Origin: [Clostridium] celerecrescens 18A | Lineage (GTDB): Bacteria > Bacillota > Clostridia > Lachnospirales > Lachnospiraceae | Assembly: GCF_002797975.1 (NCBI RefSeq) | Contig: NZ_PGET01000001.1 | Coordinates: 4,700,001 to 4,764,000, forward strand | Direction of reading: 5' to 3' | Length of the DNA stretch: 64,000 bases | In this document: piece after piece, positions 1 to 64,000 of the stretch | Layout: each line of letters opens with the position of its first letter | Numbering within the stretch: position 1 is the first letter of the stretch | Position numbers and translations under genes: made by a program | Notes under the pieces: generated by a model | What the model was told of the DNA's origin: nothing | Seen by the model: the letters and a program-made list of their open reading frames with translations, nothing else | Database searches by the model: none

Positions 1-165
1 CTGGTGACCATTATGGTAAAGGGTGATGTGGCAGCGGTACGCTCCTCCGTAGAGGCAGGTGCAGAAGCGGCAGCAGCAATCGGCAAGCTGACAGCAAAGA
101 ACGTAATGCCAAGGCCGATTAAAGAGGTCGGAGACATTGTATCCGTACACGATATAGACGCATAG
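1..165 (+). CDS. BMC-domain shell protein, 3' part only
   Basis: The window opens inside an open frame of 54 residues plus a stop. It carries the second half of a BMC (Pfam BMC) hexamer fold: MVKGDVAAVRSSVEAG, the conserved strand-helix with the GDV-A motif, then the VMPRP segment that normally follows. The visible part aligns well with the [13 protein letters not shown] segment of the shell protein at 13206-13490, so it is very likely a BMC-H shell protein of the same compartment. The start lies upstream, so a tandem (BMC-T) architecture cannot be excluded. It ends 17 bases before the next shell gene and is evidently co-transcribed with it. Confidence 0.88.
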   Translation: MVTIMVKGDVAAVRSSVEAGAEAAAAIGKLTAKNVMPRPIKEVGDIVSVHDIDA

Positions 166-182
166 AGAGAGGAAAACAGTAT

Positions 183-491
183 ATGGAAAGATATGAAGCC
201 ATAGGCGCGGTAGAAACATTTGGTCTGGTATTTGTTCTCGAAGCGGCGGATGCAATGTGCAAGGCGGCTGATGTGGAACTCATCGGCTATGAAAATGTAG
301 CTTCCGGTTATATTTCTGTTTTGGTACGGGGAGATGTGGGAGCCTGCAAGACGGCTGTAGAAGCTGGAATTAAGGCAGTAAAGGATATGGGAGCGGATGT
401 TTACAGCTCCGTAGTCATTCCAAGACCTCATCCCCATCTTGAAAAAATCATCAGACGATATGCCTTAAGTGTTGCTCCTGAACAGGAATAG
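183..491 (+). CDS. BMC-H microcompartment shell protein
   Basis: 102-residue single BMC domain of PduA/EutM size, expected to form hexameric facets of the shell. It shows AIGAVETFGLVFVLEAADAM (strand 1 and helix A), the pore-lining region around ENVASGYIS, and VRGDVGACKTAVEAG (helix B). The pore segment differs from the GGG type seen in the shell proteins at 10313 and 13206 (VASGY instead of GGGLV), suggesting a different pore chemistry. The ATG at 183 follows GAGAGAGG. It sits between a partial shell gene and an aldehyde dehydrogenase homologue in the cut BMC operon. Shell membership is near certain; metabolite selectivity is unknown. Confidence 0.93.
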   Translation: MERYEAIGAVETFGLVFVLEAADAMCKAADVELIGYENVASGYISVLVRGDVGACKTAVEAGIKAVKDMGADVYSSVVIPRPHPHLEKIIRRYALSVAPEQE

Positions 492-521
492 CAGGCATCC
501 CGGATGAAGGGAGAATCGAAT

Positions 522-2018
522 ATGAATTTTGTAGATAAAGACCTGCTCTCCATACAGGAGGCAAGGATTTTAATGGAAAGTGCACGGGAAGCCAGAGAGA
601 CCATGCTTACCTTCCCCCAGGAAACGCTTGATCTCATTACAGGCACCCTGGCTGCGGCAGCAAAGGAACTGGCGGAGGAACTGGCGGTCATGTCCGCGGA
701 AGAAACCGGATATGGACGTTTCCAGGACAAGTACGTGAAGAACACCTTTGTCTGCAATTTCCTGCCGGAGCGCTTAAAAGATATGAGGTGTGTCGGCATC
801 TTAGAAGAAGACTCAAGGCATAAAACCATGGCAGTTGGCGTTCCTGTGGGTGTGATTGCCGCACTGACGCCGGCAGTGAGCCCGGTTTCTACTGCGATTT
901 ACAACATTCTGATCGCTGTTAAGTCCGGCAACCCCATCGTTATCGCGCCTCATGAAAGGGCTGGGAAGGTAACGGGCAGACTGATTGACCGGCTGATGGA
1001 AGCAGGAAAATGCTGCGGACTTCCGGAAGGAGCCATCGGGTATTTAAAGACAGTGACAAGGGCAGGAACCCTGGAGCTGATCCGCCACCCGGCAGCAGCC
1101 ATGGTGGTCAACACCGGAGTACCGGAGCTGTGCCGCGAGGCAGCAGAAAGCGGAAAACCTTATATTTACGGCGGTACCGGAAACGGACCAGTCTTTGTGG
1201 AACGGACTGCCGATGTAAGACAGGCGGTAGAGGATATCATTACAAGCCGTACCTTTGATTATGGGATCGTGTCTGCAGCCGAGCAGTATATGGTGGTAGA
1301 CAGCCTCATTGCAGCAGAAGTAAAAGCCGAAATGCTAAAGAACGGCGCCTACTTTATGAATGGGGAAGAGGAGAAACAGTTAATTGATCTCCTTTGCCTG
1401 GAAAGCGGGAAGGCGGATACGGAAATCATGGGAAGACCGGCAGCAGAACTTGCGGTCAGAGCAGGATTTACGGTTTCTGATTCCACAACGGTGCTGGTTT
1501 CTGAACAGAAGTATATTTCTGACAGGAATCCGTTTGCAAAAGAGCTTCTGTGTCCTGTACTGGCTTATTACATTGAAAATGACTGGATGCACGCCTGCGA
1601 GAAATGCATGAGCCTTCTGGTTAACGAAAGCCATGGACACACCCTGGTAATCCACTCCAGGAATGAAGAAGTGATACGCCAGTTCGCCTTAAAGAAGCCG
1701 GTGGGCAGAATCCTTGTCAATACACCCGCCACCCTGGGCAGCATGGGAGCGACCACGAACTTATTTCCGGCCATGACCCTTGGTAGTATTACGACAGGCG
1801 CCGGAATTACGGCTGACAACGTGTCGCCCATGAATTTCATCTACATCCGGAGTGTGGGATATGGAGTCCGGGATGCGAAAGAATTCCTTGGAGTTACAGG
1901 AAACGTTTCGGGCGGACATGGAAAAGCTCCTGAGACAAAAGGAGGAAGCGAAGATGCAAAAGCGCTCCTGAAACAGATTTTAGAAACCTTGTCCAGGGAG
2001 CTTGATGATAAGTGTTGA
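522..2018 (+). CDS. EutE/PduP-like aldehyde dehydrogenase homologue lacking the catalytic Cys
   Basis: 498 residues from the ATG at 522, which has GGGAGA upstream; an in-frame ATG at 504 is less well placed. The fold matches CoA-acylating acetaldehyde dehydrogenases and the sequence aligns along its length with the paralogue at 10945-12492. Where that paralogue has DYGTICASEQ with Cys251, this protein has DYGIVSAAEQ with Ser251 (codon 1272-1274), at the same residue number. Without the thiol it should not form a thioester, so it is probably a non-catalytic pseudoenzyme. The C-terminus (about residues 478-495, DAKALLKQILETLSREL) is an amphipathic helix after a linker, like BMC encapsulation peptides. 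A structural, cargo-scaffold or regulatory role inside the compartment is inference. Confidence 0.88.
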   Translation: MNFVDKDLLSIQEARILMESAREARETMLTFPQETLDLITGTLAAAAKELAEELAVMSAEETGYGRFQDKYVKNTFVCNFLPERLKDMRCVGILEEDSRHKTMAVGVPVGVIAALTPAVSPVSTAIYNILIAVKSGNPIVIAPHERAGKVTGRLIDRLMEAGKCCGLPEGAIGYLKTVTRAGTLELIRHPAAAMVVNTGVPELCREAAESGKPYIYGGTGNGPVFVERTADVRQAVEDIITSRTFDYGIVSAAEQYMVVDSLIAAEVKAEMLKNGAYFMNGEEEKQLIDLLCLESGKADTEIMGRPAAELAVRAGFTVSDSTTVLVSEQKYISDRNPFAKELLCPVLAYYIENDWMHACEKCMSLLVNESHGHTLVIHSRNEEVIRQFALKKPVGRILVNTPATLGSMGATTNLFPAMTLGSITTGAGITADNVSPMNFIYIRSVGYGVRDAKEFLGVTGNVSGGHGKAPETKGGSEDAKALLKQILETLSRELDDKC

Positions 2019-2048
2019 AAGAAAAGCGTCTTTCAACCTTGAATTTGT

Positions 2049-2084
2049 GAATCAACTGGATATGCAAGCATATCCGCTTGATTC
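2049..2084 (+). repeat. Intercistronic stem-loop upstream of cutC
   Basis: GAATCAA (2049-2055) pairs with TTGATTC (2078-2084) and GGATATG (2058-2064) with CATATCC (2069-2075) around a CAAG loop. No T-run follows, so it is not a terminator. It lies in the 103-base gap before cutC and probably acts on mRNA processing or stability. Part of it (ATCCGCTTGA-TCATT) recurs before galE near 30127-30142. Confidence 0.6.
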
Positions 2085-2121
2085 ATTAGGTGGCAAATAA
2101 TTGAAAGAGAGGGAAACCAGA

Positions 2122-4665
2122 TTGGATATTCGTGAATTTTCAAATAAATTTGTGGAAGCAACGAAGAACATGACACCAGAAGAAAGAGCTTCTCTGATGA
2201 AGATGTTTGAAACTGTTTCCGATGAAATCAACAAAAAAGAGCCTGCTTCCCAGGCGGCAGCATGCCTTGAGGGAGGAACAGAGATACCGGATGGCATTAC
2301 TCCGAGGCTTCAGAACTTAAAGGAAAATTATTTAAAGCATAAACCATCGATCACAACATACCGTGCAAGGGCTATTACCAAGATCGCAAAAGAAAACCCT
2401 GGTATGCCAAAGATCATGCTTCGTGCAAAATGCTTCCGTTACTGCTGTGAAACAGCTCCCCTTGTCATTCAGGACAACGAGCTCATCGTAGGTGCTCCCT
2501 GCGGCGCTCCGCGTGCAGGTGCATTCTCCCCGGATATCGCATGGAGATGGATGGTAGATGAGATCGATACCATCGGTACACGTCCTCAGGATCCATTCTA
2601 TATTTCCGATGAAGACAAGAAAATCATGAAAGAAGAGCTGTTCCCATACTGGTCCGGCAAATCGGTTGATGAGTATTGTGAAGATCAGTACCGTGAAGCA
2701 GGCGTTTGGGAATTATCCGGAGAATCCTTTGTATCTGACTGCTCTTACCATGCCATCAACGGCGGCGGAGATTCAAACCCCGGCTATGATGTGATCCTTA
2801 TGAAGAAGGGCATGCTGGATATTCAGCAGGAAGCCAAGGATCATTTAAAAGAACTGGATTATGAGAATCCTGATGATATTGAGAAGATTTATTTCTACAA
2901 ATCCATTATTGATACCACAGAAGGCGTTATGATCTACGCAAAGAGACTTTCCGAGTATGCAGCAGAGCTTGCAGCAAAGGAAACCAATCCAAAGCGTAAG
3001 GAAGAACTGTTAAAGATTTCAGAAGTAAATGCTTACGTTCCTGCTCACAAGCCAAGAACCTTCTGGGAGGCCATCCAGGCAGTATGGACCATCGAATCCC
3101 TGCTCGTAGTGGAAGAAAACCAGACCGGTATGTCCATCGGACGTGTGGATCAGTATATGTATCCATTCTACAAAGATGACATCGAATCCGGACGTATGAA
3201 TGATTACCAGGCATTTGAGCTTGCAGGCTGTATGCTGATCAAGATGTCTGAGATGATGTGGATCACCAGCGAAGGCGGTTCCAAATTCTTTGCAGGCTAC
3301 CAGCCATTCGTAAACATGTGTGTAGGCGGTGTGACCCGCAGTGGACACGATGCCACCAATGATTTAACTTACTTACTTATGGATGCCGTTCGTCATGTTA
3401 AGATTTACCAGCCATCACTTGCATGCCGTATCCACAACAAGTCCCCGAAAAAGTACATGAAAAAGATCGTAGATGTGGTTCGTTCCGGTATGGGATTCCC
3501 AGCCTGCCACTTTGACGATGCCCACATCAAGATGATGCTTGCAAAAGGCGTATCCATTGAAGATGCACGTGATTACTGCCTGATGGGCTGTGTAGAGCCT
3601 CAGAAGTCAGGACGTCTCTATCAGTGGACATCCACTGCATATACCCAGTGGCCGATCTGTATCGAGCTTGTTTTAAACCACGGAACTCCGTTATGGTATG
3701 GCAAGCAGGTTTGCCCGGATATGGGTGACTTAAGCAACTTCAAAACTTACGAAGAGTTTGAAGCAGCCGTAAAAGAAGAAATCAAATATATTACAAAGTG
3801 GACCGATGTTGCTACCGTAATTTCCCAGCGCGTTCACAGAGACTTAGCTCCGAAGCCACTCATGTCCATCATGTACGAAGGCTGTATGGAAAAAGCAAAG
3901 GATGTATCCGCAGGCGGTGCGATGTACAACTTCGGACCTGGTGTGGTATGGTCCGGACTTGCTACCTATGCAGATTCCATGGCAGCGATCAAGAAGCTTG
4001 TATTTGAAGAGAAAAAATATACATTAGAGCAGATAAACGAAGCGTTAAAGGCTGACTTTGTGGGATATGACCAGATCCGCACCGATTGCCTTAATGCTCC
4101 AAAATACGGAAATGATGATGATTATGCAGATTTAATTGCAGCTGACCTGGTTGACTTTACAGAGCATGAACACAGGAAATATAAGACCTTATACTCTGTA
4201 TTAAGCCATGGTACCTTATCCATTTCCAATAACACTCCATTCGGACAGATGACAGGCGCTTCTGCCAACGGCCGTAATGCATGGCTGCCTCTTTCCGACG
4301 GAATCAGCCCAACCCAGGGTGCAGACTTCAAGGGCCCGACTGCAATCATCAAGTCCGTATCCAAGATGTCCAATGACAGCATGAACATCGGTATGGTGCA
4401 TAACTTTAAGATCATGGCTGGTCTTTTGGATACCCAGGAAGGGGAAGAAAGCCTTATCACCCTTCTTCGTACGGCCTGTATGTTAGGAAACGGCGAGATG
4501 CAGTTCAACTACCTGGATAACAATACCTTGGTTGAGGCTCAGAAGCATCCGGAGCTGTACCGCGACTTAATCGTCCGCGTAGCCGGCTATAGCGCATTCT
4601 TCGTAGAGTTATGCAAGGATGTACAGGATGAGATCATAAGCAGAACTATGCTGACACATTTCTAA
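2122..4665 (+). CDS. cutC: Choline trimethylamine-lyase (glycyl radical enzyme)
   Basis: Cleaves choline to trimethylamine and acetaldehyde with a glycyl radical. The thiyl motif is GCVEP with Cys490; the CutC-specific choline pocket follows as [11 protein letters not shown] (Thr503, Tyr507), and SFVSDCSY supplies the Asp at about 217. The C-terminal glycyl-radical loop is RVAGYSAFF with Gly822. All these numbers are one above those known for Desulfovibrio CutC (Cys489, Thr502, Tyr506, Gly821), which supports the TTG start at 2122, preceded by GAGAGGG; a TTG at 2101 is in frame but poorly placed. Length 847 matches CutC without the long type II N-terminal extension. It is followed directly by its activase. 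Propanediol or glycerol dehydratase is disfavoured by the choline-pocket residues. Confidence 0.95.
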
Positions 4666-4687
4666 AAGAAAGTTGAGATCAATCACA

Positions 4688-5641
4688 ATGGACCATGGAA
4701 CGACAGGAGAGATTGAACGTAAGGCGTTTATCTTTAACGTGCAGAAGTACAACATGTATGACGGGCCGGGAATCAGAACCCTGGTATTTTTTAAAGGCTG
4801 TCCGCTCCGGTGTAAATGGTGCTCCAATCCAGAAGGAATGGTGCGGAAATTCCAGGTGATGTATAAGCAGAATTCCTGTGTAAACTGCGGGGCGTGCGCT
4901 GATGTATGCCCCGTGGGAATCCATGTGATATCCAAAGAGACGGGAAAACATGAAATCCGGCGGGAAAAGGATTGCATCGGATGCATGAAATGCAAGAATG
5001 TCTGCCCCAATGCAGCGCTGACCATTGCCGGAGAAGTTAAGACCATTTCAGAACTGCTTAAAATCGTGGAAGAGGATTCTGCCTTTTATGATATTTCAGG
5101 CGGCGGCGTGACTCTTGGGGGCGGCGAAGTGACTGCCCAGCCGGAAGCAGCCTTAAACCTGTTAATGGCCTGCAAGCAGGAAGGGATCAATACGGCAATT
5201 GAGACCTGTGGTTATACAAATACGGAAACGATTTTAAAAATTGCAGAGTATGTGGACCTGTTTCTGTTTGATATCAAACATATGGATCCTGTCCGCCACA
5301 ATGAACTGGTGGGTGTGAACAACGAACAGATTCTTACCAATTTAAAGGAACTGCTTCACCACCGTTTTAATGTGAAAGTCCGCATGCCTATGTTAAAGGG
5401 GATCAATGACAGCCGGGAAGAGATCGATGAGGTCATTAAATTCTTAATGCCCTTCCGTGACTACAAAAATTTTAAGGGAATTGATTTACTTCCGTACCAT
5501 AAGCTGGGCGTTAACAAATATAATCAGCTTGATATGAAATATCCCATTGAAGGGGATCCAAGCTTAAGCCCGGAGGATTTAGACCGGATTGAAGGCTGGA
5601 TGAAGGAATATCAATTTCCGGTTACTGTGGTGAAGCACTAA
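4688..5641 (+). CDS. cutD: CutC glycyl-radical activating enzyme (radical SAM)
   Basis: Installs the glycyl radical on CutC using S-adenosylmethionine and a [4Fe-4S] cluster. The radical SAM motif CPLRCKWC (CX3CX2C) lies near residue 40, preceded by YDGPGIRT. A ferredoxin-like insert follows with CVNCGACADVCP and CIGCMKCKNVCP, as in activases of PFL-like enzymes. The GGGEVTAQPE segment is the usual SAM-binding strand. The start is uncertain: a TTG at 4673 and an ATG at 4688 are both in frame, and no strong ribosome site decides between them; I use the ATG. It lies 22 bases after cutC and is surely co-translated in the same operon. Confidence 0.94.
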   Translation: MDHGTTGEIERKAFIFNVQKYNMYDGPGIRTLVFFKGCPLRCKWCSNPEGMVRKFQVMYKQNSCVNCGACADVCPVGIHVISKETGKHEIRREKDCIGCMKCKNVCPNAALTIAGEVKTISELLKIVEEDSAFYDISGGGVTLGGGEVTAQPEAALNLLMACKQEGINTAIETCGYTNTETILKIAEYVDLFLFDIKHMDPVRHNELVGVNNEQILTNLKELLHHRFNVKVRMPMLKGINDSREEIDEVIKFLMPFRDYKNFKGIDLLPYHKLGVNKYNQLDMKYPIEGDPSLSPEDLDRIEGWMKEYQFPVTVVKH

Positions 5642-5657
5642 GAAAGGGGAAAAGGCC

Positions 5658-5996
5658 ATGATTGAGATGCAGCGTGTCATAGAGGAATCCGTTCCTGGTA
5701 AACAGGTGACCATCGCCCATGTGATCGCATCTCCCATTCCGGAGGTGTATGAATGCCTTGGCATCGATGAAATGGGAGCCATCGGAATTCTCACCCTGTC
5801 CCCTTTTGAAACCTCTATCATTGCGGCGGATATTGCAGCAAAGGCAGCAGATGTGCAGGTGGGCTTCTTAGACCGCTTCACAGGCTCTGTGATCATTGCC
5901 GGCGATGTGGACAGTGTGGAAACCGCTTTGACTGCGGTATGCGATACCTTAAACCGCGGCCTGGGCTATATGGTGCCTGCGGTAACCAAAACATGA
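5658..5996 (+). CDS. PduU/EutS-like circularly permuted BMC shell protein
   Basis: 112 residues. The N-terminal segment (residues 1-35, ending HVIASPIPEVYECLGI) precedes the BMC core GAIGILTLSPFETSIIAADIAAKAADVQV-type helix, the order found in circularly permuted shell proteins PduU and EutS, which form hexamers with a beta-barrel plug. The core continues with GFLDRFTGSVIIAGDV. The ATG follows AAGGGGAAAAGGCC. Its stop overlaps the start of the next gene (ATGA), so the two are translationally coupled, as eutS-eutP and pduU-pduV often are. Not catalytic; structural role in the shell. Confidence 0.92.
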   Translation: MIEMQRVIEESVPGKQVTIAHVIASPIPEVYECLGIDEMGAIGILTLSPFETSIIAADIAAKAADVQVGFLDRFTGSVIIAGDVDSVETALTAVCDTLNRGLGYMVPAVTKT

Positions 5997-6427
5997 GAAA
6001 GAAAAGAATCATGATCATCGGTCCCGGCGGCAGCGGGAAGACTTCCCTGGCTCATGCCATAAACGGTTTTACCGGTCCGGCCAGAAGAACCCAGAATATG
6101 GTGTATGGGGAAAAAACCTTGGATGTGCCGGGGGTTTACTTAGAAAGTCCCTGGATGCATAAGCATATCATTGCAGCGGCACAGGATGCCTCTCATGTAC
6201 TGATGCTGGTAGACCAGTCCTCATGCCGGGAAAGTTACCCGCCAGGATTTGCAAAAGCGTTTCGGGTTCCTGTCATCGGTGTGATAACGGGAAGCGGAGA
6301 AAAACCGGAACATGACGGCTGGTGTATCCGTCAGTTAAAAAAGGCCGGGGTACGGGAGCCCTACTATCATATTAATCTGTCTGAACGGACAGGCCTTCAG
6401 GAATTAATGGAGGCATTAAACTATTAG
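5993..6427 (+). CDS. EutP/PduV-like small GTPase-family protein
   Basis: 144 residues. A P-loop GPGGSGKTSL (about residues 9-18) is followed by a switch-like region and a TGSGEKP segment where GTPases carry the base-specificity loop. Size and position beside a PduU/EutS-like shell protein match EutP/PduV. For EutP an acetate kinase activity has been reported, while PduV has been linked to compartment positioning; which applies here cannot be told from sequence. The start ATG at 5993 overlaps the previous stop, and a longer in-frame reading from 5939 would run inside that gene and is rejected. Confidence 0.88.
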   Translation: MRKKRIMIIGPGGSGKTSLAHAINGFTGPARRTQNMVYGEKTLDVPGVYLESPWMHKHIIAAAQDASHVLMLVDQSSCRESYPPGFAKAFRVPVIGVITGSGEKPEHDGWCIRQLKKAGVREPYYHINLSERTGLQELMEALNY

Positions 6428-6485
6428 GTAATACCCTGCAGGTATACCTTTATGCCCAAAGAACGTGGGCAAATAAGAGGAAAGG
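6424..6485 (+). repeat. Single copy of a two-hairpin intergenic repeat
   Basis: Contains ATACCCTGCAGGTAT (a palindrome) followed by TGCCCA-AAGAACG-TGGGCA (a second stem). The same two-stem unit occurs three times in tandem at 55437-55591. It sits between the EutP-like gene and the alcohol dehydrogenase gene. Confidence 0.72.
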
Positions 6486-6498
6486 AGGGAAATGTAAC

Positions 6499-7635
6499 AT
6501 GGAGCAATTTGTAATGAATACAAAGGTATATATGGGATCTTCCTGTCTGGATAAGATCAAGGATCTTCCTGTGACGAAGGCTTATATTATCTGTGACCCC
6601 TTTATGGCCCAGTCTGGAAAGGTAGACTGGATTACAGAGCTTTTGCAGGAAAAGGGGAGCAGCTATGAAGTGTTTTCTGGAGTAGTGCCCGATCCGACCA
6701 TTGAAGTCGTTTCAAAAGCTATAGGTGGAATGAAATGCTTTGGTCCGGATGCAGTGATCGCCCTTGGCGGCGGCTCTGCTATTGATACGGCAAAGGCAGC
6801 AAGCCACATCTTCAGTCAGATGGGAAATGAGAGACTGTTCTTAATTGCGGTTCCAACCACCAGCGGTACCGGCAGTGAAGTAACTAATTTTTCTGTTATA
6901 TCCGACCCACAGGCCCAGGCGAAATATCCGCTGCGTTCCGATAGCATGGTGCCGGATGCAGCATTTCTTGATCCCCGTTTTACGGTGTCGGTTCCGCCTC
7001 ACATTACAGCGGATACTGGAATGGATGTGTTAACCCATGCCCTGGAAGCTTATGTTTCAACCAATGCAGGTGATTTTACCGATGCCTGTGCGGAAAAAGC
7101 GGTGAGACTGGTGTGGAACTACCTGACACGTACCGTAGAAGAAGGAAGCGACATGGAAGCCAGAACTCATATGCACAATGCTTCCTGTCTGGCTGGAGTT
7201 GCATTTAACGGAGCTTCCTTAGGGCTTTGCCACAGCATGGCTCATGCTCTGGGAGCGCGCTTTCACATTCCACACGGAAGAAGCAATGCGATCCTGCTTC
7301 CTCATGTCATCAGCTACAACGCTGGTCTGGAAGACGCCAGTGAGCAGAAAGCCTGCGGCAGGTATGTGGCAATTGCCAATATGCTTGGAATCGCGGCCGG
7401 AACAGATAAGGCCACGGTACACGGCTTGGTGCGTCACATTAAAAATCTGATGAACAAGATCAAAATACCGCAGCAGATTACAGACTTAAAGATTGATAAA
7501 GACGAATTTGAGCAGGCCGTACGGGAAATGGCGGAAAAAGCACTGGCTGACAACTGCACATTGACTAACCCAAGGGTGCCTACGGTAGAAGAGATTGAAA
7601 CCATCTATCGGAAACTGTGTAAGGGGGGCTATTAA
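6499..7635 (+). CDS. Iron-containing alcohol dehydrogenase of the BMC (CutO/EutG-like)
   Basis: 378-residue group III (Fe-dependent) alcohol dehydrogenase. The Rossmann-like part has ALGGGSAIDTAKAA and PTTSGTGSEVT; metal ligands are visible in TGMDVLTHALEAYVS and in SLGLCHSMAHALG...HIPHG. Predicted to reduce acetaldehyde released by CutC to ethanol and so recycle NADH to NAD+ for the acylating aldehyde dehydrogenase inside the compartment. The ATG follows AAAGGAGGG. The stop overlaps the next start (TAATG). Substrate is inferred from the operon; closely related enzymes act on 1,3-propanediol or butanol. Confidence 0.92.
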   Translation: MEQFVMNTKVYMGSSCLDKIKDLPVTKAYIICDPFMAQSGKVDWITELLQEKGSSYEVFSGVVPDPTIEVVSKAIGGMKCFGPDAVIALGGGSAIDTAKAASHIFSQMGNERLFLIAVPTTSGTGSEVTNFSVISDPQAQAKYPLRSDSMVPDAAFLDPRFTVSVPPHITADTGMDVLTHALEAYVSTNAGDFTDACAEKAVRLVWNYLTRTVEEGSDMEARTHMHNASCLAGVAFNGASLGLCHSMAHALGARFHIPHGRSNAILLPHVISYNAGLEDASEQKACGRYVAIANMLGIAAGTDKATVHGLVRHIKNLMNKIKIPQQITDLKIDKDEFEQAVREMAEKALADNCTLTNPRVPTVEEIETIYRKLCKGGY

Positions 7636-8249
7636 TGAAATTCATCACGGAAGACGATTTGAGGATTTTATTCAGAAGAGAACCCTTTACTTCATATGAT
7701 CTCCCTGCGGGAACAAGACTGACACCCGGAGCGCGACAATTCCTGGTGGATAAGAAGATTCTCATAAGTGACGATCCCATGATGGTAAAAAGAAAAAATG
7801 AGAAACCTGCAGAGAAAAAAGAAGAAGCACAGGAAAAAGAAATCTGCCGGGATGGTTTCTTGCTAAAAAAGAAAACGCTTCAGGCGCAGTTTTTGGAAGT
7901 GGGCCTTGAACTTTTAAGCCGGGACGTTCTTCTGGCAGAACAAGTATTTGATCTGGAACGAAAACTTTCCAACCTAAAAAAAGAGGGCAGGGAAGAGGAA
8001 ACCGGATTTAAACCCTGCACCGGATTTCATGAGGATAATATGCAGGAACCTTTTGAGGATTGCTTTGAAATAACAGGTTTTCATGCTCAGTCAGAAAAAG
8101 GAAAAGAAATCCTTCTTCTGCACCGCCTGCGCTGCTGCACAAGAGAGCTGGCGGCTGAAGCAGGAAGCGAAAACTTAAACCCGGTCATTAACCGCTTATC
8201 GCAGATGATATGTCTGGAATATGGAGGAAAAGCATGTCAAAGGAAGTAA
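7635..8249 (+). CDS. EutT-like protein, apparently without the adenosyltransferase metal motif
   Basis: 204 residues. The N-terminus (MKFITEDDLR...DLPAGTRLTPGARQFL) resembles the start of EutT, the ethanolamine-system corrinoid adenosyltransferase, and the end (LLLHRLRCCTRELAAEA...INRLSQMI) resembles EutT's last helices. The middle is Lys/Glu-rich and I do not find EutT's His-X11-Cys-Cys-X2-Cys metal motif. CutC does not use B12, so an adenosyltransferase is not expected here. It may keep only the N-terminal recognition part as a BMC assembly or signalling factor; that is inference. The gene overlaps the upstream dehydrogenase stop and the 3' end overlaps the next start. Confidence 0.65.
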   Translation: MKFITEDDLRILFRREPFTSYDLPAGTRLTPGARQFLVDKKILISDDPMMVKRKNEKPAEKKEEAQEKEICRDGFLLKKKTLQAQFLEVGLELLSRDVLLAEQVFDLERKLSNLKKEGREEETGFKPCTGFHEDNMQEPFEDCFEITGFHAQSEKGKEILLLHRLRCCTRELAAEAGSENLNPVINRLSQMICLEYGGKACQRK

Positions 8250-9079
8250 TAACATTTGATGGCTGCAATGAGCTGGTGAGCCAGTTTGAAGCAGTTGTTA
8301 AGCAGCCCGTTAAGGGAAGCTCCTCTGTTTACTATACCGGTGTCGATCTGGGAACGGCGTGTGTGGTACTGGCTGTTTTAGATGAGAATTACAAACCTGT
8401 GGCAGGTGCTTACCGGTATGCGGATGTGGTCCGGGATGGAATGGTCGTGGATTACATCGGTGCAATCCGGATTGTTCGGGAGCTTAAGGAAGAACTGGAG
8501 GAAAAGCTGGGCACAGAATTGATTTATTCGGCGGCAGCCATTCCTCCGGGCACCGATTCTTTGGACGGCGGAGCCATTAAGAATGTAGTTCAGGGAGCTG
8601 GATTTGAAATAACGGCCCTTCTCGATGAGCCTACGGCGGCAAATGCTGTTTTAAAAATTAAAAACGGTGCAGTCGTAGATATCGGAGGCGGCACCACCGG
8701 AATTTCTATTTTAAAAGATGGAAAGGTGGTGTATGTAGCGGATGAACCAACAGGAGGAACTCATTTTTCCCTGGTGGTCTCCGGTGCTTATCAAATGTCC
8801 TTTCAGGAGGCAGAGGTCTATAAGAGGAAAGAAGAACACCATAAAGAACTGCTGCCGGTTTTAAAGCCGGTTGTGGAGAAGGTGGCTTCCATCATAAGAC
8901 GCCATATCGAAGGACACGATGTTCAGGAAATCTACCTGGTAGGCGGTACCTGCTGCCTGACCGGGATTGAGGCAATCATTGAAAAACAGACGGGAATCAG
9001 GACAAGGAAGCCTGAGAATCCAATGTTTGTAACCCCTCTGGGAATTGCATTTTCCTGTACGCAGGAAGAGCTGGCATAA
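8234..9079 (+). CDS. eutJ: EutJ-like Hsp70/actin-fold chaperone
   Basis: 281 residues of the actin/Hsp70 ATPase superfamily, as in EutJ. The phosphate-1 loop GVDLGTACVVLAVLD is near residue 33, the phosphate-2 motif VVDIGGGTTGIS near 140, and the adenosine motif YLVGGTCCLTGIE near 235. No substrate-binding domain follows, as usual for EutJ. Start chosen at 8234 because GGAGG lies just upstream; an in-frame ATG at 8210 lacks a site. It overlaps the EutT-like gene by 16 bases. Thought to help assembly or reactivation of compartment enzymes; direct function in cut systems is not established. Confidence 0.9.
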   Translation: MSKEVITFDGCNELVSQFEAVVKQPVKGSSSVYYTGVDLGTACVVLAVLDENYKPVAGAYRYADVVRDGMVVDYIGAIRIVRELKEELEEKLGTELIYSAAAIPPGTDSLDGGAIKNVVQGAGFEITALLDEPTAANAVLKIKNGAVVDIGGGTTGISILKDGKVVYVADEPTGGTHFSLVVSGAYQMSFQEAEVYKRKEEHHKELLPVLKPVVEKVASIIRRHIEGHDVQEIYLVGGTCCLTGIEAIIEKQTGIRTRKPENPMFVTPLGIAFSCTQEELA

Positions 9080-9093
9080 AGGATGTGGACAGT

Positions 9094-9399
9094 ATGGAAT
9101 ACCGTATAATTAAATCACCGTCACAGGGAACCATCGATATTTTAAACCGAAGGAAGGGCTCAGGCACTTCCACCCCCATAGGACCGGTAGATGCAGTAGG
9201 ACTGGTACAGGGCAGGATCATCGAAATGGTTTGTGCCGCAGATGTGGCAGAAAAAGCAGTAGGTGTTACGGTAGAAGATATCAGAGGAAGCTGCCCGCAG
9301 AACATGATCATGCTTGCGATTTTTGGAGATACGGCATCGGTAGAGGCAGCCATGGACGAGATTAAGCAAAGAGAGAAGAGAGGAGTGGAAGAATGGTAG
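9094..9399 (+). CDS. GrpU-like BMC shell protein with a GSCPQ (putative Fe-S) motif
   Basis: 101 residues: a divergent single BMC domain (SPSQGTIDILNRRKG, then VDAVGLVQGRIIEMVCAADVAEKA, then MLAIFGDTASVEAAMDEI). Residues 65-69 read GSCPQ, the segment that in GrpU proteins of glycyl-radical compartments places a Cys at the hexamer pore to hold an iron-sulfur cluster (known from a Pectobacterium GrpU structure, from memory). Cys67 is the candidate ligand. The ATG at 9094 is preceded by AAAGGATG; a GTG at 9085 is possible. The gene overlaps the following vertex-protein gene by seven bases, indicating coupled translation. GrpU presence fits a glycyl-radical BMC type. Confidence 0.85.
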   Translation: MEYRIIKSPSQGTIDILNRRKGSGTSTPIGPVDAVGLVQGRIIEMVCAADVAEKAVGVTVEDIRGSCPQNMIMLAIFGDTASVEAAMDEIKQREKRGVEEW

Positions 9400-9656
9400 C
9401 GGCCAGATTGATTGATAACATATGGGCAACCAGAAAAGCGGAGTCCTTAAATGGGTATAAATTTATGCTTGCCGAGATCATTGGAGGTACACGGGAAGGT
9501 GAGCGGCTGATCGTAGCAGATATCGTCAGCGCGGGAATCGGTGACCGTGTGATCATTTCCACCGGCTCTTCTGCCAGGCGGATGCTTGGAAGCGACGAAA
9601 TCCCAGTCGATGCCGTAGTAATTGGGATTATTGATGAAGATTGCCAATTTATATAG
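9393..9656 (+). CDS. eutN: EutN/CcmL-type pentameric BMC vertex protein
   Basis: 87 residues matching the BMC-P (EutN/CcmL) fold that closes the shell vertices. Typical features are the N-terminal MVAARLIDNIWATRK strand, LAEIIGG...IVADIVSAGIGDRVIISTGSSAR in the middle, and the conserved C-terminal VDAVVIGIID. Only one such gene lies in this window. The ATG follows AGGAGTGG and overlaps the GrpU-like gene. Function by family is well established; it is structural. Confidence 0.93.
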   Translation: MVAARLIDNIWATRKAESLNGYKFMLAEIIGGTREGERLIVADIVSAGIGDRVIISTGSSARRMLGSDEIPVDAVVIGIIDEDCQFI

Positions 9657-9671
9657 AAGGGAAGTGATCAT

Positions 9672-10301
9672 ATGAAGCAGTTAATTTGTGCAAAAGATGT
9701 GGAAAAGTTAAATGCTGATGGAAAAAAGGTATTTTACGTGGAAAGCGGAAGTATCATCACTCCGTCTGCAAAGGATGCTGCAGATTCGTTTGGTATCAAA
9801 TTCTGCGATAAGGCAGAAGAGCAGACGCAGGCTCCGGCTGCTTTCGCAGCCATGGATATGGACAGCGAAAAAATTTATATGGTACTGAAAACTTTAATGG
9901 AAAAGGGTTTGTTAAATGAGATTTTAAAACCTTACGAGTCAGAAAGCCATGGAAACGGTCTCAAGGTGGTTCGTGGAAGTTCTGTGAAAATGGATGTATT
10001 TGATACAGGCGATCCATCTGTCAAAGCTTACTACCAGGAACTTGTAAGCAAAGAGGAGTCCCATATCAGTGCAGGTTTCCTTGTGATCGACCATTCAAAC
10101 TTTGAATGGGAATTGACCTATGAAGAGATCGACTATGTGATTGAAGGAACCTTAACTGTTACCATTGACGGAAAGACCTACACCGCAAAAGCCGGAGATG
10201 TGCTCTTTGTACCGTCAGGCTCCAAAGTAATCTGGGGTTCCCCAGATAAAGCAAGAGTATTTTATGCAACGTATCCGGCAAACTGGGCTGATTTGGTTTA
10301 A
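9672..10301 (+). CDS. eutQ: EutQ-like cupin protein
   Basis: 209 residues. An N-terminal segment (ICAKDVEKLNADGKKVFYVESGSIITPSA) like that of EutQ is followed, after a linker with an amphipathic helix (residues 55-78), by a C-terminal cupin barrel from about residue 95: SAGFLVIDHSNFEWELTYEEIDYVIEG and GDVLFVPSGSKV. EutQ in Salmonella has reported acetate kinase activity, which would pair with PduL to make ATP; whether this homologue does so is inference. The ATG follows GGGAAGTGA and the next gene starts 11 bases after the stop with its own AAGGAGG. Confidence 0.88.
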   Translation: MKQLICAKDVEKLNADGKKVFYVESGSIITPSAKDAADSFGIKFCDKAEEQTQAPAAFAAMDMDSEKIYMVLKTLMEKGLLNEILKPYESESHGNGLKVVRGSSVKMDVFDTGDPSVKAYYQELVSKEESHISAGFLVIDHSNFEWELTYEEIDYVIEGTLTVTIDGKTYTAKAGDVLFVPSGSKVIWGSPDKARVFYATYPANWADLV

Positions 10302-10312
10302 GGAGGTAAACA

Positions 10313-10918
10313 ATGCAGGCACTTGGCTTTATTGAAACAAAAGGCGTGCTGGCGGCTATAGAGGCGGCAGATGCCATGTTAAAGGCTGCAGACGTGTCTC
10401 TTTTGGAAAAGACCAAAGTCGGCGGAGGTCTTGTCGCTGTTACGGTGACCGGCGATGTGGCGGCAGTAAAGGCAGCGGTGGACGCCGGAGCAGCAGCGGT
10501 AGAACGCATAAACGATGCTGCTTTAATTACACGCCATGTGATTGCCAGGCCTCATGATGAGCTGACGGCTGTAATCGGCGGAGGTACTCCTGACGAACCG
10601 GAACAAGAACCAGTTCCGGAAATCGCTGAAGAACCAGAGGCTGAGGTACTTAAAGAGATAACGGCAGAAGAACCGGTCGAAGAATCTTCCAATGAACCGG
10701 ATTCTGTGGATACCATAAAACGGGAAACCGTGGACTTATGGATGAAGCAGGACGGTCTGGAAGAAGCCATGAAGATACTTGAAGATATGAAGGTAACAGA
10801 GCTTAGGACACTTGCCAGAGAATATCCGGAATTCAGTATAGCTGGACGGGAGATTTCAAAGGCAAATAAAACCCTGCTGCTGGAAGAATTCGGGAAGTAT
10901 TATGGACAGAATGATTAA
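10313..10918 (+). CDS. BMC-H shell protein with acidic linker and SAP/Rho_N-like C-terminal domain
   Basis: 201 residues. Residues 1-85 form a BMC-H domain (GFIETKGVLAAIEAADAM, VGGGLVAVTVTGDVAAVKAA). Residues about 90-140 are an acidic, Pro/Glu-rich linker. Residues about 155-198 (EDMKVTELRTLAREYPEF...ISKANKTLLLEEF) look like a SAP or Rho N-terminal helical domain, a fold often binding nucleic acid. EutK and PduK are known shell proteins with extra C-terminal domains, EutK's being a helix-turn-helix type. Domain assignment of the tail is by pattern only. It sits just before the active aldehyde dehydrogenase gene. Confidence 0.9.
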   Translation: MQALGFIETKGVLAAIEAADAMLKAADVSLLEKTKVGGGLVAVTVTGDVAAVKAAVDAGAAAVERINDAALITRHVIARPHDELTAVIGGGTPDEPEQEPVPEIAEEPEAEVLKEITAEEPVEESSNEPDSVDTIKRETVDLWMKQDGLEEAMKILEDMKVTELRTLAREYPEFSIAGREISKANKTLLLEEFGKYYGQND

Positions 10919-10944
10919 TATTTTTAGAAAGGGAGAACGGGAAC

Positions 10945-12492
10945 ATGGAGAACTTTGATTTTGATTTACGTTCCATCCAGGAAGCAAGGGATTTAGCCAG
11001 ATGCGGTGAAGCAGCCGCAAAAAAAATTGCCGGATTTACGGCAGAACAGATTGACACCATTCTTAAGAGTATGGCAAAAGCAGGAGAGGAACACGCTCTT
11101 TGCCTGGCAGAGATGGCTGTAGAGGAGACAGGCTTTGGAAAGGTCATGGACAAGGCATATAAGAACCATGCTGCTTCCACTCTTTTATATGAAGAAATAA
11201 AAGATATGAAGACAAGAGGAATCCTTGCAGAGGATACCGTAAATAAGACCATTGATGTGGCAGAACCGGTAGGCCTTGTAATGGGTATCGTTCCATCTAC
11301 CAATCCGACCTCAACCGTATTCTTTAAATCCATGATTGCCATTAAATCAGGAAACGCAATTGTATTTTCTCCCCATCCTTCTGCTGCAAAATGCACGTTA
11401 AAGGCTGCAGAGGTTATGAGGGACGCTGCAATTGCAGCAGGAGCACCGGAGGGGATCATCGGCTGTGTATCCATGCCATCCATGGGATCTACCAATGAAC
11501 TGATGAAGTGTAAGGAAGTTTCCGTAATCATTGCAACCGGCGGCCCGGGTATGGTAAAAGCTGCATACAGCGCAGGTAAGCCAGCCATCGGCGTAGGTGC
11601 AGGCAACTCACCGGCTTACATTGAAAAGACGGCAGATGTAAAGCAGGCGGTAAAGACAATCCTTGCCAGCAAGACGTTTGACTATGGTACCATCTGTGCT
11701 TCCGAGCAGTCCATTATCTGTGAGGAAAGCAATCATGCAGAAGTCGTAGCAGAGTTAAAAAGCCAGGGCGGTTACTTTATGACAAAGGAAGAAACCGACA
11801 AAGTCTGTGCCCTGTTATTTAAAAACGGCCATAACATGAATGCCAAATTTGTCGGACGTTCTCCTCAGGTGATTGCTCAGGCAGCCGGAATCCAGATCCC
11901 GGAGGAAGCAAAGGTCCTCATCGGAAAACAGGAAGGTGTCGGAGAGGGATATCCATTATCCTACGAAAAGCTGACAACCGTACTTGGTTTCTACACAGTA
12001 AAGAACTGGGAAGAGGCCTGCGGCTTAAGCATCCGACTTTTACAGAACGGAATCGGACATACCATGAGCATTCATACCCAGGACAGGGATATGGTTCTTA
12101 AGTTTGCTGCAAAGCCTGCTTCCAGAATCCTTGTAAATACAGGCGGAAGCCAGGGAGGAACAGGAATCAGTACAGGCCTTCCGATTTCCTTTACATTGGG
12201 ATGCGGAACCTGCGGAGGAAGCTCTGTTTCTGAAAATGTGAGCCCGAAACATCTCCTTAATGTGAAAAAGGTCGCATTTGGTATTAAAGATTGCTCTACA
12301 ATCGCGGCAGATGATCCAACCTTTACCTGGAAGAACAAAACCCAGGAGGCTACCTTTAGCCCTGCTGACTTCGTAGCTTCTTTTGATAAAAAAGAAGGTG
12401 AGGCCTCTTCTGCCTGCCAGGGAGGAAACGATGACAATGAGAAGCTGGCAGCTCTTGTAAAAGAGATCGTACTGGCCATGAAAGGCCAGTAA
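10945..12492 (+). CDS. CoA-acylating acetaldehyde dehydrogenase of the cut BMC
   Basis: 515 residues of the EutE/PduP family; converts acetaldehyde, NAD+ and CoA to acetyl-CoA. The nucleophile is Cys251 in FDYGTICASEQ; the preceding GVGAGNSPAYIEKTADV is the usual nucleotide-site loop. The C-terminal 15 residues (about 497-513, EKLAALVKEIVLAMK) after a poor linker form an amphipathic helix typical of encapsulation peptides. It is the functional counterpart of the Cys-less homologue at 522-2018. The ATG follows GGGAGAACGGGAAC. Called CutF in some cut clusters; naming is not uniform, so no symbol is given. Confidence 0.94.
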   Translation: MENFDFDLRSIQEARDLARCGEAAAKKIAGFTAEQIDTILKSMAKAGEEHALCLAEMAVEETGFGKVMDKAYKNHAASTLLYEEIKDMKTRGILAEDTVNKTIDVAEPVGLVMGIVPSTNPTSTVFFKSMIAIKSGNAIVFSPHPSAAKCTLKAAEVMRDAAIAAGAPEGIIGCVSMPSMGSTNELMKCKEVSVIIATGGPGMVKAAYSAGKPAIGVGAGNSPAYIEKTADVKQAVKTILASKTFDYGTICASEQSIICEESNHAEVVAELKSQGGYFMTKEETDKVCALLFKNGHNMNAKFVGRSPQVIAQAAGIQIPEEAKVLIGKQEGVGEGYPLSYEKLTTVLGFYTVKNWEEACGLSIRLLQNGIGHTMSIHTQDRDMVLKFAAKPASRILVNTGGSQGGTGISTGLPISFTLGCGTCGGSSVSENVSPKHLLNVKKVAFGIKDCSTIAADDPTFTWKNKTQEATFSPADFVASFDKKEGEASSACQGGNDDNEKLAALVKEIVLAMKGQ

Positions 12493-12527
12493 AAGCCAGT
12501 AAAAGCAGCAAGGAAAGGAGAACAGGA

Positions 12528-13163
12528 ATGGATAAGTATGAAGCGGTAATCAAACTCTTAATGGAAGCCGTAAAAGCGGAATCCGGAACAGATGAGTTTC
12601 GAATACCAGTTGGCGTTTCCAACCGCCATGTACATTTGTCCCAGGAAGACTTGGATGCCCTTTTCGGTAAGGGGTACGAACTGACCAAGATGAAGGAGTT
12701 ATCCCAGCCGGGTCAGTATGCATGCAAGGAAACAGTTACTGTATGCGGCCCAAAGGGAGCCATTGAGAAGGTCCGTATATTAGGTCCGGTCAGAAAACAG
12801 ACTCAGGTCGAGGTTCTGGCAGCAGACTGTTTTAAGCTTGGAAAGAAATCCGAGCCTAAGATGTCCGGTGAATTAGCAGGAACACCGGGGATCACCCTGG
12901 TGGGACCAAAGGGTTCCGTTCAAACAAAAGAGGGCTTAATCATCGCCCAGAGACACATTCATATGACTCCTCAGGATGCCCTGAAGTTCGGCGTTCATGA
13001 TGGTCAGACGGTAAGCATTCAGACAGAGGGGATCCGCGGCGGTATTTTTCATCATACGGCAATCCGCGTAACCGAAACATCAAGCCTGGAATGCCATCTT
13101 GATACGGAAGAAGCAAATGCCATGGGACTTGGCGGTTCTTCAAGCGTAACCATTGTAAAATAG
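12528..13163 (+). CDS. pduL: PduL-type phosphotransacylase
   Basis: 211 residues, the BMC-type phosphate acyltransferase, converting acetyl-CoA and phosphate to acetyl-phosphate and recycling CoA inside the compartment. Two beta-barrel repeats are visible: VGVSNRHVHLSQEDL with the metal-ligand His pair near residue 30, and IIAQRHIHMTPQDALKFGV near residue 145. The N-terminal 18 residues (YEAVIKLLMEAVKAE) form a short amphipathic helix suited to encapsulation. The ATG follows AAAGGAG. It is the last enzyme gene before the final shell gene. Confidence 0.94.
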   Translation: MDKYEAVIKLLMEAVKAESGTDEFRIPVGVSNRHVHLSQEDLDALFGKGYELTKMKELSQPGQYACKETVTVCGPKGAIEKVRILGPVRKQTQVEVLAADCFKLGKKSEPKMSGELAGTPGITLVGPKGSVQTKEGLIIAQRHIHMTPQDALKFGVHDGQTVSIQTEGIRGGIFHHTAIRVTETSSLECHLDTEEANAMGLGGSSSVTIVK

Positions 13164-13205
13164 GTGAACCATTAAAAATTAATTATAAATCAGGAGGATT
13201 TAAAA

Positions 13206-13490
13206 ATGAAATACGATGCATTAGGAATGATTGAAACAAAAGGTTTAATTGGATCCGTTGAAGCAGCAGATGCTATGGTGAAAGCAGCAAACGTTACCCT
13301 GATCGGTAAAGAATTCGTAGGCGGCGGTCTTGTTACTGTTATGGTAAGAGGCGATGTAGGAGCTGTTAAGGCAGCTACTGATGCAGGTGCAGCAGCAGCT
13401 CAGCGTGTTGGTGAGCTTGTATCTGTCCATGTAATTCCTCGTCCACATGCAGAAGTTGAAACAATTCTTCCAGGTACAAAAGAAGCATAA
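13206..13490 (+). CDS. BMC-H major shell protein (PduA/EutM-like)
   Basis: 94 residues, minimal BMC-H domain: [26 protein letters not shown], pore region around [16 protein letters not shown], and the ending [16 protein letters not shown]. The GGG pore is the type found in small polar-metabolite pores of PduA. Its upstream AGGAGG site is strong and codon choice looks biased toward highly used codons (GCA, GTT, GGT), consistent with a major facet protein. It closes the operon and is followed after 13 bases by a strong terminator. Confidence 0.94.
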
Positions 13491-13503
13491 TTTAAAATTT
13501 GTT

Positions 13504-13551
13504 AAGGTCTGTTTTTTACGGGTTCTTCCTGCAAAAAACAGACCTTTTTTT
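13504..13551 (+). terminator. Rho-independent terminator of the cut BMC operon
   Basis: Perfect 14-base stem AAGGTCTGTTTTTT / AAAAAACAGACCTT around a 15-base loop, followed by a T-run. It separates the BMC operon from the ATP synthase operon. Confidence 0.95.
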
Positions 13552-13618
13552 ACAATTTTTTTAAAATCTTGTAAAAACATAAAATTTTTGGAGTGTCAAG
13601 TTAAATTTCCGCATATAA

Positions 13619-13647
13619 TAGACAAAATATGTTTTTTTAGGTATAAT
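13619..13647 (+). promoter_or_regulatory. Promoter of the ATP synthase operon
   Basis: TAGACA (13619-13624), 17-base spacer, TATAAT (13642-13647), 39 bases before the atpZ start. SigA type. Confidence 0.75.
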
Positions 13648-13686
13648 ACCAATTATATGTGCAGGATGCAGAAAGCAGGTGTAATT

Positions 13687-14022
13687 ATGCGTCATAAAAA
13701 GAGCGTAATGAGAAGTTTCATGATGGTGACCCAACTGGGGATCAGTGTCATGGTACCTGTATTTGTCTGTATTCTTGCAGGTTACTATATTGACCGGTAC
13801 GCTGGGACAAAACTGACGTTATTATTTATGGTTCTGGGGTTTCTGGCTGGGGGATCCAATGCTTATAAGCTGGCAAAGGCAACACTGGCCATGAATGAAA
13901 GGGAGGAGAGGGTTGAGGATCAGAAGGAGCGCGTGGAACGGCAAGCGGAGGCTAGACCCAAGGTGCATAAACCGAAACAGCCAAGCCGCGTGAAAGGACA
14001 TGATGATGAGAAACTTTCGTAG
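13687..14022 (+). CDS. atpZ: AtpZ/AtpI-type F-ATPase accessory membrane protein
   Basis: 111 residues. Two membrane segments (about residues 14-36 and 42-66, ISVMVPVFVCILAGYYI and LLFMVLGFLAGGSNAYKLA) are followed by a charged Arg/Glu/Lys tail. This two-helix pattern and the position first in the atp operon match AtpZ, which together with AtpI has been linked to ion supply and c-ring assembly. The start is placed at 13687 because AGCAGGTG lies eight bases upstream; longer readings that start before the promoter are rejected. Confidence 0.85.
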   Translation: MRHKKSVMRSFMMVTQLGISVMVPVFVCILAGYYIDRYAGTKLTLLFMVLGFLAGGSNAYKLAKATLAMNEREERVEDQKERVERQAEARPKVHKPKQPSRVKGHDDEKLS

Positions 14023-14037
14023 ACAGGAGGACTTGTA

Positions 14038-14439
14038 ATGGGGAAGGAAACAAAGAATCTGATTCTTGAGGTTTCTGCCGGAATCGTTATTTTCACGGCA
14101 GCAGCTATGCTAGGGGCATTATTTATGTATCCAAGACGAGCTGTATTTGCAGGACTTATTTTGGGAATGGTGTTAGCTCTGGCCATGTTTTTATCCATGG
14201 CTATGGTACTTGAACGTTCTATGAAGACGGAAGATCCAAAGACTGTTCAGAAGCAGAGTATTATTAGTTCAGTCCTTCGCTATCTGCTGCTTATTGTCAT
14301 ACTGGTGGCAGTTATTGTCCGGTTTTCGAACTGGTTCAATCCGGTCGCAGTAGTAATCGGAGTCCTCGGACTCAAGGTTGGAGCATTTTCCCAGCCTATT
14401 ATCCATAAGATCGTGGCCAACAGGACAAAGGGAGAGTAA
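14038..14439 (+). CDS. atpI: ATP synthase subunit I (AtpI)
   Basis: 133 residues with four predicted membrane helices (about 9-28, 34-56, 78-96, 101-118). Size, topology and position between atpZ and atpB match AtpI, a chaperone for c-ring assembly. The ATG at 14038 follows CAGGAGG. Not a catalytic subunit. Sequence conservation in this family is low, so the call rests mainly on topology and operon order. Confidence 0.84.
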   Translation: MGKETKNLILEVSAGIVIFTAAAMLGALFMYPRRAVFAGLILGMVLALAMFLSMAMVLERSMKTEDPKTVQKQSIISSVLRYLLLIVILVAVIVRFSNWFNPVAVVIGVLGLKVGAFSQPIIHKIVANRTKGE

Positions 14440-14487
14440 TCTTCTTTGCGGTCAAGTGGGATCTCTTAAGAAAGGAGGCTTAAGCGT

Positions 14488-15482
<995 letters not shown>

Positions 15483-15555
15483 AGAGTGAATTGGCGGGAG
15501 GCGATAGCCTGCCCTCAGAATGGGGAAAGAATAAAGAGCGAAAGGAGGCGAAACC

Positions 15556-16071
15556 TTGGATCGATTATTGGGATTTGACCCACAGCTGCTTTTCGATTCA
15601 TTTGTAACAGGCATCAACATATTCATCCTGTTTTTTGCGTTATCCTATATGCTGTTTAATCCGGTACGGGAAGTACTGGAAAAGAGAAGACAGAGGATTG
15701 CGGGAGAATTAAAGAACGCTGCCGACGATAAGGAAGCTGCGAGGGCAATGAAGGAAGAATATGAAGCCAGACTTCTTGAAGTGAAGAAAGAGGCAGAAGA
15801 AATCTTAGAGGATGCCAGAAAAAGAGCGAAACAGCGTGAGGCAGAGATTATTACAGAAGCCAGGGAAGAAGCGGACCGCATTGTTACGCGGGGTAGCCGT
15901 GAGGTGGAACTGGAGAGAAAGAAAGCGCTTGATGATATGAAGGATCAGATCATATCCATCGCTTCTGTTATGGCCGGCAAGGTCGTAGCTGCTTCCATTG
16001 ACACTACGGTGCAGGATGCCCTGATTGACGAGACTTTGAAAGAGATGGGTGAAAGCACATGGCAAAGCTAG
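15556..16071 (+). CDS. atpF: ATP synthase F0 subunit b
   Basis: 171 residues: one N-terminal membrane helix (about 12-32, FVTGINIFILFFALSYML) followed by a long charged coiled coil forming the peripheral stalk. The start is a TTG at 15556 with an excellent AAAGGAGG seven bases upstream; no ATG is suitably placed. The 3' end overlaps atpH by 13 bases. Confidence 0.94.
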   Translation: MDRLLGFDPQLLFDSFVTGINIFILFFALSYMLFNPVREVLEKRRQRIAGELKNAADDKEAARAMKEEYEARLLEVKKEAEEILEDARKRAKQREAEIITEAREEADRIVTRGSREVELERKKALDDMKDQIISIASVMAGKVVAASIDTTVQDALIDETLKEMGESTWQS

Positions 16072-16603
16072 TATCAAAGGTATACGGCGATGCATTGTTT
16101 GAGGAAGCTCTTAATAAGCAGGAAGTGGACGCTTTGTTTGAGGAAGTGAAGAGCCTGCAGGTGATCTGGCACGAGAATCAGTCATTGGCGGAGCTTCTTA
16201 ATAATCCGAAGATTGTAAAGGAAGATAAAATCGGCATTATTAAGAATATTTTCGGCGGACGCGTATCGGATGACCTGATGGGTTTTCTGGCAGTCATTGT
16301 CGACAAAGGCAGGCAGAAGGAGATTCCGGCAATCTGTGAATACTTCATAAACGCTGTCAAGGAATATAAGAAGATCGGCGTGGCCCATGTGGCCAGTGCT
16401 GTTGAATTAAATGAGGGGCAAAAGGCCCGGCTGGTAGAAAAGCTGTTAAATACGACTCAGTACGTAGATTTTGAGATGGATTATCAGGTTGACCCGTCAA
16501 TCATTGGCGGCATGGTAATCAGGATCGGGGACCGGGTGGTGGATTCCAGCATTAAGACGCAGATTTACGAACTGCGCCGCAGCCTGTTAAAGCTGCAATT
16601 GAC

Positions 16604-16607
<4 letters not shown>
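16059..16607 (+). CDS. atpH: ATP synthase F1 subunit delta
   Basis: 182 residues of the OSCP/delta family: N-terminal helical bundle (SKVYGDALFEEALNKQEVDAL) and the conserved C-terminal GGMVIRIGDRVVDSSI motif. It connects the peripheral stalk to F1. The gene overlaps atpF, so translation is coupled. It is followed by a long intercistronic hairpin before atpA. Confidence 0.95.
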
Positions 16608-18233
<1,626 letters not shown>

Positions 18234-18249
18234 AGGCAGGTGAACAATC

Positions 18250-19104
18250 ATGGCATCCATTAGGGATATCAAACGAAGAAGAGACAGTATTTCCAGTACC
18301 GAACAGATTACGAAAGCCATGAAGCTCATATCTACCGTTAAGCTGCAGAAGTCTAAAGCTAAGGCAGAGGAATCCAAACCCTATTACGAAATGATGTATG
18401 ATACCATAGGCTCCATGCTGCGCAAATCCGGGAGCATAGACCATAAGTATTTAAAGGCAGGCGATTCTAAGAGGAAGGCAGTCATTGTCATCACTTCAAA
18501 CCGTGGACTGGCAGGAGGCTATAACAGCAACATTGTCAAGATGGTTCATGGAGATGAGAGGCTTACGCCGGAACTTACGGATGTGTATGCCGTTGGTAGG
18601 AAAGGGAAGGAAGCACTGGCAAGAAAGGGATATACGATTGCCGAGGATTATTCCGAGGTGATTAATGAACCGATCTACCGTGATGCGGCCGATATTACCA
18701 TGGAGCTTCTGGATGCATTTGGACAGAACCGGATAGGTGAAATTTATCTGGCTTATACATCCTTTAAGAATACTGTGACCCAAATACCGACTCTTAAAAA
18801 GCTTCTCCCGGTTGAAATGGAAAAGGGAAGCGAAAAAACGGATCTGACTTTAATGAACTATGAGCCGGATGAGGACCAGGTATTGGATTCCATTATTCCT
18901 AAGTATATGAGCAGCATGATCTATGGCGCTTTGCTGGAAGCCGTTGCAAGTGAAAACGGAGCCAGAATGGCGGCCATGGACTCTGCAACCAATAATGCGG
19001 AAGAGATGATAGAAGAACTTGGACTGGCATATAACCGGGCAAGACAGGGGTCTATTACCCAGGAGCTTACCGAGATCATAGCCGGAGCCAATGCGATTTC
19101 ATAA
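18250..19104 (+). CDS. atpG: ATP synthase F1 subunit gamma
   Basis: 284 residues. The N-terminal helix (IRDIKRRRDSISSTEQITKAM) and the C-terminal helix (EELGLAYNRARQGSITQELTEI) are the coiled-coil rotor shaft; the middle VITSNRGLAGGYNSNI is family-typical. The ATG at 18250 lies after GGCAGGTGAAC. Confidence 0.97.
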   Translation: MASIRDIKRRRDSISSTEQITKAMKLISTVKLQKSKAKAEESKPYYEMMYDTIGSMLRKSGSIDHKYLKAGDSKRKAVIVITSNRGLAGGYNSNIVKMVHGDERLTPELTDVYAVGRKGKEALARKGYTIAEDYSEVINEPIYRDAADITMELLDAFGQNRIGEIYLAYTSFKNTVTQIPTLKKLLPVEMEKGSEKTDLTLMNYEPDEDQVLDSIIPKYMSSMIYGALLEAVASENGARMAAMDSATNNAEEMIEELGLAYNRARQGSITQELTEIIAGANAIS

Positions 19105-19126
19105 GGCGAACCGAACTTCATGTTAG

Positions 19127-20557
<1,431 letters not shown>

Positions 20558-20568
20558 GGGGTGGGAAT

Positions 20569-20967
20569 ATGGCTGATTTATTTAAACTGCAGATCATTAC
20601 TCCGGAACGGAAGTTTTACGAGGGAGAGGCTTCTATGGTGGAGCTTACTACCACGGAAGGGGATATCGGCGTATACCGGAATCATATTCCCATGACTGCC
20701 ATTGCTGCTCCGGGAGTCTTAAAGATTCACGAGGAGGGCGGAGTGAAGAATGCGGCCCTGATGTCTGGTTTTGTTGAGATTTTACCAGAGAAGATCGTCA
20801 TTATGGCGGAAGTTGTGGAATGGCCGGAAGAAATCGATGCAAACCGTGCAGAGGAGGCTAAGATTCGTGCAGAACGCCGCTTAAAGGAACAGAGCGGAAA
20901 AATTGATAATGCTAGAGCGGAAGCTGCTCTGAGAAGAGCTCTTATAAGGCTTTCACTTACAAAGTAA
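20569..20967 (+). CDS. atpC: ATP synthase F1 subunit epsilon
   Basis: 132 residues. N-terminal beta sandwich (LFKLQIITPERKFYEGEA, TEGDIGVYRNHIPM) and a C-terminal two-helix domain (about 88-130) that in other bacteria regulates ATP hydrolysis. The ATG follows GGGGGTGGG. Last gene of the operon. Confidence 0.96.
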   Translation: MADLFKLQIITPERKFYEGEASMVELTTTEGDIGVYRNHIPMTAIAAPGVLKIHEEGGVKNAALMSGFVEILPEKIVIMAEVVEWPEEIDANRAEEAKIRAERRLKEQSGKIDNARAEAALRRALIRLSLTK

Positions 20968-20970
20968 AGA

Positions 20971-21012
20971 AAAGGGATTTGAACCTTTTAAAACAGGTTC
21001 AGATCCTTTTTT
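20971..21012 (+). terminator. Terminator of the ATP synthase operon
   Basis: AAAGGGATTTGAACCT pairs with AGGTTCAGATCCTTT around a short A/T loop, and T6 follows. Confidence 0.9.
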
Positions 21013-21150
21013 ATTGACCTGCAGGGAAGCGTTATGGTATCATTATTGCAGTTAAAACGTAAAGAATCTGGGATAATCCGGCACTTATGGATTAAACCCT
21101 TCTTTTGTGGTATACTATTATGCAGATTATATAAACAGGGGGATAGTATT

Positions 21151-22080
21151 ATGAAGAAAACATCATTAGTGATTATGGCGGCGGGCATTGGCAGCCGGTT
21201 TGGCGGAGGAATCAAACAGCTGGAACCGGTAGGACCAAGCGGTGAGATTATCATGGACTATTCCATATACGATGCACTGAATGCCGGATTTGACAAAGTT
21301 GTGTTCATCATAAGAAAGGATCTGGAACAGGATTTTAAGGAGATCATAGGTAAGAGGATCGAAAAGATTGCTCATGTGGAGTACGCTTATCAGGAGCTTG
21401 ATGACCTTCCAAAAGGTTATACGAAACCGGCCGACAGAACAAAGCCATGGGGAACCGGCCAGGCGCTTTTATGTGCAAAAACGGTGATTCATGAACCTTT
21501 TGTGGTGATCAATGCGGATGATTATTACGGGAAAGAAGGTTTTATAAAGATTCATGAATACCTGGTGAATAAGATGGATCCAATGTCAAAGCCTTTTGAT
21601 ATCTGCATGGGAGGATTTATTCTGGGCAATACCTTAAGCGAAAATGGCGGTGTGACCCGTGGGGTATGCCAGGTGGATGAAAGAGGAATCTTAAAAGGGG
21701 TTACAGAGACATACGAAATCAGACAATGCGAAGACTGGGCAGAAGGGCGCAGTGAGGAAGGAACCCCTGTGAAGATCCCTTTGAACCAGAATGTTTCCAT
21801 GAATATGTGGGGGCTTTCCCCTGCGTTTCTTGAGGAGCTGGAGAGAGGATTCCCGGGCTTTTTGACCGGTTTAAAAGAAGGGGATGTGAAAACGGAATAT
21901 CTGCTTCCTAAGATCATCGATAAGCTTGTTCAGTCCCAGAAAGCGCAGGTAACGGTGCTTGAAACAAGAGACCGGTGGTTTGGAGTGACCTATAAAGAGG
22001 ACAAGCCCGCTGTGGCTGCGGCTATCCGGAACCTGGTTTCCGAAGGTGTATATCCGGAGCGCCTGTTCGATGTAAGGTAA
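21151..22080 (+). CDS. Sugar-phosphate nucleotidyltransferase family protein
   Basis: 309 residues of the GT-A nucleotidyltransferase fold. The activation motif VIMAAGIGSRFGGGIKQ lies at the N-terminus, and VVINADDYYG carries the metal-binding Asp. It is a paralogue of the protein at 28086-29015 with the same length and motifs (PWGTGQALLCAKTVI against PWGTGHAILCCKDVV). Likely transfers a nucleotide to a hexose-1-phosphate; the exact sugar is unknown. Start is the ATG at 21151 behind AACAGGGGGATAG. It stands alone between two terminators, so unlike its paralogue it has no pathway partners beside it. Confidence 0.82.
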   Translation: MKKTSLVIMAAGIGSRFGGGIKQLEPVGPSGEIIMDYSIYDALNAGFDKVVFIIRKDLEQDFKEIIGKRIEKIAHVEYAYQELDDLPKGYTKPADRTKPWGTGQALLCAKTVIHEPFVVINADDYYGKEGFIKIHEYLVNKMDPMSKPFDICMGGFILGNTLSENGGVTRGVCQVDERGILKGVTETYEIRQCEDWAEGRSEEGTPVKIPLNQNVSMNMWGLSPAFLEELERGFPGFLTGLKEGDVKTEYLLPKIIDKLVQSQKAQVTVLETRDRWFGVTYKEDKPAVAAAIRNLVSEGVYPERLFDVR

Positions 22081-22089
22081 TAATAATAA

Positions 22090-22129
22090 ACGGTTTTCTG
22101 ATCGGCTGTACATCAGAAAACCGTATTTT
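22090..22129 (+). terminator. Terminator after the lone nucleotidyltransferase gene
   Basis: Perfect 13-base stem ACGGTTTTCTGAT / ATCAGAAAACCGT followed by ATTTTC. Confidence 0.88.
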
Positions 22130-22147
22130 CATTTAAGGGGATTTTGC

Positions 22148-22175
22148 ACTTTCCCTTTTTGCTTTGCATACTATA
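22148..22175 (+). promoter_or_regulatory. Candidate SigK-type (late mother-cell) promoter
   Basis: AC at 22148-22149, 17 bases, then CATACTATA (22167-22175), which fits the SigK -10 CATANNNTA. No good SigA -35 is seen. Supports sporulation control of the collagen-like gene; inference only. Confidence 0.45.
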
Positions 22176-22212
22176 GTGTTGTATAAGCAGAAAGCAGGGA
22201 GTGATAACAGCC

Positions 22213-22917
22213 GTGCCGTTTAACCCGGATTATACTTATGGAAACAGATTTCAGGAACTGGAGCCATATATGCTTTATGGCGACAGGAGTGCCGCAGAGC
22301 GTTCCTTTGAAAGAAAAGATTCCATTGTGCAGGATTTGGAATATTTACAAGGAATGTACCCAGGACATATGAAACGTTTGCAGGAATACGTAGTCTCAGC
22401 GTGTGATCATCTGGATTATAAAAACAGTCCCATGTATGACGAATATCCGGATCGTTTGATGATCAACCAGGTCTGCGATTCCATCTGTGACCAAATACGC
22501 AGGGATGGTATCCTGATTGATGAACTGGCAGCAGAGCCAGGAGATACAGAACAGTCAGCTGCAGAGCAGGAAAGAGCAGAACAAATGGAGTGGGGAGCAG
22601 ACGATATGGATGAATCGGATCTGTTGTCCCAGGACCGTGATTCGTCATGGGATCGCCCGCCGTGGGGACCAAGGGGGCCGAGGGGCCCAAGAGGACCAAG
22701 AGGACCAAGAGGACCGTGGGGGCCAAGAGGGCCATGGGGACCCTGCGGACCATGGGGGCCATGTGGACCGAGAGGACCGTGGGGACCATGGGGGCCATGG
22801 GGACCGAGAGGACCTTGGGCCCAGAGTCTCGATGATGGTTGGCTGGATGGCGTCGTTAACGTACTTTTGCTTAATGAGATGCACCGCAGGAGATGCCGCA
22901 GCGGACTTTGCACATAG
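22213..22917 (+). CDS. Collagen-like protein with Trp/Cys-containing GPX triplets
   Basis: 234 residues from a GTG at 22213 with AGGGAGTGAT upstream. Residues 1-150 are a charged, probably helical domain ([39 protein letters not shown]) of a type I recall as an uncharacterised Firmicutes family. Residues 152-202 are 17 uninterrupted Gly-Pro-X triplets with X = Arg, Trp or Cys only. A 32-residue tail with RRRCRSGLC follows. No signal peptide or LPXTG is present. Bacterial GPX proteins of spore formers (BclA-like) sit in the exosporium; that role, and disulfide locking, are inference. No sequence-based enzymatic function. Confidence 0.75.
22666..22818 (+). repeat. Tandem nine-base GGACCN-type collagen repeat
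   Basis: Seventeen Gly-Pro-X codon triplets built from GGx CCx AGA/AGG/TGG/TGC units. The near-identical units on DNA level invite replication slippage and length variation between strains. Confidence 0.9.
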
Positions 22918-22923
22918 GAGAAG

Positions 22924-22958
22924 AAAAGCAGTTGTCCTTTAAAGGACAGCTGCTTTTT
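22924..22958 (+). terminator. Terminator after the collagen-like gene
   Basis: AAAAGCAGTTGTCCT / AGGACAGCTGCTTTTT stem with short loop and T-run. Confidence 0.88.
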
Positions 22959-23019
22959 ATATGGTTATCCGCATGGATGGTTCTGCGTAACGTTTAACGA
23001 ATGTTTAAGAAAGTTTTCA

Positions 23020-23048
23020 TTGTAGTTTTGGATATTATTGTATACAAT
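23020..23048 (+). promoter_or_regulatory. Promoter of the large anchored protein gene
   Basis: TTGTAG (23020-23025), 17 bases, TACAAT (23043-23048), about 40 bases before the ATG. Confidence 0.55.
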
Positions 23049-23088
23049 AAAGAAGACAAGGTTAAAAGACAAGTAGAGGAAATTCAGG

Positions 23089-25566
23089 ATGAATCGAATG
23101 GTAAAAAAAATAGGAATCTTATCTGCGGTTTTTGTAGCGGCAATCGCAGTTTATTTTATGTGGAATCAGAAAGATACGGAAAAAAGTGATGTTATGGTAT
23201 ATACCTCCATGGAGGAGGCGGCTTTGCCTGTGGTATATTCCGATATGTACGGAAGAAAGATGAACCTTCTCCACGGGTACACCCAGGATATGAAGCAGGC
23301 AGTTTCCAGGGAAGCCCTTACCGTACTTCCTGCAGACAGGTCTATGAACATACAGATATCGGATTATAAAGGCAGCATCCAGGGGATCGAGTATGAAGTC
23401 CGAAGCATGGATCTGGGACGTCTGGTGGAACGGACAGAGGTAGATACATGGAACGAAGGAGAGGGAGGCGTCACGGCCACGCTTCCGATCCAGAATCTTT
23501 TGACAAAGGATAAGGAATACCTTCTCATTCTGACACTGAATACCTCGGGGAATGGGAAGCTGCTTTATTATACCCGCATCATGTGGACGGACAGCACCAA
23601 TGCAAAGGATATGATCGATTTTGCAGTTGATTTTACGACCCGGACCTTTGATTATGATCAGGCCCGGCAGCTTACCACTTATCTGGAAACCAGCGAGGGA
23701 GAGGATAACAGCTCCCTTGGCCATGTAACCATTCGCTCCAGCTTTTCCCAGCTTACATGGGGAGGACTATCCGTGAAACCGGCAGGAGACATACGGGTTA
23801 CTCTTAAAGACTTAGATGGAATCATGTGCAGCGTGAAACTGGACTATGAGGTGTCCAGGACCGGAGAAGATGATATTCAGGAGCTTTATGAGGTGGAAGA
23901 CAGTTATACAATGAAATGGGACAGTAGGCGTATCTACCTTATGGATTTTGAACGGAATACCAATCAGGTGTTCTCCGGCCAGAAAGGATTGTTCTCCGGT
24001 AAACGGATTATGCTGGGGGTTTCAAACCCGGATGAAATACGGACGGCTAAAAGCCCTTCAGGGGATTGCCTGGCCTATGTGGTAAACCGGGATTTATGGG
24101 CCTTTGACCAGAACCGTGAGCATGCGGTAAAGGTGTTCTCCTTCCGAAGCGGCGTAGACGACGGGCTTCGCAGCGGCTACAACCAGCATGATATTAAGAT
24201 ATTGTCGGTGAAAGATAACGGGGATGTGGATTTTCTGGTTTATGGGTATATGAACCGGGGAATTCACGAAGGAAGTTTAGGTGTCGCCATGTATCAGTAC
24301 AGCAGTCAGGACAATGCCACCACGGAGCGTTTCTTCACTCCTGTGACCCTGTCCTTTGAGATGCTTAAGGAAGACATTGAACAGCTGGCTCATGTGGGAA
24401 CCAATGGGATGCTTTATCTGATGGCGGACCGGGCGGTTTACGGTATTGATTTAAACAGCAATGAATATATGGTCCTGGCGGACTCCCTGGTTGAGGGCGG
24501 ATATGCGGTCAGCAGCAGATCCAGCCGGTTTGCCTGGCAGGAGAGCAGTGACCTTTATGGAGCCGGAGTGGTTCATCTTATGGATCTGGATACCGGAGTG
24601 AAACGGGAGATAACCGGTGGCGAGAATAATATTTACAGGCCCCTTGGATTTGTAGGGGATGACTTCATTTACGGAATTGCCCGAAAAGGCGACGTATGGG
24701 TGCAAAACGGAAGAACAAAGGATGCTCCCATGTACCGGATCGAGATCATGGACCAAAGCGGAAAGATCGTTAAGGAATATGAACATGAGAATGTATATAT
24801 CGCAGATGTGTCCGTGGATGACAGCCGGATCCATCTGACTCAGATATCAAAATCCGGTGATCAGTCCTATGTTGCTTTTAAACAGGATACCATTGTCTGT
24901 AACCAGGAGCTTACAGACGGAGAGATGGAAGGCATTGGCTGGTATGCCTCAGAGGACAGGAGAAAGCTGTATTTTGTCCAGTTGGATAAAGACGCGGTAA
25001 GCCGGGACGTAAAAATTTCGGTTCCCAAAAAGGTAGCCTATGAGACCACGGAAGTGGTGGAGCTGAAGGGGAATGCCAGAAACCAGGAAAACCGGTTTTA
25101 TGCCTATGGGGGAAGCCATTATCTCGGAGGCAGCCGCAGCTTTACGGATGCCCTTGCCCTTGCCTATGATAAAATGGGTGTTGTGACCGATAAGAATCAG
25201 GAAATCATATGGAGCCGGGTGAACCGTCCGCCGGTCCGCAATATGAAGGAGCCTCTAAAAACAGGAGCAGTCTTTCTTCGGAACCTGGAAGGGTTTACTG
25301 ATAACAGCTTCTATGGGGATGGTGTCCTTATGTTAGATGCCAGGGGCTGCACCTTAAGCCAGGTATTGTATTTCATCGGTCATGGATGTCCGGTGGCAGC
25401 CTATACAATTCAGGGCGGCTATGTGCTCCTTTCCGGCTATGATTCCTATAATGTAACAGTCTATAATCCGGAATCCGGAGAGAGCCAGAAGATGGGCTTA
25501 AATGATGCCTCTGCATACTTTGCCGGCCAGGGGAATGACTTTGTCTGCGGAGTATTTACGGAATAG
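23089..25566 (+). CDS. Large membrane-anchored extracellular protein with degenerate C39-like tail
   Basis: 825 residues. A single N-terminal membrane anchor (about residues 7-24, IGILSAVFVAAIAVYFMW) points the rest outside the cell. The central 550 residues are beta-rich with repeated blocks such as SPSGDCLAYVVNRDLWAFD and NEYMVLADSLVEGGYAVSSRSSRFAW, suggestive of a beta-propeller. The last 120 residues (GCTLSQVLYFIGHGCPVAAYTIQGG-YVLLSGYD) resemble C39/papain-like peptidase domains but have Gly-Tyr where the catalytic His is expected, so this part is probably inactive. The ATG follows AGAGGA. Function unknown; a surface sensor or binding role is a guess. Confidence 0.75.
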   Translation: MNRMVKKIGILSAVFVAAIAVYFMWNQKDTEKSDVMVYTSMEEAALPVVYSDMYGRKMNLLHGYTQDMKQAVSREALTVLPADRSMNIQISDYKGSIQGIEYEVRSMDLGRLVERTEVDTWNEGEGGVTATLPIQNLLTKDKEYLLILTLNTSGNGKLLYYTRIMWTDSTNAKDMIDFAVDFTTRTFDYDQARQLTTYLETSEGEDNSSLGHVTIRSSFSQLTWGGLSVKPAGDIRVTLKDLDGIMCSVKLDYEVSRTGEDDIQELYEVEDSYTMKWDSRRIYLMDFERNTNQVFSGQKGLFSGKRIMLGVSNPDEIRTAKSPSGDCLAYVVNRDLWAFDQNREHAVKVFSFRSGVDDGLRSGYNQHDIKILSVKDNGDVDFLVYGYMNRGIHEGSLGVAMYQYSSQDNATTERFFTPVTLSFEMLKEDIEQLAHVGTNGMLYLMADRAVYGIDLNSNEYMVLADSLVEGGYAVSSRSSRFAWQESSDLYGAGVVHLMDLDTGVKREITGGENNIYRPLGFVGDDFIYGIARKGDVWVQNGRTKDAPMYRIEIMDQSGKIVKEYEHENVYIADVSVDDSRIHLTQISKSGDQSYVAFKQDTIVCNQELTDGEMEGIGWYASEDRRKLYFVQLDKDAVSRDVKISVPKKVAYETTEVVELKGNARNQENRFYAYGGSHYLGGSRSFTDALALAYDKMGVVTDKNQEIIWSRVNRPPVRNMKEPLKTGAVFLRNLEGFTDNSFYGDGVLMLDARGCTLSQVLYFIGHGCPVAAYTIQGGYVLLSGYDSYNVTVYNPESGESQKMGLNDASAYFAGQGNDFVCGVFTE

Positions 25567-25579
25567 AAAATGCGTTCTC

Positions 25580-25607
25580 TTTACAAATTCATAAGATATG
25601 TTATAAT
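25580..25607 (+). promoter_or_regulatory. Promoter of murA
   Basis: TTTACA (25580-25585), 16 bases, TATAAT (25602-25607). Confidence 0.65.
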
Positions 25608-25673
25608 CATTAAAGGCTAATGGATGAAATTTAAGAAATTTGTAATAGATAACATGATAATCAGAGGTGTGAA

Positions 25674-26966
25674 ATGGAGCAGTATATTATGAAGGGCGGA
25701 AATCCCCTGGTCGGTGAAGTGACCATTGGCGGAGCAAAGAATGCCGCTTTAGGAATTCTGGCAGCAGCGATCATGACAGACGAGGATGTTCTGATCGATA
25801 ATTTACCTGATGTCAGAGATATAAATGTGTTGCTGGAGGCTATAGAGGAGATCGGTGCCAAGGTAGAACGGATTGACAGGCATACGGTCCGCATCAATGG
25901 AAAGACCATCCGGGAAGTTTCCGTAGATGATGATTATATCCGTAAGATCAGGGCTTCCTATTATTTTATAGGAGCCATGCTTGGCAAATACAAAAGCGCC
26001 CAGGTTCCCCTTCCGGGAGGCTGCAACATCGGAAGCAGGCCCATTGACCAGCACTTAAAAGGATTTCGCGCTCTTGGAGCTGATGTGAGGATTGAACGGG
26101 GCGCCGTAATCGCCCATGCCATTGATCTGGTGGCAAGCCATATCTATCTGGATGTGGTAAGCGTTGGGGCTACCATCAACGTAATGATGGCTGCTACCCT
26201 TGCAGAGGGACAAACGATACTGGAAAACGTGGCAAAAGAGCCCCATGTAGTTGATGTGGCAAACTTTTTAAACAGTATGGGTGCCAATATCAAGGGCGCC
26301 GGCACGGATACCATCCGTATCCGTGGGGTGAGAAAGCTCCATGGAACCGAATATTCCATCATTCCGGACCAGATAGAAGCAGGTACCTTTATGTGTGCTG
26401 CTGCCATCACCCGTGGGGATGTTATGGTAAAAAATGTCATCCCTAAGCACTTAGAGGCCATTTCTGCAAAGCTTCTGGAGATGGGATGTGAGGTTGCAGA
26501 GTTCGATGATGCGGTCCGTGTAGTAGGGAAGTCCTATCAGAAACATACCGATATCAAGACACTTCCATATCCGGGATTTCCAACCGATATGCAGCCTCAG
26601 ATGACAGTGACCCTGGCCCTTGCAAAAGGCACCAGCGTAGTTACAGAGAGTATTTTTGAAAACCGTTTCCGATATGTAGATGAGCTTTCCCGTATGGGAG
26701 CAAATGTCAAAGTAGAAGGAAATGTAGCCGTTATTGACGGAGTCGATGGCTTTACCGGGGCGTTTGTCAACGCTCCTGATCTCCGTGCAGGTGCGGCGCT
26801 TGTGATTGCTGGATTAGCTGCGGATGGATATACGGTTGTGGATGAGATCGGATATATCCAGAGGGGCTATGAATGCTTTGAAGAAAAGCTTCAGGGTCTT
26901 GGCGCCATGATTGAAAAGGTAGATTCTGAACATGAAGTAAAGAAATTTAAATTAAAAGTAGGCTAG
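25674..26966 (+). CDS. murA: UDP-N-acetylglucosamine 1-carboxyvinyltransferase
   Basis: 430 residues of the EPSP synthase-like fold. Adds enolpyruvate from PEP to UDP-GlcNAc in the first committed step of peptidoglycan synthesis in the cytosol. The substrate Lys-Asn is in IGGAKNAALG near residue 20, and the catalytic Cys is in PGGCNIGSRPIDQH near residue 115, so it is the fosfomycin-targetable Cys type. The C-terminal DLRAGAALVIAGLAADG motif is intact. The ATG at 25674 follows AGAGGTGTGAA. Many Firmicutes carry two MurA paralogues; which one this is cannot be told here. Confidence 0.96.
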   Translation: MEQYIMKGGNPLVGEVTIGGAKNAALGILAAAIMTDEDVLIDNLPDVRDINVLLEAIEEIGAKVERIDRHTVRINGKTIREVSVDDDYIRKIRASYYFIGAMLGKYKSAQVPLPGGCNIGSRPIDQHLKGFRALGADVRIERGAVIAHAIDLVASHIYLDVVSVGATINVMMAATLAEGQTILENVAKEPHVVDVANFLNSMGANIKGAGTDTIRIRGVRKLHGTEYSIIPDQIEAGTFMCAAAITRGDVMVKNVIPKHLEAISAKLLEMGCEVAEFDDAVRVVGKSYQKHTDIKTLPYPGFPTDMQPQMTVTLALAKGTSVVTESIFENRFRYVDELSRMGANVKVEGNVAVIDGVDGFTGAFVNAPDLRAGAALVIAGLAADGYTVVDEIGYIQRGYECFEEKLQGLGAMIEKVDSEHEVKKFKLKVG

Positions 26967-26988
26967 GCGGGGATATTTCCCGCCTTTT
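26966..26988 (+). terminator. Terminator after murA
   Basis: GGCGGGGA / TTCCCGCC stem (one G-T pair) followed by TTTTCC. Confidence 0.75.
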
Positions 26989-27009
26989 CCTATCGTTTGA
27001 AGTCCAGAG

Positions 27010-27918
27010 CTACTGCTTTTCCATACCTTTTTCCGAAAGAGACCGTATGGAGGTGGCATACTCTGACGGCGTCATCCCGGTCAGCTTTTTGAACTGCCTG
27101 GAAAAATAGTGGACAGACGTATAACCCAAACGGTCTGCAATTTCGGTAAAGTTCAACTGGTTGCTGCGGATCAGATGCTTGGCTGCGTCGATTTTCATGC
27201 CGGTAAAGAAATCGATGACTCCGCAGCCATATGCTTTATGGAAAATTTTCTGCAGCTGTGACCTTCCGGTTAAATTATCCCGGCAGATGGTTTCAATGGT
27301 AAGGTGCTCCCCGATGTGCTCCTCCATATATCGGATGATGCGGTTATGTGCATCTCCGTGCATGGGATTTGCAGTGACCCGTCCTGTGGAAATCTGCTCC
27401 GGATTTGAAAAGTATCTGCGGTAAAGATGGATGATCAGCTCTTCTAAATAATTTCCGATCAACTGTTCCGCTCCGAAGGACAGGGAAGGCTGCCTTCGCA
27501 CCAGTTCCTCCTGGTATGGGTCGTCAAGCCTTCCTGAAAAGGCATTCCTGGCCTCAATGATGATTTGCGCCAGCAGAGCCATCTCCGTCTCCTGTACGGA
27601 CAGGACTTCTCCCTCAAAGGATTTCATGAATGGAGAGTTGCATTCAAAGCTTACTACCACCAGATTTGGGGCAACGGTTCCGTTAGTCAGGATATTGTGA
27701 AACTCCCCGGGCTTGTGGAATATGATGTTTCCCCGCTTTAAAGGGATCCGCTTTTCTCCGGCCATTACATCGATGACTCCCTTGTCAACGCACACGAACT
27801 CCCAGAAGTCATGGCTTTCCCCTGGAAAGGAGAAATCGCTCATGTATTCAAAATAGTGAATGGTTATAACCTTTTTTACAATCGCTGAGGAACGCAGCTG
27901 GGTGCTTTTATATGCCAT
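27010..27918 (-). CDS. AraC-family regulator next to the amino-sugar module
   Basis: 302 residues. N-terminal cupin-like sensor (HYFEYMSDFSFPGESHDFWEFVCVDKG, then KRGNIIFHKPGEFHNI) and C-terminal double helix-turn-helix (TIETICRDNLTGRSQLQKIFHKAYG and FTEIADRLGYTSVHYFSRQFKKLTGMTPSEY). It is a close paralogue of the regulator at 33147-34055, which has the same length. Start at the ATG with GAAGGAGG upstream; a 17-residue longer reading lacks such a site. Divergent from the nucleotidyltransferase/kinase/galE genes, which it probably controls through TGCAAAT repeats in the shared gap. Confidence 0.9.
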   Translation of the reverse strand: MAYKSTQLRSSAIVKKVITIHYFEYMSDFSFPGESHDFWEFVCVDKGVIDVMAGEKRIPLKRGNIIFHKPGEFHNILTNGTVAPNLVVVSFECNSPFMKSFEGEVLSVQETEMALLAQIIIEARNAFSGRLDDPYQEELVRRQPSLSFGAEQLIGNYLEELIIHLYRRYFSNPEQISTGRVTANPMHGDAHNRIIRYMEEHIGEHLTIETICRDNLTGRSQLQKIFHKAYGCGVIDFFTGMKIDAAKHLIRSNQLNFTEIADRLGYTSVHYFSRQFKKLTGMTPSEYATSIRSLSEKGMEKQ

Positions 27919-28001
27919 GGAAACCTCCTTCCGTGCAGATGTGAATGTGTTATGGACAGTATACCACATTCCATGGTAAAATAGTGAGAAGGGAACGATA
28001 A

Positions 28002-28055
28002 TGCAAATTAAATAATAAATAGTGCAAATATCTTTTGGCGTGCATTCATTATACT
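28002..28055 (+). promoter_or_regulatory. Candidate AraC-type sites and promoter before the amino-sugar module
   Basis: TGCAAAT occurs at 28002-28008 and again at 28023-28029, 21 bases apart, typical of AraC direct repeats. A TATACT -10 at 28050-28055 has no recognisable -35, as expected of an activated promoter. TGCAAAT recurs beside the paralogous regulator at 34112-34118. Confidence 0.5.
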
Positions 28056-28085
28056 GAGGTTAATAGAATTTAGGAGGTAACATCG

Positions 28086-29015
28086 ATGAACAAGAAACCG
28101 GTTCTGGTAATTATGGCAGCAGGTATGGGAAGCCGCTACGGGGGCTTAAAGCAGATCGATCCTGTGGATTCCCATGGAAACAAGATCATTGACTTTTCGA
28201 TCTATGATGCGGTTTGGGCTGGATTTGAAAAGGTTGTCTTTATCATTAAAGAAGGCATTGAAAAGGAATTTAAAGAAAATATCGGGAACCGCATGGCGGC
28301 TCATGTGCAGGTAGAATACGTATATCAGGAGCTTGATAAGCTTCCGGAAGGTTATGAGATACCGGAGGGAAGAGTAAAGCCCTGGGGAACAGGACATGCA
28401 ATTTTATGCTGCAAGGATGTGGTAGACGGACCTTTTGCGGTTATTAATGCAGACGATTACTACGGCAGAAGTGCTTTTGTTTCCATTTATAACCAGCTTA
28501 ATAAGGTTTCTGACGGGGAGAGATACCAGTACACCATGGTCGGCTACCAGCTTTACAACACCCTGACAGAAAACGGCCATGTGGCAAGAGGCGTGTGCAG
28601 CACCGATGAAGCAGGAATGCTCGTTGACATTCATGAGCGGACCAGGATCGAAAAGCATGGAGACATGGCAGAATTTACGGAAGATGACGGGAAAACCTGG
28701 ACAGAACTTGGAGAGGACACCATCGTATCCATGAACATGTGGGGATTTACAAGCAGCATATTAAAGGAGCTTGAGGAACGGTTTGCCGCATTTTTAGACA
28801 GAGAGCTTCCTGTAAATCCGCTGAAGTGTGAATACTTCCTTCCCTTTGTGGTTGATGAGCTGTTAAAGGAAGGCAAGGCAGAGGTTTCAGTACTTAAGAG
28901 CGTGGACCGCTGGTACGGAGTCACTTACAAAGAAGACAAAGAGACGGTGGTCAATGCCATCAAAGAACTGAAAGAAGCCGGCCTGTATCCGGATAAGCTA
29001 TGGGAGGAAAAGTAA
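28086..29015 (+). CDS. Hexose/HexNAc-1-phosphate nucleotidyltransferase
   Basis: 309 residues, GT-A fold nucleotidyltransferase with VIMAAGMGSRYGGLKQ and AVINADDYYGR. In its operon a NahK-like kinase makes hexosamine-1-phosphate and GalE interconverts UDP-sugars, so this enzyme likely makes the UDP-sugar from UTP, replacing the UDP-glucose-dependent uridylyltransferase of the bifidobacterial lacto-N-biose pathway. That substrate is inferred from neighbours. ATG follows AGGAGG. Its stop overlaps the next start (TAATG). Paralogue at 21151. Confidence 0.85.
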   Translation: MNKKPVLVIMAAGMGSRYGGLKQIDPVDSHGNKIIDFSIYDAVWAGFEKVVFIIKEGIEKEFKENIGNRMAAHVQVEYVYQELDKLPEGYEIPEGRVKPWGTGHAILCCKDVVDGPFAVINADDYYGRSAFVSIYNQLNKVSDGERYQYTMVGYQLYNTLTENGHVARGVCSTDEAGMLVDIHERTRIEKHGDMAEFTEDDGKTWTELGEDTIVSMNMWGFTSSILKELEERFAAFLDRELPVNPLKCEYFLPFVVDELLKEGKAEVSVLKSVDRWYGVTYKEDKETVVNAIKELKEAGLYPDKLWEEK

Positions 29016-30124
29016 TGGGAGACGTACAGTGCGGAAAAATCAGTGAGGCCATCGGGCTTCTGACCTTTGAGGGAGAGCCGGTTTCATGGAACCGCTATGG
29101 AAGCGGTCATATTAATGATACATTTCGTCTGGTCTGCAAGACAGGAGAAGGGGAAAAACACTACATCATCCAAAGAATCAACCATGAGGTATTTAAGGAT
29201 CCGGTTTCTCTTATGAGAAACATTGCAGGCGTCACTTCCTTTTTGCGGGAACGGATCCAGGCCCAGGGCGGAGATCCGGCCAGGGAGACGCTTAATATTG
29301 TAAAAGCAAAAGATGGTAAGGATTATTGTCAGGACAGTGACGGGAATTACTGGAGAGGATATCTTTTTATTGGTGGGGCAACCACCTATGATAAGGTTAG
29401 ACAGCCGGAGGATTTCTACCGGAGCGGAAAGGCATTCGGACGGTTTAAACGCCTGCTGGCAGAATATCCGGCAGATGAACTGGCGGAAACCATCCCCAAT
29501 TTCCACAACACTCCGGTTCGTATGGAAGCCTTTAAGGCGGCTGTGAAAGCCGATGCCTGCGGCCGTGCCCATCTGGTAGAGGCTGAAATAAAATTTGCCC
29601 TTGACCGGGAGAAAGATGCAGCCATCGCCATGGATATGTTAAAGGAAGGCAGGCTCCCTCTCTGTGTTACCCATAATGATACCAAGCTAAATAACATCAT
29701 GATCGATGATGAAACCGGAGAAGCCCTGTGCGTGATTGACCTGGATACCATAATGCCAGGCCTGTCCATCTTTGATTTTGGTGATTCCATCCGTTTTGGG
29801 GCCAATACGGCAGAAGAGGATGAGCCTGATGTGAGCAAGGTATCCTTGTCCCTTCCTCTGTTCGAGACCTATACCAGGGGATATTTAGAGGGGTGCAAGG
29901 GAAGTCTGACTGCGGAGGAAAAGGAGATGCTTCCTATGGGAGCAAAGCTGATGACCTTTGAGTGCGGCGTCCGCTTCTTAACAGATTTCCTTCAGGGAGA
30001 TACTTATTTCCATACAAGCAGAGAAAATCACAATCTGGACCGTACCAGAACCCAGTTTGCCCTTGTAGCCGACATGGAGAAAAAGTGGGAAGAAATGAAG
30101 GAAATTGTTAGCAAGAGTGAATAA
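29015..30124 (+). CDS. NahK-like N-acetylhexosamine 1-kinase (APH fold)
   Basis: 369 residues of the aminoglycoside phosphotransferase-like fold. Segments closely match Bifidobacterium NahK as I recall it: YGSGHINDTFRLV, the catalytic CVTHNDTKLNNIM, the metal-binding VIDLDTIMPG, and FDFGDSIRFGA. It should phosphorylate GlcNAc/GalNAc at C1. Start at the ATG 29015 behind GGGAGGAAA; an ATG at 29000 lies inside that site. It sits between a nucleotidyltransferase and galE, a complete kinase-uridylyltransferase-epimerase set. No lacto-N-biose phosphorylase lies in this window. Confidence 0.86.
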   Translation: MGDVQCGKISEAIGLLTFEGEPVSWNRYGSGHINDTFRLVCKTGEGEKHYIIQRINHEVFKDPVSLMRNIAGVTSFLRERIQAQGGDPARETLNIVKAKDGKDYCQDSDGNYWRGYLFIGGATTYDKVRQPEDFYRSGKAFGRFKRLLAEYPADELAETIPNFHNTPVRMEAFKAAVKADACGRAHLVEAEIKFALDREKDAAIAMDMLKEGRLPLCVTHNDTKLNNIMIDDETGEALCVIDLDTIMPGLSIFDFGDSIRFGANTAEEDEPDVSKVSLSLPLFETYTRGYLEGCKGSLTAEEKEMLPMGAKLMTFECGVRFLTDFLQGDTYFHTSRENHNLDRTRTQFALVADMEKKWEEMKEIVSKSE

Positions 30125-30177
30125 TGATCCGCTTGAGTCATTCGTAAACAAAATATGAAAAAGAAAGAGGAGAGAAT

Positions 30178-31194
30178 ATGAGAATATTGGTAACCGGAGG
30201 CGCCGGATATATCGGCAGCCATACATGCATTGAGCTTTTGGAACAAGGTCATGAGGTTGTTGTAGTGGATAACCTTTGCAACTCCTCCAGGGTGTCCCTG
30301 GAGCGGGTAGAAGCCATTACCGGGAAAACGGTGACCTTCTATGAAGCAGACCTTTTGGACCGGGATGCATTAGATGAGATATTTGATATTGAGATAATCG
30401 ATGCTGTCATCCATTTTGCCGGATTAAAGGCTGTGGGAGAGTCCGTTGCCAAACCTTTGGAATATTACCACAATAACATTACCGGAACTCTGATTCTGTG
30501 TGATGTTATGAGGGAGCATAAGGTAAAGAACATCATATTCAGTTCCTCAGCAACTGTATACGGAGATCCGGCTTTTGTGCCGATCACGGAAGAATGCCCC
30601 AAAGGTGCTATTACCAATCCTTACGGGCAGACAAAAGGCATGCTGGAGCAGATCCTCACAGACCTTCATACCGCTGATCCGGAATGGAGTGTGATCATTC
30701 TTCGCTATTTCAATCCTGTTGGCGCTCATAAGAGCGGTTTAATCGGAGAAGATCCTGCGGGAATCCCCAATAACTTAACACCATACATTACTCAGGTTGC
30801 GGTAGGCAAGCTGAAGGAAGTAGGTGTATTTGGAAATGATTATGATACGCCTGATGGAACCGGAGTCAGGGATTATATCCATGTGGTAGATCTGGCTCTT
30901 GGGCATGTAAAAGCCCTTGAAAAGATGGCATCCTCAGAGCCGTTGGTACGTATTTATAATCTGGGAACCGGTCAGGGCTTTAGCGTGCTTCAGATGATCG
31001 AGGCGTTTTCAAAGGCATGTGGGAAGTCCATTCCATATTCCATCAAGCCCCGCCGCCCAGGCGATATTGCAGAATGCTATGCAGATGCAGCTCTGGCTAA
31101 AAAGGAGCTTGGCTGGGAAGCAAAACGCGGAATTGACGAGATGTGTGAAGACTCCTGGAGATGGCAGTCCGGGAATCCTAACGGATACAGGTAA
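30178..31194 (+). CDS. galE: UDP-glucose/UDP-HexNAc 4-epimerase
   Basis: 338 residues, extended SDR. NAD-binding [10 protein letters not shown] at the N-terminus, the catalytic FSSSATVYG and YGQTK (Tyr-X3-Lys) in the middle, and [13 protein letters not shown] near 262. Interconverts UDP-glucose and UDP-galactose and, in many relatives, the N-acetyl forms, which would suit the NahK-like neighbour. ATG follows AAGAGGAGAGAAT. The gap before it contains a fragment (ATCCGCTTGAGTCATT) shared with the hairpin before cutC. Confidence 0.94.
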
Positions 31195-31294
31195 AGGCGT
31201 AGGGGCCTCTGCCATGCATGATGCACCGGCTGGTCTGACCGATGATTAGCCGGGAGCAGATGCTCTTTGATTTCTTTTCAACCTTGAGGTAAAG
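31195..31294 (+). other. Structured gap after galE
   Basis: Inverted repeats CCGGCT...AGCCGG and GAGC-AGAT-GCTC, the latter followed by TTTGATTTCTTTT, may form a weak terminator for the galE operon. Confidence 0.35.
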
Positions 31295-31654
31295 ATGAAG
31301 ATAAAAAAGATGTTGAAACAGATCAGGAATAATTATGTCATTGAACAGGTGAGAAAAATTAATATTCCAGAATTTGAACCGGATAAGACCATGCGGTATC
31401 ATATTATTTTTTCGGGAAGAGTACAACGTGTTGGTTTTCGTCTGGAAATAGAGCAGCTGGCATTAAGATTAAAATTAACTGGATGGATAAAGAACCTTGA
31501 GAGCGGAAATGTAGAAATGGAAATTCAGGGAATGAAAAATAAAATAGACTACTTATTGGAGTTTATGAATTCGCTGAAACGTATTAAAATAAGCCAAATG
31601 CAAAAAGATATAAGAACTGTTTTAAACCAGGAAGAGGAGTTTAAAATAATTTAA
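31295..31654 (+). CDS. Acylphosphatase-like protein with N-terminal extension
   Basis: 119 residues. The C-terminal 85 residues match acylphosphatase: FSGRVQRVGFR with the phosphate-loop Arg, and GWIKNLESGNVEMEIQG with the catalytic Asn. Hydrolyses acyl-phosphates by family. About 33 extra N-terminal residues rich in Lys/Ile precede the domain. The gene is AT-rich compared with the flanking galE, hinting at a different history. The ATG follows TTGAGGTAAAG. Cellular role unknown. Confidence 0.82.
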   Translation: MKIKKMLKQIRNNYVIEQVRKINIPEFEPDKTMRYHIIFSGRVQRVGFRLEIEQLALRLKLTGWIKNLESGNVEMEIQGMKNKIDYLLEFMNSLKRIKISQMQKDIRTVLNQEEEFKII

Positions 31655-31818
31655 TAGTAGTTATTTATTATCTTGATAATTAAAACGGATAGTTTCCGTT
31701 GTCAAAGTATCTATCCTTAGGATTTTCATTCCATGGACGGATGCTTTTTTCTTTTGTTGCACTGTCAATTACAAAAGGATTACTTCATATGAATGAGAAG
31801 AGGATTATCAATAGGTGA

Positions 31819-31894
31819 AAAAGAACAGGAGCACCGCCACTAACATGAAGTCATTATGACTTTATGCAAGCGTGCGGCACTCCTGTTCTTTCTC
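31819..31894 (-). terminator. Terminator for the metF transcript
   Basis: AAGAACAGGAG (31821-31831) pairs with CTCCTGTTCTT (31880-31890), with further pairing inside. On the minus strand it ends in TTTTTC. It lies about 160 bases after metF. Confidence 0.7.
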
Positions 31895-31898
31895 TGAT

Positions 31899-32050
31899 TG
31901 AGAAACGGTATAGAGCATACCAAGGATAGAGATAATGCCAAAAATAATACAAAGAATCCAGGCATAATTGTAGATTCCCGTGAAATCTTAGATGGAGGCT
32001 AATAATGGAGTGCCAATGGCAAGACCAAGTTGTCCAAACAGATTTATACT
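31899..32050 (-). pseudogene. Remnant of the C-terminus of an MFS transporter
   Basis: On the minus strand one frame reads NLFGQLGLAIGTPLLASI, a stop (TAA, rc of 31988-31990), then DFTGIYNYAWILCIIF and GIISILGMLY. This is the look of the last two helices of a major facilitator transporter (G-PLL-S-x-D-TG-Y-YAWI). The upstream part is absent: metF ends four bases before it. Not translated as it stands. Confidence 0.55.
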
Positions 32051-32053
32051 TTA

Positions 32054-32917
32054 TTATTCCCGAATTAGCTGATGAACCGCTTCATGTATTTTTTTTGCTA
32101 TGTAAGGATTGTTCATTGTATAAAGATGAATGCCATTGACGCCGTGCACAACAAGATCAACAATTTGATCAATTGCATAAGCAATGCCTGCATCACGCAT
32201 TGCATCAGGATTATTTTCGTACCGGTTCATCATCGCGATGAATTTCGAGGGCAGTTCCACATGGCAGAGTGATACCATGCGTTCGATCTGCTTCTTATTG
32301 ATTACCGGCATAATGCCTGCTTCAATCGGAACATGGATCCCCGCAAGGGAACAACGTTCCTGAAATCGATAAAGATAGTCATTATGAAAGAAAAGCTGTG
32401 TAATTAACTGATCCGCTCCAGAATCCACTTTTCTCTTTAAATTATCAATGTCTTCAATGAGATCCTTTGATTCCGTATGTCCTTCAGGATAGCAAGCCGC
32501 TGTTATGTCAAAATCTCCGTACTCCTTAATAAACGTAATCATATCGCTGGCATAGGAAAAGTCACCTCTGGGCTGATTGGGATCTAGAATATCTCCACGG
32601 AGTGCAAGGATATTTTCGATTCCGTTTTGCTTAAAATTCTCCAACTGAGAAAGTAAATCTTCTTTCGTAAGGCCGGCACAAGTTAAATGGGCTAAACTTT
32701 CAATATTGTATTGATTCTTAATTGTGGATGCAATTTCACAGGTCGTGTGACCGTTGCCATTGCCACCTGCTCCATAGGTTACGCTGATAAAGTCGGGATT
32801 CAGTTCATGCAAAGCATTAAGCGTATTGTAAATTGTCTGGATAGAATCGGTTCTTTTGGGTGGAAAGACCTCAAAAGATAACGTTGTCTTATTTTTTAAG
32901 ATATTAGATAGTTTCAT
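32054..32917 (-). CDS. metF: Methylenetetrahydrofolate reductase
   Basis: 287-residue TIM barrel. Reduces 5,10-methylene-THF to 5-methyl-THF. Visible family motifs are SFEVFPPKR at residue 14, VTYGAGGNGNGHT near 48 and LAHLTCAG near 75, with LALRGD near 105 and QLFFHNDYLYRF near 170. Length is normal for the short bacterial form. The start codon overlaps the frame of a decayed metE C-terminus, suggesting the gene was once the second cistron of metE-metF. No canonical ribosome site is seen (AAGGCGG only), consistent with past coupling. Confidence 0.92.
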   Translation of the reverse strand: MKLSNILKNKTTLSFEVFPPKRTDSIQTIYNTLNALHELNPDFISVTYGAGGNGNGHTTCEIASTIKNQYNIESLAHLTCAGLTKEDLLSQLENFKQNGIENILALRGDILDPNQPRGDFSYASDMITFIKEYGDFDITAACYPEGHTESKDLIEDIDNLKRKVDSGADQLITQLFFHNDYLYRFQERCSLAGIHVPIEAGIMPVINKKQIERMVSLCHVELPSKFIAMMNRYENNPDAMRDAGIAYAIDQIVDLVVHGVNGIHLYTMNNPYIAKKIHEAVHQLIRE

Positions 32918-33010
32918 TTCTTAACCGCCTTGCTGCCTGAACCATGTTTTCAAGACTGGGTTTAGGCCCGGTCTCTGTCTTTGCAGCAAAGTACCTTCCA
33001 TTTATTTTAC
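32904..33010 (-). pseudogene. Remnant of the metE C-terminus upstream of metF
   Basis: The minus-strand frame running into the metF start reads YFAAKTETGPKPSLENMVQ then AARRLRNETI and stops at 32904-32906. The SLENMVQAARRLR part matches the C-terminal helix of cobalamin-independent methionine synthase (E. coli ends ALANMVQAAQNLRRG). The rest of metE is missing. Confidence 0.5.
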
Positions 33011-33146
33011 AACAAATAATAACACAGGAATGAGGTCATTACGTAATACAAAATACTTATAGATACCTATAGAAAAAAGCTATGACAGATACTGCCATAA
33101 TAAGACAAACTGGCCAGTAATGTTCCCAAAGAATACATTTATGGGC

Positions 33147-34055
33147 CTAATGGGTTGTCTCACGCTGTATATTTTTCTCAGACAGCTTTTTTATAGAGGT
33201 AGCATATTCCGAAGGAGTCATTCCGGTCAAATGCTTGAATTGTCTGGAAAAGTAGTGAACCGAGGTATAACCAAGCTGATTGGCGATCTGGGTAAAATTA
33301 AGCTGCCGGTTTCGGATGAGCTGCTTGGCCGCATCGATTTTCATGCTGTTAAAATATTCAATGACGCCAGTGTTCCCCTTTTCTGAGAAAAGCTTTTTTA
33401 ACTGGGAAGTGCTGATTAAATTATCCCGGCTGATCTGATCAATGGTCAGCTGGCTGCAGATGTTCTTTTCGAAATAACAAAGGATGGTTTCATAGATGTC
33501 TTCTGCAGAAGGGGTGTCCTTAAGGAGGGCTGGAGCCTGTCTGGCTGAAAAGGAATGGCGGTACATTTGGATCAGGAACTGCTCCAGATAAATCTTTATC
33601 ATCTGCTCTGCCGCAAAGGGCCCGTGGTCCTTTCGTACCAGCACTTCCTGATAGGGATCGTCAAGTCTTCCTTCAAAGCACAATCGTGCTTCCGCAATGA
33701 TCCGCGCCAGAAGCTCCTGCTCTTCCTGCCCCACCTTTAAGATCTGCTCCTTAAAAAACGCCATATGAGGGGATTGGCAGTCAAACCCAATGACCACAAG
33801 GTTGGGAGCAATGATCCCATTGGCTAAAACCCTGTGGAATTCATTTGGCTGATGGAAAATAACCTCTCCTTTTTGAAGCGTAAGCCGTTCATGATCAGCT
33901 ACCACATCCACTTCTCCCTTATCGACACAAAGCAGTTCCCAAAAGTTATGAGATTCCCCCGCAAACGTGAAGTCGCTCATATATTCAAAATAATGGATGC
34001 TGATGATCCGGTGTATGGTCACTTCTTCTGTTAATTCCGTATACTTATATTTCAT
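33147..34055 (-). CDS. AraC-family regulator of the sugar ABC transporter
   Basis: 302 residues, paralogue of the regulator at 27010. Cupin-like N-terminal sensor (HYFEYMSDFTFAGESHNFWELLCVDKGEV) and C-terminal HTH pair (TIDQISRDNLISTSQLKKLF and FTQIANQLGYTSVHYFSRQFKHLTGMTPSEY). Start codon behind AGGGGGAAA. Divergent from the solute-binding protein gene at 34292 across 236 bases, so likely its activator. The similarity of the pair suggests both respond to related glycans. Confidence 0.9.
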   Translation of the reverse strand: MKYKYTELTEEVTIHRIISIHYFEYMSDFTFAGESHNFWELLCVDKGEVDVVADHERLTLQKGEVIFHQPNEFHRVLANGIIAPNLVVIGFDCQSPHMAFFKEQILKVGQEEQELLARIIAEARLCFEGRLDDPYQEVLVRKDHGPFAAEQMIKIYLEQFLIQMYRHSFSARQAPALLKDTPSAEDIYETILCYFEKNICSQLTIDQISRDNLISTSQLKKLFSEKGNTGVIEYFNSMKIDAAKQLIRNRQLNFTQIANQLGYTSVHYFSRQFKHLTGMTPSEYATSIKKLSEKNIQRETTH

Positions 34056-34095
34056 ACTTTTCCCCCTGGTTTCATAGACTAAATGCTTCTGCCTT

Positions 34096-34282
34096 TACAA
34101 ATGCTATATTGTGCAAATAGTATATAATTTACCTGTATTTTAACTTCTTATTATGAAAAAAGCAAATGATAAAAATCTAAATTGTTAAAAATGATGACCT
34201 TTTGTACAAAGCATTTTGCCCAAAAGTATAATAATATAGATTCACCAAGAACATCTGACGGAAAAGTCAGATAACATAGGGA
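34096..34282 (+). promoter_or_regulatory. Control region of the sugar ABC operon
   Basis: Contains TGCAAAT at 34112-34118 (same heptamer as at 28002 and 28023) and TACAAAT at 34096-34102, a TATAAT -10 at 34227-34232 without a consensus -35, a hairpin ATCTGAC-GGAAAA-GTCAGAT (34253-34272), and GGGAGG before the ATG. Confidence 0.5.
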
Positions 34283-34291
34283 GGTAAAATT

Positions 34292-35602
34292 ATGAAAAGA
34301 CGTTTTATGGGTATTATGCTAAGTGCGGTCATGGCTGCCGGCCTTCTGGCAGGATGTGCAGGAGGGGCCACCACTGCTACCACAGCTGCTGCGGCTGGCG
34401 GAGCGGCCACGGATGCACCGAAGGAAACGGCTGCAGGCGGCGGAGAAGGGCTTATTTACTGGTCCATGTGGGAAGCAACAGAGCCTCAGGGCCAGGCAAT
34501 CCAGATGGCAATTGACAAATTCACTGCAGATACAGGAGTGAAGGTAGATGTTCAGTTTAAGGGACGTACGGGAATCCGTGAAGGTCTGCAGCCGGCTTTG
34601 GATGCGGGAACTAACATTGACTTATTTGACGAGGATATTGACCGTGTAAATACCACATGGGGACAGTACTTAATGGATCTGGAGGATTTAGTAAAGACTT
34701 CCGGCTACGAAGCCAACGCTAATGCAGGTTTAATGAGTGCTTGCCGGGAAGTGGGAGATGGAACATTAAAATCCATTCCTTACCAGCCCAATGTATTTGC
34801 ATTTTTCTATAATCAGACTATTTTCGATGAGGCGGGAATCAAGGAAGTGCCAAAGACCTGGGAAGAGCTTGATGCAGCTTGCCAGAAGATCAAGGATGCG
34901 GGCTATACTCCCATAACCTGTGATGACGCTTACATAACAGCCATGTTTGGCTATCATATGTCCAGACTTTTAGGCGAACCGGGAACAGAAGCTGTTGTAA
35001 AGGAAGGCAAGTGGGATGACCCGGCAGTCCTTAAAACAGCTCAGGCTTATGAAGTCTTTGCACAGAAAGGGTATTTTTCAGAAACCATTGCTTCCAACGT
35101 ATGGCCTGCTGGACAGAACCAGGAACTTGCGCTTGGAACAGCAGCCATGTATTTAAACGGCTCCTGGCTTCCAAATGAAGTAAAGGATATGGCAGGAGAA
35201 GACTTTAAATGGGGCTGCTTCAGCTATCCGGCGGTGGAAGGCGGAAAAGATGGTACCAATGCGTCCAACTATGGCGCTCAGGTTCTGGCGATCAATAAGA
35301 ATTCCCAAAATGGTGAAAATGCATTTAAGCTGATAGAATACATCACTCAGGGAGAATTTGACAAGAAAATGTCCGAACTGTCAATGGGTATTCCGGCAGA
35401 TTCCAGAAATGCAGAGTGGCCGGCGCAGCTTGCCAGTGTGAAGCCGGTTATGGAGAGCTTAAGCGTACGTTATCCATGGGCAGCCGGAGCAGAAGCCAAT
35501 GCAGACTTAACACCGATTATTAAGGAGAACTTTATGAAGCTTTGCGGAGGATCCATTACAGCGGATGGGTTCGTGGATGCTCTTAAAGCAGCAGGCAAAT
35601 AA
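34292..35602 (+). CDS. Sugar ABC transporter solute-binding lipoprotein
   Basis: 436 residues. Signal peptide with lipobox LLAGC (Cys22) anchors it to the membrane; a low-complexity Ala/Thr/Gly linker (23-50) follows. The rest is a type I extracellular solute-binding protein (family 1): LIYWSMWEATEPQGQAIQ, QPNVFAFFYNQTIFDEAGI, LGTAAMYLNGSWLPNEV. The substrate is probably an oligosaccharide; the paired regulator hints at a link with the amino-sugar module. The permease genes follow after a hairpin; no ATPase gene is present. Confidence 0.93.
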   Translation: MKRRFMGIMLSAVMAAGLLAGCAGGATTATTAAAAGGAATDAPKETAAGGGEGLIYWSMWEATEPQGQAIQMAIDKFTADTGVKVDVQFKGRTGIREGLQPALDAGTNIDLFDEDIDRVNTTWGQYLMDLEDLVKTSGYEANANAGLMSACREVGDGTLKSIPYQPNVFAFFYNQTIFDEAGIKEVPKTWEELDAACQKIKDAGYTPITCDDAYITAMFGYHMSRLLGEPGTEAVVKEGKWDDPAVLKTAQAYEVFAQKGYFSETIASNVWPAGQNQELALGTAAMYLNGSWLPNEVKDMAGEDFKWGCFSYPAVEGGKDGTNASNYGAQVLAINKNSQNGENAFKLIEYITQGEFDKKMSELSMGIPADSRNAEWPAQLASVKPVMESLSVRYPWAAGAEANADLTPIIKENFMKLCGGSITADGFVDALKAAGK

Positions 35603-35623
35603 TCCGGATCAATAGATTTTTAT

Positions 35624-35649
35624 GGTGGCACCGCTTTGGCGGTGTCACC
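35624..35649 (+). repeat. Intercistronic hairpin after the binding-protein gene
   Basis: GGTGGCACCGC-TTT-GGCGGTGTCACC, no T-tract. Typical of elements that let the binding protein mRNA outlast that of the permeases. Confidence 0.65.
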
Positions 35650-35683
35650 CTGTAATTAAGGAAAGCCGGGGGAGGTATTTAAC

Positions 35684-36589
35684 GTGAAGAAGAATAAGAC
35701 AATGATTGCCGTATTTCTAACACCGGCAGTATTAATGTTTGTCCTTGTATTCCTTTATCCCATTGTCAGGACAATTTTTATGAGTTTCTTTAAAATTGAA
35801 GGAATCACGGACTCTATGACCAAGTGGCAGTTTACCGGATTGGCCAATTACAGCAAACTTGCGTCGACCAGCTTATTCCGTATTTCCATGTGGAATCTGT
35901 TCCGCATCTGGTTAATAGGCGGACTGGTTGTTATGTCTCTCGCTCTTTTGTTTGCGGTGATCCTCACCAGCGGAATACGTTTTAAAAGCTTTTTCAGGGC
36001 AATGATCTATCTTCCCAACGTAGTCAGTGCAGTCGCTCTTGCGACCATGTGGCTTCAGTATGTATACAGCCCTAAATTCGGTCTCCTTAAAAATGTATTT
36101 TCCGCCATAGGGCTTAAATACTTATCCAAAGTCCAGTGGCTTGATAATGATCATAAATTCATGGCCCTTCTGGTTGCCTACTGTTTTGGAATGGTGGGAT
36201 ATCACATGCTGATATTTGCTAGCGGAATCGAGCGGATCGGAGAGGACTACTATGAGGCAGCCACTCTGGATGGAGCAAATAAGGTAAACCAGTTCCGCTA
36301 TATTACCCTTCCCTTGTTAAAAGGGGTATTCAAAACAAATATTACCATGTGGAGCGTTACATCGGTGGGATTTTTCGTCTGGTCCCAGCTGTTTTCAACG
36401 GTTACGGCGGATACCCAGACCATTACTCCCATGGTTTATATGTACATGATGATTTTTGGTGCCGGCAACAGCATGACCGAACGGAATGCAGGCCTTGGTG
36501 CGGCAATCGGTGTCCTCTTAAGCATCTGTGTGGTTGCTGTATTCCTGCTATGCAACAAACTGATAAAAGAGGATGATCTGGAATTCTAA
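35684..36589 (+). CDS. Sugar ABC transporter permease (MalF/UgpA-like)
   Basis: 301 residues, about six membrane helices. The EAA loop for ATPase docking is EDYYEAATLDGANKVNQFRYITLPLL near residue 190-215. Works with the second permease and the binding protein to import a glycan. Preceded by GGGGGAGG, with a GTG start. Confidence 0.93.
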   Translation: MKKNKTMIAVFLTPAVLMFVLVFLYPIVRTIFMSFFKIEGITDSMTKWQFTGLANYSKLASTSLFRISMWNLFRIWLIGGLVVMSLALLFAVILTSGIRFKSFFRAMIYLPNVVSAVALATMWLQYVYSPKFGLLKNVFSAIGLKYLSKVQWLDNDHKFMALLVAYCFGMVGYHMLIFASGIERIGEDYYEAATLDGANKVNQFRYITLPLLKGVFKTNITMWSVTSVGFFVWSQLFSTVTADTQTITPMVYMYMMIFGAGNSMTERNAGLGAAIGVLLSICVVAVFLLCNKLIKEDDLEF

Positions 36590-36601
36590 GGAGGGGAATC
36601 T

Positions 36602-37477
36602 ATGGCTAAAAAGAAAGGGTTTATGGAGCCATTTAACTGGAAAAGAGAGCTGAAGCTTTTACCGGGATATCTGATCCTTAGTGTTTGGATATTATTTACC
36701 ATTGTATTGCTGGGCTGGGTGGTAGCTGCCAGCTTTTCTACGACAAAGGCCATATTTTCAGGCCGTGTCCTGTCCCAGGGAATTCATTTTGAAAACTATG
36801 CAAAGGCCTGGACCAATTCCAATGTGTCCGCTATCTTCTTTAATTCCCTGATGTATTCCGTTATTTCATGTACGCTTCTTGTTTTGATCTGTGCGCCTGC
36901 CGCATACGTATTGTCCCGCTTTCGCTTTGCAGGGAATAAAATGATCCAGACCAGCCTTGTGTCTGCCATGGGAGTGCCTGTGGTCATGATCGTTCTTCCC
37001 TTGTTCAGCCTGATTGCCGGAATGAACGTATTAAATAACTACATGGCAAACAAAGCGGTGCTGATATTTCTTTATGTGGGGATCAACGTTCCTTATACTA
37101 CAATTTTTCTGCTGACATTTTTTGCCAATATCTCCAGGGCATACGAGGAAGCGGCCGCTATTGACGGCTGTCCTCCCATGAGGGCGTTCTGGCTGATCAT
37201 GTTTCCCATGGCTCAGTCCGGGATCATTACGGTTACAATATTCAATTTTATTAATATATGGAATGAGTATTTCATTTCCCTCATTTTCGCCAACTCCGAC
37301 AGGGTACGGCCGGTTGCGGTGGGGCTATATTCCATGATCAATTCCATGAAATATACGGGAGACTGGTCAGGAATGTTTGCATCCGTTATCATCGTATTTC
37401 TTCCTACTTTTATCCTTTATATCTTTTTGTCGGAGAAAATCATTGCCGGAATTACTGGGGGCGGAGTCAAAGGCTAA
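36602..37477 (+). CDS. Sugar ABC transporter permease (MalG/UgpE-like)
   Basis: 291 residues, six membrane helices, EAA loop as YEEAAAIDGCPPMRAFWLIMFPM near residue 180-200. ATG after AAGGAGGGGAATC. Since no ATP-binding subunit is encoded beside it, the system probably uses a shared MsmK/UgpC-type ATPase from elsewhere in the genome, as is common in Firmicutes CUT1 systems. Confidence 0.93.
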   Translation: MAKKKGFMEPFNWKRELKLLPGYLILSVWILFTIVLLGWVVAASFSTTKAIFSGRVLSQGIHFENYAKAWTNSNVSAIFFNSLMYSVISCTLLVLICAPAAYVLSRFRFAGNKMIQTSLVSAMGVPVVMIVLPLFSLIAGMNVLNNYMANKAVLIFLYVGINVPYTTIFLLTFFANISRAYEEAAAIDGCPPMRAFWLIMFPMAQSGIITVTIFNFINIWNEYFISLIFANSDRVRPVAVGLYSMINSMKYTGDWSGMFASVIIVFLPTFILYIFLSEKIIAGITGGGVKG

Positions 37478-37497
37478 TGACTTTATTGGAAAAAATA

Positions 37498-37586
37498 TAA
37501 AAAACCTCCTGCTATCCGTGGGACTGTAAGATAATTCTTTTAATGAAAGAATTATTTACCCAGCCCAGGAAAGGCAGGAGGTTTTT
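37498..37586. terminator. Bidirectional terminator between ABC operon and AGCS gene
   Basis: AAAACCTCCTGC pairs with GCAGGAGGTTTT across about 60 bases that hold an inner ATAATTCTTT / AAAGAATTAT stem. A-run on one side and T-run on the other serve both convergent genes. Confidence 0.85.
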
Positions 37587-37592
37587 AAGTTG

Positions 37593-38978
37593 TTATTTAT
37601 CTATGACCGGAATCGGAGTTTCGTCCCTTTCGTCTAAGTGGTTCAGATAGTACTTTGTATCTTTTGCCACAACACCCGATAGAAGCAGAACAGCCACAAG
37701 ATTGGGAATCGCCATCAGTGCGTTTAGGATGTCTGAAATCGTCCACACCAGATCCAGAGACAGCACAGGGCCGACAACTACGATTGACACGAAGATGATT
37801 TTATAGGGCAGCATCCCCTTGGAGCCGAATAAGTACTCGCAGCATCGTTCCCCGTAATAAGACCAGCCAAGAATGGTGGAATAAGCAAAGGTAATGATGC
37901 CGACGACTAAGATCACCGGGCCAAGAACAGGAATCTGACTGAAAGCGGCAGTGGTCATCTGGCCGCCGTTTTGTATCATATCCATATTGATGTCCGGGTT
38001 CTTCATTATAGTTGAAACAAGAACCAGACCGGTCATAAGGCAGACGACAACCGTGTCCCAGAAGGTGCCGGTTGAGGAAACCAGCGCCTGACGCACTGGA
38101 TTCCTTGTTTGTGCAGCCGAAGCTACTAACGGAGCGGAACCCATACCGGACTCATTGGAAAATAAGCCCCGGGCAATGCCGTACTGCATGGCAAGCATAA
38201 TGCCCCGGCCAACCAGACCGCCTGCGACCGCTCCGGGCCGGAAGGCCAGGGTTACAATCACCTTCAGTGCAGGAATGATGAAGTCAGCGTTGATGCCAAG
38301 AATGATCAGACAGCCTGCCACATAGAAGGCCGCCATAAATGGTACAAGCTTTTCACATACTGTTGCGATGGACTTGATGCCGCCGATAATAACCACAGCG
38401 GTAATCACACCGAAGACAAGGCCGATTGCAATGCGCGGAATCGGCAGCGGTACATTGTTTTCAATAATCTCAGCGATAGCGTTGATCTGAGTCCCGCTTC
38501 CAATACCAAAGGAAGCAAACAAGGCGAACAGTGCAAAGAGTACGCCCAGCCACTTTAAGCCCAGTGCTCGCTCCAGTGCATACATGGCACCTCCCTGCAT
38601 TCGTCCATCCTTCGTCTGCACACGATATTTAACTGCAATCAGGGATTCTGAATATTTGGTTGCAATGCCGAATACGCCGGTGAGCCAGCACCAGAGAACA
38701 GCACCTGGGCCGCCTAAGAACACTGCCGTACCCACGCCCACAATATTGCCGGTACCGATGGTGGAGGCAAGGGCAGTAGTCAGCGCCTGAAATTGGCTGA
38801 CCTCTCCTGGTGAATCAGGGTCTTTTGTAACAGACAGCTTAATGGCTGTAAAGGTTTTACGCTGGATAAAGCCTGTGCGCACGGTCAAAAATAAGTGAGT
38901 GCCAAACAGAAGTACAATCATGGGTATCCCCCAAATTGCTGAGTCCAGCTTGTTGAAAAGTTCAGTAACTGCTTGCAT
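37593..38978 (-). CDS. Sodium:alanine/glycine symporter (AGCS family)
   Basis: 461 residues with about ten or eleven membrane helices. AGCS motifs: the signature ALASTIGTGNIVGVGTAV near residue 70, GGPGAVLWCWLTG, and SNESGMGSAPLVASAA near 275. It imports alanine or glycine with Na+. The upstream glycine riboswitch on the same strand argues for glycine as substrate. Convergent with the ABC operon. Confidence 0.94.
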   Translation of the reverse strand: MQAVTELFNKLDSAIWGIPMIVLLFGTHLFLTVRTGFIQRKTFTAIKLSVTKDPDSPGEVSQFQALTTALASTIGTGNIVGVGTAVFLGGPGAVLWCWLTGVFGIATKYSESLIAVKYRVQTKDGRMQGGAMYALERALGLKWLGVLFALFALFASFGIGSGTQINAIAEIIENNVPLPIPRIAIGLVFGVITAVVIIGGIKSIATVCEKLVPFMAAFYVAGCLIILGINADFIIPALKVIVTLAFRPGAVAGGLVGRGIMLAMQYGIARGLFSNESGMGSAPLVASAAQTRNPVRQALVSSTGTFWDTVVVCLMTGLVLVSTIMKNPDINMDMIQNGGQMTTAAFSQIPVLGPVILVVGIITFAYSTILGWSYYGERCCEYLFGSKGMLPYKIIFVSIVVVGPVLSLDLVWTISDILNALMAIPNLVAVLLLSGVVAKDTKYYLNHLDERDETPIPVIDK

Positions 38979-39012
38979 TGTTATCTACTTCCCTTCCTTC
39001 GTATTTTTTGAT

Positions 39013-39045
39013 AAAAAAAAGAGTGGGATATACTCCCACTCACAA
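39013..39045 (-). terminator. Riboswitch-controlled terminator before the AGCS gene
   Basis: On the minus strand GAGTGGGA-GTATA-TCCCACTC is followed by T8. It lies between the glycine aptamer and the gene start, the place for a transcription-attenuating expression platform. Confidence 0.85.
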
Positions 39046-39086
39046 AAAAACAGAGATCATGCGATATTCCAAAAAAAGGGAAACAA

Positions 39087-39180
39087 TCGCCTCTGTCCTT
39101 TTGCCTGAGAGTTTCGCGCCTAAGCGCTTGCCCCTTCGGCCCCTGCATAGCTGCAGATGTCTCCAGAGTGCCATCCGTCC
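39087..39180 (-). promoter_or_regulatory. Glycine riboswitch (single recognisable aptamer)
   Basis: The minus strand shows CTCTGGAGA, then GCCGAAGGGGCAAGC, then CTCTCAGGCAAAAGGACAGAG, the hallmark core of the glycine aptamer. Only one full aptamer is seen; the 50 bases upstream may hold a degenerate partner. Followed by a terminator and an AGCS symporter. Confidence 0.92.
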
Positions 39181-39240
39181 ATGGTCTGCGCTGGGCGCAT
39201 TCCACAGATTTCATTTGGCGAACATTTAAAGAATAGCGTC

Positions 39241-39269
39241 ATTATACATTATGGATTAAATTTTTGCAA
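39241..39269 (-). promoter_or_regulatory. Promoter of the glycine riboswitch transcript
   Basis: On the minus strand TTGCAA, 17 bases, TATAAT (rc of 39241-39246). Confidence 0.7.
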
Positions 39270-39305
39270 GAACTTTATCCATGGATGCATTGGAATAGAA
39301 TTCCC

Positions 39306-39334
39306 TTGACAGCCGTTTTTAAATACGATAAAAT
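39306..39334 (+). promoter_or_regulatory. Promoter of metK
   Basis: TTGACA (39306-39311), 17 bases, TAAAAT (39329-39334); about 57 bases before the SAM aptamer. It is divergent from the glycine riboswitch promoter. Confidence 0.8.
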
Positions 39335-39390
39335 ATACATGCACTAGAAACAGCTTACAATTGAATAACAAATGAAAAGTACGTAATATC

Positions 39391-39520
39391 CCTTATTCAG
39401 AGTGATGGAGATACAAAGGATCTGTGAAGTCACGGCAACCCCGACCGGAAATGATGGCCTTGGCCAGAAATGAGCGGCTGGAAGGTGCCAACCTGAGCGA
39501 GAAATCGAGCAATAAGAGGA
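39391..39520 (+). promoter_or_regulatory. SAM-I (S-box) riboswitch
   Basis: Starts CTTATTCAGAGTGATGGAG, continues with GTCACGGCAACC and AAGGTGCCAACCTGAGCGAG, and closes with AATAAGAGG pairing to the start. These are the P1, kink-turn and core elements of S-box RNAs. It controls metK, giving SAM-feedback. Confidence 0.9.
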
Positions 39521-39539
39521 TTTGATACATTGTTGAATC

Positions 39540-39569
39540 AAGTCCGCATTGCTGCGGACTTTTCTTTTT
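39540..39569 (+). terminator. SAM riboswitch terminator
   Basis: AAGTCCGCA / TGCGGACTT stem followed by TTCTTTTTG, 20 bases after the aptamer and before the metK ribosome site. Confidence 0.88.
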
Positions 39570-39607
39570 GTTATTCCCCCATGTGATATTAAGGAGGAAA
39601 TGACAAC

Positions 39608-40795
39608 ATGGAAAAATTATTATTTACATCCGAATCCGTTACAGAAGGACATCCGGATAAAATGTGTGACCAAATCTCTGATGCGATTTTGGATGAGATG
39701 TTAAAGCAGGATCCTATGAGCCGTGTGGCTTGTGAAACCTGCTGTACCACAGGTCTTGTTATGGTTATGGGAGAAATAACGACCCATGCCTACGTAGACA
39801 TTCAGAAGGTGGTACGGGAAACCGTAAGGGAAATCGGTTATGACCGTGCAAAATACGGATTTGACTGCGATACCTGCGGCGTGATCGTAGCTTTGGACGA
39901 GCAGTCTGCTGACATTGCCTTAGGCGTTGACCGGGCCCTGGAAGCAAAGGAACACAAGATGTCTGATGAAGAGATCGACGCTATTGGAGCAGGAGACCAG
40001 GGTATGATGTTTGGCTTTGCCAGCAATGAAACTGAGGAGTATATGCCATATCCCATCGCCCTTGCCCATAAACTGGCCCTTCGGCTTACAAAGGTACGCA
40101 AGGATGGAACCCTTACTTACCTTCGTCCCGACGGAAAGACCCAGGTAACTGTGGAATATGATGAGAACGGCAATCCTCTCCGCTTAGATGCAGTGGTTTT
40201 ATCCACTCAGCATGATGAGAATGTGAGCCAGGAGCAGATTCACACGGATATTAAAAAGTATGTTTTTGATGAAGTTCTGCCTGCAGAGCTGGTGGATGAG
40301 AAGACCAATTTCTTCATTAATCCTACGGGACGCTTTGTAATCGGCGGACCTCACGGGGACAGCGGCCTGACCGGCCGTAAGATCATCGTAGATACCTACG
40401 GCGGTTATGCACGCCACGGCGGCGGAGCATTCTCCGGTAAGGACTGCACAAAGGTAGACCGTTCCGCTGCTTATGCGGCACGTTATGTTGCAAAGAACAT
40501 CGTAGCAGCAGGACTGGCTGACAAGTGTGAGATCCAGCTTTCCTATGCCATCGGTGTGGCACATCCTACTTCCGTTATGGTAGATACTTTCGGAACCGGA
40601 AAATTAAGCAATGAAAAGCTTGTGGAGATCATCAGGGAAAACTTTGACCTGCGTCCTGCAGGAATCATCAAGATGCTGGATTTACGCCGCCCGATCTACA
40701 AACAGACGGCTGCTTACGGACATTTTGGTAGAAATGACTTAGACTTACCATGGGAGAAGCTTGATAAAGTTTCACTTCTTAAAAAATATTTATAA
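39608..40795 (+). CDS. metK: S-adenosylmethionine synthetase
   Basis: 395 residues. Makes SAM from methionine and ATP. N-terminal [20 protein letters not shown] with the ATP-site His, [10 protein letters not shown] loop near residue 118, and [18 protein letters not shown] with the P-loop-like Lys near 265. ATG follows AAGGAGG. The single-gene transcript is controlled by the SAM-I riboswitch. Confidence 0.97.
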
Positions 40796-40809
40796 TCTTC
40801 ATGCATAAG

Positions 40810-40860
40810 AAAGATGCCGTAAAATCAGCTGGTCTACAGCTGCCTTGCGGCATCTTTTTT
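40810..40860 (+). terminator. Terminator after metK
   Basis: AAGATGCCG / CGGCATCTT outer stem with an inner AGCTG...CAGCT stem, followed by T6. Confidence 0.88.
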
Positions 40861-40960
40861 CTGTTGGTATATACAGTCAGACCAATTCTCAGGGCAATAC
40901 GCTCACTGATTGGAGGGAATCTAAGGAAACAATGGGATAAGGGGTCTAGACTCTTTAGGG

Positions 40961-40985
40961 TTTGGCACTAAAACTAGCGCCAAAT
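40961..40985 (+). promoter_or_regulatory. Putative operator of the hexitol PTS regulon, copy 1
   Basis: Inverted repeat TTTGGC-N12-GCCAAA, with GCGCCAAAT at its right end. A near copy lies at 46257-46282. It ends 15 bases before a -35, the place for an activator such as the PRD regulator encoded at 44092. Confidence 0.6.
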
Positions 40986-41000
40986 CCTAGTTTCTTCCTG

Positions 41001-41030
41001 TTGAATTCTTAAGTTGACATTGATTATAAT
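41001..41030 (+). promoter_or_regulatory. Promoter of the first hexitol PTS gene
   Basis: TTGAAT (41001-41006), 18 bases, TATAAT (41025-41030). Confidence 0.6.
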
Positions 41031-41116
41031 AAGGCTAACGAAAGGAATTGATTGGCCAATCATACCTTACACGGATCATGCAGTAAATACTATATAATTA
41101 AGTGAGGGTATGTAAT

Positions 41117-42511
41117 ATGAAAGAGAAGGTACAAGTATTTGGCCGCTTTTTAAGCGGTATGGTAATGCCGAACATCGGTGCATTTATTGCATGGGGACTG
41201 ATTACGGCATTGTTTATTCCGACCGGCTGGTATCCAAATGAAGCAATTGGTGCCCTGGTCTCCCCTATGGTTTCCATGCTGCTGCCGCTTCTTATTGCTT
41301 ATACGGGCGGTTCAGCAGTCTACGGGCAACGGGGCGGCGTTATCGGAGCAATCACAGCTATGGGCGTGATTGTTGGTTCCAGTATTCCTATGTTTATGGG
41401 GGCGATGATCGTAGGACCTGTCAGTGCCTGGGTGATTAAACAGTTTGACCGGAAGATCGAGAGCAAGATCCCAGCCGGATTTGAGATGCTGGTAAATAAC
41501 TTTTCCCTCGGGATCATCGGTGCCATCCTGACGGCAATCGCCTTAAAGGGAGTTGCTCCTTTTGTTGAGGTGATGAACCGGGTGATGGAGTCCGGAGTTG
41601 GTTTCTTTGTGGATCACAGGCTGCTTCCGCTGGCAAGCGTTTTTATTGAACCTGCCAAGATCCTGTTCCTTAACAATGCCATTAACCATGGAATCCTCTC
41701 TCCTATGGGAATACAGCAGGTAGAGGAAATCGGAAAGTCCATATTCTTCCTTCTTGAGGCAAATCCGGGGCCTGGACTTGGCGTTTTACTGGCTTACTGC
41801 CTTGCAGGAAAGGGATCAGCCAGAAGCTCTGCTCCCGGCGCAATTATCATTCACTTTTTAGGCGGAATCCACGAGATTTATTTCCCGTACATACTGATGA
41901 ATCCCCTTTTACTTCTGGCGGTGGTATCAGGCGGAGCCAGCGGGATCTTCGTATTCCAGCTCCTAGGGGTTGGACTCACCTCACCCGCATCACCTGGAAG
42001 TATCCTTGCTGTTCTGGCAATGACACCAAGAGGAGGATACTTTGGAGTTTTAGCAGGTGTTACGGTGGCAGCTGTAGTTTCCTTCCTGGTCGCTCTTCCC
42101 TTACTGCGGTTTACAGGAAAAGGCGGGGATTTGGAAGAGTCAACGGAAAAAATGAAACAAATGAAGCAGGAGTCAAAGGGAAATCAGACCGCGGAAAAGA
42201 AAATTATACCGGCAGGAACCGTCAAAAAAATTGTGTTTGCCTGTGATGCAGGCATGGGCTCCAGCGCTATGGGCGCTACCATATTGAAGAAAAAGCTGGC
42301 GGCAGCAGGTTTCGGAGTTATTGAGGTAGTTCATTCACCCGTATCTTCCATTCCCAAAGATGCCCAGATTGTGGTGACTCATAAAGAACTGAAGGAGCGC
42401 GCATCCCGCAGCAATCCTGAGGCAGAACTGATTTTAATCACTAATTTTATGGCGGCACCGGAATATGATGAACTTGTGGAAACGTTAAAAAATAAACAAA
42501 CAGATTTATAA
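41117..42511 (+). CDS. mtlA: Mannitol-family PTS EIICB component
   Basis: 464 residues. EIIC membrane domain to about residue 345 with NNAINHGILSPMG and the substrate-site GGIHEIYFPY; then a linker and an EIIB domain with phospho-Cys376 in CDAGMGSSAMGA. Phosphorylates and imports mannitol or a related hexitol, getting phosphate from EIIA (46362). ATG at 41117 behind TGAGGG. No EIIA domain is fused, so EIIA is supplied separately. Substrate within the hexitols is uncertain given the unusual downstream enzymes. Confidence 0.92.
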   Translation: MKEKVQVFGRFLSGMVMPNIGAFIAWGLITALFIPTGWYPNEAIGALVSPMVSMLLPLLIAYTGGSAVYGQRGGVIGAITAMGVIVGSSIPMFMGAMIVGPVSAWVIKQFDRKIESKIPAGFEMLVNNFSLGIIGAILTAIALKGVAPFVEVMNRVMESGVGFFVDHRLLPLASVFIEPAKILFLNNAINHGILSPMGIQQVEEIGKSIFFLLEANPGPGLGVLLAYCLAGKGSARSSAPGAIIIHFLGGIHEIYFPYILMNPLLLLAVVSGGASGIFVFQLLGVGLTSPASPGSILAVLAMTPRGGYFGVLAGVTVAAVVSFLVALPLLRFTGKGGDLEESTEKMKQMKQESKGNQTAEKKIIPAGTVKKIVFACDAGMGSSAMGATILKKKLAAAGFGVIEVVHSPVSSIPKDAQIVVTHKELKERASRSNPEAELILITNFMAAPEYDELVETLKNKQTDL

Positions 42512-42551
42512 GATGAAATAGACAGCCTTCCTGGTATCCGATTGTAAATCA

Positions 42552-42560
42552 TGGTATAAT
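42552..42560 (+). promoter_or_regulatory. Extended -10 promoter of the second EIICB gene
   Basis: TGG-TATAAT with a weak TGGTAT at -35 (42532-42537, 17-base spacer). The resulting leader of about 190 nt carries two large hairpins. Confidence 0.45.
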
Positions 42561-42584
42561 GTACACGAAAGCAATGAGCAGTGC

Positions 42585-42649
42585 GAAATAAGACAGATAT
42601 AAAATTTTGTTGTGCCTGCACATAAGAAATTTTATATCTGCTTTATTTC
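42585..42649 (+). repeat. Long leader hairpin before the second EIICB gene
   Basis: GAAATAAGACAGATATAAAA continuing TTT (42585-42607) pairs with the arm at 42627-42649 with one small mismatch (GA/CT region), loop about 20 nt. No T-tract. Confidence 0.7.
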
Positions 42650-42667
42650 ATAGGGCGAATGCCCGTG

Positions 42668-42696
42668 AGCTGGTAAAACCTGCGGTTTTACCAGCT
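42668..42696 (+). repeat. Second leader hairpin, perfect 13-bp stem
   Basis: AGCTGGTAAAACC-TGC-GGTTTTACCAGCT. No T-tract follows. Together with the upstream hairpin it makes the leader mostly structured. Confidence 0.75.
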
Positions 42697-42758
42697 GCAC
42701 TGCGGACCTACGTTACAATACATCTTATGTATACGGATTCAAAAGGGGAATTATATAA

Positions 42759-44105
42759 ATGAAGTTTGCGGGGAGAATACTGAAGTATTACAGCAGAGTA
42801 ATTGCCGAGTGCATACCTTTGTTTGTGACAGCGGGGCTGCTGTCAGTCTTATCGGCAGTGATAATCCAGAATAGATACCTGCCTGAAATGTCCAATATTT
42901 TATCTTTTCTTGTAATTCCGGTATTTATGGGATACAAAGCAGGCACGATGTGCGGCGGGGATGTGGGCGGTTTAGCCGGCACCCTTGCCGCTTCTGCTGT
43001 TGTCATGACAGAACCTGCTTCTGCCATGATTTTATCAGCCATAGCAGGCAGCATAGCCGGTTTTTTATCCCGGAAGGGTCTGGACCGGATCAAGCACCGG
43101 ATACCGGCCGGGTTTGAGATGCTCTTCAGCAACCTATATATATCGGGGCTTGGTTTGCTGGCAGGAGCGCTTATCCATTACATGCTGGTGCCGGTGGCCG
43201 CATGGCTGCTCACCTTTCTGGGAAATGGCTTATCACGAATGATTGCAAATGGAGTCATCCCTTTCATCAGCTTTGTGGTAGAACCATTAAAAATCATTTT
43301 CTTTAATAACTGGATCAATCACGGCTTTTTCCTCCCCCTGGGATTGGAGCAGATGAAAACACAGGGAAGTTCCATCTTATTTCTCTTAGAGACCAATCCG
43401 GGTCCGGGATTTGGAATTCTCCTTGCCTATACCCTGGTTTACCGGAATATGAGAAAGCAAATGCTTTCCAGCCTTATTATTCAGTCCCTGGGCGGCATCC
43501 ATGAGGTTTACTTTCCTTATGTGCTGTCAGATATCCGGTTATTGGCTGCTGCCATAGCGGGCAGCATAGCGGGAAATTACTGTTTCATGGTAACCGGCAG
43601 CGGGCTTCTGGGACCGGCTTCTCCCGGTAGTATCATAACGATCATGATTATGGCAGACAAAAAACACTGGCTGGGAATCCTTACAGGGATTTTTGTTTCC
43701 GCCGGAGTGACTTGTCTCTTATCCTGCCTGATTATGTCACGAAAGAAACAAAAATTAGTTGCTGAAGAAGGAATACTACAGAAAGATGAAGGGATGCCAA
43801 TGAAGAAAATGGAACATGCCAAAATCTATTTTGTCTGCGATGTTGGCATGGGCTCCAGTGCTATGGCCAGCGCGCTGTTTAAGAAAAGGCTGAAGTTGGT
43901 AGGATTAACAGGTATTGAGGTGTTTCATGTATCGGCTGACCGCATTCCGCCTGACGCGGATGTGATTGTATGTCAAAAGGATTTTGCCCGTTCCCTGTCA
44001 GGAATTGATAAACCATGCTTTACAGTCAATAATCTCACGGATATGTCTGGCTATCAGGAACTCCTGAACTGGTTAATGGGAGGTGGAGAAAATGGCAGCT
44101 CATGA
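42759..44105 (+). CDS. Second mannitol-family PTS EIICB component
   Basis: 448 residues, divergent paralogue of the protein at 41117. EIIC part keeps FNNWINHGFFLPLG and GGIHEVYFPYVL; EIIB part has phospho-Cys360 in CDVGMGSSAMAS. ATG behind AAAAGGGG. The 3' end overlaps the regulator gene by 14 bases, so this transporter and the PRD regulator are coupled. It may import a different hexitol than the first copy or act as a sensor-transporter for the regulator; both are inference. Confidence 0.88.
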   Translation: MKFAGRILKYYSRVIAECIPLFVTAGLLSVLSAVIIQNRYLPEMSNILSFLVIPVFMGYKAGTMCGGDVGGLAGTLAASAVVMTEPASAMILSAIAGSIAGFLSRKGLDRIKHRIPAGFEMLFSNLYISGLGLLAGALIHYMLVPVAAWLLTFLGNGLSRMIANGVIPFISFVVEPLKIIFFNNWINHGFFLPLGLEQMKTQGSSILFLLETNPGPGFGILLAYTLVYRNMRKQMLSSLIIQSLGGIHEVYFPYVLSDIRLLAAAIAGSIAGNYCFMVTGSGLLGPASPGSIITIMIMADKKHWLGILTGIFVSAGVTCLLSCLIMSRKKQKLVAEEGILQKDEGMPMKKMEHAKIYFVCDVGMGSSAMASALFKKRLKLVGLTGIEVFHVSADRIPPDADVIVCQKDFARSLSGIDKPCFTVNNLTDMSGYQELLNWLMGGGENGSS

Positions 44106-46197
44106 TTTTACACCCAGGATGCAGCAGGTCGTCCTGGCTCTTCTTAATGAGGACGGGCCTGTTCCTGTTAAGCAGCTTGCGGATCAGATCCATATCAGCA
44201 AAAGAACGGTGCAAAGGGAGCTGGAGTACATTCCCAGAGTATTAAAGAAATACGGGCTCGCCTTTTGCTCAAAAACGGGAACCGGTATTTGGCTGGAGGG
44301 AGATAAAGATCGGATGGAAGCCCTAAAGGCTGAACTGGAAGAGGATGATGCTCTTGATGTTTCTGACAGGATCGAACGCCAAAAGCGTCTGACCCTGGAG
44401 ATTCTCAAGGATAAGACCTTAAAAAAACTGTATTACTACAGTGATTTATTTGGAGTCAGCGAAGCCACCGTCAGTTCGGATTTAGAGGTGGTAAAAGAGT
44501 GGTTTCACAAGTATCATCTGGAGATAAAGAGAAAACCTGGATATGGTGTTTTTATTGAGGGCAGCGAACGGGATTTCCGCCGTGCCCTGCGTGTGTTTAT
44601 TGATGAGAATATCCATACAGAGATCATACAGGAGATGTATGAAGACAGGAACCAGTCCGTATTAAACGTGATTCAGAATAAAAGTGAGCGTAATATCTAC
44701 CGGATCTTAGATGACGATATTGTAAAAAGAGTGACGGCATGCATCTTAAGAATCCGGGATAAACGCATTCTCAATTTAACCCAGGATTCCTACCTTGGAC
44801 TGGTGATCCATGTAGCAATTGCTGTGAACCGAATCCGAAGGCAGGAGATCATTGAGGAAAACCCCCTCATGACGGATCGCTTGCAAAATGATCAGGATTA
44901 TGATCTGGCAAAGAGAATCACCAAATCCCTGGAAGCTGAATTTCAGATTCAGATCCCGGAAATTGAGTGTGCTTATATTTGTCTGCATATTAAAGGCTCC
45001 AAAATCCAGCAGCTGAATATTGATGAAAAGTCAAGAAGTGAAATAGAGGAATCCAGGGAACTGTGGGATGTGGTCAATGAGATGATCGACTGCTATGACG
45101 ACAGCATTGCCTATCTGCTAAAGCAGGATGAGGAATTTGTAATCCAGGGCTTGATTGCCCATCTTAAACCGACTCTGGTCCGCCTAACCAATGGTATGAA
45201 GATCCAAAATCCTTTGCTGGAGCAGATTAAGCAGGATTATCCGGTCATATTTGAACGGTGCAGAACCGTTGCAAAGGTGATCGAAGGGCGGTATGGATAT
45301 GAAGTGCCGGAATCAGAGATCGGGTTTCTTGCCATTCATTTTGGTGCGGCAGAGGTTCGGATGGAAAGCAGGAAGGAAAGCCGGAGAAAGGTGAATATAG
45401 GAATCGTTTGTGCCAGCGGGATCGGAATCTCACGGCTTATGTCTTCCAAGGTTGCCAGGGATTTTGCAGACAGGGTGGAGTTATCGGTCTATGGAATGAC
45501 GGATCTGTCTCCTTACGTGCTGAGCAAGACGGATTTCTTTGTATCCACCATACCCATTAAAGAAGAGGCGGATATCCTGTATGTAAGCCCCCTGCTTCCT
45601 GCTGAGGATATGGAGCAGATCGCAGGAAAGGTCCGCCGGTGTGAGTTTATGCCTAAAAAGCAGGATAACAAGGAGTTTACCATTCAATTAGACCAGGTAA
45701 ATTTTATTGCCGTTCAGATAAAAAATGTCATTAGGCTCATGGAATACCAGAGGGTAAATAATGGGATCACCTTTGAGGAGCTGCTGATTGCTGTCAGCGA
45801 GAAGCTGGCTGCCTATCCGGAACGGCAGAGTATCATTCAAGAGGATTTAATGAGGAGAGAACGGCTGTGCAGCCAGATATTTCCCGACTTAAGCTTTGCC
45901 CTGCTTCATGCCAGGACGGAAGGAGTGGTGAAGCCGGTGTTTTCAGTGTGCCAGACAAAGGATGGTGAGCCTTTCAGCGACCCTTATTTTAAGGGGGTAT
46001 GTGTTGTATTGATCATGCTGGTGCCAAAGGATGATCATGAGGTAGAAAACAGCGATATCCTGGGTGTGTTAAGCGAGCGGCTGATTGAGGAGGAAGAGTT
46101 TCTTGAAGCGGTGAGACATGAGGGAAAAGAGGAGATCAGAGCCTTGGTTTCCCGGTATTTAAACCAATATTTCAAACAATATCTGGATAAGATATAA
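44092..46197 (+). CDS. mtlR: MtlR-like PRD-containing transcriptional activator
   Basis: 701 residues. N-terminal DeoR/HTH_11-type helix-turn-helix (VKQLADQIHISKRTVQRELE) and a second HTH (FGVSEATVSSDLEVV), then two PTS regulation domains with His in LVIHVAIAVNRIR and FLAIHFGAAEVR, an EIIB-like domain with Cys in GIVCASGIGISRLM, and a C-terminal EIIA-like domain with His in FALLHARTEGV. Phosphorylation by PTS proteins should gate activity. Start ATG 44092 behind GGGAGGTGG; GTG 44083 is the alternative. It likely binds the TTTGGC-N-GCCAAA sites. Confidence 0.9.
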   Translation: MAAHDFTPRMQQVVLALLNEDGPVPVKQLADQIHISKRTVQRELEYIPRVLKKYGLAFCSKTGTGIWLEGDKDRMEALKAELEEDDALDVSDRIERQKRLTLEILKDKTLKKLYYYSDLFGVSEATVSSDLEVVKEWFHKYHLEIKRKPGYGVFIEGSERDFRRALRVFIDENIHTEIIQEMYEDRNQSVLNVIQNKSERNIYRILDDDIVKRVTACILRIRDKRILNLTQDSYLGLVIHVAIAVNRIRRQEIIEENPLMTDRLQNDQDYDLAKRITKSLEAEFQIQIPEIECAYICLHIKGSKIQQLNIDEKSRSEIEESRELWDVVNEMIDCYDDSIAYLLKQDEEFVIQGLIAHLKPTLVRLTNGMKIQNPLLEQIKQDYPVIFERCRTVAKVIEGRYGYEVPESEIGFLAIHFGAAEVRMESRKESRRKVNIGIVCASGIGISRLMSSKVARDFADRVELSVYGMTDLSPYVLSKTDFFVSTIPIKEEADILYVSPLLPAEDMEQIAGKVRRCEFMPKKQDNKEFTIQLDQVNFIAVQIKNVIRLMEYQRVNNGITFEELLIAVSEKLAAYPERQSIIQEDLMRRERLCSQIFPDLSFALLHARTEGVVKPVFSVCQTKDGEPFSDPYFKGVCVVLIMLVPKDDHEVENSDILGVLSERLIEEEEFLEAVRHEGKEEIRALVSRYLNQYFKQYLDKI

Positions 46198-46256
46198 GAT
46201 AAACGCAAGGTGATAGCCGGGCCCGATAGGGTCCGGCTTTTTCTGTTGATTTCAGA

Positions 46257-46282
46257 TTTGGCGTTATCAGATGGCGCCAAAT
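46257..46282 (+). promoter_or_regulatory. Putative operator of the hexitol PTS regulon, copy 2
   Basis: TTTGGC-N13-GCCAAA with GCGCCAAAT at its right end, like 40961-40985. It ends 15 bases before the -35, exactly as copy 1. Confidence 0.6.
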
Positions 46283-46297
46283 GCCATTTTGTTTTCA

Positions 46298-46327
46298 TTG
46301 AAAAGGAGGAGATGACACCCCTATAAT
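46298..46327 (+). promoter_or_regulatory. Promoter of the EIIA-pfkB-dehydrogenase operon
   Basis: TTGAAA (46298-46303), 18 bases, TATAAT (46322-46327). Confidence 0.6.
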
Positions 46328-46361
46328 TTAGTTAGAAAGTTAACACAGGAGGGCATGAAAC

Positions 46362-46832
46362 GTGTTTGGCTACGGGAAAAAAAATGTAGAGAAGAGTGCA
46401 GAGCTTCTGGAACTTGGGAATATCCGTTTGAATTGCAGACCCGGGGAAAAGGAGGCGGTAATAAGGGAGGTAGGGCAGCTGCTTTATCAGTGCGGCTGTG
46501 TAGAAGAATCCTACATAGAAGCCATGCTTCAGCGTGAACTGACGTTTTCCACAAATATCGGCAATGGAATTGCACTTCCCCATGGCGTAGAGGCAGCTAA
46601 AAAATCGGTTAAGCGCTCCGGCATTGCAGTTATGGTATTCCCTGAGGGAACAGACTGGGGAGGAGAAATGGTAAAACTGGTCATAGGGATTGCAGGGGCA
46701 GGAGAGGAGCATTTGGAAATACTCTCAATCATCGCAGACTGCCTGGCTGATCCGGCCGATGTGGAACGGATCACCAGATGCAGTGCAGAAGAAATCCTTA
46801 CCATGTTTACAGGAAAGAGGTGTCCGCAATGA
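46362..46832 (+). CDS. mtlF: Mannitol/fructose-type PTS EIIA
   Basis: 156 residues of the EIIA-Man/Fru type (PTS_EIIA_2). The phospho-acceptor is His74 in GIALPHGVEAAKK. Start is GTG at 46362 behind AGGAGGG. It should feed phosphate to the EIIB domains encoded at 41117 and 42759. Its stop overlaps the next gene start (ATGA). Confidence 0.92.
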   Translation: MFGYGKKNVEKSAELLELGNIRLNCRPGEKEAVIREVGQLLYQCGCVEESYIEAMLQRELTFSTNIGNGIALPHGVEAAKKSVKRSGIAVMVFPEGTDWGGEMVKLVIGIAGAGEEHLEILSIIADCLADPADVERITRCSAEEILTMFTGKRCPQ

Positions 46833-47764
46833 TCGTTACAGTCACGATGAATCCGGCCATTGATAAAACCGTAGATATTGACCGGTTTGAACGGGGAGAT
46901 TTAAACAGAATAAAACGTGTGGAGTCAGATGCCGGTGGCAAGGGCATCAATGTTTCCAAGACCATTAAGGAATTGGGCGGAGAAAGCATTGCCATGGGGT
47001 TTTTAGGAGGAACCAGCGGCACCATCATTAAACATGTGCTGGCAGACCAGGGCATTCAGACAGATTTCGTGGAAGTAAAAGGGGAGACGAGAACGAATCT
47101 GAAGGTGGTGGAGGAAAATGGAGAAGTAACAGAGCTAAATGAACCCGGGCCTGAAGTGTCAAAAGAGCAGTTGGAGGATCTTCTGAAAAGGCTGAATGGT
47201 TATGCAGCCCCTGATACGTTGTTTGTACTGGCTGGAAGCATACCGGCAGGTATACCAACGGATATATACCGGAGGATCACGGAAGAGGTTCACCGGAAAG
47301 GGGCAAAGGTCTTGCTGGATGCAGACGGCCCGCTGTTTGCCGAGTCATTGAAGGCAGCACCGGATATGCTGAAGCCTAACCGTTCAGAGCTGGAGCGTTA
47401 TTACCAGATGGATTACCGTGCATCGGAACAGGAGCTGGTTTCCATGGGAGAAAAGCTGCTGGACCATGGAACCGGTATGGTTGCGATTTCCCTTGGCCAG
47501 ATGGGAGCTTTATTTTTAACTGGGGATAAACGGTACCGGTGCCCCGGGCTTCGCGTGAAAGCCCATTCTACCGTGGGAGCCGGAGATGCACTGGTAGGGG
47601 CCATGGCTTACGCCTGGAATGAGAAGCTTCCCCTTGAAATATGCATCAGATTATGCATGGGAGCTTCGGCAGGTGCGGTTACCAGTATAGGAACCAAGCC
47701 GCCTCAGCGCCGTCTGGTAGATGAACTGATGCAGCAGGCAGAATTACTGGAAATCCGGAAGTAA
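46829..47764 (+). CDS. PfkB-family sugar-phosphate kinase (1-phosphofructokinase/tagatose-6-P kinase-like)
   Basis: 311 residues. PfkB motifs: VTMNPAIDKTVDIDRF, GGKGINVSKTIKELGG, and the catalytic GAGDALVGAMAYAW near residue 250. Closest in pattern to FruK/LacC, which phosphorylate fructose-1-phosphate or tagatose-6-phosphate. In a plain mannitol pathway no such kinase is needed, since mannitol-1-phosphate gives fructose-6-phosphate. Its presence suggests a different ketose phosphate, such as tagatose-6-phosphate. Start overlaps the mtlF stop. Confidence 0.9.
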   Translation: MIVTVTMNPAIDKTVDIDRFERGDLNRIKRVESDAGGKGINVSKTIKELGGESIAMGFLGGTSGTIIKHVLADQGIQTDFVEVKGETRTNLKVVEENGEVTELNEPGPEVSKEQLEDLLKRLNGYAAPDTLFVLAGSIPAGIPTDIYRRITEEVHRKGAKVLLDADGPLFAESLKAAPDMLKPNRSELERYYQMDYRASEQELVSMGEKLLDHGTGMVAISLGQMGALFLTGDKRYRCPGLRVKAHSTVGAGDALVGAMAYAWNEKLPLEICIRLCMGASAGAVTSIGTKPPQRRLVDELMQQAELLEIRK

Positions 47765-47793
47765 ATTGATAAATAAGGTTGGAGGATAGAAAT

Positions 47794-49068
47794 ATGAAAA
47801 CAAAAGCGGTAAGAATGTATGGCACAGATGATTTAAGGTTAGAAGAGTTTGAACTTCCGCAGATTGCTGAAAATGAGATTCTTGTTAAAGTCATGAGTGA
47901 CAGCATCTGCATGTCCACTTATAAACTGGTAAAACAGGGGAAAAAGCATAAAAGGGCTCCTCAGAATATAGATACCAATCCGGTGATCGTTGGCCATGAG
48001 TGCTCAGGGCTGATTGTAGAAGTGGGAAAGAAGTGGCAGGATCAGTTTCGGCCGGGACAAAAATTTTCACTGCAGCCTGCTTTAAATTACATGGGAAAAC
48101 TGGATTCGCCGGGATATTCTTATGAATTCTGCGGAGGCGCCTGCACATACTGCATCATGCCAAATGAAGTTATGGAACTGGGGTGCCTGCTGGACTACAC
48201 GGGAGATAGTTTTTTTGAGGCATCTCTGGGGGAACCAATGAGCTGTATCATAGGCGGATTTCATGCCAACTATCATACCAACAAACGGAATTATGATCAT
48301 GCCATGGGGACAAAAGTGGATGGAAGCATCCTGATCATGGGAGGCTGCGGACCTATGGGGCTGGGAGCGGTCAGCTATGGCCTTCAATTTGAAAATAAGC
48401 CGAAGAGGATAGTCGTTACGGATATCAGCGATGAGCGGATCGCCCGGGCCAGGGAAGTGATTTCAGAAGAATCCGCAAAGGAGAGAGGGATCGAACTGCT
48501 TTATGTAAATACCGATAAGATGGAGGATCCCATTTCTGATTTATTGGCTATTACAGGCGGCCAGGGCTACGATGATGTGTTTGTATATGTTCCAGTGAAA
48601 GAGGTTGCAGAGATGGGAGATAAGCTTCTGGCCTTCGACGGTTGTATGAACTTCTTTGCCGGTCCATCAGACAGCCAGTTTAAGGCGGAGATCAATCTTT
48701 ATAATTGCCACTATACAAGTACTCATATCATGGGAACCACCGGCGGTAATACGGATGATCTGATCGAGGCCAATAAGCTCTCGGCAGAAGGAGCCATAGA
48801 AGCGGCAGTTATGGTCACTCATGTGGGTGGGATTGACAGCATTGCAGAAGCAACGAAAAATCTGCCTTCCATTCCTGGCGGAAAGAAGCTTGCCTACACA
48901 CAATTTGATATGCCTTTGACAGCCATTGAAGACTTTGAAGAGCTGGGCAGCACCGATCCACTGTTTAAGAAACTGAACGATTCCTGTAAGGCGCACAAGG
49001 GATTGTGGAATGGGGAAGCAGAAAAGATACTATTTGATCATTTTGGAATAGATCAAAAGGAATTGTAA
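47794..49068 (+). CDS. Zinc-type MDR dehydrogenase resembling L-sorbose-1-phosphate reductase
   Basis: 424 residues of the medium-chain dehydrogenase family. Catalytic zinc region VMSDSICMSTYKLVKQG and VGHECSGLI; the NAD(P)-binding ILIMGGCGPMGLGAV lies near residue 185. Overall pattern and length recall SorE, which reduces L-sorbose-1-phosphate to D-glucitol-6-phosphate. With PTS import of a hexitol, it may run in the oxidative direction on a hexitol phosphate, supplying the PfkB kinase. ATG 47794 behind TTGGAGG. Last gene of the operon. Confidence 0.82.
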   Translation: MKTKAVRMYGTDDLRLEEFELPQIAENEILVKVMSDSICMSTYKLVKQGKKHKRAPQNIDTNPVIVGHECSGLIVEVGKKWQDQFRPGQKFSLQPALNYMGKLDSPGYSYEFCGGACTYCIMPNEVMELGCLLDYTGDSFFEASLGEPMSCIIGGFHANYHTNKRNYDHAMGTKVDGSILIMGGCGPMGLGAVSYGLQFENKPKRIVVTDISDERIARAREVISEESAKERGIELLYVNTDKMEDPISDLLAITGGQGYDDVFVYVPVKEVAEMGDKLLAFDGCMNFFAGPSDSQFKAEINLYNCHYTSTHIMGTTGGNTDDLIEANKLSAEGAIEAAVMVTHVGGIDSIAEATKNLPSIPGGKKLAYTQFDMPLTAIEDFEELGSTDPLFKKLNDSCKAHKGLWNGEAEKILFDHFGIDQKEL

Positions 49069-49095
49069 AATATAAATAAAGAAAAAAATTTATGT

Positions 49096-49137
49096 ATGCT
49101 GTATTCTGCCATTTATAGGAAGGATACAGCATTTTTA
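49096..49137 (+). terminator. Terminator after the hexitol operon
   Basis: ATGCTGTAT / ATACAGCAT stem followed by T5. Confidence 0.85.
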
Positions 49138-49274
49138 ATCAGCTGTGCGGAAATGACAGGATATTTCCCATGGTTAATCGCCCGGATGTCTTTGTTTCCT
49201 GGTAAATTTCGGGAATTATGCAATAATGCCGTAAATTTTAGAATTGTTTTATAAATTCTCTTGTCCATGTGTGT

Positions 49275-49280
49275 TATAAT
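49275..49280 (+). promoter_or_regulatory. -10 element before the two-component genes
   Basis: TATAAT at 49275-49280, no convincing -35. The 200 bases before it are AT-rich and hold nothing else I can name. Confidence 0.4.
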
Positions 49281-49343
49281 ACCCTAAGAAATATTAATTT
49301 TTCGTTATAAATAAAGTTTCAGAGCATGGGAGAGACGAGAATA

Positions 49344-50840
49344 GTGAAATTAAGATTGAGAACCCGTCTTGTTGTAGCATTTTTGATTATAACAGTGATT
49401 CCCCTGATCCTGATCTTTGCGGTGGTGGCAGGGCTTGGCAATTACCAGATGAAGGCGTTCCGCAAAGCCTATGATTTAACGGAGCAGATCGATCTTCTGT
49501 CAAGCAATTCCCTGCAGTTATTTAACCGCCTGACCCGGTCGGAACAAAGGGAAATCGGCCAGATCTTACAAAGTGATCCAGGGCAGTTTCAGGATTCGGA
49601 TTTTTTGGAAAAGATTAATGAGAACCTGGCAACAAAGTATGCCTATATGATCGTCCGAAAGGGAGATTCCCTGATTTTTGACGGAAACAGCCATATCACC
49701 CAGGGCCTATATGACCAGCTTCCTAAATATGAGGAAATAGACAGTAACGTTGATGGTGCCATATATCTGGATGGGGAGACACAGCATCTGGTAAAGCAGA
49801 TGGATTTTATGTATCCTGATGGGAACAAGGGGAGCGTATTCATTGTTTCCAATGTGAATGGTCTTCTTCCTGAGATCAAGGTCATGATGGCGGAGATGCT
49901 GACGGCCATCATAATGATCATCGTGTTTACTGATGCGATCCTTATGATGTGGGTATACCGGTCTGTGGTAAGTCCTCTGGGGCGGCTTCAAACAGCCACC
50001 AAGAATATACGGGATGGAAATCTGGATTTCTCCCTTGAGGTGGAGAATGATGATGAGATCGGACAGCTTTGCCAGGATTTTGAAGAGATGAGGATCCGCC
50101 TTAAGGAGTCCGCAGAAGAAAAGGTGGAGTATGATAAGGAAAACAAGGAGCTGATCAGCAATATTTCCCATGATCTAAAGACTCCCATAACTGCCATTAA
50201 GGGTTATGTGGAGGGAATCATGGATGGAGTTGCTTCCTCTCCGGAAAAACTGGACCGTTATATCCGAACCATCTACAACAAGGCCAATGACATGGATAAG
50301 CTGATTGATGAATTGACCTTTTATTCAAAAATTGACACAAATAAAATCCCTTATACCTTTTCCAAGATTAACGTGGCCGGCTATTTCAGAGACTGCGTCG
50401 ATGAAGTGGGACTTGAGATGGAAGACCGCAGCATTGAGCTGGGATATTTTAATTATGTGGATGAGGATGTGATGGTCATCGCAGACGCAGAGCAGCTGCG
50501 CCGGGTCATTAATAATATTGTCAGCAATTCTGTAAAATATATGGATAAGAGGAGCGGGATCATCAACATCCGGATTAAGGATGTGGGAGACTTTATCCAG
50601 GTGGAAATTGAGGACAACGGAAAAGGGATTCCGGCAAAGGATCTGCCCAGTATTTTTGACCGGTTTTACCGCACGGATTCCTCCAGGAATTCCTCTCAGG
50701 GCGGGAGCGGAATCGGTCTGTCCATTGTTAAAAAGATTATTGAGGATCATGGAGGCCGGATCTGGGCTACCAGTAAGGAAGGCATTGGAACAGAGATACA
50801 TTTTGTTTTGAGAAAATACCAGGAGGTCATACAGGAATGA
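49344..50840 (+). CDS. Membrane sensor histidine kinase
   Basis: 498 residues. Two membrane helices (about 8-30 and 175-198) frame an extracellular sensor of some 145 residues; then HAMP (SPLGRLQTATKNIRDGNLDFS), HisKA with phospho-His276 in ISHDLKTPITAIKGY, and HATPase with NNIVSNSVKYMD (N box), DNGKGIP (G1) and GGSGIGLSI (G2). GTG start at 49344 behind GGGAGAG; an ATG at 49326 is also in frame. The stop overlaps the response-regulator start. Signal unknown. Confidence 0.93.
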   Translation: MKLRLRTRLVVAFLIITVIPLILIFAVVAGLGNYQMKAFRKAYDLTEQIDLLSSNSLQLFNRLTRSEQREIGQILQSDPGQFQDSDFLEKINENLATKYAYMIVRKGDSLIFDGNSHITQGLYDQLPKYEEIDSNVDGAIYLDGETQHLVKQMDFMYPDGNKGSVFIVSNVNGLLPEIKVMMAEMLTAIIMIIVFTDAILMMWVYRSVVSPLGRLQTATKNIRDGNLDFSLEVENDDEIGQLCQDFEEMRIRLKESAEEKVEYDKENKELISNISHDLKTPITAIKGYVEGIMDGVASSPEKLDRYIRTIYNKANDMDKLIDELTFYSKIDTNKIPYTFSKINVAGYFRDCVDEVGLEMEDRSIELGYFNYVDEDVMVIADAEQLRRVINNIVSNSVKYMDKRSGIINIRIKDVGDFIQVEIEDNGKGIPAKDLPSIFDRFYRTDSSRNSSQGGSGIGLSIVKKIIEDHGGRIWATSKEGIGTEIHFVLRKYQEVIQE

Positions 50841-51526
50841 GCAGAATTCTGATAGTAGAAGATGAAGAAAGCATTGCAGAGCTGGAGAAAGATTATCTTG
50901 AGCTGAGCGGATTTGAGGTTGAGATTGAGAATAACGGAGAAGCAGGACTTCATAAGGCCCTTCATGAGGACTTTGATCTGTTGATCCTGGATCTGATGCT
51001 GCCGGGAGTGGATGGTTTTGAAATATGCAGGAAGGTCAGGGAAGTAAAAAACACCCCGATCATCATGGTTTCCGCTAAAAAAGAGGACATTGATAAGATC
51101 CGGGGCTTAGGGCTGGGAGCCGATGATTACATCACAAAACCTTTTAGCCCAAGCGAGATGGTTGCCCGTGTAAAAGCCCATCTGGCCCGTTATGAAAGGC
51201 TGATCGGAAGCGGTGTACCGGACAATGAAATCGTTGAGATCCGAGGTCTTAAAGTCGATAAGACAGCCAGACGGGTATGGATCAATGGAGAGGAAAAGAA
51301 TTTTACCACAAAGGAATTTGACTTACTAACCTTCCTTGCCCAGAATCCAAACCATGTATTTACGAAAGAAGAGTTATTTAATAAAATATGGGATATGGAA
51401 TCCATCGGTGATATCGCTACAGTTACCGTCCATATCAAAAAGATCAGGGAAAAAATCGAATTCAATACGGCTAAGCCTCAGTACATCGAGACGATCTGGG
51501 GAGTCGGTTACCGGTTTAAGGTATAA
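50837..51526 (+). CDS. OmpR/PhoB-family response regulator
   Basis: 229 residues. Receiver with the acidic pair EDEE, phospho-Asp52 in LILDLMLPG, Thr/Ser in VSAKK and Lys in TKPFSP; C-terminal winged helix (KNFTTKEFDLLTFLAQNPNHVF, VHIKKIREKIE, GVGYRF). Overlaps the kinase gene by four bases, ATGA type, so they form one pair. Confidence 0.96.
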   Translation: MSRILIVEDEESIAELEKDYLELSGFEVEIENNGEAGLHKALHEDFDLLILDLMLPGVDGFEICRKVREVKNTPIIMVSAKKEDIDKIRGLGLGADDYITKPFSPSEMVARVKAHLARYERLIGSGVPDNEIVEIRGLKVDKTARRVWINGEEKNFTTKEFDLLTFLAQNPNHVFTKEELFNKIWDMESIGDIATVTVHIKKIREKIEFNTAKPQYIETIWGVGYRFKV

Positions 51527-51528
51527 AA

Positions 51529-52287
51529 ATGAAGGAAAAATTATACGAGATACCGTTAAATGATGCCATGGATGCAGATGACGAGTGCCTATTCTGCTTT
51601 CTTGAGAGAAAAGCAGAACAGGAGCTTATGGATTTTGTATTAGGTTCCTGCGCTTCCTATATGGAAAGCGATACGAGAGAGGCCACGGACCGGTCAGGCT
51701 TTTGCCGGATCCATCAAAAGAAAATGTTTGATTACGGAAACGCCCTGGGTAATGGCTGGATCTTAAAAACCTATTATAAGAAACTGATAAAGGAAATGAA
51801 GGAAGAATTTAAGGAGTTTTCTCCCGGAAAAACCTCCTTAAAGGACCGCCTTACAGGAAAGACAGGAAATGGCAATTCCATCAGTGCCTGGATCGAGGGG
51901 AAGGAAAAGACCTGCTATATCTGCGACCGGTTTTCTGAAAGCTATGAGCGGTATGTGGCAACCTTTTTCCACCTGTATAAAAAGGATTTTGTTTTTCGGG
52001 AAAAGCTTGAAAAAAGCAAGGGATTCTGCCTCCACCACTTCGCAGATCTGTGCAGCGGAGCGGATAAATATTTAAGCGACAAGGAGCGGAAGGAATTTTA
52101 TCCTGTCATTTTTCAGATCATGGAACAAAATATGGAGCGGATATCCGGCGATGTCGACTGGTTCATTGAGAAATTTGATTATTTAAACAAGGATGCAGAT
52201 TGGAAGCAGTCAAAGGACGCCGTTCAGCGGGGGATGCAGAAGCTGCGGGGCGGATACCCGGCAGATCCTGCCTATAAGCAGCGGTAA
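51529..52287 (+). CDS. DUF6062-like Cys-rich protein
   Basis: 252 residues, no membrane segment. Two repeated halves each have a CXXC and a C-X2-H: DECLFCFLERKAEQE with GFCRIHQKK (residues 20 and 60), and KTCYICDRFSESYERY with GFCLHHFADL (about 127 and 165). The pattern suggests a metal (zinc or iron) site per half, formed by duplication. I recall the family as DUF6062, without known function. It starts three bases after the response regulator stop, so it belongs to the two-component operon. Confidence 0.75.
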   Translation: MKEKLYEIPLNDAMDADDECLFCFLERKAEQELMDFVLGSCASYMESDTREATDRSGFCRIHQKKMFDYGNALGNGWILKTYYKKLIKEMKEEFKEFSPGKTSLKDRLTGKTGNGNSISAWIEGKEKTCYICDRFSESYERYVATFFHLYKKDFVFREKLEKSKGFCLHHFADLCSGADKYLSDKERKEFYPVIFQIMEQNMERISGDVDWFIEKFDYLNKDADWKQSKDAVQRGMQKLRGGYPADPAYKQR

Positions 52288-52289
52288 GC

Positions 52290-53135
52290 TTACCGGCTAA
52301 GCCGCTTAAACTGTCCGGGTGTATAGCCTGTTGTCTGGCGGAAGGTGCGGATGAAGTTGGAATAATCGTGAAAGCCTGATAAATGGCAGGCTTCTAAAAC
52401 CGTATGTCCATGGGAAAGCAGCTCCTTTGCAAGAGCCACCCGTTTCACCACGATATACTGGAATATGCTGCTTTCTGTTTCAGATTTAAATAAGTGGCTG
52501 ATATAATATTTATCAAGGGAAAGAGCCTGGGAGATAGAATCCAGGGTCATGGGTGTTGTTAAGTTTTTATCAACGTAACTCATGATTGCCTGGGCCCTAT
52601 GGGGTTTAGGTGCTGTTCCTCCGGGGCTCGTCTTTTGCCAGGCCCTGTTAATAAGAATAAGAATCTGGAGCAATGTTGTCATTGCTGTTAAGTCGCTGCC
52701 GTAGGAGCAGCGATTTTTTTTTGCTTCATGAAGACACTGGGCCATGGAAACCAGGCTCTCGTATTCCTCTTTTGAAAGCAGGACCAGGTTGCCGATGGCA
52801 GGTTCCCGGTGGAAACATTCTAACAGGTTGGTGTCAGGGGTACAGTAAGGGCGGATAAAGGCGGGGTTTACATGAATGACCAGGCGGGTGAAGGCTTCGC
52901 TTGTGGTGTTGATGGCCTTGTGGATCTCCCGGTTGGAAAACAGGATTAAATTTCCCGGGTTCATATCATAGCATGCATTTTCCACAAAATACTGGATATG
53001 GCCGTCCATGAGCAGATAGATTTCATGGCTGTTGTGCATGTGAAAATCCACATTTCCGGCAATCTGGCTGGTGGTAAAATCACAGCTGAAAGGCTCGGTA
53101 AATTGACTGTAATGGTAAAGGCTCTCCTTTTTCAT
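52290..53135 (-). CDS. AraC-family regulator of the Gfo/Idh operon
   Basis: 281 residues. N-terminal cupin (DFHMHNSHEIYLLMDGHIQYF, NPGNLILFSNREIHKA) and C-terminal HTH pair (TLDSISQALSLDKYYISHLFKS and EACHLSGFHDYSNFIRTFRQTTGYTPGQF). Start behind AGGAGGAAACC. Divergent from the oxidoreductase operon; the shared gap has an ACGCAA-N5-TTGCGT palindrome. Convergent with the DUF6062 gene, with only two bases between the stops. Confidence 0.9.
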   Translation of the reverse strand: MKKESLYHYSQFTEPFSCDFTTSQIAGNVDFHMHNSHEIYLLMDGHIQYFVENACYDMNPGNLILFSNREIHKAINTTSEAFTRLVIHVNPAFIRPYCTPDTNLLECFHREPAIGNLVLLSKEEYESLVSMAQCLHEAKKNRCSYGSDLTAMTTLLQILILINRAWQKTSPGGTAPKPHRAQAIMSYVDKNLTTPMTLDSISQALSLDKYYISHLFKSETESSIFQYIVVKRVALAKELLSHGHTVLEACHLSGFHDYSNFIRTFRQTTGYTPGQFKRLSR

Positions 53136-53181
53136 GGTTTCCTCCTGAAATAGACAATTTATGCATGCTTCTAGTCAATCT

Positions 53182-53215
53182 ACGCAAACAAATTGCGTCA
53201 AGAACAGTATATAAT
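53182..53215 (+). promoter_or_regulatory. Palindromic operator and -10 before the Gfo/Idh operon
   Basis: ACGCAA-ACAAA-TTGCGT (53182-53198) followed by TATAAT at 53210-53215, no -35 at proper distance; an activator-dependent promoter is likely. Confidence 0.5.
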
Positions 53216-53257
53216 AAATCTATCATAGAATGAGGAAAAAGAAAAGAGGAGGTAGTC

Positions 53258-54277
53258 ATGGTTCGGGTTGGGATAATCGGCTGCGGAAACATCGGTGGAG
53301 TTCACACCATGGTACTGAATGAAATAAAACAGGTTAAGCTCTGCGCTCTGACAGATATCCGACTGGAGCGGGCGGAGGAATATTCGGCCCGTTTTACGGA
53401 TGGAAAGGCGAAGGCTTATGATTCCATGGAGGATATGCTTGAGAAGGAAGCGCTTGACGTGGTCCATATCTGCACTCCCCATTACTGCCATGTGCCTATG
53501 GCAGTAATGGCCTTAAAAAAAGGGCTTCATGTATTTATGGAAAAGCCGCCTGCCATAAGCAGAGAGCAATTCGATGAGCTTTTGGAGGCTTCCGGCCAGA
53601 GTGAGGGCAGGATAGGCATCTGTTTCCAGAACCGGTATAATGAAACAACTAAAAAGGTTAATGAACTTTTGGCCCAGGGAACACTCGGGAAGATAAAAGG
53701 CGGAAGGGCCTTTGTTACCTGGCACAGGGATGCACGCTATTACACAGAGAGCGGCTGGAGGGGAAAGCTTGAGACAGAGGGCGGAGGTGCGTTGATCAAC
53801 CAGTCCATTCATGCCCTGGATCTGCTTCTTTCCTGGCTTGGAAAGCCAGTGAGAACAGAAGCGTCCATGAGCAATCACCATCTGAAAGGAATTGTGGAGG
53901 TGGAGGATACCCTGGAAGCCTATATGACTTTTACGGAAGGAACGGATCCGGTAAGCGCCAGCTTTTATGCCACTACGGCTTACGCCATGGATGCACCGGT
54001 TTTCTTAGAGCTTGCCTGTGAAAAGGGGTTTCTCCGTCTGGAAGGAAACTCAGTCTGGTATCAGATGAAAAGGCAGGAGGAACCGGTGGTATGGCAGGCG
54101 AAAAAATCTTCTCTGCTGGGAAAGACTTATTGGGGCAGCGGGCACGAAGCCTGCATCAGGGATTTTTATGATTGTTTAGAAACCGGGAAGGCCTATTTCA
54201 ATGACCTTGCCTCGGTTCAGAATACATTTTACACCATGATGGATATTTATGATTCTGCAAGAAATGAGGGGAGATAG
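53258..54277 (+). CDS. Gfo/Idh/MocA-family oxidoreductase, first copy
   Basis: 339 residues. N-terminal Rossmann GIIGCGNIGGVHTMVL, the EKPPA motif (Lys is catalytic in the family) near residue 97, and a C-terminal alpha/beta domain with GGGALINQSIHALDLLL. Oxidises or reduces a sugar or cyclitol with NAD(P). Behind AGAGGAGG. Followed after three bases by a second member of the family, then an epimerase, a set seen in inositol and ketosugar routes. Substrate unknown. Confidence 0.92.
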   Translation: MVRVGIIGCGNIGGVHTMVLNEIKQVKLCALTDIRLERAEEYSARFTDGKAKAYDSMEDMLEKEALDVVHICTPHYCHVPMAVMALKKGLHVFMEKPPAISREQFDELLEASGQSEGRIGICFQNRYNETTKKVNELLAQGTLGKIKGGRAFVTWHRDARYYTESGWRGKLETEGGGALINQSIHALDLLLSWLGKPVRTEASMSNHHLKGIVEVEDTLEAYMTFTEGTDPVSASFYATTAYAMDAPVFLELACEKGFLRLEGNSVWYQMKRQEEPVVWQAKKSSLLGKTYWGSGHEACIRDFYDCLETGKAYFNDLASVQNTFYTMMDIYDSARNEGR

Positions 54278-54280
54278 GAC

Positions 54281-55435
54281 ATGGATAAGGTAAGACTTGG
54301 TATTATCGGAATTGGAAACATGGGAAGCGGCCACTTAAAGAATATTCTTGAAGGGAAGGTCCCGGAGATGGAAGTGACTGCGGTAGCGGACCGCCAGGAA
54401 GGCAGAAGGGCCTGGGCAAAGGAGCATTTACCGGAGTCGGTTGTTATCTTTGAAGAAGGAACGGATTTAATCACAGCAGGTGTATGCGACGGAGTCTTAA
54501 TTGCAGTGCCTCATTACCAACACCCCGAACTGACCATTGAAGCCATGAACCACGGGCTGCATGTAATGTGTGAAAAGCCTGCGGGAGTTTACACCAAACA
54601 GGTACGGGAAATGAATGAGACAGCTGAGAAATGCGATCGGGTCTTTGGAATGATGTTCAACCAGAGGACCAACTGCATTTACCGGAAAATGCATGAACTT
54701 GTAGCCGGTGGGGAACTGGGAGCCATCAAGAGGGTTAACTGGATCGTAACGGACTGGTACCGCACCCAGTCCTATTATGACTCTGGAAGCTGGAGAGCTA
54801 CCTGGGATGGAGAAGGCGGCGGCGTACTCTTAAATCAATGCCCTCACAACATGGATTTAATCCAGTGGATCTGTGGAATGCCAAGCAAGGTACAGGCATT
54901 CTGCCACAACGGGAAATGGCATGATATTGAAGTGGAAGATGATGTAACGGCTTATTTGGAATATCCAAATGGGGCTACGGGAGTTTTTGTCACCACGACC
55001 GCAGATGCACCGGGAACAAACCGGTTTGAGATCACCTTGGAAATGGGAAAGCTGGTCTGCGAAAATGAAAAGCTTATGCTTCATAAGCTGTCTGAAAACG
55101 AGCGAACCTTCTGCAAAACGGCAAAGGGTGGATTTGATACGCCGGAATGCACGGTGACAGAGGTTGAAACGGATGGGGAGAATGAACAGCATGTCGGAGT
55201 TTTAAAGGCATTTGCAGGCAGGATCCTTAACGGAACGCCCCTTGTTGCAGATGGCGTGGAAGGAATTAACGGTCTGACTTTATCAAATGCCATGCATTTA
55301 TCCAGCTGGTTAAAGAGAGAAGTGGAGATCCCCTTTGATGAAGATTTGTTCTTAGAAGAGCTTAATAAACGCCGTAGAGAATCAACGAAAAAAGAAGGAA
55401 CCGGTGTTGTATTTAATACAGAAGGAAGCTATTAA
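54281..55435 (+). CDS. Gfo/Idh/MocA-family oxidoreductase, second copy
   Basis: 384 residues. Rossmann GIIGIGNMGSGHLKNIL, catalytic CEKPAG near residue 103, and GGGVLLNQCPHNMDLIQW near 185. Distinct from the first copy by a longer C-terminus. Tightly coupled to it (three-base gap), so both probably act on one pathway. Followed by three tandem repeats before the epimerase. Confidence 0.92.
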   Translation: MDKVRLGIIGIGNMGSGHLKNILEGKVPEMEVTAVADRQEGRRAWAKEHLPESVVIFEEGTDLITAGVCDGVLIAVPHYQHPELTIEAMNHGLHVMCEKPAGVYTKQVREMNETAEKCDRVFGMMFNQRTNCIYRKMHELVAGGELGAIKRVNWIVTDWYRTQSYYDSGSWRATWDGEGGGVLLNQCPHNMDLIQWICGMPSKVQAFCHNGKWHDIEVEDDVTAYLEYPNGATGVFVTTTADAPGTNRFEITLEMGKLVCENEKLMLHKLSENERTFCKTAKGGFDTPECTVTEVETDGENEQHVGVLKAFAGRILNGTPLVADGVEGINGLTLSNAMHLSSWLKREVEIPFDEDLFLEELNKRRRESTKKEGTGVVFNTEGSY

Positions 55436-55436
55436 G

Positions 55437-55591
55437 AAACACCCTTCGGGTATCCCTTTATACCAAAAAGCATGGGAAGCAAATAGGAAACACCCTTCGG
55501 GTATCCCTTTATGCCCAAAGAACATGGGCAGTAATTAGGAAACACCCTTCGGGTATCCCTTTATGCCCAAAGAACATGGGCAGTAATTAGG
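55437..55591 (+). repeat. Three tandem copies of a 51-52 bp two-hairpin repeat
   Basis: ACCCTTCGGGTATCCCTTTA begins at 55441, 55492 and 55544. Each unit has ACCC-TTC-GGGT, then TGCCCA-AAGAACA-TGGGCA (degenerate in the first unit). Related single copy at 6424-6485. It separates the second dehydrogenase gene from the epimerase gene. Confidence 0.9.
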
Positions 55592-55614
55592 AAATGAAAA
55601 AAGGAGAAATGATT

Positions 55615-56463
55615 ATGTGGGATGGAATTCTATTATCTGGTTTTGCAGATGAAATCGATATGGACTTAGGAAAGCAGATAGAAGTATTAAAGAAGCTGGA
55701 TATTCATCATGTGGAGATGCGGGGGGTTAACGGCAAGGGCCTCGTTGAGTATTCAATCAATGAAGCGAAGGAAATCAAAAAGCAGCTTGATGAGGCGGGC
55801 ATCCGTTTATCTTCCGTTGGTTCACCCATTGGAAAAATAAAAATCACCGATGATTTTGCCCCTCATTTGGAGCTTTACAAGCATACGGTGGAAATCGCCC
55901 ATTTAATGGATGTTCCATACATCCGTATGTTCAGCTTTTTCATGCCTGAGAATGAAAACTATGCTCCTTACAGGGGAAAGGTCATGGATCAGCTGGGACA
56001 GTTTGCAGATTACGCAAAGGCCAGCCAGGCCGTACTTCTTCATGAGAATGAAAAGGATATTTACGGAGATGTTGCAGACCGGTGTCTGGAAATCATGAAG
56101 GAATTCTATGGGGATCATTTTAAGGCAGTCTTTGACTTTGCAAATTTTGTTCAGTGCAAACAGGATACTCTGGCAGCCTATGAAATGTTAAAGCCCTATA
56201 TCGCTTACATCCATGTAAAGGATGCCCTGTGGTCGGATGCCAGTGTGGTTCCGGCAGGCATGGGAGACGGACATGTGGAAGAAATCTTAAAGATGCTGAA
56301 AAACTGTGGATATAAGGGATTTTTATCCCTGGAACCTCATTTAAGCGATTTTGCTGGATTCAGCGCTTTGGAGCAGAATGCAGCTGAAAAGAAAAAATTA
56401 AGCGGAGAAGAGGCCTTCACCATGGCCTATGAGTCACTTAAGAAAATACTGAAATTAATTTAA
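55615..56463 (+). CDS. Sugar phosphate isomerase/epimerase (xylose isomerase-like TIM barrel)
   Basis: 282 residues. AP endonuclease 2-type barrel with HHVEMRGVNGK, VLLHENEKDIYGD (Glu ligand), FDFANFVQC and YIHVKDAL, and FLSLEPHL, all as in IolE/IolI and ketose epimerases with a metal site of Glu, Asp, His, Glu. Start at ATG 55615 behind AAGGAG; two upstream in-frame ATGs are worse placed. Probably acts with the two Gfo/Idh dehydrogenases. Confidence 0.88.
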   Translation: MWDGILLSGFADEIDMDLGKQIEVLKKLDIHHVEMRGVNGKGLVEYSINEAKEIKKQLDEAGIRLSSVGSPIGKIKITDDFAPHLELYKHTVEIAHLMDVPYIRMFSFFMPENENYAPYRGKVMDQLGQFADYAKASQAVLLHENEKDIYGDVADRCLEIMKEFYGDHFKAVFDFANFVQCKQDTLAAYEMLKPYIAYIHVKDALWSDASVVPAGMGDGHVEEILKMLKNCGYKGFLSLEPHLSDFAGFSALEQNAAEKKKLSGEEAFTMAYESLKKILKLI

Positions 56464-56523
56464 CAATATCTCATATTACTGCCAACTGGTTATGAATGCA
56501 AGAGTAAGAGAAGAAAATGCCAC

Positions 56524-56552
56524 TTGTAATTTGTCTGACAAGCTGTTATAAT
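56524..56552 (+). promoter_or_regulatory. Promoter with candidate GntR operator
   Basis: TTGTAA (56524-56529), 17 bases, TATAAT (56547-56552). The spacer holds TTGTC-T-GACAA (56531-56541), a perfect palindrome; a near copy is at 57319-57329. Suggests autorepression. Confidence 0.6.
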
Positions 56553-56569
56553 GCATCTCAAGGAGATTA

Positions 56570-57265
56570 ATGCTTATGAAAATTCAAAAATCGAATGTAA
56601 CAGCTCAGATTATTGAATATATGAAATCCAACATTGAGAACGGCATCTGGAGAGCCGGTGAGATGATTCCGTCGGAGCATGTTCTTACTGAGGAGCTTTC
56701 TGTATCTCGGGCAAGTATCCGTACGGCGATTCAGCAGTTCATTGCATTGGGACTGATGGAGAGCCATCATGGAAAAGGAACATATCTTATTTCAAATGAT
56801 ATGTCCGTCTTCCGGAAAACCGGCAGAAAAGATCATTACTACAGCATGGAAGATATTGTCCAGTCTCTTCAGTATCGAATGATCGTAGAGAAGGGGACGG
56901 CCCAGTTGGCAGCGGAGCATATCTCTCAGGAGGGGTTAAAGCGGCTGGAAGCTTATCTGGATGAGATGAAACAAAGTGTTGGAGATTCGGATGAGTTTGT
57001 TCGCAGCGATATGATGTTTCATCAGGAGATTTCAGAAGCCTCTGGTAATCTGCTGCTTAAGCACGGTTTGTGTGAAGTGCTTACAAACACGAGAGAGTAC
57101 CATCAACAGCTGAATGAGCTGGTTGGATATAAAAACGGCATCTATTATCATACGATGATTCTGGAAGCCCTTAAGAATCGGGATGGGAAAAAGGCAGGAC
57201 TGCTGATGGAAGAGCATTTGCAGACTTCCATGAAAGATGCGCTTGACTCAGAAACTGAATCATAG
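56570..57265 (+). CDS. GntR-family regulator, FadR subfamily
   Basis: 231 residues. Winged HTH (GEMIPSEHVLTEELSVSRASIRTAIQQF, ESHHGKGTYLI) and an FCD ligand domain (FVRSDMMFHQEISEASGN with Asp/His metal ligands; YHTMILEALKNRDGKKAGLLMEEHL). FadR-type regulators mostly respond to organic or sugar acids. ATG at 56570 or 56576, both near AGGAG. Probably controls the SDR operon downstream. Confidence 0.9.
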   Translation: MLMKIQKSNVTAQIIEYMKSNIENGIWRAGEMIPSEHVLTEELSVSRASIRTAIQQFIALGLMESHHGKGTYLISNDMSVFRKTGRKDHYYSMEDIVQSLQYRMIVEKGTAQLAAEHISQEGLKRLEAYLDEMKQSVGDSDEFVRSDMMFHQEISEASGNLLLKHGLCEVLTNTREYHQQLNELVGYKNGIYYHTMILEALKNRDGKKAGLLMEEHLQTSMKDALDSETES

Positions 57266-57279
57266 TTCATTGTATGTTA

Positions 57280-57302
57280 GCCCCGGCATGACAAGCCGGG
57301 GC
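57280..57302 (+). terminator. GC-rich hairpin after the GntR gene
   Basis: GCCCCGGC-ATGACAA-GCCGGGGC; no T-tract, so termination is uncertain. Confidence 0.5.
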
Positions 57303-57317
57303 ATAAGATAAAAGATA

Positions 57318-57329
57318 CTTGTCAGACGA
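57318..57329 (+). promoter_or_regulatory. Second candidate GntR operator
   Basis: CTTGTCAGACGA, similar to the palindrome at 56531-56541 read on the other strand (CTTGTCAGACAA). Lies 91 bases before the SDR start. Confidence 0.5.
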
Positions 57330-57419
57330 CTAACAACATTAAACATAATTAAAGATATTGGAGGAAAATGAAATTGCCATTATAAGATTGATTTTAAATA
57401 TAAAAAGGAGAAGAAAGGT

Positions 57420-58193
57420 ATGGAAATTAAAAATTTCACAAATTTAACCGGAAAAAAGGCAATCGTAACAGGTGCGGCACAGGGATTATGTCATGGAATG
57501 GCAGAAGGCCTTTTGGAAGCAGGAGCAGAAGTCTGCATCATTGATATCAGCCCAAAGACTCTGGAGGCAGCGAGAGAGTTTTGTGACAGAGGTTACATTT
57601 GCCACGGCGTGATTGCAGATCTGGGAGATGATGAGGACCTGTGGAACGGCTTCCATGCTGCAATAAGTGGCATGGGTGGACATCTGGATATTCTGGTCAA
57701 TGGAGCAGGTGTACAGAAGCGTCATAAGTCAGAAGACTTTCCCATTGAGGATTGGAATTTTGTAATCAATATCAATTTGAATGCTGTGTTCAAGCTTTGC
57801 AAGCTTGCCGGGCAGCAGTTCTTAAAACAGAAGAGCAAAGGAAAAATTATCAACATTGCTTCTATGCTGTCCTTTTTCGGCGGCTATACCGTGCCTGCAT
57901 ATGCGGCATCTAAAGGAGGCGTGTCACAGCTTACAAAAGCTCTGTGCAATGAGTGGGCAGCTGCGGGTATCAATGTCAATGCACTGGCACCTGGTTACAT
58001 GGATACGGAAATGAACGCTTTACTGACAGAACCGGATAATCCAAGATACAAGGAGATAACGGACCGTATCCCGGCACATGTATGGGGGACACCGGAAGAT
58101 ATGAAAGGACCATGCATTTTTCTGGCATCAGCAGCCTCCGATTATTTGAATGGCGCAGTCATTCCAGTAGACGGCGGATATCTGGTCCGGTAG
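57420..58193 (+). CDS. SDR-family dehydrogenase (KduD/gluconate 5-dehydrogenase-like)
   Basis: 257 residues, classical SDR. Cofactor loop VTGAAQGLCHGMAEG, NGAGVQ, catalytic Ser in NIASMLSF and YAASKGG (Tyr-X3-Lys), and the C-terminal PVDGGYLVR. Pattern near 2-deoxy-D-gluconate 3-dehydrogenase/KduD; acts on a ketosugar acid or related polyol. Preceded by AAAAGGAGAAG. First of three coupled genes. Confidence 0.88.
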   Translation: MEIKNFTNLTGKKAIVTGAAQGLCHGMAEGLLEAGAEVCIIDISPKTLEAAREFCDRGYICHGVIADLGDDEDLWNGFHAAISGMGGHLDILVNGAGVQKRHKSEDFPIEDWNFVININLNAVFKLCKLAGQQFLKQKSKGKIINIASMLSFFGGYTVPAYAASKGGVSQLTKALCNEWAAAGINVNALAPGYMDTEMNALLTEPDNPRYKEITDRIPAHVWGTPEDMKGPCIFLASAASDYLNGAVIPVDGGYLVR

Positions 58194-58205
58194 GGAGGCT
58201 TTCAT

Positions 58206-58367
58206 ATGATAACTGGTAAGATTACAATAGAACGAATGGAAGGCTGGAGATATATTTCTGCAAAAGACAGGGGACTGCATGAGGTGATTTCACAGGGGAA
58301 TGCAGATTCGGCCATGGCGGAATTTAACCAGATTAAATGGTTGGAAAGGGATGGACAGCAATCATGA
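58206..58367 (+). CDS. Small uncharacterised protein (53 aa)
   Basis: ATG at 58206 with GGGAGG seven bases upstream; 53 residues beginning MITGKITIERMEGWRYIS and ending WLERDGQQS. The stop overlaps the following ATG (ATGA), so it is translationally coupled to the GldA-like gene, and it starts 12 bases after the SDR stop. I do not recognise a family. The strong ribosome site and tight packing make it a real gene in my view; role unknown. Confidence 0.65.
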   Translation: MITGKITIERMEGWRYISAKDRGLHEVISQGNADSAMAEFNQIKWLERDGQQS

Positions 58368-59446
58368 ATAGACGAACATCGATTTATTTGCCGCAGTTTA
58401 CGGTTGGCGAGGATGCGTTTTCAGCATTTGGTGATGAGATGAGAAAATACGGAACCAGAGTGGCAGTGGTTTATGGTAAAAAGGCATGGAATGCATCGAA
58501 ATCTTATGTTTTACCTGCATTGCAGGCAGCAGGACTCACCGTAACGGCAGAAGTGCTTTACGGCAAGGACGCGACCATTGAAAATGTGGAACGAATCCTT
58601 GCAATACTTGACAGTCAGGAAATCCATATGATTCTTGCCGTAGGAGGGGGAAAATGCATTGATACGGGTAAGGTAATTGGGGATAGAATGGGAAAGGCTG
58701 TGTTTACGGTTCCAACCATCGCATCAAACTGTTCCCCGGTAACAAAAATCAGTATTATGTATCATAAGGATGGTTCCTTTCGTGAGATCGTAAAACTGAA
58801 ATCCGTGCCGTCTCATTGTTTTATCCATCCGCGTATCATATTGGCGGCACCGACAAAATTTCTCTGGGCAGGGATTGGTGATGCGATGGCGAAAAATGTG
58901 GAATCCGAGTGGTCCGCCAAGTCAGGCGAACATCTGGACTTTGGCAGCGAGTTTGGCATCACAGCCGGTAATATGTGTTTTTTTCCGATGGTTCGGGAAG
59001 GAAAGAAGGCACTGGAAGATGCGAAAGCAGGAAAGGTAAGCGAGGCATTGGTAAATACGATTTTAAATGTCGTAGTAGCTCCTGGTGTCACTTCGGTATC
59101 GGTTCAACCGGATTATAACGGCGGGGTCGCACATGCGTTATTTTATGGGCTGACAAAGCGTAAGAATATCGAAAAGAATCATCTGCATGGTGAGGTTGTA
59201 TCCTATGGTACTCTGGTAAATCTGATTCTTGATCAGAACTGGGATAAGTTTAAGAAGGCTTATGAACTGAATCGTTCCATCGGTCTTCCGGTCTGTCTGG
59301 CGGATCTGGAGCTGAACCGCAGCGATTCGTTTGAGGATGTATTGGAGGCAACGCTGGCAAATCAGGAACTGACCCATACACCTTATCCGGTTACGAAAGA
59401 AATGATATACAACGCAATTTTGGAGCTGGAAGATTATAAAGGTTAA
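58364..59446 (+). CDS. GldA-like iron/zinc-containing alcohol dehydrogenase
   Basis: 360 residues of the glycerol dehydrogenase-like branch. NAD site VGGGKCIDTGKVIGD near residue 95 and PTIASNCSPVT near 120; metal ligands Asp in GIGDAMAK, His in GGVAHALFYG and HLHGEVVSYG. Start at 58364, overlapping the small protein's stop; a longer reading from 58337 is not preferred. Substrate unknown; with the SDR it may interconvert a polyol and keto sugar. Confidence 0.88.
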   Translation: MNRRTSIYLPQFTVGEDAFSAFGDEMRKYGTRVAVVYGKKAWNASKSYVLPALQAAGLTVTAEVLYGKDATIENVERILAILDSQEIHMILAVGGGKCIDTGKVIGDRMGKAVFTVPTIASNCSPVTKISIMYHKDGSFREIVKLKSVPSHCFIHPRIILAAPTKFLWAGIGDAMAKNVESEWSAKSGEHLDFGSEFGITAGNMCFFPMVREGKKALEDAKAGKVSEALVNTILNVVVAPGVTSVSVQPDYNGGVAHALFYGLTKRKNIEKNHLHGEVVSYGTLVNLILDQNWDKFKKAYELNRSIGLPVCLADLELNRSDSFEDVLEATLANQELTHTPYPVTKEMIYNAILELEDYKG

Positions 59447-59459
59447 ACCACTTATAATA

Positions 59460-59506
59460 GACACAGGATATGCCAAATAACATTAGCAGATACCTGTGTC
59501 TTTTTC
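59460..59506 (+). terminator. Terminator after the GldA-like gene
   Basis: GACACAGG...CCTGTGTC stem followed by TTTTTC. Confidence 0.78.
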
Positions 59507-59573
59507 AGCCGGTTATCATTTTGACATAATAGTTTGGAAGATTCTCTCCATACAGAATAGATAAAGCTTTCAT

Positions 59574-60350
59574 CTACGATTCGGGAGCGATTTGGATGGC
59601 ACAGTCCTGATCTTTGCAGTAAGAACTGAATTCATCATCAGGCATCTGTTCCGTCAATATACAGTCAAACTGGCCGATCTCTCCGAAGGTCATAAGAGAG
59701 GTACGCCCAAACTTTGAGGAATCTGCCAGAAGATAATGCTTCTGGCTCTTTTTTAACGCCGTTTTCTTAATGATGTATTCCTCTGTGGAGGCGTTGCAGA
59801 CCCCGGCCTGAAGGGAAATTGCGGTGCAGGCCATAAATGCCCGGACAATGTTATAATCCTCCAAGTATTCCACGCAGGAGCTGCCCACTAATGAAGCAGT
59901 ATCCCTTTTTAGAGATCCGGGCAGGACGATTAAATTGATGTTGAGATAATTCATGGATTTATTGATGACCTGGAGGCTGTTGGTAATGACAGTGACCGTA
60001 CTTAAATGGGCCAGATGATCCACAATGCTCATGGTGGTGGTCCCGCTGTCAATAAATATGATATCCCTCTCCCGCACAAAGGAAGCGGCCAGTGCAGCGA
60101 TCCTTTGCTTGCTCCCGGCATTTCTTCCGGCACGCTCATGGAAGGTGACCAGATTCGGGATAGGGGACGCATTTTCGCATGCAATGACGCCGCCGTAGAC
60201 TTTTTCTACCGTGCCGCGGGCGACAAGGATCTCTAAGTCCCGGCGAAGGGTATTTTTTGAAATTTTAAATTCTTCACACAGGGCATCAATGGAAGCCGTT
60301 CTGTGCTCCAGTATATATTGCTCCAATTGGTCGATTCGGGAAATTCTCAT
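59574..60350 (-). CDS. DeoR-family regulator divergent from the inositol-type operon
   Basis: 258 residues. N-terminal HTH (ASIDALCEEFKISKNTLRRDLEIL) and the DeoR C-terminal sugar-phosphate domain (DIIFIDSGTTTMSIVDHL, LADSSKFGR). Start behind AAGGAG. In Bacillus the inositol repressor IolR is also of DeoR type, and the divergent aldolase-iolA-iolC genes fit that role. The shared gap has ACCATAA repeats. Confidence 0.9.
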   Translation of the reverse strand: MRISRIDQLEQYILEHRTASIDALCEEFKISKNTLRRDLEILVARGTVEKVYGGVIACENASPIPNLVTFHERAGRNAGSKQRIAALAASFVRERDIIFIDSGTTTMSIVDHLAHLSTVTVITNSLQVINKSMNYLNINLIVLPGSLKRDTASLVGSSCVEYLEDYNIVRAFMACTAISLQAGVCNASTEEYIIKKTALKKSQKHYLLADSSKFGRTSLMTFGEIGQFDCILTEQMPDDEFSSYCKDQDCAIQIAPES

Positions 60351-60475
60351 AGGTGTACTCCTTGCTCAGCTGTCTCTCTGACATACTGTTATAGTAAGAT
60401 TATAGCAGATGTGCAAAAAAATATCAAGAAGTAACCAACACTTAACCACAATTTATAAAATTAAAGAGGAATGTC

Positions 60476-60504
60476 TTGACTGACATCGAAATAAGTGCTA
60501 AAAT
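60476..60504 (+). promoter_or_regulatory. Promoter of the inositol-type operon
   Basis: TTGACT (60476-60481), 17 bases, TAAAAT (60499-60504). Two ACCATAA heptamers downstream (60508-60514 and 60541-60547), 33 bases apart, are candidate DeoR operators. The remaining leader to 60707 shows nothing else I can name. Confidence 0.65.
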
Positions 60505-60707
60505 ATGACCATAACATTACATAAATGAAATCAAAACATAACCATAAAGGGGAAGGGAGAGGAAAACTCTTTTTATCATTGATGAAATGGTGGTGGGACA
60601 AGAAGTGTGATTTCCTTCTACTAAGCCAGAAAAGAGATGATTAGGGATGATGCGGCAAAGATTTTCCACAGTCAGTGGGATGGAAGCCCGGGTAAAGGAG
60701 AAGAAGT

Positions 60708-61556
60708 ATGGGATTAGTAAAAATGAAGGAATTGCTGAATCAGGCCTCAGAAAAAAACAGGGCGGTTGGAGCCTTCAGTGTGGGAAACCTTGAGATGGTG
60801 AAGGGAGCTGTAAAGGCAGCTGAAGATATGAATACCTCCATTATCTTACAGATCGCGGAAGTGCGTCTTCCTCATTCCCCGCTGACTCTGATGGGGCCCA
60901 TGATGGTGGAGGCAGCGAAGAATGCAAAGGTCGATATCGCAGTTCATCTGGATCACGGCAAGACCATTCAAGTGTTAAGACAGGCTTTGGATTATGGGTT
61001 CACCTCTGTGATGATGGATGGTTCCAACTTTCCCTTTGAAGAGAATATGGCAAAGACCTTAGAGGCAGTCAATCTCGCCAGGGGATATGGAGCCACCGTG
61101 GAAGCAGAGCTTGGCCTGGTTGGCGGAAGTGAGGATGGGAGTACGGATGAGGGAATCCGATGCACCAATCCTGAGGATGCCAGAATTTTTTGCGAGAGAA
61201 CCGGAGTGGATGCACTTGCAGTAGCAATCGGTAATGCTCACGGCAATTATCCGGTAGCTCCCAGACTGGCTTTTGATGTATTGGAAGCCATTGATCAGAA
61301 GACCAATGTTCCTTTGGTTCTTCACGGCGGGACCGGTATTACTCCAGAGGATTTCCGGAAAGCCATAGGCCTGGGAATCCGGAAGATCAACATTGCGACG
61401 GCCAGCTTTGACAGTCTTACAAATGAAGCTGCAAAGTATTTGTATTCGGAAGGAAAGCATGATTATTTCGGACTGAATGAAGCGATGGTCCGGGGAGTGT
61501 ATGAGAATGTAAAGCAGCATATCCGGATCTTTAACTGTGTGGAGCCGCTTATATAA
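60708..61556 (+). CDS. Class II fructose-bisphosphate aldolase family protein (IolJ/GatY-like)
   Basis: 282 residues. Zinc ligands in VAVHLDHG-type AVHLDHGKT near residue 84 and in AIGNAHGNY and VLHGGTGI (His near 180 and 208); EAELGLVGG is typical of tagatose/fructose aldolases. In an inositol operon it would cleave 2-deoxy-5-keto-gluconate-6-phosphate to DHAP and malonate semialdehyde. ATG follows AAAGGAGAAG. Tagatose-bisphosphate aldolase is an alternative. Confidence 0.9.
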   Translation: MGLVKMKELLNQASEKNRAVGAFSVGNLEMVKGAVKAAEDMNTSIILQIAEVRLPHSPLTLMGPMMVEAAKNAKVDIAVHLDHGKTIQVLRQALDYGFTSVMMDGSNFPFEENMAKTLEAVNLARGYGATVEAELGLVGGSEDGSTDEGIRCTNPEDARIFCERTGVDALAVAIGNAHGNYPVAPRLAFDVLEAIDQKTNVPLVLHGGTGITPEDFRKAIGLGIRKINIATASFDSLTNEAAKYLYSEGKHDYFGLNEAMVRGVYENVKQHIRIFNCVEPLI

Positions 61557-61626
61557 ATCAGTATGAAACATGAAAACAAACCGCTTAAAGCAGCCATTAA
61601 GCGAAGAGAAAGGAATGGATATAAAA

Positions 61627-63138
61627 ATGGGAGAAGTTAAAAAATTAAAGTTTCTTGTAAATGGTCAGTGGAAGGAATCAAAGACAGAGAAGTATTCTGA
61701 TGCTTACGATCCCAGTACCGGCGAAGTAATTGCTAAGGTACCATGCTGTATCAAAGCAGAAGTAGAGGAAGCCGTAGAGGCAGCCAAAGCGGCGTTTCCG
61801 TCATGGTCATCTACCCCTGTAATAAAGAGAGTTCAGGTACTTTATAAGCTCAGGGATCTGCTCATAGAGCATATGGATGAACTGACAATGCTGGTGGCAA
61901 AAGAAAACGGTAAAAGTTGGGAAGAGGCTCAGGGTGATGTACTGAAAGCCAAAGAAGGTACTGAACAGGCCATAAGTGCTCCGTCACTGATGATGGGAGA
62001 CAGCCTGATGGACGCTTCCAGCGGATTTGATACGGTTCTGTACCGTATGCCTCTTGGGGTATTTGCCGGTATCATCCCATTTAATTTCCCTGCAATGATA
62101 CCGATGGGCTGGATGACCCCTATGTGTATCGCCTGCGGCAACACCATCGTACTGAAAGCCGCTTCCTTTACCCCTCAGTCCTGTATGCGTATAGCAGAAC
62201 TGTATAAAGAAGCAGGACTACCGGACGGCGTTATTAATATTGTCACTTGCTCCAGAAACGAAGCAGAGATTCTTCTCACTCATCCCGACATCAAAGGGAT
62301 CAGCTTTGTAGGTTCTACATCCGTAGGTATGCATATCTATTCGACTGCTGCAGCTACGGGCAAGAGAGTTCAGGCTCTCTGCGAAGCAAAGAACCATGCC
62401 TTGGTTTTAAATGATGCTCCGGTCAAGAGGGTAGCGGCTGGAATCATTAATTCCTCATTCGGTTGTGCAGGAGAAAGATGTATGGCTCTCCCTGTTGTGG
62501 TAGCGCAGGAGGGAATTGCTGATGCCCTTGTGGCGGAAATAATCGCTCAGGCCAAGACTCTAAAAGTAGGTCCGGCGTATGATAAGAGTACAAAACTCGG
62601 CCCGGTGGTAAATCAGGCTCATAAAGATTCCATCTTGAAGTGGATTGAAACAGGAATAGAAGAAGGCGCAGAGCTTGTACTGGATGGACGGGACATTGTA
62701 GTCGAAGGCTATGAAAATGGCTTTTACATAGGGCCGACCATATTCGACCATGTGGCTCCAGGCATGAGTATAGGGGAAAAAGAAATCTTCGGACCGGTGC
62801 TGTGCATCAAGAGGGTGAAGACTTTTGAAGAGGGATTAGAGATCATGAATGCCAATCCATATGCAAATGGTTCTGTTATCTTTACGCAGAATGGTCACTA
62901 TGCCAGAGAGTTTGCAAGACACACCGACGGTGGTATGATCGGCATCAATGTGGGAATTCCTGTTCCGGTAGGAATGTTTCCTTTCAACGGCAAAAAGCTG
63001 TCATTCATCGGAGATCTGCACTGCTTAGGCAAGGATGGATTCCGCTTCTTCACAGAAAATAAAGTTGTTACCAGCAGGTGGTTCGACGAAGAAACCGGAG
63101 AATCCACAAACGTAAATACCTGGGATGGTACAATCTAA
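61627..63138 (+). CDS. iolA: CoA-acylating (methyl)malonate-semialdehyde dehydrogenase
   Basis: 503 residues of the ALDH superfamily. Catalytic Cys in GCAGERCMALPVVV near residue 285; FNFPAMIPMGWMTP and GSTSVGMHIY carry the cofactor site. The MMSDH subfamily yields acetyl-CoA from malonate semialdehyde, the last step of myo-inositol breakdown, matching aldolase upstream and iolC downstream. Starts at 61570 and 61615 are in frame but ATG 61627 gives the usual KLKFLVNGQW N-terminus. Terminated by a hairpin. Confidence 0.92.
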   Translation: MGEVKKLKFLVNGQWKESKTEKYSDAYDPSTGEVIAKVPCCIKAEVEEAVEAAKAAFPSWSSTPVIKRVQVLYKLRDLLIEHMDELTMLVAKENGKSWEEAQGDVLKAKEGTEQAISAPSLMMGDSLMDASSGFDTVLYRMPLGVFAGIIPFNFPAMIPMGWMTPMCIACGNTIVLKAASFTPQSCMRIAELYKEAGLPDGVINIVTCSRNEAEILLTHPDIKGISFVGSTSVGMHIYSTAAATGKRVQALCEAKNHALVLNDAPVKRVAAGIINSSFGCAGERCMALPVVVAQEGIADALVAEIIAQAKTLKVGPAYDKSTKLGPVVNQAHKDSILKWIETGIEEGAELVLDGRDIVVEGYENGFYIGPTIFDHVAPGMSIGEKEIFGPVLCIKRVKTFEEGLEIMNANPYANGSVIFTQNGHYAREFARHTDGGMIGINVGIPVPVGMFPFNGKKLSFIGDLHCLGKDGFRFFTENKVVTSRWFDEETGESTNVNTWDGTI

Positions 63139-63163
63139 AAAATGCCGGCCAATGATAGATAAA

Positions 63164-63205
63164 AACGCCCTGCAAGGCGGATTAAGACCTTGCAGTGTGT
63201 TTTTT
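63164..63205 (+). terminator. Terminator between iolA and iolC
   Basis: CTGCAAGG / CCTTGCAG stem extended by wobble pairs, followed by T7. Could be partial, lowering iolC expression. Confidence 0.75.
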
Positions 63206-63258
63206 CGTTCCATGAAATGGCTGCTGATCATGCAAAACGGGATGGGAGAGATGTAACG

Positions 63259-64000
63259 ATGGAATATGTAAGATTTGATGAAACCAGAGAAATGGACTTA
63301 ATTCTTCTTGGAAGGGTAGCAATTGATTTTAATCCGGCTTACAATGAGTATGTGAAAGAAGAATTCAAGCCATTAAAGAAAGTGCACATGTTTGAAAAGT
63401 TCGTGGGCGGTTCTCCGGCTAACATCGCCGTAGGTGTGACCAGACATGGCATGAAAGCAGGATTTATCGGGAAAGTTTCAGATGACCAGTTCGGTGAATT
63501 TGTAGTGGATTATTTTAACGAACAGGGGATCGATACCTCTCATATTACAAAATGCAAAAATGGTGAAAAGCTGGGACTGACTTTTACAGAAATGCTCTCT
63601 TCCAGTGAAAGTAATATCCTGATGTACCGGAACTGCATTGCTGACTTACAGCTGGACGTAGAAGATATAGATGAAACGTATATTAAAAAGGCAAAAGCAA
63701 TTTTGATATCAGGTACGGCGCTTGCACAAAGCCCGTCAAGAGAAGCAGCCCTTAAGGCAGTCATGCTGGCGAAGAGAAACGATGTCAGAATTATCTTTGA
63801 TATCGATTACAGAGCCTATAACTGGAAAAATGCAGATGAGATATCCATATACTACTCTGCAGTTGCCAAAGAAGCTGACATTATTATGGGCTCAAGAGAA
63901 GAATTTGACTTAACGGAGAAACTGATAAAACCAGGCATGACAGACAAAGAAAGTGCAGCTCTATGGCAGGGTTATCGTGCAAGGATCGTGGTCATCAAGC
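63259..64000 (+). CDS. iolC: 5-dehydro-2-deoxygluconokinase, 5' part
   Basis: 247 codons visible, cut by the window end. PfkB/ribokinase fold: DLILLGRVAIDFNPAYNE at the start, FVGGSPANIAVGVTRHG near 55, and FDIDYRAYNW near 200, all as in IolC. It phosphorylates 5-keto-2-deoxygluconate in inositol catabolism. ATG 63259 follows GGGAGAGATGTAACG. The catalytic GAGD motif lies beyond the window. Confidence 0.88.
   Translation, partial: MEYVRFDETREMDLILLGRVAIDFNPAYNEYVKEEFKPLKKVHMFEKFVGGSPANIAVGVTRHGMKAGFIGKVSDDQFGEFVVDYFNEQGIDTSHITKCKNGEKLGLTFTEMLSSSESNILMYRNCIADLQLDVEDIDETYIKKAKAILISGTALAQSPSREAALKAVMLAKRNDVRIIFDIDYRAYNWKNADEISIYYSAVAKEADIIMGSREEFDLTEKLIKPGMTDKESAALWQGYRARIVVIK

Follow-up and report, generated by a model that had tools for sequence, protein, structure and literature searches.

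Choline microcompartments produce trimethylamine, from which a metabolite associated with heart disease is derived. In the GRM1 choline loci that contain two aldehyde dehydrogenases (ALDHs), the catalytic Cys of one of the two was reported to be replaced with Ser or Pro in every case, and a scaffold or regulator role was suggested for the Cys-less enzyme (Axen et al., 2014; PMC4207490). The same protein was later referred to as a "putatively inactive second copy" (Sutter et al., 2021; PMC8217296), and as far as the literature cited here goes its inactivity is inferred from sequence. The basic observation of the Cys loss has thus been in print since 2014 and, given these two reports, the core finding on this protein, here called CutB, was already known. 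In the open-licence full-text literature we found no experiment on CutB and no statement of a link to GRM2 loci, and the accessible parts of the text of Axen et al. (2014) and Sutter et al. (2021) contain no grouping of CutB with the GRM2 ALDH.

In the GRM2 particles of Klebsiella, the ALDH (CutF) is encapsulated only with CutC and enlarges CutC complexes; it was proposed to be a cross-linker of full-length CutC, and the CutF-CutC link requires the N-terminal domain of CutC (PMC6971018). GRM2 CutC proteins are described as having an N-terminal extension of approximately 350 aa. A single ALDH of this type, which has the Cys, is present in the GRM2 loci of Proteus and Escherichia coli. In E. coli three BMC-H genes are followed by the ALDH gene and then by the genes for a BMC-P protein, an alcohol dehydrogenase, CutC (1128 aa) and CutD, the ALDH gene thereby lying between the BMC-H genes and cutC.

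The window analysed here is the whole 64,000-nucleotide stretch of [Clostridium] celerecrescens 18A (contig NZ_PGET01000001.1, positions 4,700,001 to 4,764,000). Its choline locus contains the following features:

183..491, + strand: BMC-H shell protein, directly 5' of cutB (Pfam PF00936)
522..2018, + strand: ALDH at the cutB position, 498 aa, predicted pseudoenzyme with Ser251 for the catalytic Cys; open ORF directly upstream of cutC
1272..1274, + strand: codon of Ser251, the catalytic Cys position of the paralogue
1947..2015, + strand: C-terminal amphipathic helix of CutB, residues 476-498, putative encapsulation peptide
2101..4665, + strand: cutC, choline trimethylamine-lyase, GRM1 form, 854 aa (TIGR04394, 1689 bits, cut-off 1050)
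4673..5641, + strand: cutD, radical-SAM activating enzyme (Pfam PF04055)
5658..5996, + strand: BMC-domain shell protein (Pfam PF00936)
6499..7635, + strand: cutO, iron-containing alcohol dehydrogenase (Pfam PF00465)
10945..12492, + strand: cutF, active-type acylating acetaldehyde dehydrogenase with Cys251 (TIGR02518, 747.8 bits, cut-off 620.1)

The CutC of the window (854 aa) lacks the N-terminal extension of approximately 350 aa and BMC shell genes adjoin its gene, which places the locus in GRM1 (type I cut). The two ALDH genes (522-2018 and 10945-12492) lie on the same strand and flank cutC, as in the two-ALDH GRM1 class of Axen et al. (2014), and Ser251 is one of the two replacements of the catalytic Cys described for that class. 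The locus is an ordinary instance of the GRM1 second-AldDH type, to which the locus type, the replaced Cys and the scaffold or regulator idea are common (Axen et al., 2014; Sutter et al., 2021). Between cutD and cutO, accessory genes are present in addition to shell genes. Elsewhere in the window, the ORF at 22201-22917 is collagen-like and contains consecutive Gly-Pro-Xaa triplets. The same genome also has a separate ethanolamine-type microcompartment locus (2463000-2482000), the Cys-type EutE-like ALDH of which is 41% identical to CutB.

As the start of cutB, ATG 522 is favoured over the in-frame ATG 504 because GGGAG is found at 509-513, 8 bases before the former. A sequence-only reading of this DNA had pointed out Ser251 in the 522 ORF against Cys251 in the paralogue at 10945, as well as the full length, intact frame and amphipathic C-terminal helix of the former, and these observations held. 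The CutB motif DYGIVSAAEQ (Ser251) aligns with the CutF motif DYGTICASEQ (Cys251), the ORF is open over its 498 codons and the helix is present (SEDAKALLKQILETLSREL); a role of this helix in encapsulation is inferred from Sutter et al. (2021; PMC8217296). CutB and CutF, identical in 173 of 502 aligned columns, have the fold family, the microcompartment and a C-terminal helix in common, whereas CutF has the active-type Cys and belongs to a separate clade. Of the "EutE/PduP-like" label given to the two proteins in that reading the EutE part fits better, the best NCBIfam model for the window CutB being TIGR02518, although its score of 483 bits is below the cut-off of 620.1. CutB belongs to the ALDH superfamily (PF00171, 77.2 bits, Pfam gathering score 23) and does not have the catalytic Cys of the acetylating acetaldehyde dehydrogenases, which is present in 103/103 proteins of the comparison set.

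To survey residue 251, loci were found via CutC and the sample is therefore independent of the ALDH. It comprises 101 GRM1-type cutC loci including that of the window. Eighty of them were the best-ranking among 421 confirmed CutC matches, with CutC proteins 82-99% identical to that of the window and, as far as the titles tell, from Bacillota, GRM1 loci of Desulfobacterota and Actinomycetota lying outside this set; 20 further loci were added besides the window, nine of them with CutC at 66-67% identity. Some of the 101 loci represent one organism from two collections (e.g., L098/L193, L132/L188 and L160/L190). An upstream ALDH on the same strand was found in 97 of the 101 sampled loci (including the best 80 of 421), and position 251 is Ser in 67, Pro in 19, Ala in 10 and Val in one, a fragment (L167); Cys occurs in 0/97. 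Compared with the Ser or Pro reported by Axen et al. (2014), the sample adds the Ala and Val variants and, with respect also to Sutter et al. (2021), four loci that have no CutB and the grouping with GRM2 described below. The distinct upstream sequences number 93 (63 Ser, 19 Pro, 10 Ala and one Val). Downstream ALDHs have Cys in 86/86 cases; in several of the 15 loci that have no downstream ALDH the retrieved stretch is short or ends before that gene. Neither chance nor sequencing error would come near to explaining such a division between upstream and downstream copies.

Outside the 101 loci, Ser is found in two more (L224 and L225) and Pro in Enterococcus raffinosus (L215). The CutB of C. 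ragsdalei (L123) has Pro. In the genus of the window, all 25 genomes searched have a CutB orthologue with Ser (73-100% identity; one is partial and the other 24 are near full length), and four more orthologues elsewhere in the class have Ser at 56-60% identity in local alignments, while the weaker ALDH matches in this comparison (45% identity or less) have Cys in every one. The sequence-only reading had proposed an alignment of orthologues, in which Cys in close relatives would have spoken for a private mutation or a sequence error. With Cys in none of the 97 upstream and none of the 25 genus copies this explanation of Ser251 is rejected, and the suggestion of a conserved pseudoenzyme beside CutC gains support.

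For the trees, 91 of the 93 distinct CutBs were used (>380 aa). They form one clade (support 1.0), for which parsimony reconstructs Ser as the ancestral state at 251, followed by 11 later changes among Ser, Pro and Ala and none to Cys. Beyond the literature cited here, we find that in the trees CutB groups with the active ALDH of GRM2 and not with GRM1's own CutF, on a long CutB branch, with just two distinct GRM2 ALDHs in the trees and with no such grouping in plain identity (the GRM2 ALDH is 47% identical to CutB, 48% to CutF and up to 60.6% to some Eut-type enzymes). In one maximum-likelihood tree the single GRM2 sequence adjoins the CutB clade with UFBoot 100, and in a second one, with three GRM2 sequences of which two are near-identical and with one 7-residue artefact included, the grouping has UFBoot 99. 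The AU test (38 taxa) rejected the placement of GRM2 with CutF (p 4.7e-8), of CutF with CutB (p 0.0003) and of GRM2 with the Eut-type enzymes but without CutB (p 0.0014), the last being a severe constraint that also forces CutB from the Eut-type part; GRM2 is the sister of CutB in both unrejected trees. Two residues agree with this: Gly217 is found in 29/33 CutBs and 3/3 GRM2 ALDHs and Gly428 in 33/33 and 3/3, respectively, both being absent from Eut-type enzymes (0/25) and CutF (0/29). Unlike CutB, the GRM2 ALDH has the Cys and passes TIGR02518 (713 bits), and the CutC of its locus bears the N-terminal extension. The Proteus ALDH of the tree is 83.4% identical to the ALDH of Klebsiella. A further glycyl-radical microcompartment locus was noticed in another genome of the genus (L223:4371-15030, genome G012); its lyase passes the subfamily model TIGR01774 only (842 bits) and no equivalog, and the Cys-type ALDH of this locus is placed beside CutB plus GRM2 in the tree. 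One further protein is intermediate in identity, with true CutC proteins at 66% or more and other lyases at 41% or less.

We propose, with about even confidence, that CutB is a pseudoenzyme which lost the catalytic Cys once and kept a job in core assembly, catalysis now coming from CutF of a separate lineage. The loss would have taken place in the ancestor of the sampled GRM1 CutB copies, and from then on CutB would have evolved without catalysis as a component of the core of the choline microcompartment. Its gene lineage would be that to which the only ALDH of the GRM2 choline loci, an active one, belongs, while the oxidation step in GRM1 would be carried out by CutF. An oligomer of CutB may help to bring CutC, and perhaps other cargo, together in the core or to cross-link it there, and it may enter the shell with the aid of its own C-terminal helix or, in helix-less lineages, by piggy-backing. 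If CutB derives from the GRM2 ALDH lineage, an assembly contact kept after catalysis was lost is the simplest explanation. A link to CutC is suggested indirectly, by the position of cutB directly upstream of cutC and by its placement in the trees with the GRM2 ALDH, which in Klebsiella is the proposed cross-linker of CutC; the contact cannot equal that of GRM2, as the GRM1 CutC is without the N-terminal domain concerned. Rate covariation, a weak test, was examined in 42 taxa (61 rows less 12 near-identical ones and seven with >40% gaps in some gene). It gave no link between CutB and CutC (partial -0.18, interval -0.40 to 0.09), and the only intervals with CutB above zero were those of PduL (0.36) and EutJ (0.31). 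This counts, weakly, against the CutC-assembly reading. Also against it are the four of the 101 sampled loci that have no CutB and the split copy of L105. A more far-reaching version is offered tentatively, as a possibility about which we have more doubt than belief: the lineage of GRM2's working ALDH lost its Cys in GRM1 and its pocket decayed later, the reason being that its assembly contact with CutC could no longer be spared whereas an unrelated second ALDH was able to take over the chemistry, and the dead ALDH would organise the core of GRM1, a task for which GRM2 relies on a dead CutC-like N-terminal domain.

Among the alternatives, the one that survives best, although we consider it unlikely, is that CutB and CutF form mixed oligomers in which the dead subunit tunes or targets CutF as a regulatory or encapsulation subunit. 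The two proteins are of the same fold family. Conservation of at least 95% among 102 Cys-type ALDHs is found in 137 columns, 48 of which are kept by at least 95% of CutBs as well. Moreover, the C-terminal helix is absent from 9/91 CutBs and the CutF of those nine loci keeps one; CutB can thus manage without a signal of its own and may piggy-back. However, CutB groups away from CutF in the AU test, and the rate covariation of the two gave no link (0.11, interval -0.07 to 0.29, including zero; the same weak test with 42 taxa). In addition, two genomes, G213 (99% complete) and G629 (96% complete), hold CutB and no CutF-clade ALDH, having only Eut-type or AdhE ones. CutF is therefore not an obligatory partner of CutB, and an obligatory CutB-CutF heteromer is rejected.

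The active site of CutB has decayed beyond position 251, 35 of the 137 conserved columns being kept by half of the CutBs or fewer. Asn120, which we take to be the oxyanion-hole Asn, is kept in 21/91 CutBs and Thr122 in one; Gly200 is replaced in most (Val in 67/91) and Gly216-Val217 is mostly Tyr-Gly, each of these three residues being invariant in the Cys set (103/103). His373 is kept in 79/91 and Glu341 in 68/91. In eight of the nine deepest-branch CutBs, and in 12/91 overall, Asn120, Glu341 and His373 are all kept and the Cys alone is lost; the loss of the Cys thus probably preceded the other decay of the active site. The residues equivalent to His373 and Glu341 in the Rhodopseudomonas enzyme are His449 and Glu419, of which the latter is reported to bind nicotinamide ribose (PMC5311937). 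These patterns bear on the view that CutB binds a ligand, be it NAD(H), CoA or acetaldehyde, and as its sensor or buffer would regulate CutC or the core. Lys134 (90/91), Asn137 (91/91), Pro143 (90/91) and Gly199 (87/91) are indeed retained, but the changes at Gly200, Gly216 and Val217 and the loss in 23/91 CutBs of the equivalent of a ribose-binding Glu make such a role improbable.

It is still less probable, in our opinion, that CutB is a weakly constrained relic and has no function that is needed. CutB is absent from 4/101 sampled loci (L153, L168, L176 and L177), and a second copy sought in those four genomes was not found, the best ALDH matches being at most 40% identical and having Cys; the copy of L105 is disrupted, being split into two ORFs. 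CutB also evolves approximately 1.8 times faster than CutF (mean distance from the most recent common ancestor to the tips 1.04 vs 0.57). In three inspected CutB-less loci a BMC-H gene directly precedes cutC, and in one of the four (L153:9379-9990) two BMC-H domains that are elsewhere separate genes are fused as one 203-aa ORF. Nevertheless, CutB is kept in 96% of the sampled loci and in all 25 genus genomes, and its dN/dS values (NG86) in three groups, 0.067, 0.147 and 0.084, indicate that it is under purifying selection, with dS near saturation in two of the three groups and some saturated pairs left out. The corresponding values are 0.043, 0.187 and 0.062 for CutF and 0.033, 0.107 and 0.040 for CutC. 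In C. ljungdahlii the ALDH gene adjoining the choline lyase gene, matched to cutB by position, is strongly induced by choline (log2 7.2 +/- 0.9, compared with 7.9 for the lyase and 5.6 for the other ALDH; PMC12016505), and the gene at the cutB position is in use among relatives.

Least probable of all is that CutB still works as an enzyme via Ser251 or another nucleophile such as Cys344, since, although Ser is the most frequent residue at 251 and the ancestral one by reconstruction, and Cys344 is kept in 84/91 CutBs, 29/91 have Pro or Ala at 251 (plus one Val in the fragment), which cannot stand in for a thiol and imply that selection does not maintain a nucleophile there, Cys344 is also present in the active GRM2 ALDHs (3/3) and is hence no replacement nucleophile, and Asn120 is lost in 70/91.

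The reading of CutB as a pseudoenzyme retained for core assembly is thus the one we prefer, and CutB is probably a structural part rather than an enzyme. Kept in 97 of the 101 sampled loci, naturally lost in a few and related to an active ALDH in GRM2, CutB would offer a clean comparison for the study of non-catalytic roles of enzymes in compartments.
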